This document shows, in pieces, positions 1 to 22,438 of a DNA stretch of 22,438 nucleotides. A program made the position numbers and the translations under genes. The number at the start of each line of letters is the position of its first letter. Within the stretch, counting starts at the first letter, position 1. The notes under the pieces are model-generated. The model made no database searches and had not been told where the DNA came from. It saw nothing but the letters and a program-made list of their open reading frames with translations. Source of the DNA: an uncultured Anaerosacchariphilus sp. (lineage in GTDB: Bacteria > Bacillota > Clostridia > Lachnospirales > Lachnospiraceae); the NCBI GenBank assembly GCA_934373375.1, contig CAKROP010000006.1, forward strand, positions 1-22,438, read 5' to 3'.

Positions 1-228
1 GGTAGCTTTCCACGGGTCAACAGCGCCCATCACCAGGCTGTCGGAGCCGTCGGGGAGGGCCTGCGGGTGGCCCAGTATGGGCCGGATTTCGTCGTTGAGG
101 CTCTGTATCATGAGAGGCTGCCCATTCTCGGGGTGCAGTGGCATCCGGAGCGGATGTGTTTTTCCTTTGCACGGGAAGATATGGAAGATGGCAGCAAACT
201 TTTGAAATATTTTTTATCGCTTCTGTAA
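1..228 (+). CDS. Class I glutamine amidotransferase, PuuD-like (3' end only)
   Basis: Frame 1 is open from the window edge to a TAA at 226-228, giving the last 75 residues of a protein whose start lies outside. It contains VNSAHHQAV and later GVQWHPER. These match the C-terminal part of gamma-glutamyl-GABA hydrolase-type class I glutamine amidotransferases, where the His and Glu of the HPE motif complete the Cys-His-Glu triad; the nucleophile Cys is not in the window. Family knowledge suggests hydrolysis of gamma-glutamyl amides such as gamma-glutamyl-GABA in the cytoplasm. The substrate cannot be told from this fragment. The gene converges with the dipeptidase gene, with only 32 bases between their stop codons and no strong terminator. 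Confidence 0.85.
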   Translation, partial: GSFPRVNSAHHQAVGAVGEGLRVAQYGPDFVVEALYHERLPILGVQWHPERMCFSFAREDMEDGSKLLKYFLSLL

Positions 229-260
229 ATAGTTTTGTAAAACATTTTCCTTCGCCTGTT

Positions 261-1361
261 TTATTTGAGAATGCGGCGATAGTAACGCAGGAAATTGCCG
301 CCCGCTATCGCCCCTGCTGTCGCTTCGTCCATGCCCCGCTGCAGTAAAGCGGCAGTCAGCTTCACCATCTCGCCGTGGTGGGCCAGTACGTCATAATTTT
401 CTGTCTCAAAATGGATGCGCGGGATGGTTTCTTCCAGTCCTTTGCAGAGGTCGAAGCCATAGCCCACATGCTCCGGACCCGCGATGCGGACCAGGTGCTC
501 GGCGTGTTCGCAGAGACGGAGCAGGGCCGCGTCCGCATTCTGTCCCCCTGCCTCCGGCGCTCCGGCGGCTCCTTCCCGTTCTGCCTTTCCGCTCTCCGGC
601 ATCACGCCGGTCAGATACCCGCAAGCGTTCAGCCCGATGACGCCACCACGCCCCGCAATCTCGCGGATCTGATCGTCTGTCAGATTCCGATAATTCTCAT
701 GTACCGCCCAGGCGTCTGAGTGACTGGCGATAAAGGGCTGCTCTGCCAGATCGCACACGTCGTGGAAGCCTTCGTTACTTAAGTGGCTCACGTCCAGCCA
801 CATGCCAAGCCGTTCCATTTTGCAGACAGCTTCTTTGCCAAGCTCCGTCAGACCACCCGGGATCTCTTTAAACTGACCCGCTGCGCAGCAGCCTGTGGCA
901 AAGGCGTTCCGGCGGCTCCAGGTGAGACCCGCGCCCCGCACGCCCAGATCATAGAAGGTCCGAAGCAGGGACAGATCATTTCCCAGAGGATCGAGGCCCT
1001 CCAGGGACAGCAGGATCGAAATCCGGCCTGCGGCCAGGTTCTCTTCCAGTTCCGCGCGGCTGACAGTCACCCGGATGCGGTCGCCCACCGGCTCTACGTC
1101 CTCCTTCAGGGCTGTGATCTGCCCCAGAGCCTTCCGAAGCCCCAGCTCCGGTAAATCCCGGTTGTTGATGAAAATAGATGATACGACGATGTTCAGTCCC
1201 GCTTCTTCAAAGCGCGGCAGATACCGCCGTTCCACCACGCCGCTCTCCCCGGTCAGATGGCGTTCGTAGACCTCCGCCGCCAGATCGAAGTGGACGTCCA
1301 CTACTGGATTTTCCCAGTGAATTTTTCTGGCCTGTTCCAGATATTGTTCGTGTATGCGCAT
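261..1361 (-). CDS. Membrane dipeptidase family protein (peptidase M19)
   Basis: The 366-residue product matches the M19 (renal dipeptidase) family, dinuclear zinc enzymes that cleave dipeptides. Candidate metal ligands are visible in the expected order: H24 and D26 in VVDVHFD, bridging E121 in SLEGLD, H193 in DVSHLS, H214 in ASHSD and D304 in GYGFD. The length is normal for bacterial members. Residues about 254-278 form a Gly/Ala/Glu-rich low-complexity insertion, probably a surface loop. No signal peptide is seen, so the enzyme is likely cytoplasmic. The ATG at 1361 is preceded by AGAGGAG at good spacing, which fixes the start. It lies downstream of the histidine kinase gene on the same strand, with 142 bases between that hold an inverted repeat. 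With the neighbouring amidotransferase it suggests peptide or gamma-glutamyl amide breakdown. Confidence 0.9.
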   Translation of the reverse strand: MRIHEQYLEQARKIHWENPVVDVHFDLAAEVYERHLTGESGVVERRYLPRFEEAGLNIVVSSIFINNRDLPELGLRKALGQITALKEDVEPVGDRIRVTVSRAELEENLAAGRISILLSLEGLDPLGNDLSLLRTFYDLGVRGAGLTWSRRNAFATGCCAAGQFKEIPGGLTELGKEAVCKMERLGMWLDVSHLSNEGFHDVCDLAEQPFIASHSDAWAVHENYRNLTDDQIREIAGRGGVIGLNACGYLTGVMPESGKAEREGAAGAPEAGGQNADAALLRLCEHAEHLVRIAGPEHVGYGFDLCKGLEETIPRIHFETENYDVLAHHGEMVKLTAALLQRGMDEATAGAIAGGNFLRYYRRILK

Positions 1362-1388
1362 ACTGTCTCCTCTGTCTCTCTTTATACA

Positions 1389-1483
1389 GCGGTTTCCTAT
1401 CTATCACTTTCTGCCCTGACCTCTATCAACACAGAACTAATTGCGTCCCAGCCAGTCGGACATATTCTCTTATAGGAAACCGC
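1389..1483. repeat. Perfect 12-bp inverted repeat flanking 71 bp
   Basis: GCGGTTTCCTAT at 1389-1400 is the exact reverse complement of ATAGGAAACCGC at 1472-1483. The pair lies in the gap between the histidine kinase stop and the dipeptidase start. There is no T-tract after either arm, so it is not a standard terminator. It could be a pair of regulator sites, a long-loop RNA hairpin, or the ends of a very small inserted element. The function is unknown. Confidence 0.6.
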
Positions 1484-1503
1484 ACACTTTCCTTACTCTA
1501 TTA

Positions 1504-3693
1504 TTACGTTTCTTCCTGCGTCTCCGTCACCGCAAAGCTCACCACTGCCGTAAACAGATCCGCGTCGGTCTCCACACGGAAGCTGCCGCCGCAGGCCTCG
1601 GTAAAGCTTTTGGCTATGGACAGCCCCAGTCCGCTGCCGCCGTCTGTCCGGCTCTTGTCGCCCCGGACGAAGCGCTCGGTGAAATCAATGCCGTCGCCAA
1701 GCTCGGTAGCAGATGTATTTTTCATAACCGCCGTTGCATTTCCATCTTTTTCCACAAGTGTCAGATACACACGGGAACCGGGCAGGGAATACTTGAGTGC
1801 ATTCTGCAAAAGATTCTGAAATACCCGGTACAGCCGCTGGCCGTCCGCCGTGATTTCCACCGGTTCCTCCGGGATAGACACCCGCATGGAGAGACTACTC
1901 TGCTCGATGGACTCGGCCATATCTGCCAGCGTCTGCCGCAGCAGCTTCGCGAAATCCAGCGCCTCCAGGTTTACTTTCAATTCGCCGGACGCCGCCTTGC
2001 TCACCTCAAACACGTCCTGCACCATGGCGCTCAGGCGCTCGGATTTTTCACCCAGGACCCGGATGTAGTCCTTCACATCCTCCGGCAGATTTTCCTCCTG
2101 CTTCAGGATGTCCACGTAGCTGACGATGGAAGTCAGGGGCGTCTTGATGTCGTGGGACACATTGGCCACCAGCTCCACCTTCATGCGCTCGCTTTTCGTG
2201 CGCTCCCGGATGGCCGCCTCCATGCCCTCCTGGATGCTGTTCAGGTCGTCCGCCGCCGCTTTCAGATCACTGTCCTCCGGCAGAGACAGCGCATTTTCCA
2301 TATCGCCGCCCCGGACGGCTCCGATCTGCTCCGTCAGCGCGCCCAGATCCTCGGCCAGTCTGCGCACCCGGTTCATGTAAAAGAAGCTCACAAAAGGAAT
2401 CAGGGAGCGCCGCTGCCATTTCACCAGCTTTTTCTGTACGGGCTGCTTCAGATCCCGGGTTCGGATGCTGCGCCGCAGACGGCCCAAAATACTCTTCTGC
2501 CGCCCTTGATTCCGATGCAGATCGGTGATTCCCAGATACAGCAGCCAGAAGATCAGGAACCAGTAGGGGAACATCCCGTCCAGATTGGAAGCCAGGTAAT
2601 CCCGCGCCGATGCCGCATAATCCTGGACTCCATAAGAAACGACCCATCCCAGGCTGAAACCGCTCCAGGCTAAAAATTCATCTATGAAGCGCAAAATCAA
2701 ATAAATCGGAAGGACGAAGAAGAACAGCAGCTTGATTTCCAACCAGATTTTCCCAGTCCATTCGGTGATGATTTCCTTACCTGCTCTTCGCGGCTTCCGC
2801 AGCGCCCACGCCAGAAGCAACAAAAGGAGAGTCGCCGCCAGACCGGCTTCGCTGCGTACCAGTCGCTGCCTGTCTGCCGCCAGACTCTCCTTCAGACGGT
2901 AGAGGACGCCGCCGTATCGTTTGGTTCCATTTGTACCGCTGACCACATACAGTTTGGGCTCTTTCGCTGCCGCCAGATAGACCGCGATTGCTTTCGCCTC
3001 GTCCCCTGCCGTGAAGTTCTGATAGCCCGGCACAGCCCAACGGCTGTTCTCCCGGTAGATGCCGTCGCCGTAGACGTCCACGGTCTGGCCGTTCTTTTCC
3101 ATGGCTACCTTGCCGTCGCCGTCTTTATTATAGATCAGCTGAAAATTATACTCCTCCGCCGGAATCCAGGCCGCGAAATCCATACCGATGCTGGCATTTT
3201 CCGCGTCCAGTCCGTCGATGTTCGTATAGGTCAGTTTTCCGTCTTTGAACACCGCGTAACGCAGGTTCTGGTCAGCTTTCAGTTCCTCCAGATAGGCGTT
3301 AAAATCCGCCGTGCTGTATCCGCCTGCTTCTGTGGCTGCCTCTTCATAGCTCATGGAACCTGCGTAACCAGACGTCCACCATTCGGATATGACCGTACCG
3401 CTATCCTCTGTGACTGTATCTGCCGCATAAGAATCATACCGATAGCCGGAATCGCTGTAGCTGTACTGATAGCCCATCCAGTCCTTTCCCTTGAGTCCGA
3501 TGCCGATCAGATCCTCCAGCCGATTCGACATGGTCGTGGCAAATTCCTGTGTTTTCTGATAGTCGGACTGCCGCAGATCCGTGTTCGAAATCAGCGTCAG
3601 CATGGAAATGAAGTTGTAAATCAGCAACGTCATTCCCAGAAAGAAGGCAAGCATGCCTATCCAGATTTTAGATTTTTTCCATTTTGTATCCAA
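1504..3693 (-). CDS. Membrane sensor histidine kinase
   Basis: The 729-residue protein is the sensor of a two-component system. Segment 11-32 is a first membrane helix. Residues about 35-280 form a Tyr- and Asp-rich outside sensor domain. Further hydrophobic segments lie at about 284-297, 316-340 and 374-392. A linker precedes the HisKA domain with NVSHDIKTPLTS (phospho-accepting H514). The ATPase domain shows the N box around N627-N631 (FQNLLQNALKYS) and the glycine-rich GSGLGLS at 686-692. It should autophosphorylate and pass phosphate to the regulator encoded just upstream. The proposed start is a TTG at 3693, inside the last codons of the regulator gene (26-base overlap, so coupled translation); the next Met, residue 14, would cut into the first membrane helix. 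The extracellular domain has no family that I recognise, so the signal is unknown. Confidence 0.92.
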   Translation of the reverse strand: MDTKWKKSKIWIGMLAFFLGMTLLIYNFISMLTLISNTDLRQSDYQKTQEFATTMSNRLEDLIGIGLKGKDWMGYQYSYSDSGYRYDSYAADTVTEDSGTVISEWWTSGYAGSMSYEEAATEAGGYSTADFNAYLEELKADQNLRYAVFKDGKLTYTNIDGLDAENASIGMDFAAWIPAEEYNFQLIYNKDGDGKVAMEKNGQTVDVYGDGIYRENSRWAVPGYQNFTAGDEAKAIAVYLAAAKEPKLYVVSGTNGTKRYGGVLYRLKESLAADRQRLVRSEAGLAATLLLLLLAWALRKPRRAGKEIITEWTGKIWLEIKLLFFFVLPIYLILRFIDEFLAWSGFSLGWVVSYGVQDYAASARDYLASNLDGMFPYWFLIFWLLYLGITDLHRNQGRQKSILGRLRRSIRTRDLKQPVQKKLVKWQRRSLIPFVSFFYMNRVRRLAEDLGALTEQIGAVRGGDMENALSLPEDSDLKAAADDLNSIQEGMEAAIRERTKSERMKVELVANVSHDIKTPLTSIVSYVDILKQEENLPEDVKDYIRVLGEKSERLSAMVQDVFEVSKAASGELKVNLEALDFAKLLRQTLADMAESIEQSSLSMRVSIPEEPVEITADGQRLYRVFQNLLQNALKYSLPGSRVYLTLVEKDGNATAVMKNTSATELGDGIDFTERFVRGDKSRTDGGSGLGLSIAKSFTEACGGSFRVETDADLFTAVVSFAVTETQEET

Positions 3694-4366
3694 TGCCCCA
3701 CACCACCTTTAAATATTCCGGTTCTTTCGGATTGAGCTCGATCTTTTCACGAATGCGGCGGATATGTACCATGACTGTATTTTCCGGCGCATAGGCTTCT
3801 TCCTCCCAGACCCGGCGGTAAATCTCCTCCGCCGGAAAGACGCGACCCCGATTTTTCATCAGAAGCTCCACGATCTTCGTCTCCGTGGCGGTCAGCCGCA
3901 CCGGCTCTCCGTCTGCGTACAGGGTTCGTTCGGATTGGCGATAGGTGAGTCGGCCATTTCGGATCTCGTCCCCGGACACGCCCGCGTGGATGTCGCCCAG
4001 CATGGTATAGCGCCGAAGTTGGCTTTTTACCCGGGCTGCCAGCTCCTGGGGATGAAAGGGCTTCGCCACGTAATCATCGGCGCCCATGGACAGGCCTATG
4101 ATTTTGTCGGTCTCCTCGCTTTTGGCGCTGAGGACGATGATTGGGATATTTTTCCGCTCCCGGATTTTCATGACGGCGGACAGTCCATCCAGGCGCGGCA
4201 TCATCACATCCATGATAATGAGCTGCACCGGCTTTTCCACTGCCAGCTCCAGGGCCTGCAGGCCGTCGTAGGCCTTCAGCACCTGATAGCCCTCTTTTTC
4301 CAGAAGCACTGCAATGGCTCTCACAATCTCCCGGTCGTCGTCTACTACCAGTACGCATTCGTTCAT
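3668..4366 (-). CDS. OmpR/PhoB-family response regulator
   Basis: The 232-residue protein has an N-terminal receiver domain with acidic residues D9-D11, phosphorylation site D53 (in IIMDVMMPRLD), and conserved S80 and K102. The C-terminal winged-helix DNA-binding domain spans about 130-230 and ends VVWGIGYKMEKI, as in OmpR/PhoB regulators. It is the partner of the overlapping histidine kinase. The ATG at 4366 has a clear AAAGGAGAG ribosome binding site. The gap upstream holds three direct repeats of GTAAGAAA (reading this strand) and a TATCCT -10, which suggests that the regulator controls its own operon. The target regulon is not evident, though the preceding small anchored protein and HAAS operon are candidates. 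Confidence 0.95.
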   Translation of the reverse strand: MNECVLVVDDDREIVRAIAVLLEKEGYQVLKAYDGLQALELAVEKPVQLIIMDVMMPRLDGLSAVMKIRERKNIPIIVLSAKSEETDKIIGLSMGADDYVAKPFHPQELAARVKSQLRRYTMLGDIHAGVSGDEIRNGRLTYRQSERTLYADGEPVRLTATETKIVELLMKNRGRVFPAEEIYRRVWEEEAYAPENTVMVHIRRIREKIELNPKEPEYLKVVWGIGYKMEKI

Positions 4367-4394
4367 ATTTGCTCTCTCCTTTTCCGGTGGTTTC

Positions 4395-4449
4395 AGGATA
4401 CCCTTTCTTTCTTACGGGACACCGGGGGATTTTCTTACAGCTTTCTTAC
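4395..4449 (-). promoter_or_regulatory. Response regulator promoter with three GTAAGAAA direct repeats
   Basis: Reading the minus strand, GTAAGAAA occurs at 4449-4442, 4438-4431 and 4415-4408. The repeat starts are 11 and 23 bases apart, about one and two helical turns. They end just upstream of TATCCT at 4400-4395, a plausible -10. The hexamer at the -35 position (GGTGTC) is poor, as expected at an activated promoter. Tandem direct repeats at 11-bp spacing are typical of OmpR/PhoB-family sites. The farthest repeat overlaps the stop codon of the upstream gene. The assignment to this regulator is inference. Confidence 0.5.
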
Positions 4450-5000
4450 AATCTTAAATCTTTTTCATTGAGCGGGTTATAAAAGATCTGTACCTGCTTG
4501 ATATGGGGCGCGCCCACCACAGAAATCAATTCGCCACGCTTCAGGCCCACCAGGACTTTGTCCTTGGCCTCCATCAGATTCTGAAAATTACTCTCGTCCG
4601 TATCCTGCCAGTAGCAGCGAAGCTCCAGGGCCGGGTTACGGGTCTGCCGCCAGGTATCGGCGTCGTCATCGTAATAGTCATCCTCCTGGACGGTCTCTTC
4701 GATCCGCGGCTCCACCATGTCTTTATTGTAGGTAATGCGGAACAGCACGGTATTTTCCGGAATGCTCTCGTCGGCCTCCACATCGGGAGCCGTATCCCAG
4801 TAGCCGTCAATATTCCAGACGCCCTGCTCCGGGTCGATCTCTTTGCTGATGTCTCTGGTAACGATATCTGTCTTGCCGACCACTTCCGCGCCGCCGTAGG
4901 CCAGGCCTGAAAATTCGCCGAAGGCTACGCCTGCGCCGATGCCGGACAGCAGGATGCCGCCGCAAAAGATGCCGATAGTTATTTTATGCAATCTGGTCAT
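4446..5000 (-). CDS. Small membrane-anchored or secreted protein of unknown function
   Basis: The product is 184 residues from the preferred ATG at 5000, which has AGAGGAGG six bases upstream; another ATG at 5006 sits too close to that site. Residues about 6-28 form one hydrophobic segment, a signal anchor or uncleaved signal peptide. The rest is polar, with an acidic Asp/Tyr run (EDDYYDDDAD) near residues 106-115 and no motif that I recognise. It is the third gene of an overlapping padR-HAAS operon, a slot often filled by a DUF4097 adhesin-like protein. This protein is too short and lacks the repeated beta-rich pattern, so I do not give it that name. The context suggests an envelope-stress role sensed or acted on outside the membrane. 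Confidence 0.7.
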   Translation of the reverse strand: MTRLHKITIGIFCGGILLSGIGAGVAFGEFSGLAYGGAEVVGKTDIVTRDISKEIDPEQGVWNIDGYWDTAPDVEADESIPENTVLFRITYNKDMVEPRIEETVQEDDYYDDDADTWRQTRNPALELRCYWQDTDESNFQNLMEAKDKVLVGLKRGELISVVGAPHIKQVQIFYNPLNEKDLRL

Positions 5001-5964
5001 GTTCATCCTCCTCTGCCTCTACGGCCTCGTCTGTGAAATCGTCTTCTTCCGGCTCGTCGTCTGTATCGACCTCATTTTCCAGGACGGCGGTTTTCTCTTC
5101 GGTCTTTTTCCGACGAATCAGGCCCCAGGCCGCGCAGGTCAGCGCGCCGCCGCAGAGCAGACCGCCAAGGCTCATCAAGGTCACGCCGATAAGCGGGTAG
5201 CCCTGGAAGCAGAGAATCAGGAGCGCGCCAAAGCAGAAAATGGCGGCGATGGTTCCCAGTGCCAGGCAGATTGCCCCGCAGAACCAGAAGAGATTCCAGC
5301 AGAGGCGTACGCCCCAGCGGAGCAGGTCCCAGCAAATGTGCCAGAGCCAGATAATCAGTTTTCTTAAAACGCGGGCGGCGCTGCCAATCAGGCTGCCGCA
5401 GCCTTTCAGGATGTCGCGGCAGAAGCCGATGAGTTTTCCAAGTATGCCCTGTTCGGAGCTGGAATCTGCTTTTTGAAAAACTGCCGGACCATATCCGACT
5501 TTGCTTTTTTCCGAATCTCCGCCGTCTGCAGCTGTCCACTGTCTGGCCGTGCTTCCGGCTCCCCCCGGCTGCTCCACAGGATCTCCCGCAGGCTTCTTAT
5601 GGATCGGCTTCCCAATCCAGGCGCATACCTCCTGTATCCACTGTCCCAGCTTCTTTCCCGCCCTTTTCAGGAAACTGCCTGCGCTTCGGATCCCCTGCTC
5701 CGCAGACTGCGCCGCGCTCTCAAAGTCCATCCTTACCCGACGGCTGCTGTCGCCATATTCCGGATTCACATGGTAGGCCTCCAGGATCTCCGCCGCCAGC
5801 TCCTTCACCGGCCCGAAATCGCCGATGGCCTCCTCCTCGGACATGCCGTTCTGTATCTTCATGTCGATATGCTGCGCATATTCATCCAGAATATCCTGCT
5901 GCTCCCGTTCCTCCAGCACCTTCAGATGTCCCGCAAGCTCTGTCAGAAATGCTTCTTTACTCAT
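4984..5964 (-). CDS. HAAS-domain (DUF1700-like) membrane protein
   Basis: The 326-residue protein starts with an alpha-helical domain (about 1-70, with EYAQHIDMKIQNGMSEEEAIGDFG) typical of HAAS/DUF1700 proteins, which sit next to PadR regulators in Firmicutes. A long polar linker (about 120-170) follows. Two strong membrane helices lie at about 224-252 and 257-284, and a very acidic tail covers 287-326. It overlaps padR by 8 bases (ATGAGTAA) and the following gene by 17 bases, so the three genes are one translationally coupled unit. By family analogy the HAAS domain may work with PadR at the membrane in envelope stress control; the exact role is unknown. Confidence 0.8.
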   Translation of the reverse strand: MSKEAFLTELAGHLKVLEEREQQDILDEYAQHIDMKIQNGMSEEEAIGDFGPVKELAAEILEAYHVNPEYGDSSRRVRMDFESAAQSAEQGIRSAGSFLKRAGKKLGQWIQEVCAWIGKPIHKKPAGDPVEQPGGAGSTARQWTAADGGDSEKSKVGYGPAVFQKADSSSEQGILGKLIGFCRDILKGCGSLIGSAARVLRKLIIWLWHICWDLLRWGVRLCWNLFWFCGAICLALGTIAAIFCFGALLILCFQGYPLIGVTLMSLGGLLCGGALTCAAWGLIRRKKTEEKTAVLENEVDTDDEPEEDDFTDEAVEAEEDEHDQIA

Positions 5965-6280
5965 GTTGTTCTCCCTCCTTCAGGTACCTATCCACCTGCT
6001 GCTGAAATTCCATCCACTCTTTGGCCAGAGAATCCCGATAGAGAATCCCTGCTGCCGTCAGATGATAATATTTTCGTGGGGGTCCTTCTGTGGACTCCCG
6101 AAGGTATGTCTCAAAATAATGTTCATTGGTCAGACGCTTCAGCAGCGGGTAAATGGTTCCCTCATTCACGTTAATGACCCGGGAAACCTCCTCCACCAGC
6201 TCATACCCGTACCGATCCTTCCGGCGCACTGCCTCCAGCACGATCAGCTCCAGCACGCCCTTTTTAAATTGTGGGTTCAT
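5957..6280 (-). CDS. PadR-family transcriptional regulator
   Basis: The 107-residue protein has the PadR winged-helix core: KGVLELIVLEAVRRKDRYGYELVEEV, then NVNEGTIYPLLKRLTNEHY, and the wing with PPRKYYHLTAAG. The start is set at the ATG at 6280, which has GGAGGGATGAA just before it; an upstream in-frame extension would add 21 residues unlike the family. A short C-terminal helix supports dimer formation. It heads the operon with the HAAS protein and the small anchored protein and probably represses its own promoter, as PadR proteins of this s-type usually do. The inducing signal is unknown. Confidence 0.92.
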   Translation of the reverse strand: MNPQFKKGVLELIVLEAVRRKDRYGYELVEEVSRVINVNEGTIYPLLKRLTNEHYFETYLRESTEGPPRKYYHLTAAGILYRDSLAKEWMEFQQQVDRYLKEGEQHE

Positions 6281-6314
6281 TTCATCCCTCCCGCACGTTC
6301 CTGTGTCTGATATT

Positions 6315-6343
6315 AGGTTACACCTGCTACTATGTAATGTCAA
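6315..6343 (-). promoter_or_regulatory. Promoter of the padR-HAAS operon
   Basis: On the minus strand a perfect -35 TTGACA (6343-6338) is followed after 17 bases by TAACCT (6320-6315), a weak -10. Transcription would begin near 6308, some 30 bases ahead of the padR ATG. The promoter diverges from the tRNA promoter about 60 bases away. Confidence 0.5.
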
Positions 6344-6401
6344 GTACTAAAGTTTTAAGAATAGTTTAAGATGGATTTTTCTACTTTTTTCTATTTTCTT
6401 C

Positions 6402-6431
6402 TTGACAACAGCCATCATTTCATGTTATAAA
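6402..6431 (+). promoter_or_regulatory. Promoter of the tRNA gene
   Basis: TTGACA at 6402-6407 and TATAAA at 6426-6431 are separated by 18 bases. They lie 20 bases ahead of the mature tRNA 5' end, in AT-rich sequence. This is a near-consensus housekeeping promoter well placed for a short 5' leader. Confidence 0.75.
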
Positions 6432-6450
6432 TATTAAGCACGTTTGATAC

Positions 6451-6521
6451 AGGGGATTGGTCAAATGGCATGACAGGGGTCTCCAAAACCCTTAGTGGGA
6501 GTTCGATTCTCTCATCCCCTG
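6451..6521 (+). tRNA. tRNA-Trp (anticodon CCA), short variant form
   Basis: A complete cloverleaf of 71 bases can be folded by eye. The acceptor stem AGGGGAT pairs fully with ATCCCCT. The D stem is GTCA/TGAC with a 7-base loop holding GG, the anticodon stem GGGGT/ACCCT with loop CTCCAAA, a 4-base variable region TAGT, and the T stem GGGAG/CTCTC with loop TTCGATT. The anticodon CCA reads UGG. The A1-U72 pair and discriminator G73 agree with bacterial tryptophan tRNAs. The 3' CCA is not encoded. It is shorter than the usual tRNA-Trp because of its reduced D loop and variable region, so it may be a second, divergent copy. A promoter and a terminator flank it, so it forms its own transcription unit. 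Confidence 0.9.
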
Positions 6522-6526
6522 CTAAA

Positions 6527-6567
6527 AGAAGCCTGAAAGCGGAATGCTTTCGGGCTTTTCTTTTTTT
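6527..6567 (+). terminator. Rho-independent terminator after the tRNA
   Basis: The stem AGCCTGAAAGC (6530-6540) pairs with GCTTTCGGGCT (6546-6556) through a GGAAT loop, with one G-T wobble. It is followed by TTTCTTTTTTT. It starts about ten bases after the tRNA end. Confidence 0.92.
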
Positions 6568-7214
6568 GCCGGACAGAAGTCTCTTCCACTCACCTATGAT
6601 CCGTTTTTCAAATACATTTTTCACCCGGATCGCCACGCTGACCGGTTGGAGAATTTCATTTCCTCTATTCTGGGTATGCAGGTAAAGATTCGAAGCATTC
6701 TGCCGGTGGAAGACAGTTTGATCGACGGAGAGACCTATCTTATCATGGATTTACTTGTGGAATTGGAAGATGGTTCGCTGGCCAATATTGAAATTCAGAA
6801 AAACGGCTATGCTTTTACGGAAGAACGTCTCTCCTGCTATGCGGCTGATCTGCTCATGCGCCAGTACACCCGTGTGCGTGGCCTGAAAGGACAGGAATTT
6901 TCTGATCAGTCTTGACGTATTCCGGAAAATCCCGTATTCTGAAGACAGAAAAGGAAATCTTTCAGGAGATCGCTCTGCTGCGCCGCAAACCCGAGGAGGT
7001 CATCAGTATGTGGTCGGAAGCGTTACGGATTTTGGATGAAAATTCTTTGAAATACTATGTGGAACAGTTAAAAGAAGAAGTAGATGCCGCGAAGCTGGAA
7101 CTCAAGACGTATAAAGAAGAGCGTGCTAATGAAATTGCTGCTTTGACCAGCGAAAAGGATGCGGAAATTGCCGCACTCAAAGCGGAACTTGAAGCTTTAA
7201 AGGCTTCCAAATAA
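6544..7214 (+). pseudogene. Rpn-family (PD-(D/E)XK) transposase/nuclease, decayed remnant
   Basis: Two reading frames cover the two ends of one protein. The first (open to a TGA at 6913) has SLPLTYDPFFKYIFHP, LIMDLLVELEDG and NIEIQ, matching the N-terminal nuclease region of Rpn/PDDEXK_2 putative transposases; the catalytic Asp and ExQ are still present. The second frame (about 6912-7214) has KPEEVISMWSEALRILDENS and a C-terminal Ala/Glu/Lys coiled coil, matching the family's tail. The middle part of the usual protein of about 300 residues is missing and the frame changes at the junction, so an internal deletion has inactivated it. The first frame also runs back into the tRNA terminator with no good ribosome binding site, so the 5' end is damaged too. 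A short product from the second frame (100 residues) cannot be ruled out. Confidence 0.8.
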
Positions 7215-7234
7215 ATACTCACATAACGATACTG

Positions 7235-7279
7235 AAAGGGCTGGAATCTCTGATTTTTCTCAAAGATTCCAGCCCTTTT
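7235..7279. terminator. Bidirectional terminator between Rpn remnant and DUF4230 gene
   Basis: AAAGGGCTGGAATCT (7235-7249) and AGATTCCAGCCCTTT (7264-7278) are perfect 15-bp complements around a 14-base loop. A- and T-rich ends give a T-run in both directions. It sits between two convergent transcription units, 18 bases beyond the stop of the DUF4230 gene, and should end the jet operon transcript. Confidence 0.9.
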
Positions 7280-7297
7280 CCATGCATTTTCCGGCAT

Positions 7298-7912
7298 CTA
7301 CTCCGCGAACTTCACCACCAGCTCCCGCTCCCCGATAGCGCCCGCAAAGAGCCCTGAGAGGAGCTGCCTGGTCTGAGTCTTCGCTTCGGCTTTCAGGCTG
7401 TCGAAGTCGGCTTTTTCTTCCACGTCTTTCTGGGCGGCGGTCATGCCGTCCAGGACGTCGGTTTTCTTGCCCCAGTTCAGGAGGGCGGCTTTCTCATCGT
7501 AGAACTGGATGGAATCGGAATCCACCACGGTGTCCAGGATCCGGACTGCCGGAAGGGTCAGCTGCACCTCCTTGTCGGTGATCTTGATATCCGTCTGGGA
7601 CAGGTCCACGCCGGCCCGTACCTCGGCCCGGTAGGTCATGGTGAAGGACTTCTGGGTCAGCAGCGGGATGCTGCCGTCAGAGTAGTAGACCAGCCCATTG
7701 TAGGTCAGCTTGGCCGTGGTCAGCTCGCTGACCATCTCCAGCTTGTCGCTGATGAAGCTGCTGGTGATCTGCGTCTCGTTTTTCGGCGCAAAGCGGTTCG
7801 CCACGAACACGACGGCCGCCGCTATCACCACAATCTCGATAAAATGCAGAATTGTCTTAAAGCCCACCCGTCTCCTTGGCCGTTCTTCCCGTTCTCTCTT
7901 CTCTCTCCTCAT
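7298..7912 (-). CDS. DUF4230-family membrane-anchored protein
   Basis: The 204-residue protein begins with a highly basic cytoplasmic stretch (Arg/Lys/Glu, residues 1-20). One membrane helix follows (about 20-40, ILHFIEIVVIAAAVVFVANRF), then an outside domain of about 160 residues. That domain has the pattern of DUF4230: KLEMVSELTTAKLTYNG, YRAEVRAGVDLSQTDIKIT and VQLTLPAVRILDTVVD. The length fits the family, whose function is not established. It lies 92 bases downstream of jetC on the same strand and ends at a strong terminator, with no clear promoter of its own, so it may be the last gene of the jet operon. It could instead be an unrelated housekeeping envelope gene that is merely adjacent. 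A small CCGGA/TCCGG dyad at 7929-7941 lies just ahead of its start. Confidence 0.8.
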   Translation of the reverse strand: MRREKREREERPRRRVGFKTILHFIEIVVIAAAVVFVANRFAPKNETQITSSFISDKLEMVSELTTAKLTYNGLVYYSDGSIPLLTQKSFTMTYRAEVRAGVDLSQTDIKITDKEVQLTLPAVRILDTVVDSDSIQFYDEKAALLNWGKKTDVLDGMTAAQKDVEEKADFDSLKAEAKTQTRQLLSGLFAGAIGERELVVKFAE

Positions 7913-8004
7913 ACCTTCCCCTTTCCATCCGGATATTCCGGCATCTGTATTCCAATATTTTCCATTACTAGGCAGGGGCGATTTCCCTGTCGAAGCCTGA
8001 CCTC

Positions 8005-11000
8005 TTACTCCTCCGTTACCAGCTCGCCAAAGTCCTTCTTCTCAAACTCCTGAATGGAAATATTTTTCTTATTCGGGTTCGCGTACACAAAGGTCTTGTC
8101 CACATTTTCGATGTAGTTCTGAATCTTGTCGTTGGTGGCGCTGATGATGGCCTGGAAGCCAAGGCTTCTTATCAGGTCGATGCAGCTGGCCACCTTCTCC
8201 GCATCCATCTTGGAAAAGGCCTCGTCCAGCACCACCAGACGGATGGTAGGCCGTCTGGACGCCCGTGCGGACAGGTTGATGCGGTAGGCCTGGGCGAAGC
8301 TTGCCAGAAGCGCAATGTACAGCGGGTTCTGGCCCTCGCCGCCGGAATTCTTCTTAATCATTTTGCTGAGGCCGATGACCAGGCGCTGCTCGTCGCCCTC
8401 CACGATCTGCTCCATCTCAAAAGACAGGTAGGTCCGGTAATCCGCGTATTTTTCCATATTTTTCCTTGCTTCCTCCAGCTCCGCTGCTGTGGCGTTTTCC
8501 GGTGGAATAAAGAGAGCCAGAAGCTCGCTGATCATGTGGCCGTATTTATTTTCATGGCTCATGGAAAACAGGTTCATCTGATGATCCACGGACACGGACA
8601 GGGTAGACGGATCAATATCCAGATCCTCATCCATGAACATATCGTAAAACTCGCCGTCCCGGCCCTTGCTCCGACCGATACGGAACTGGTAACGGTCCTT
8701 GCCGAAATCCAGATTCCGGATAATCCGGTTCAGCTCATCCCTGCGCACATAGGCCTCCCGGATGGCGCTTCGAATCTTGTAAATAAAGTCCTCTTTAAAA
8801 TGCTCCACGGCAGACTTGGCCTGGGCGTTGGCTTTCTTCTTATAATCCTCCAGCTCGCCGCACTGAAGCTTCGCCAAAAGCTTCTCGTAATCCCCATTGT
8901 CCCCGGCAGACGCGGAGAAATCCCGCTGGGGATGATTTTTCAGGTAGTCGGTCCGGACCTCCACCAGGACGCTCTTCTGCTTCTCGCAGTCCGCGATGCT
9001 TCGCTCCATGGCCGCAGCCGTCTCCTCCAGAAGCCGCGCATAACGGGGATTCTTATACTCCTGTATATAGTTCTCGAAGGCTTCCTCGTCTTTTTCGGAA
9101 CCACGGAGCGCGCGTTCCGCCTCCAGCAGCTCCCCGTTTCGGCCGGTCAGACCCGCATTGCCGCTCTCCACGGAACGCTCCTTGTCCCAGATCTGATGCT
9201 TCACCCGTTCCAGCTCGACCTTCGCGGCAGCCTGCTTCTCCAGGATCTCCGTCCGCTTCGTCTTCAGCTCCTCCACGATACCGGAATTCAACTCCTCCAT
9301 CCGGTTCTTCAGATCTGTAAGCTCCTTCTCCTTCTGCTGTTTTTCCTTCACATCATCCAGCAGGCTCCGGTATTCCTCCGTGGCGTCGGACAGATATTCA
9401 TGGGCCAGAATTTCGGATGCCAGTTCTTCTGTCTTCTTAAACTGCCCGATTTTGTCATTGAGCTTCTCAAGCTGAGCGGAAAGCTCCTTCTGCCGCTGCT
9501 GCTTACTCTTTTCGCCGATGTAGGCGAATTTTGTGTAATTGTCGGGATTCAGGCGGCGCAGCTGATAGTTCTGATACAGGCGGCAGTCCGCGGTCACGCC
9601 GATGCGGCATCCGCGAAGCTCCTCAGTATTCTCGCATTTCTGCACATTTCCCAGAAGGAAATCCACGTAGGCCTTCACATAAGCCTCGCCCGCCTTCACC
9701 TCCGAAGCCAGCGCCTCCGGCTTCACATGCTGCTCCTCCTTCATCAGACGCTCCGTATCCACCACGGATACCCGCCAGTATTTCTTCGGATCCAGGGTCT
9801 CGTAGATGGCCATGGCTTCCTTCACGTACTTCGGCTCCACGATCAGGGCCAGCTTGTTCCAGGCCAGGAAGCCCTCGATAGCGTTGCGCCATTTCTCATC
9901 ACGAATCTCCAGAAGATCCGCCAGAATCCGCACCTGCACCCGCCTGCCAAGGCTCTCGTACAGCCGACGCTCGATTTCCGCCCGGGCAAAAGTCAGCTCC
10001 TTCGGGTAGGACGTCTTGCCGGAACGCAGCTCCGCAAGCTCGCTCTCGATAAGCTTCGCTTCCTTCTTTAATGTCCGCATCTCCGACGCTGCCTCACGCT
10101 GCTCGCCGTCCGCCTCCTCGTGTACCTCGGCCAGGGACTTTTTCAGCCGCGTGATCTCCTCCGCCGTAATTCTGCCGTTCCGGAACTTCTCAATGTCGTT
10201 CAGTGCCTGATTGGAGACACTTTCCACATCCTCCCAGGCCTCCAGCTTCACGGCCAGAGCCTTCCATTTCTCCTCGCTGCGGCCCAGACGTGCATAGGCT
10301 TCCTCCAGATTGCGCAGCTTCTCTTCCAGCAGCGCGTAGCCCGTATCGGTCAGCTGTATGTTGATCTCGTGGTACTGCTGCTCCAGATCGGCTGCCAGCG
10401 CCTCATTTTCCTGCTCTTTTTCCTTCAGAAGCGCCAGATCTGACTGCCAGAGTCCCAGCTGCTCCTGGGTTTTGCGAATTTCCTCCCGAAGCTGCAGCAC
10501 CTTAAGCTTCTCCTGCCGGTAATGAAGCCCTGCCAGCTCCTCCTGGGCGCCGGAAAAGGCCTGATACTGCTCCCCGATCCGGTTCAACTCCTCAATCTCC
10601 CGCATGGCTGCCTCGATTTTACGGCACATGCGGCCATAGAGCTGCACACTCTCCTGCATATCTTCAATGTGGATGTCCTGCTCCATGCAGATATATTCTT
10701 TTACAAAATCTTCCAGTCTTATGTTCATACGGAAGGGAATGGCCCGCTTGAACAGCCGCGGAAATTTCTCCATATCCAGGCCGCCCAGATAGACGTCGTA
10801 GAGATTCCGGCGGAAACGCTCGTTGTTGGAGGTGTAAAAATATTCCTCTCGGGGGAAATGCTTTTGCAGATATTCCCGCACCTCACCGGTGGTCATGGTC
10901 CGCTCCCGGGTCCGGTAGTCTCCCGGAATCATGCCGCCCTTATGCCAGAAAAACAGACGGCCAATTTCGTTCGTAGAAGTGTCCACGTCGAATACCACGC

Positions 11001-11361
11001 CGATACACTCCTTCTCCTTTGTGGCGCTCTGCTCCATTTCCAGTACAATGGTGGATGAAAAGTTCTTATTTCTCCGATAGGAAATCTGGTTATTTTCCCC
11101 GATGTTGATCATACCCCGCAGGTACTCAATCAGGCTTCGGTCGGAATCGTCCGCCGCCGCCTTATTGAAGAAGCCGCGGCCATCGGTGTTGGCATACAGA
11201 ACGATCTGCATGGCGTCGATCACCGTGGACTTACCGCTGCCGGAATGACCGGTGAAAAAATTGATGCTCTCGTTGAGGCTCAAGACCTTCCGGTCAATAT
11301 AATGCCAGTTATTGAGCCCTATCTTGGTAAATATTTTATAAGCCTGTGTCTGCTGATCCAT
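8005..11361 (-). CDS. jetC: Wadjet/MksB-type SMC ATPase (JetC-like)
   Basis: The 1118-residue protein is an SMC-like ATPase. Walker A GHSGSGKST lies at 38-46 and the head continues to about 235. A coiled coil runs at about 240-450, a globular hinge-like part at about 470-615, and a second long coiled coil follows. The C-terminal head half carries the ABC signature SGGEGQ (1006-1011) and Walker B LVVLDE (1042-1047). By family knowledge it forms, with the kleisin and KITE subunits encoded upstream, a DNA loop-extruding condensin of the MukBEF/MksBEF/Wadjet class. The ATG at 11361 is preferred because AGAGGAG stands at good spacing ahead; a TTG nine codons earlier has no such support. The gene overlaps jetB by 26 bases. 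All ATPase motifs look intact. What is missing is a nuclease gene (JetD/MksG) nearby. Confidence 0.9.
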   Translation of the reverse strand: MDQQTQAYKIFTKIGLNNWHYIDRKVLSLNESINFFTGHSGSGKSTVIDAMQIVLYANTDGRGFFNKAAADDSDRSLIEYLRGMINIGENNQISYRRNKNFSSTIVLEMEQSATKEKECIGVVFDVDTSTNEIGRLFFWHKGGMIPGDYRTRERTMTTGEVREYLQKHFPREEYFYTSNNERFRRNLYDVYLGGLDMEKFPRLFKRAIPFRMNIRLEDFVKEYICMEQDIHIEDMQESVQLYGRMCRKIEAAMREIEELNRIGEQYQAFSGAQEELAGLHYRQEKLKVLQLREEIRKTQEQLGLWQSDLALLKEKEQENEALAADLEQQYHEINIQLTDTGYALLEEKLRNLEEAYARLGRSEEKWKALAVKLEAWEDVESVSNQALNDIEKFRNGRITAEEITRLKKSLAEVHEEADGEQREAASEMRTLKKEAKLIESELAELRSGKTSYPKELTFARAEIERRLYESLGRRVQVRILADLLEIRDEKWRNAIEGFLAWNKLALIVEPKYVKEAMAIYETLDPKKYWRVSVVDTERLMKEEQHVKPEALASEVKAGEAYVKAYVDFLLGNVQKCENTEELRGCRIGVTADCRLYQNYQLRRLNPDNYTKFAYIGEKSKQQRQKELSAQLEKLNDKIGQFKKTEELASEILAHEYLSDATEEYRSLLDDVKEKQQKEKELTDLKNRMEELNSGIVEELKTKRTEILEKQAAAKVELERVKHQIWDKERSVESGNAGLTGRNGELLEAERALRGSEKDEEAFENYIQEYKNPRYARLLEETAAAMERSIADCEKQKSVLVEVRTDYLKNHPQRDFSASAGDNGDYEKLLAKLQCGELEDYKKKANAQAKSAVEHFKEDFIYKIRSAIREAYVRRDELNRIIRNLDFGKDRYQFRIGRSKGRDGEFYDMFMDEDLDIDPSTLSVSVDHQMNLFSMSHENKYGHMISELLALFIPPENATAAELEEARKNMEKYADYRTYLSFEMEQIVEGDEQRLVIGLSKMIKKNSGGEGQNPLYIALLASFAQAYRINLSARASRRPTIRLVVLDEAFSKMDAEKVASCIDLIRSLGFQAIISATNDKIQNYIENVDKTFVYANPNKKNISIQEFEKKDFGELVTEE

Positions 11362-11965
11362 CTTCCGACTCCTCTTCCGTTTCCTCAAATGTCTTTACCA
11401 GCTCTCCCGCATCCTCACGAAGAAGCGCCAGATTGACGCTCGGGTAAATCAGGATTCTGCAGGCCTCGCCCATTTCCTCCAGACCGTCCAGCAATTCCAC
11501 CATCTGGTATTTTTTCAGCGCCGCAAAGGCCCGCTTCTGCTCGGTAATCGAAGGCAGCCCCCGCACCAGACGGAATTCGCCAAGCTTTCCGTTCAGCTCG
11601 CCCACGGTCGTGAAGGCCTGGGTGCTGCTGGATACCGCCGCCATCTTTTCATCGTAAATCAGCTTCAGAAGCAAAAGATACAGGGTCGTCAGCTTCGTCA
11701 GACGCTCGCCCGCGCCCTCAGCGCCCTGGATGTAAATGATTCCCAGCTCGTAATTCTGCCGGATGGTAATACCGGCCACGGCAAAGTATTCCGTCAGAAA
11801 TTCCAGATGGCCGGCGCAGAATTCATATTCCCGGTCCGAGGCCATCCGGCCGCTTTTTTTATCATATTTCCGATCCAGCAGGAAGGTCTGGGATAAGAGC
11901 TTCCGAACCACCGCCTGCATGGTTTCCTGTTCTATGGTGTTCCATTCCTGGTATTGTTCTAACAT
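11336..11965 (-). CDS. jetB: JetB/MksE-like KITE subunit of the condensin
   Basis: This 209-residue protein sits between the kleisin and SMC genes, the standard place of the JetB/MksE (KITE) subunit. Its predicted helix-rich N-terminus, central ELGIIYIQG strand and winged-helix-like middle fit the DUF4194/DUF6063 kind of protein, though I cannot tell which by eye. KITE proteins bind the kleisin as dimers and regulate opening of the SMC ring. The C-terminus (about 190-209) is an acidic, probably disordered tail. The ribosome binding site overlaps the jetA stop (TAGGA, then ATG ten bases after the stop codon), so translation is probably coupled. The call depends mainly on gene context; the sequence alone is weakly diagnostic. 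Confidence 0.75.
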   Translation of the reverse strand: MLEQYQEWNTIEQETMQAVVRKLLSQTFLLDRKYDKKSGRMASDREYEFCAGHLEFLTEYFAVAGITIRQNYELGIIYIQGAEGAGERLTKLTTLYLLLLKLIYDEKMAAVSSSTQAFTTVGELNGKLGEFRLVRGLPSITEQKRAFAALKKYQMVELLDGLEEMGEACRILIYPSVNLALLREDAGELVKTFEETEEESEDGSADTGL

Positions 11966-11974
11966 ATGGTTTTC

Positions 11975-13333
11975 CTAATCCTCTTTTTCTGTATCGGTTT
12001 TTTCCTGTCTCGGGAAAAAAGCCATTTTGGGATATCGATACGTCCCGTTTTCCAGCTGTTCCTCCTGCACGACTACCCGATAAGGGCTGCTGCGCCGCAC
12101 AGAAAGGTCGTAGGCCAGAATCAGCTTCTCAAAATCCTCGTCATTCTGAAGCGTAATCCGGTCGGTCTCCAGTACACCATCCTCCATATGGGAGCCAATG
12201 AAATCCTCGATCTCCTTCTTCGTAAAGCGATGGCGAATCTGATTCATCCGCAGAATATCCTCCCGGGACATTTCCTTTTGCTTCTCCTCCCCGGTCAGTT
12301 CATCCTCAAAGCGTCTGCGCCGCCGCTGCCGGTACAGGGGCTGCTCGTTCAGCACGGAAAATCCGGTGAGCTGCATACGCTCTGCCACCTGCGCCAGCTT
12401 TTCCGCCTGCTCCTCCGGCTCCCGGTCGGCGCCCAGATGGTTCAGAAGCTGCACCAGCAGGCCGTGACGCTCAGTCTCATCGCTTAAAAGGTAATTCAGA
12501 CGGCTGACTGTGGCCCGGATGTATTTGCTGTGCTCCCGGTCCATATTGGCGATGCGATGCTCGATATCGTCGAAGCCGCGCTCGATCTGATCCACCAGAT
12601 CCAGCATTTCCGCCTCCTGCTCCGGGGCGATCTCCGGCTCCTCCCTCATACTTCGCAGGCATCGCTTGATATCCATCTTGTAAATGTAGAAATTGTCGCT
12701 GGTCTTCAGGATGTGGTATTTCTGCTGGACAGCGGTCTCCACGAAGCCGTCCAGATGCTCCTTCAACAGATTTTTATAATTCTTCTGCTCCAGCAGACGC
12801 TCGAAAAATTTGTCCATATTGTGCAGCATATCCTGCAGGGCCTTGTTCAGCTTCTTCGTGTTGACCAGGGCCGTTTTCAGCATGGACAGATTTTTACGCC
12901 GGTCATTTTTAAAGGAAAAGAGCGTGGCGTACACATTCTGGATGTAAACCTGCGTCTCCTCCATCTGCTCATTGACCAGACGGTCGAAGGCGTCAATCAT
13001 AATCGCCGCGTAATCGGGGATTACGATATTGACCGTCATCGAAGCGTAATCCTCCACCCGGCGCAGCCATTTGTGGCGCAGGAGCCAGCCAAGGATACGG
13101 CCCGGAAGGGCGCTGTGCTCCTCCTCGTCGGTCTCGTCCTCCTCCCGCTCAAAGCTCCAGGCGGATTCCCGGCACATGTCCGTCAGAATCTGCACACAGG
13201 CCTCCCTGCTCAGGAAATAATTGTTATACTGATATTCGTCATTGATGGCCAGCAGGGCCTCAATGTACACGTCCCGGTTACCCGAGCGGAACAGACTCCA
13301 GAATTCTGCCGGTATCTCATATAAAAATTGCAC
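11975..13333 (-). CDS. jetA: JetA-like kleisin (Wadjet/MksF-type)
   Basis: The 452-residue protein matches the JetA family found in clostridial Wadjet-type operons. The N-terminal winged-helix part (about 1-110, FLYEIPAEFWSLFRSGNRDVY and later WLLRHKWLRRVEDYASMTV) is followed by a long helical middle with conserved RRKNLSMLKTALVNTKKLNKALQDML. The C-terminal part would contact the ATPase. Kleisins bridge the two SMC heads. The start is a GTG at 13333 with AAAGGAG six bases upstream. It lies 12 bases after the tetR stop and 9 bases before jetB, so tetR, jetA, jetB and jetC are almost certainly co-transcribed. It was assigned by its sequence pattern and the SMC neighbour; a distant MksF condensin kleisin is the alternative. 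Confidence 0.82.
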   Translation of the reverse strand: MQFLYEIPAEFWSLFRSGNRDVYIEALLAINDEYQYNNYFLSREACVQILTDMCRESAWSFEREEDETDEEEHSALPGRILGWLLRHKWLRRVEDYASMTVNIVIPDYAAIMIDAFDRLVNEQMEETQVYIQNVYATLFSFKNDRRKNLSMLKTALVNTKKLNKALQDMLHNMDKFFERLLEQKNYKNLLKEHLDGFVETAVQQKYHILKTSDNFYIYKMDIKRCLRSMREEPEIAPEQEAEMLDLVDQIERGFDDIEHRIANMDREHSKYIRATVSRLNYLLSDETERHGLLVQLLNHLGADREPEEQAEKLAQVAERMQLTGFSVLNEQPLYRQRRRRRFEDELTGEEKQKEMSREDILRMNQIRHRFTKKEIEDFIGSHMEDGVLETDRITLQNDEDFEKLILAYDLSVRRSSPYRVVVQEEQLENGTYRYPKMAFFPRQEKTDTEKED

Positions 13334-13345
13334 GTTGTTCTCCTT

Positions 13346-13870
13346 TTATAGCTGAGCGGTGATCTGGTCGGCAATCATTTCCGCAGGCTCCCGCTTTCCG
13401 TTTTTCTCCCACTGAATAAACACATTCAGCAATGCCCCACCATAGAAATAGAGTTCGTAGACCGGGATTTTGTAATGGGGCATGATGCGCTTCATCATGT
13501 AATCGTTCATGGCGTCCTGGATGATGTAGAGAAGCTTCGCGTCCACCAGCTTCAGGATGAATACCGAGTACCGGTCGAAATATTTGAGTGCGTGGATAAT
13601 GCTGCTCCGTTCATGGAAGCGTCCCACCTGCTCCTCCCTGCATTCGCGGATATAGCCCGCCACGATCTCGTGAAAGAAATCCGTCAGCGCGTCCTCCTTC
13701 GTCTCATAATAATGATAAAAGGTCACCCGGGACACACCGGCCCGCTTTACGATGTCCGACACCTTGATTTTCTCATATTCCTTCTTGTCCATCAGGGCGA
13801 AAACCGCCTCGCCGATGCACATGCGGGTGAAACGGGTTCTTTTATTGTGATTTTGGGAAAATAAATTCAA
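13346..13870 (-). CDS. TetR/AcrR-family regulator heading the jet operon
   Basis: The 174-residue protein has the TetR N-terminal domain: FTRMCIGEAVFALMDKKEYEKIKVSDIVKRAGVSRVTFYHYYETKEDAL, with the helix-turn-helix at about residues 37-56. A helical ligand/dimer domain follows. The start appears to be a TTG at 13870, preceded by AAGGAG eight bases away; the first internal Met (residue 17) would remove part of the DNA-binding domain. A weak start codon fits low expression of a repressor. It is the first gene of the operon, 12 bases before jetA, and two inverted repeats lie in its promoter, so autorepression is likely. The ligand is unknown. Confidence 0.9.
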   Translation of the reverse strand: MNLFSQNHNKRTRFTRMCIGEAVFALMDKKEYEKIKVSDIVKRAGVSRVTFYHYYETKEDALTDFFHEIVAGYIRECREEQVGRFHERSSIIHALKYFDRYSVFILKLVDAKLLYIIQDAMNDYMMKRIMPHYKIPVYELYFYGGALLNVFIQWEKNGKREPAEMIADQITAQL

Positions 13871-13903
13871 AATAAGTTCTCCTTACGGATATTTTATAAC
13901 GAA

Positions 13904-13949
13904 AATAACACCTGTACGGCAGAGTATTTCTGCACATACAGATGTTATT
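13904..13949. promoter_or_regulatory. Inverted repeat over the tetR-jet transcription start
   Basis: AATAACACCTGT (13904-13915) and ACAGATGTTATT (13938-13949) are complementary at 11 of 12 positions with 22 bases between. The right arm overlaps the -10 of the tetR promoter and the left arm lies in the leader. The centres are 34 bp apart, about three helical turns, which would suit two bound dimers on one DNA face or an RNA hairpin in the leader. Confidence 0.5.
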
Positions 13950-13975
13950 ATAGCACAGTTTTCACTGTTCGAAAA
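13947..13975 (-). promoter_or_regulatory. Promoter and candidate operator of the tetR-jet operon
   Basis: On the minus strand TGC followed by TATAAT (13952-13947) forms an extended -10; the -35 (TTTTCG) is weak. The 17-bp dyad TTTTC-N7-GAAAA overlaps the spacer and -35, with a nested ACAGT-N4-ACTGT at 13955-13968. The layout suits repression by the TetR protein encoded next. The same motif recurs in the fabD-fabG gap. Confidence 0.55.
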
Positions 13976-13983
13976 GCCATCAG

Positions 13984-15039
13984 TTACACCAGGTCGTCTA
14001 TGACCTCCTGCACCGTCTCCATTCGTTCCGCCTTCCAGGCGTCTGCCCCGCAGAACAAAAGCCCGTTCTCCACATCGCCCTTCACAGCCTGAATCAGCGC
14101 TTCGGTAATACAGTAGGGAATTTCCGCCGGCTTACAGCCCTTGATGCAGCCACGGCAGCGCTTTGGCGGAAGCTTTTCCCCGCCCATAACACGCCCGGCA
14201 AAGGAATTGCGGATGGCCCGGCCCGGCATGCCTACCGGACTTTTTACAAGCATTACATCCTCTTCCCGTGCCTTGATATAAGCCTGCTTATAACGCTCGT
14301 CCGCGTCACATTCCTCCGTGGTCACAAAACGGCTTGCCACCTGAATAGCGTCCGCGCCCAGAGCAAACGCCTCGTCCGCTTTCTCCCGACTGCTGATGCC
14401 GCCGCCCAGCACCACCGGAATTTTTCTGGAAAATTTTCCCTCGTATTCCTGTACCTTCGCGATGATTCGTTTCACTTCTTCCCGGTAAGCCACGGCGTCA
14501 AAGAAGGAAAGCTGCTCCTTGGTAAATCCCAGGTGTCCTCCGGCCTTTGGCCCCTCGATGACCAGAAAATCCGGCACCCGGTTCCATTTTTTTGCCCAGT
14601 ACTTCAGAATCACGGCCGCAGACTTCTCCGTGGAGACAATAGGCGCCAGCTTCACATCACTTCCGGCTGCATAGCCGGGTAAATCCACGGGAAGCCCCGC
14701 GCCGGACACGATAAAGTCCGCTCCGGCTTTCACAGCCTGCCTTACATAATCTGCGTAGTGCTGCATGGCCACCATAATATTAAAGCCTACCACGCCTCCC
14801 TTTGCAATTTTCCGGGCTTTATTCAGTTCCTTATCCATGGCCCGCAGATTGGCTTCCACCGTGCGGGTGTCAAAATCCGGTTCCCGAAAACCGATCTGGG
14901 CTGCCGAGATGGCTCCCGCGCCGCCTGCCGCCGCCACTGCGCCCGCCAGGCCGCCGAGGCTCACCCCGACGCCCATGCCGCCCTGAAAAATGGGTCTTCG
15001 AAGCGTCAAATCTCCGATTTTTAATTCTTTCTGCTCCAT
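13984..15039 (-). CDS. Nitronate monooxygenase / FabK-like FMN flavoprotein
   Basis: The 351-residue product belongs to the nitronate monooxygenase (2-nitropropane dioxygenase) family, FMN TIM barrels that also include enoyl-ACP reductase FabK. Visible are PIFQGGMGVGVS near the N-terminus, GPKAGGHLG with the usual active-site His, and the phosphate-binding GGGISS followed by GADAIQVASRF. Near the C-terminus four cysteines lie in CRGCIKGCKPAEIPYC (295, 298, 302, 310), a possible metal or iron-sulfur site. The ATG at 15039 is chosen because the family normally starts close to the KIGDL motif; a GTG at 15066 would add nine residues. It is the last gene of the fatty-acid operon, four to 31 bases after accDA depending on the start. 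Its true substrate is unknown; a role in lipid metabolism is inferred from position only. Confidence 0.82.
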   Translation of the reverse strand: MEQKELKIGDLTLRRPIFQGGMGVGVSLGGLAGAVAAAGGAGAISAAQIGFREPDFDTRTVEANLRAMDKELNKARKIAKGGVVGFNIMVAMQHYADYVRQAVKAGADFIVSGAGLPVDLPGYAAGSDVKLAPIVSTEKSAAVILKYWAKKWNRVPDFLVIEGPKAGGHLGFTKEQLSFFDAVAYREEVKRIIAKVQEYEGKFSRKIPVVLGGGISSREKADEAFALGADAIQVASRFVTTEECDADERYKQAYIKAREEDVMLVKSPVGMPGRAIRNSFAGRVMGGEKLPPKRCRGCIKGCKPAEIPYCITEALIQAVKGDVENGLLFCGADAWKAERMETVQEVIDDLV

Positions 15040-15070
15040 ATCCTCTCTCTGCAACGTATCATCCACGTTT

Positions 15071-16768
15071 TTACTCTTTCTCTGTGGTCCCTATCTGGCG
15101 GAATCGGTCATAGCGCTGTTCTGCCAGCTCCCGGCCACTCATTTCTCCATATTTATCCAGGAACTCTTCAACTGCTCTCTCCAGAGGCGCAGTCACCTGG
15201 TACAGATTTTCCTCTGTAAAATGCTCCGGCTCCGGAAATACACGCTCCACCATGCCTGCAGCCTTCAGCTCCGCCGCCGTGAGGCGCATACATTCTGCCG
15301 CGTGCTTCGCCCTCTTGCTGTCCTTCCAGAGAATGCTGGCAAAGCCCTCCGGCGAAAGTATAGAATATACAGAATTTTCCAGCATCCACACTTCATTTCC
15401 CACTGCCAGGGCCAGGGCGCCGCCGCTGCCGCCCTCTCCAATGATGACGGTAAGAACCGGCACCTTCAGAGCGGACATTTCATAGATATTGCGGGCGATG
15501 GCCTCTCCCTGGCCACGTTCCTCCGCCTCCACACCGCAGGCCGCGCCCGGGGTGTCCACGAAGCAGATCACGGGACGTCCGAATTTCTCCGCCTGATGCA
15601 TCAGTCTCAGAGCCTTGCGGTAGCCGTCCGGGGAACACATGCCGAAGTTCTGATCCTTTTCCTGGGAAATGACTGTGACCGGGCGGCCCAGGAAGGTGGC
15701 GATACCGCCAAGGACCGCATGGTCGTCCGCAAAAAGGCGGTCGCCGTGAAGCTCATAGAAATCCTCAAACAGGGCTGCGATATAGGCGTGACCGCGGGGC
15801 CGCTTTTTATCGCGGGAGAGCTGGACGCGCTCCCAGGCTGTTTTATCTGAACCGGTTCTTTGCGTCTGTCTGCCAACTGCCTTCTGTGGCTGCTGCGCTT
15901 CTGCTATCGCCCTGCCCTTACCCGATGCCCGATGCATCCGCAGAATATCGCTCAGGGTCTGTTTCAGCTCGCCCCGTTCTACGATCCGGTCGATAAAGCC
16001 ATGCTCCAGCAGAAACTCTGCCCGTTGAAAGCCCTTCGGCAGCTTCTGCCCGGTGGTCTGCTCGATCACCCTGGGACCTGCGAATCCGATCAGCGCGCCC
16101 GGCTCTGCCAGAATAATATCGCCCTCCATGGCAAAGCTGGCGGTGACGCCGCCGGTGGTCGGATCAGTCAGCACCGTGATATAGAGTAAGCCTGCGTCGG
16201 AATGGCGCCTGAGCGCCGCGCTGGTCTTGGCCATCTGCATCAGGGAAAAGATGCCCTCCTGCATTCTGGCCCCGCCGGAGCAGGTAAAGAGAATCAGCGG
16301 CAGGCGTTCCTTTGTGGCCCGTTCCGCTGCCCGGGTGATTTTCTCTCCCACAGCCTCGCCCATGCTGGCCATAAGGAAGCGTCCGTCCATGACGCCAAGT
16401 ACCGTCTCCTGTCCGCCAACGCGGCATTTCCCGGTGACAACAGCCTCCCGAAGACCTGTCTTCAGACGGGTGGCTGCCAGTTTTTCCTCATAACCCGGGT
16501 AATCCAGCGGATTTCCGCCTGTCAAATCCCGATCCCACTCCTCAAAGCTTCCCTCGTCTGCCACCCGGCGGATGCGCTCCCGGGCATGGACGCGGAAATA
16601 TCCCTTACATCTGGGACATATATAATAATTTTTCTTCACATCCTCGGTCACGATAGCGCCGCCGCACATATTACATTTGGACAGAAGTCCTTCGGGGACC
16701 TCGGGACGGCGGATGCTGCCGCCGAGGATTCTTTTATTCGTTTTCTTAAATACATGATCCAGATTCAT
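15071..16768 (-). CDS. accDA: Acetyl-CoA carboxylase carboxyltransferase, fused beta and alpha subunits
   Basis: The 565-residue protein joins AccD and AccA in one chain. The beta half (1 to about 285) starts with a zinc ribbon (C32, C35, C51, C54) and has [12 protein letters not shown] (161-172) and [13 protein letters not shown] (201-213). The linker at about 285-308 is Gln/Ala/Lys rich. The alpha half starts near [14 protein letters not shown] (311) and has [16 protein letters not shown] and [12 protein letters not shown] (444-455). It moves the carboxyl group from biotin on AccB to acetyl-CoA, giving malonyl-CoA. The alpha half lacks about 60 N-terminal residues found in E. coli AccA, which the fusion may make unnecessary. 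The ATG at 16768 has AGAGGA at proper distance, better than an ATG seven codons earlier. It lies 61 bases after accC. Confidence 0.95.
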
Positions 16769-16829
16769 ATGTCTATCCTCTATCTTCATCCAATTCCGGC
16801 TGCAACATTTGATATCCTGTCCGACAATT

Positions 16830-18176
16830 TCAGATTACTTGCTGTCTGTCATTGATAAACTCAATATCCACATTACCCTTCCGAAAATCTTCATCCTCCA
16901 GAATTCCATACTGGTAATTCACATTCGTGTCTACGCCCTCGATAATTACCTCGCCCAGAGCACTCTCCATCTTCCGGATAGCTTCGCTTCTGGTTCTGGC
17001 CCAGACGCTGATTTTCGCAATCATGGAATCGTAGTAAGGCGGTATCGTATACCCGCTGTAAATGGCGGAGTCAATCCGGATGCCCTTGCCGCCCGGCAGA
17101 TGAAGTCCTGTCACCGTACCCGGACAGGGCCGGAAATTCTCCTCCGGCTTCTCCGCGTTGATGCGGACCTCGATGGCGTGGCCGCGGATCTGCACCTGTT
17201 CCTGGGTGATCCCAAGCTTCTTTCCGGATGCAATGCGGATCTGCTCCTTGATCAGGTCAATGCCCGTAATCCATTCCGTTACCGGATGCTCCACCTGAAT
17301 TCTGGTATTCATTTCCATGAAATAGTAGTTTCCATTCTTTTCCAGCAGGAATTCAATGGTTCCGGCGTTCACATAGCCTGCTGCCTTTGCCGCGCGCACT
17401 GCCGTCTCACCCATTTTCCGGCGTTGTTCCTCTGAAAGAGCCGGGCTTGGCGCTTCCTCAAGCATCTTCTGGTGATTTCGCTGGATGGAGCAGTCCCGCT
17501 CTCCCAGGTGAATCACATTGCCGAAGCTGTCGGCCAGAATCTGAAATTCAATGTGTCTCGGATGGGTGATAAAATGCTCTATGTACATGGAATCGTCGCC
17601 GAAGGCCTGCTTTGCCTCAGCCTGAGCCAGGCGGAAATTCTGCTCAAATTCATCGGCGTTCTCCGCCACGCGCATGCCTTTCCCGCCGCCTCCCAGAGCC
17701 GCCTTGATCATAACCGGATAACCGATGCGTCCCGCTTCCTCCGCGCCCTTTTTCGGATCGTAAACGGCCTCTTCGGTACCGGGAATTACCGGCACGCCTG
17801 CAGCCACCATGGTATTGCGGGCCTCCTGCTTATTGCCCAGCTTCGCAATAACGTCTGAACCGGGACCGATAAAAATGATGCCGCATTTCTCGCAAAGCTC
17901 CGCGAACTTACTGTTCTCCGACAGCAGCCCGAAGCCCGGATGAATGGCGTCTGCGCCGGAAATAATCGTGGCGCTGATGATTTTCTCCATGGAGAGATAG
18001 CTGTCGCCTAAGGCTGCCGGACCGATGCAGACCGCCTCGTCCGCCAGCTTGGCGTGCAGGGCTTCCCGGTCGGCCTCGGAATAGACCGCCACCGTCTCGA
18101 TTCCCATTTCCCTGCAGGCCCGGATGATGCGCACCGCGATCTCGCCGCGGTTGGCTACCAGAACTTTTCTAATCAT
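16830..18176 (-). CDS. accC: Biotin carboxylase subunit of acetyl-CoA carboxylase
   Basis: The 448-residue protein matches biotin carboxylase throughout: [20 protein letters not shown] at the start, ATP-grasp glycine loop GGGGKGM (162-168), HIEFQILAD, and the catalytic [14 protein letters not shown] (288-301). It carboxylates the biotin on AccB using ATP and bicarbonate. The length is normal. The ATG at 18176 has AGGAG six bases upstream. It follows fabZ by 13 bases in the fatty-acid operon and precedes accDA, so all carboxylase subunits are made from one transcript. Confidence 0.97.
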
Positions 18177-18189
18177 AAAAAACTCCTAT

Positions 18190-18618
18190 TTACCCAATCA
18201 TAAAGGTCAGCTCCGCGCGCACGACTACCCTTCCGTCCACACTGGCAATGGCCTCGCCCACGCCCACCGGCCCTTTCCGTTTGATAATTCTTGTCTCCAG
18301 CCGCAGCTTGTCGCCGGGCACTACCTTCCCTTTGAATTTACATTTATCAATGGCTCCAAAGTACGCGGTCTTTCCCTGGTTTTCCGGCAGGGACAGAATC
18401 GCCACCGCGCCCACCTGGGCCAGGGCCTCCACGGTCAGTACGCCCGGCATCACCGGCTCCTGGGGGAAATGTCCCGCAAAGAAATCCTCCCGGTAGCTGA
18501 CGCATTTATAACCAACGGCAAACTCTCCGGGCTCGTAATCCTCGATGTAATCCACCAGCAGAAATGGGTGGCGGTGGGGAATGATTTCCTTTATCTGATT
18601 GATATCCAGATGCTTCAT
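18190..18618 (-). CDS. fabZ: 3-hydroxyacyl-ACP dehydratase FabZ
   Basis: The 142-residue hot-dog-fold protein shows IPHRHPFLLVD near the start and AGHFPQEPVMPGVLTVEALAQ with catalytic H50 and E64. It removes water from 3-hydroxyacyl-ACP in chain elongation. The ATG at 18618 follows GAGGAGG at six bases; a longer reading from an upstream TTG would use that ribosome binding site as coding sequence and is rejected. The start is one base past the accB stop, so translation is probably coupled. Confidence 0.96.
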   Translation of the reverse strand: MKHLDINQIKEIIPHRHPFLLVDYIEDYEPGEFAVGYKCVSYREDFFAGHFPQEPVMPGVLTVEALAQVGAVAILSLPENQGKTAYFGAIDKCKFKGKVVPGDKLRLETRIIKRKGPVGVGEAIASVDGRVVVRAELTFMIG

Positions 18619-18619
18619 A

Positions 18620-19123
18620 CTACGCCTCCTCAATCACAAACAGCGGCTGGCCGTACTCCACGGCCTCTGCGTTTTCTACGCAGACCTCCCGGACGACGCC
18701 GTCACAGTCGCTGGTAATCTCGTTCATCAGCTTCATGGCTTCCACGATGCCTACAACCTGACCCTTTTTTACCGAATCGCCCGCCTTTACGAAGGGATCC
18801 GCGTCCTCGGACGGGGCGGTATAGAAGACGCCCACCAGAGGGGAGGTAATCGTTTTGCCGGGCTTCTGTGTGTCGGACACCCTGCTCACGGTATCCGGAT
18901 CTGCCGCTGTCCCTGCTGCGCGGACAGCTGAACCTTCCGTTGTCAGACCCACATTTGCGCCGGTCAAAAGCTGCTCTGCGCTTAAGGCTGATGATCCGCT
19001 GATCTGAATCTTCTGCTTCTTCTTTTCCAGCCTGATCTTCGTCCCGTTCTGCTCGTAGACAAAGCTGTCCAGACTGGAGGCGGAAACACTGTCAATTAGC
19101 TTTAAGATATTTTCAAATTCCAT
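18620..19123 (-). CDS. accB: Biotin carboxyl carrier protein of acetyl-CoA carboxylase
   Basis: The 167-residue protein has the N-terminal AccB helix region ([13 protein letters not shown]), a Ser/Ala/Thr-rich linker at about 42-90 and the biotinyl domain with [11 protein letters not shown]131 is the biotin site. It carries carboxyl groups between AccC and AccDA. The ATG at 19123 has AGGAGG eight bases ahead; a start eight codons earlier would overlap fabF and use the ribosome binding site as coding sequence. It lies 13 bases after fabF. Confidence 0.96.
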
Positions 19124-19136
19124 ATTCCATATCCTC

Positions 19137-20375
19137 CTACGCTTCATACTTCTTCAGAAGCAGGCTGGCGTTGTGTCCGCCGAAGCCCAGGGAATTGGTA
19201 AGCGCATAGCGTACCTCTTTTTCCACCGGCGCGCCGATGGCGTAATTCAGGTCGCACTCCTCATCGGTTTCCCGGGTTCCCACCGTCTGGTGAATATAAT
19301 TTTCCTCCACCGCTTTCGCGCAGACTACAAACTCCACGCCGCCTGCCGCGCCCAGCAGGTGGCCAATCATGGACTTGGTGGAATTGATAACCACGTCCTT
19401 TGCCGCTTCACCGAAGGCTGCCTTGATGGCCCGGGTCTCGTAAAGATCATTGTGATGAGTGGCCGTTCCGTGGGCGTTGATATAATCCACCTCTGACGGC
19501 CGGACGCCGCCCTCTTTTATGGCCAGCTCCATGGCTTTGGCCGCGCCGCTTCCGTCCTCACTGGGGGATGTGATGTGGAAGGCGTCTCCGGTGGCCCCAT
19601 AGCCCACCAGCTCCGCGTAGATCCGCGCGCCCCGCGCAAGGGCATGCTGAAGCTCCTCCAGCACCACCACACCTGCGCCCTCGCCCAGTACAAAACCACT
19701 CCGGTCCTTGTCAAAGGGAATGGACGCCCGGGCCGGGTCTGTCTCCGCCGTCAGGGCCGTCAGCGCCTGGAAGCCTGCCACACCGGTGGGGCAGATACAG
19801 CTCTCCGCACCGCCTGCCAGCATGATATCCGCGTCATCGTACTGGATAGCCCGGAACGCGTCGCCGATGCAGTGGGTTCCGGACGCGCAGGCTGTCACCA
19901 CATTGGTGCATTTTCCGCGCAGTCCCAGCTGGATGGAGATATTGCCTGCTGCCATATTGGAAATCATTTTCGGCACCATCAGGGGCGCTACCCGCTTTAC
20001 ATTCCCCTTCAGGATCTTTGCGTACTCGTTCTCCACTGTCTCCAGGGAGCCGATGCCTGAGCCTACGATGACGCCTGCCCGGAAGGGATCCTCCTCTTCC
20101 AGATGCAGATCCGCATCCGCAAAGGCCTCTTTGGCCGCTGCCACCGCATACTGGGAAAAACGTTCCATGCGCTTCGCTGCCTTGGGCTCCATACGCTCTG
20201 CCGCATCAAAATCCCTGACCTCCGCCGCCAGCTTTACCTTAAAGCTTTCTGTATCAAAACGGGTAATCTCACCGATTCCTACCCGGCCCTCCCGGATTCC
20301 CTGCCAGAATTCCGGTACGGTATTGCCGATGGGGGTCACTGCGCCCAGTCCCGTTACAACCACTCGTCTTTTCAT
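19137..20375 (-). CDS. fabF: 3-oxoacyl-ACP synthase II
   Basis: The 412-residue protein has the complete KAS II active site: C163 in [10 protein letters not shown]302 in [12 protein letters not shown]334 and H339 in [15 protein letters not shown]. It starts [15 protein letters not shown] and ends with the family pattern [13 protein letters not shown]. It condenses malonyl-ACP with the growing acyl-ACP. The length is normal. The ribosome binding site GAGGAG is about 11 bases from the ATG, slightly long. It lies 29 bases after fabG. Confidence 0.97.
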
Positions 20376-20404
20376 TTATTTCTAAGCTCCTCTATCTGCC
20401 TGTG

Positions 20405-21148
20405 TTACATTACCATGCCGCCGTCTACGTTCAGTACCTGTCCGGTGATATATGCCGCGTCGTCGGAAGCCAGGAAGGCCGCCGCTTTCGCCACATGCTC
20501 CGGTTTTCCAAAATGTCCCAGCGGAATCTGGGCACTCATCTGCTCTCTGATTTTCTCACTGAGCTTGCCCGTCATGTCTGTCTCGATAAAGCCCGGCGCA
20601 ATGGCGTTGACCGTAATGCCGCGGGCCGCCAGCTCCTTCGCCGCCGTCTTTGTCATGCCGATGACGCCTGCTTTGGAAGCCGCGTAGTTGGTCTGGCCTG
20701 CATTTCCGACGACGCCGACTACCGAGGCCAGATTGATGATGCGGCCCGCCCGCTGCTTCAACATCTGCCGGGACACAAAACGCATGGTATGAAAGGTTCC
20801 CTTCAGGTTCGTGTCCAGGACTGCGTCGAATTCCGCCTCGGACATTTTCATCAACAGATTGTCCCGGGTAATGCCCGCGTTGTTGACCAGAATGTCGATC
20901 CGCTTGTATTGTTCCAGTACGCCGTTTACCATCTGTTCACAGGCTGCGTAATCAGCCACATTGCATTGCCAGGCTGCCGCTTTGCCGCCTGCCGCCTCGA
21001 TGGCCTGCACCGTTTCGGCTGCCGCCGCTTCGGAGCCGTTGTAATTGACAATGACAAAGGCTCCCTTTGCCGCGAGCTCCATGGCGATGGCCCGGCCAAT
21101 GCCCCGGGACGCGCCTGTTACCAGGGTGATTTTTCCGTCTAAACTCAT
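20405..21148 (-). CDS. fabG: 3-oxoacyl-ACP reductase
   Basis: The 247-residue short-chain dehydrogenase has the NADPH loop TGASRGIG (11-18), NNAG (89-92) and the catalytic S142, Y155 and K159 (YAASK). It ends with [12 protein letters not shown], as FabG does. It reduces 3-oxoacyl-ACP. The 73-base gap to fabD is the largest in this operon and holds a hairpin motif also found at the tetR-jet promoter. Confidence 0.97.
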
Positions 21149-21167
21149 TCTTTTATCTCTTTCCTGT

Positions 21168-21192
21168 CACAGTTTTCCTTTTTCGAAAACTG
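21168..21192. promoter_or_regulatory. Hairpin / candidate operator in the fabD-fabG gap
   Basis: CAGTTTTC (21170-21177) and GAAAACTG (21185-21192) are perfect 8-bp complements around a 7-base loop. No T-run follows on the minus strand, so this is not a terminator of fabD. CACAGTTTTC, four bases, then TTCGAAAA (21168-21189) recurs with the same spacing at 13954-13975. It may be a protein-binding site or an mRNA processing/stability hairpin. Confidence 0.5.
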
Positions 21193-21221
21193 CCTTCTTT
21201 AAAATCTGCTTTTTCCCGTTT

Positions 21222-22133
21222 TTACTGTGCCAGACTCTCCATATCTTCCCATGCTGCCACATGATAAACCTTCACGTCCGGGTTGATTTTCTTCAGGAAT
21301 CCGGCAAGCGTCCGACCCGGTCCGATTTCCACAAAGGTATCCGCGCCGTCCGCGATCATGGCCTCCACGCTCTGCTGCCAGCGCACCGGAGAGGATACGC
21401 CCTTCGCCAGAAGCGAAGCGATTTCCGCTTTATCCGTAACCTTTGCCGCCGTCACATTGGCGTAGTAAGGTATGTCTAACTCATGGAATTCTACTTTGGC
21501 AAGCTCCTCTGACAGCTTCTCTCCCGCACTTTCCAGGAGTGGGGAATGGAACGGTCCGCTGACCTTCAAGGGAACCACACGTCTGGCCCCTGCGTCCTTC
21601 AGCTTTTCTGCTGCCGTCTCTACCGCCGCTGTTCTTCCGGTAATCACAAGCTGACCCGGACAGTTATAATTGGCGATGGTCACGCCATCGACGCCGGAAA
21701 GCACCGTCTCGATAACTGCCGTCTCCATTCCCAGCACCGCGCACATGGCTCCCTCACCTGCCGGGATCGTATTCTGCATGAGCAATCCCCGCTTCCGCAC
21801 CAGACGGATGGCGTCCAGTGGACTCATGCCGCCTGCCGCCGCAATGGCCGCGTACTCGCCAAGGCTTAAGCCCGCCGTCATATCCGGCCTGAAGCCACGC
21901 TTTCGAAGCTCTGCAGCCATGGCCAGACAGGCTGTCACCAGACAGGGCTGGGTGTATTCCGTCAGGTGGATCTGCTCATTTTCCTCAAAGCAGGTAGCTT
22001 TCAGGTCGAAATCCAATGCCGCGTCCGCCTCGTCAAAAAGCTGCCGCGCCAGGGTACTGTTTTCGTAAAAATCCTTTGCCATGCCCACCTTCTGGGCTCC
22101 CTGTCCCGGGAACATCCACACGGTTTTACTCAT
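21222..22133 (-). CDS. fabD: Malonyl-CoA:ACP transacylase
   Basis: The 303-residue protein has FPGQGAQ at the start, the nucleophile motif GLSLGEY with S90, and GPFHSPLL with catalytic H196. It also has VEIGPGRTLAGFLKKI near the C-terminus. It transfers malonyl from CoA to ACP. The ATG overlaps the fabK end by eight bases (ATGAGTAA), indicating coupled translation. The length is normal. Confidence 0.97.
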   Translation of the reverse strand: MSKTVWMFPGQGAQKVGMAKDFYENSTLARQLFDEADAALDFDLKATCFEENEQIHLTEYTQPCLVTACLAMAAELRKRGFRPDMTAGLSLGEYAAIAAAGGMSPLDAIRLVRKRGLLMQNTIPAGEGAMCAVLGMETAVIETVLSGVDGVTIANYNCPGQLVITGRTAAVETAAEKLKDAGARRVVPLKVSGPFHSPLLESAGEKLSEELAKVEFHELDIPYYANVTAAKVTDKAEIASLLAKGVSSPVRWQQSVEAMIADGADTFVEIGPGRTLAGFLKKINPDVKVYHVAAWEDMESLAQ

Positions 22134-22438
22134 ACTTTGCCGCTCCCTTTAAGACTTTTTCCGTTTCTGCCATAATGCTTTCCACGACTTCCTTACAGGG
22201 AAGCTCATCCTTCACCAGTCCTGCTATCTGGCCTGACATAACACTGCCGTTTTTCACATCACCCTCCACGACAGCCTTTCGAAGGCCGCCCAGGGTCAGA
22301 TATTCCAATTCCTCTGCTGTGGCTCCCGCCGCTTCCATTTCCAGGTACTTCTTTGTCATTTCATTGCGAAGCGCCCGGACCGGATGACCGGTGGTCCGGC
22401 CCGTAACGCGGGTGTCGATGTCCCGGGCTTTCAGCACC
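22126..22438 (-). CDS. fabK: Enoyl-ACP reductase II, C-terminal part (5' end outside)
   Basis: The last 103-104 codons of a gene running off the right edge. The text RVTGRTTGHPVRALRNEMTKKYLEMEAAG followed by LGGLRKAVVEGDVKNGSVMSGQIAGLVKDELP and a short helical end matches the C-terminus of FabK, the FMN enoyl-ACP reductase of clostridia and streptococci. The family's FMN and active-site residues are outside the window. Its place directly before fabD matches the usual operon order. A related nitronate monooxygenase is less likely in this position. Confidence 0.88.
   Translation of the reverse strand, partial: VLKARDIDTRVTGRTTGHPVRALRNEMTKKYLEMEAAGATAEELEYLTLGGLRKAVVEGDVKNGSVMSGQIAGLVKDELPCKEVVESIMAETEKVLKGAAKYE

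Follow-up and report, generated by a model that had tools for sequence, protein, structure and literature searches.

A type I Wadjet jetABC locus without jetD in an uncultured Anaerosacchariphilus, from a subfamily in which the nuclease gene has probably been lost repeatedly

The 22,438-nt stretch of DNA analysed here (the window; contig CAKROP010000006.1 of assembly GCA_934373375.1, from an uncultured Anaerosacchariphilus sp.) carries on its minus strand a run of tetR, jetA, jetB, jetC and a DUF4230 gene, from which jetD is absent. We consider it reasonably likely that this locus is a type I Wadjet JetABC core that has lost jetD and has kept its SMC motor as useful without cutting. More tentatively, the whole type I subfamily, found in Lachnospiraceae and near relatives, may have shed its nuclease repeatedly because JetABC alone performs a function that is under selection; cutting by JetD would then be a dispensable addition to an SMC complex that mainly serves to handle DNA without cleaving it. 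A preliminary description of this DNA had given the same genes in the same order, and their identities were confirmed by Pfam and, for jetABC, by PADLOC. The features of the locus are as follows.

13907..13946, no strand assigned: imperfect inverted repeat between the fatty-acid genes and tetR, a candidate TetR operator or terminator stem
13346..13870, minus strand: tetR-type regulator, first in the run, with a TTG start (PF00440 TetR_N, 8.3e-9)
11975..13333, minus strand: jetA, kleisin subunit (PF18982, 3.8e-122; PADLOC JetA1 PDLC00451, 687 bits)
11336..11965, minus strand: jetB, KITE subunit (PF13835 DUF4194, 2.8e-17; PADLOC JetB1 PDLC00484, 293 bits)
8005..11388 (ATG start option at 11361), minus strand: jetC, SMC ATPase (PADLOC JetC1 PDLC00505, 1563 bits, residues 13-1126)
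7298..7912, minus strand: DUF4230 protein, a neighbour of the jet genes (PF14014, 2.8e-26)
7236..7283 (approximate), no strand assigned: terminator-like inverted repeat closing the run, seen in the sequence

The locus resembles type I Wadjet (JetABCD) in having type I jetA, jetB and jetC in the same order, and differs from it in that no JetD TOPRIM nuclease is encoded in the operon. A profile search based on related JetD proteins found none in the window, and tblastn of 34 JetD proteins against it gave a best E of 0.14, in keeping with the earlier statement that jetD is missing on either side of the operon. The nucleotide-binding motifs of JetC, said to be intact, are so (Walker A GHSGSGKST, SGGE and Walker B LVVLDEAF), the protein also matches SbcC_Walker_B and AAA_29 in Pfam, and the core is without signs of decay. 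No Muk model was among the NCBIfam matches to the window up to E 0.1, in a library that may lack such models.

The surroundings were also largely as first described, with fatty-acid genes upstream and the DUF4230 gene downstream, ∼90 bases after jetC on the same strand. The reported gaps of 12 and 9 bases were found, but the 26-base overlap of jetB and jetC exists only if jetC begins at the ATG at 11361, since its longest open reading frame starts at the TTG at 11388. The proposed terminator is visible as the inverted repeat at ∼7236-7283, although the terminator scan, which considers loops of 3-8 bases only, does not list it. Beyond it, the ORFs taken for a transposase remnant are present, the one at 6544-6915 belonging to the PD-(D/E)XK family (PF12784) and the next, at 6912-7214, having no Pfam match, and we infer that they are a single broken gene. 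The TetR-type protein probably controls the set in the window, perhaps through the inverted repeat in front, which contains two exact AACAYCTGTAYG arms, one per strand. No further AACAYCTGTAYG site with fewer than 2 mismatches occurs anywhere in the window, a repeat search with a 9-base exact seed does not report the 13907-13946 repeat, and a search with a long operator pattern gave no match.

To place the locus among its relatives, the best 80 of 163 confirmed related loci, 64 of them titled Lachnospiraceae, were compared. jetD follows jetC in 17 of these, and is absent from 45, each read for at least 1.5 kb beyond jetC; the remainder comprises 14 truncated loci and 4 in which jetA lies at a distance from jetBC. 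Regular carriage of jetD by homologous loci, which the preliminary description had set against its own interpretation, is therefore not seen in its simple form (17 with versus 45 without). Systems with jetD share one tree with the window locus, the same neighbours occur with jetD (L015, L017) and without it (L029, L030, L048), and parsimony places 13 changes of jetD state on the JetC tree. Distances between JetD proteins correlate with those between the JetC proteins (17 pairs, r 0.70, 0 of 2000 permutations). The two proteins also give trees that agree in large part, which makes presence of jetD the probable ancestral state, followed by repeated losses inside the subfamily. Decayed jetD remnants at the loci without jetD were looked for with tblastn of the 34 JetD proteins and rejected, nothing better than E 0.012 being obtained. 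A scattered presence of jetD is also expected from loss followed by regain.

If jetD had been lost recently, JetABC might simply be a relic on its way out. Such a reading would accommodate the scattered losses, some of which separate close sisters on the tree (jetD is present in L061 and absent in L064), and the window's jetB, whose dN/dS of 0.21 against L002 is the highest of the set; in that comparison jetC gave 0.12 and jetA no value, and synonymous sites are saturated for the window. However, JetABC is under purifying selection in related loci without jetD, with dN/dS of 0.03-0.17 in nine pairs of such loci, and of 0.03-0.11 in the only two pairs with jetD available for comparison. The nine exclude 4 of the 20 pairs calculated (L042-L048, L008-L011, L007-L009 and window-L002, with values of 0.05-0.21) and also L074-L077, all of which involve a cut-off or short jetD state. 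JetC is full-length with Walker A, SGGE and Walker B in all 45 loci without jetD, counting for Walker B one locus (L069) that is a single residue off the strict pattern. Clades of 4 to 6 jetD-less loci reach depths of 0.31-0.39 changes per site, and in four genomes where jetA and jetC lie on different contigs with no cognate jetD, both genes are still open. A decaying relic is thus very unlikely.

Neither a changed role nor a lost JetD site is clearly indicated for the retained complex: rows without jetD still have an N-terminal JetB motif similar to the IFDR motif published as contacting JetD, and in these rows only a small number of JetABC columns relax (5, 2 and 7 columns, with permutation fractions of 0.03, 0.13 and 0.06). 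A JetB profile, used to place the motif on a structure, found no JetB among solved structures.

A kept JetB motif would also be expected if a nuclease encoded elsewhere in the window's genome worked with this JetABC in trans, one of three options raised in the preliminary description. The cognate JetD was sought with the model PDLC00524, which scores 384-567 bits in 13 of 13 genomes with a known type I JetD of the subfamily. Among 50 genomes without linked jetD, many of the searched genomes being drafts, a cognate JetD was found elsewhere in one (G033); five had only a JetD of 87-134 bits, in each case with a second JetA 4-5 kb from it, four had only matches of ≤26 bits, and 40 had no match. 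The option is real in G033, where the JetD scores 413 bits, belongs to the same broad clade as the JetC of that genome, has JetA on another contig and has no jet gene found within ∼8 kb before or 5 kb after it. Separation of jetD from its partners is further illustrated by G438 and G010, which lie outside the set of 50 and have a cognate JetD on another contig, by a two-gene unit that sits between jetC and jetD in G001, and by type I restriction genes that come after jetC in G438. Yet such cases are rare, at 1 of 50 genomes, or 3 of 52 when G438 and G010 are included, and no cognate JetD was found in two near relatives with long contigs (G484, 4.49 of 4.5 Mb; G486, 3.13 of 3.4 Mb), so that a nuclease acting in trans is unlikely for the window. 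Faint PF09983 matches were not accepted as cognate JetD. PADLOC, applied to two of them (L098, L099), gave JetD of type III as the best fit, and genomes with such matches gave ≤26 bits or nothing in the PDLC00524 scan, from which G079, G085, G245 and G304 were left out.

The other option weighed was that the part of JetD is now played by a different protein, DUF4230 in the window and other partners elsewhere. The position of the DUF4230 gene so close behind jetC is what speaks for it. Against it, 20 proteins encoded after jetC at 19 loci belong to unrelated housekeeping-type families or to none, dehydroquinase alone occurring twice, and a common substitute gene was accordingly rejected; these proteins cover 18 of the 45 jetD-less loci plus L002, and for the other 27 the neighbours were clustered and listed. 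DUF4230 was likewise rejected as a conserved partner, since tblastn found the trailing gene in none of the best 80 related loci and the family, present in 14 of 55 genomes, is near JetA in 0 of those 14; no solved structure is convincingly related to it. For the leading TetR, tblastn over the 80 loci yielded just three weak matches (35-37 bits; L023, L050 and L057), none directly before jetA, and TetR was also rejected as a conserved partner. A substitute for JetD is accordingly quite improbable. The option that best fits the data is a complex acting without cutting, because the jetD-less loci keep an intact, selected JetABC and most of their genomes (40 of 50) have no JetD match.

For a JetABC that acts without cutting, the complex would assemble as in JetABCD, load on DNA and extrude loops by ATP hydrolysis, and since there is no JetD for it to activate, a stall on a small circle would not lead to cleavage. 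ScpB was found in 50 of 50 genomes, and JetABC as the only condensin was rejected; it may work alongside SMC-ScpAB as an additional, MksBEF-like condensin, acting on chromosomal or resident circular DNA, with folding, segregation, silencing or exclusion as candidate outcomes.

In the current picture of Wadjet, a motor sets off a nuclease. The MksBEF of Pseudomonas aeruginosa is of a different sequence family from the window's complex. The likeness drawn here is to that MksBEF in another host, in which it accompanies SMC as an additional condensin and has a role on the chromosome; the main text of that paper does not mention MksG (PMC7485682). A kleisin-KITE-SMC set without MksG/JetD is shared with MukBEF and, according to PMC7617805, with several other members of the Wadjet group. 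Unlike in these, the probable loss described here recurs within a type I subfamily in which other members retain JetD, and unlike MukBEF, which is described as replacing SMC-ScpAB (PMC10586767), JetABC occurs with ScpB in the genomes tested. JetD-less complexes of the Wadjet group are therefore already in print, and no report of recurrent jetD loss in this type I subfamily was found in the literature searched. Closely related intact complexes with and without the nuclease make a role of the motor alone directly testable, and an intact motor kept after loss of the nuclease hints at an unexplored job for it. The comparison is relevant to the interconversion of plasmid-defence systems with condensins such as MukBEF, and plasmid defence called from jetABC alone can be wrong.

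The frequency of jetD was also evaluated in 397 genomes drawn evenly from a single family, with a 400-bit line for JetA serving as a proxy for this subfamily. Split JetA matches were merged by hand and their bits added (G012, G391, G053, G183, G348), fragments and faint matches were left out (G396, G311:C85, G235, G181, G308, G062:C8), the JetD search left out the three faint-JetA genomes G181, G235 and G308, and G317 was scored as having jetD because its JetD lies just before JetA. Within the subfamily, 21 JetA genes were without jetD and 18 with it, the unpaired genes having fallen from 26 after cut contigs (G390, G323, G111, G251) were set aside and G010 was scored with jetD. Among other JetA genes the counts were 14 without and 58 with, the 14 coming from 15 unpaired genes whose contig ends were checked for some only (G206 and G053 are near one). 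The share without jetD was thus higher in the subfamily than among other JetA genes (Fisher p 5e-4).

The Wadjet-like run of the window (7298..13870) lies on the minus strand, where fatty-acid synthesis genes are followed in order by:

13346..13870, minus strand, tetR-type gene
11975..13333, minus strand, jetA (kleisin)
11336..11965, minus strand, jetB (KITE)
8005..11388, minus strand, jetC (SMC ATPase)
7298..7912, minus strand, DUF4230 gene

Family scans assigned JetA to PF18982 (PADLOC JetA1, 687 bits) and JetB to DUF4194 (PADLOC JetB1, 293 bits), and matched JetC to PADLOC JetC1 with 1563 bits; the set is a type I Wadjet core. JetD searches within the window found no JetD, the TOPRIM-type nuclease of JetABCD, and JetC carries an intact Walker A, SGGE signature and Walker B, bearing out the preliminary description of a jetABC set with these three motifs and without JetD. 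Between the fatty-acid genes and tetR, an imperfect inverted repeat (window 13907-13946) with two exact AACAYCTGTAYG arms is a candidate operator for the TetR protein, or a candidate terminator stem of the preceding genes. The interval 6451-7214 holds a tRNA gene, then a transposase-like ORF (6544-6915; PD-(D/E)XK, PF12784) and a second ORF in another frame (6912-7214), the two ORFs probably being one broken gene.

The neighbourhood analysis of JetA homologues that had been proposed was carried out on the best 80 of 163 relatives confirmed by scanning a species-genome collection with a JetA alignment (by name, 64 Lachnospiraceae, 5 Clostridiaceae, 3 Oscillospiraceae, 1 Paenibacillaceae (Cohnella), and 7 with family not given). 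A profile made from the JetD proteins of relatives placed jetD after jetC in 17 of the 80 loci and found none in 45, each read for at least 1.5 kb past jetC; contig ends cut 14, and jetC was not near jetA in 4. The idea that homologous loci regularly carry jetD fails in its simple form, with 17 for it and 45 against. A second sample, less tied to the window, was an even draw of 397 genomes from the family to which G002, the source of related locus L002, belongs; 110 of them had a JetA match. With at least 400 bits to PF18982 as a proxy for the window's subfamily, 43 JetA genes qualified, 17 with a same-contig JetD no more than 13 kb away and 26 without. On reading, these 26 comprised 21 loci without jetD, 4 on cut contigs, and 1 (G010) with a cognate JetD (type I JetD of the window's subfamily, recognised by PADLOC model PDLC00524) on another contig, which was scored as jetD-bearing. 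JetD was linked in 57 of 72 non-subfamily JetA genes, or 58 versus 14 once genome G317 was scored as paired. The numbers without and with jetD were 21/18 in the subfamily versus 14/58 for other JetA genes (Fisher p = 5e-4, a guide only, as the genes are related).

Selection was gauged by dN/dS (Nei-Gojobori counts, own script, no value where saturated) and gene integrity. For jetA, jetB and jetC, dN/dS was 0.03-0.17 in nine pairs in which both loci lack jetD, and 0.03-0.11 in two pairs with jetD; window versus L002 gave 0.21 for jetB and 0.12 for jetC. Between the window and four relatives, pN was 0.19-0.28 and pS 0.63-0.94, with synonymous sites near saturation. JetC exceeded 1000 residues and carried Walker A and SGGE at all 17 loci with jetD and all 45 without; the Walker B pattern was found in 17/17 and 44/45, the sole miss (L069) reading VVFDEAF, which is also intact. 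In four genomes (G015, G016, G019, G024), where PDLC00524 found no cognate JetD, jetA (L020, L021, L025, L032) and jetC (jetBC loci L171, L176-L178) are on separate contigs, each as an open frame, and jetB adjoins jetC in the three read (G015, G019, G024). Loci L031 and L034, in which unrelated sequence separates jetA from jetB, resemble intermediates. Such findings are hard to reconcile with a relic.

The preliminary description had also raised a nuclease encoded elsewhere, to be checked by HMM search. PDLC00524, the best match of both subfamily JetD proteins scanned (n = 2), was run on 62 genomes, and gave 384-567 bits in the nine genomes of this set whose jetC is immediately followed by jetD, as well as in G001, G438, G010 and G033. 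Among 50 genomes without linked jetD (G033 included, G438 and G010 left out), one (G033) had a cognate JetD, five had matches of 87-134 bits only, four had at most 26 bits, and 40 had no match. In each of the five (G006, G025, G047, G049, G290), a second JetA lies 4-5 kb from that JetD. Counting in G438 and G010, where a separate contig carries the cognate JetD, puts unlinked cognate JetD at 3/52. PDLC00524 found none in G484 (4.49 Mb contig) or G335 (3.11 Mb contig); among genomes labelled complete, that of L055 gave no match and that of L003 25.7 bits only. From these counts, a JetD encoded elsewhere is real but rare among the genomes tested. The cognate JetD gene of G033 (L168 7956-9122) stands alone: reading 14 kb there revealed no jet gene near it, and the G033 JetA is on another contig.

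An unrelated partner in the JetD role was not supported. The 20 proteins encoded after jetC at L002 and at 18 of the 45 loci lacking jetD belong to unrelated families, with dehydroquinase twice and no family for 3, so that no common substitute emerged at these 19 loci. DUF4230 was likewise rejected as a conserved partner: tblastn found none in the 80 related loci, and of the 14 genomes, among 55, that have DUF4230, only G037 and G486 place it on the contig of this JetA, at a distance of over 470 kb. For TetR, tblastn gave only faint 35-37-bit matches in the 80 loci (L023, L050, L057), none directly before jetA.

JetD and JetC distances were correlated across the 17 linked pairs (r = 0.70, 0/2000 permutations), and both trees, whose deeper forks are often weak, contain the clades (L023, L050), (L061, L053), (L015, L017) and (L004, (L001, G438)), suggesting that jetD probably travelled together with jetC. 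On the JetC tree, jetD presence requires at least 13 changes; a loss-only count gives 26, inflated by unresolved forks. The scattered pattern probably reflects loss, not gain, and neighbour genes agree: the order is jetC, jetD, c19 in L015 and L017 and jetC, c19 in L029, L030 and L048, and in the window's own clade jetD of L169 is followed by a gene that, by eye, resembles the immediate downstream neighbour of jetC in L161. The matching position in L002 holds an ABC-class ATPase (PF09818). No jetD remnants were found at related loci. By eye, c19 resembles a phosphoesterase.

In the alignment, a JetB N-terminal motif of type LLERKYD is kept in rows with and without jetD. It may be equivalent to the IFDR motif at the JetB N-terminus, which contacts JetD according to a review (PMC10586767); a solved-structure search gave nothing to map it on. 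Columns conserved with jetD but relaxed without it numbered 5 in JetA, 2 in JetB and 7 in JetC (permutation fractions 0.03, 0.13 and 0.06). These results do not speak for a changed role: with the motif kept and few columns relaxed, the core lacking jetD still seems competent to accept one. That would suit a motor whose function is common to both states, or a JetD able to return.

The JetABC core would act as an SMC loop extruder without cutting, judging from JetABCD and MukBEF biology in PMC10586767 and PMC7617805. It is probably not the sole condensin, since ScpB was present in 50/50 genomes tested. PMC7617805 states that MukBEF, like several further Wadjet group members, lacks MksG/JetD; JetD-less Wadjet-group complexes are therefore already known as a kind. 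The survey that it describes modelled the neighbours of operons without MksG, and its table (Data S1) may hold operons of this kind. No account of repeated JetD loss as here was found in the literature searched on JetD loss, orphan or incomplete Wadjet and Lachnospiraceae Wadjet, a scope outside which supplements and most subscription papers lay.

The jetC-jetD junction may be an uptake site for other defence genes. At L166 1510-2429, jetC and jetD are separated by a pair of genes that encode a DUF3990 protein and its neighbour (PDC-M10A and PDC-M10B as PADLOC candidates), and type I restriction-modification genes directly follow jetC at L163 2200-7259, the jetD of that relative being on another contig. 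At the Eisenbergiella loci L004, L007, L008, L011 and L058, a gene of ~900-970 codons, by eye an elongation-factor-G relative, directly precedes jetA.
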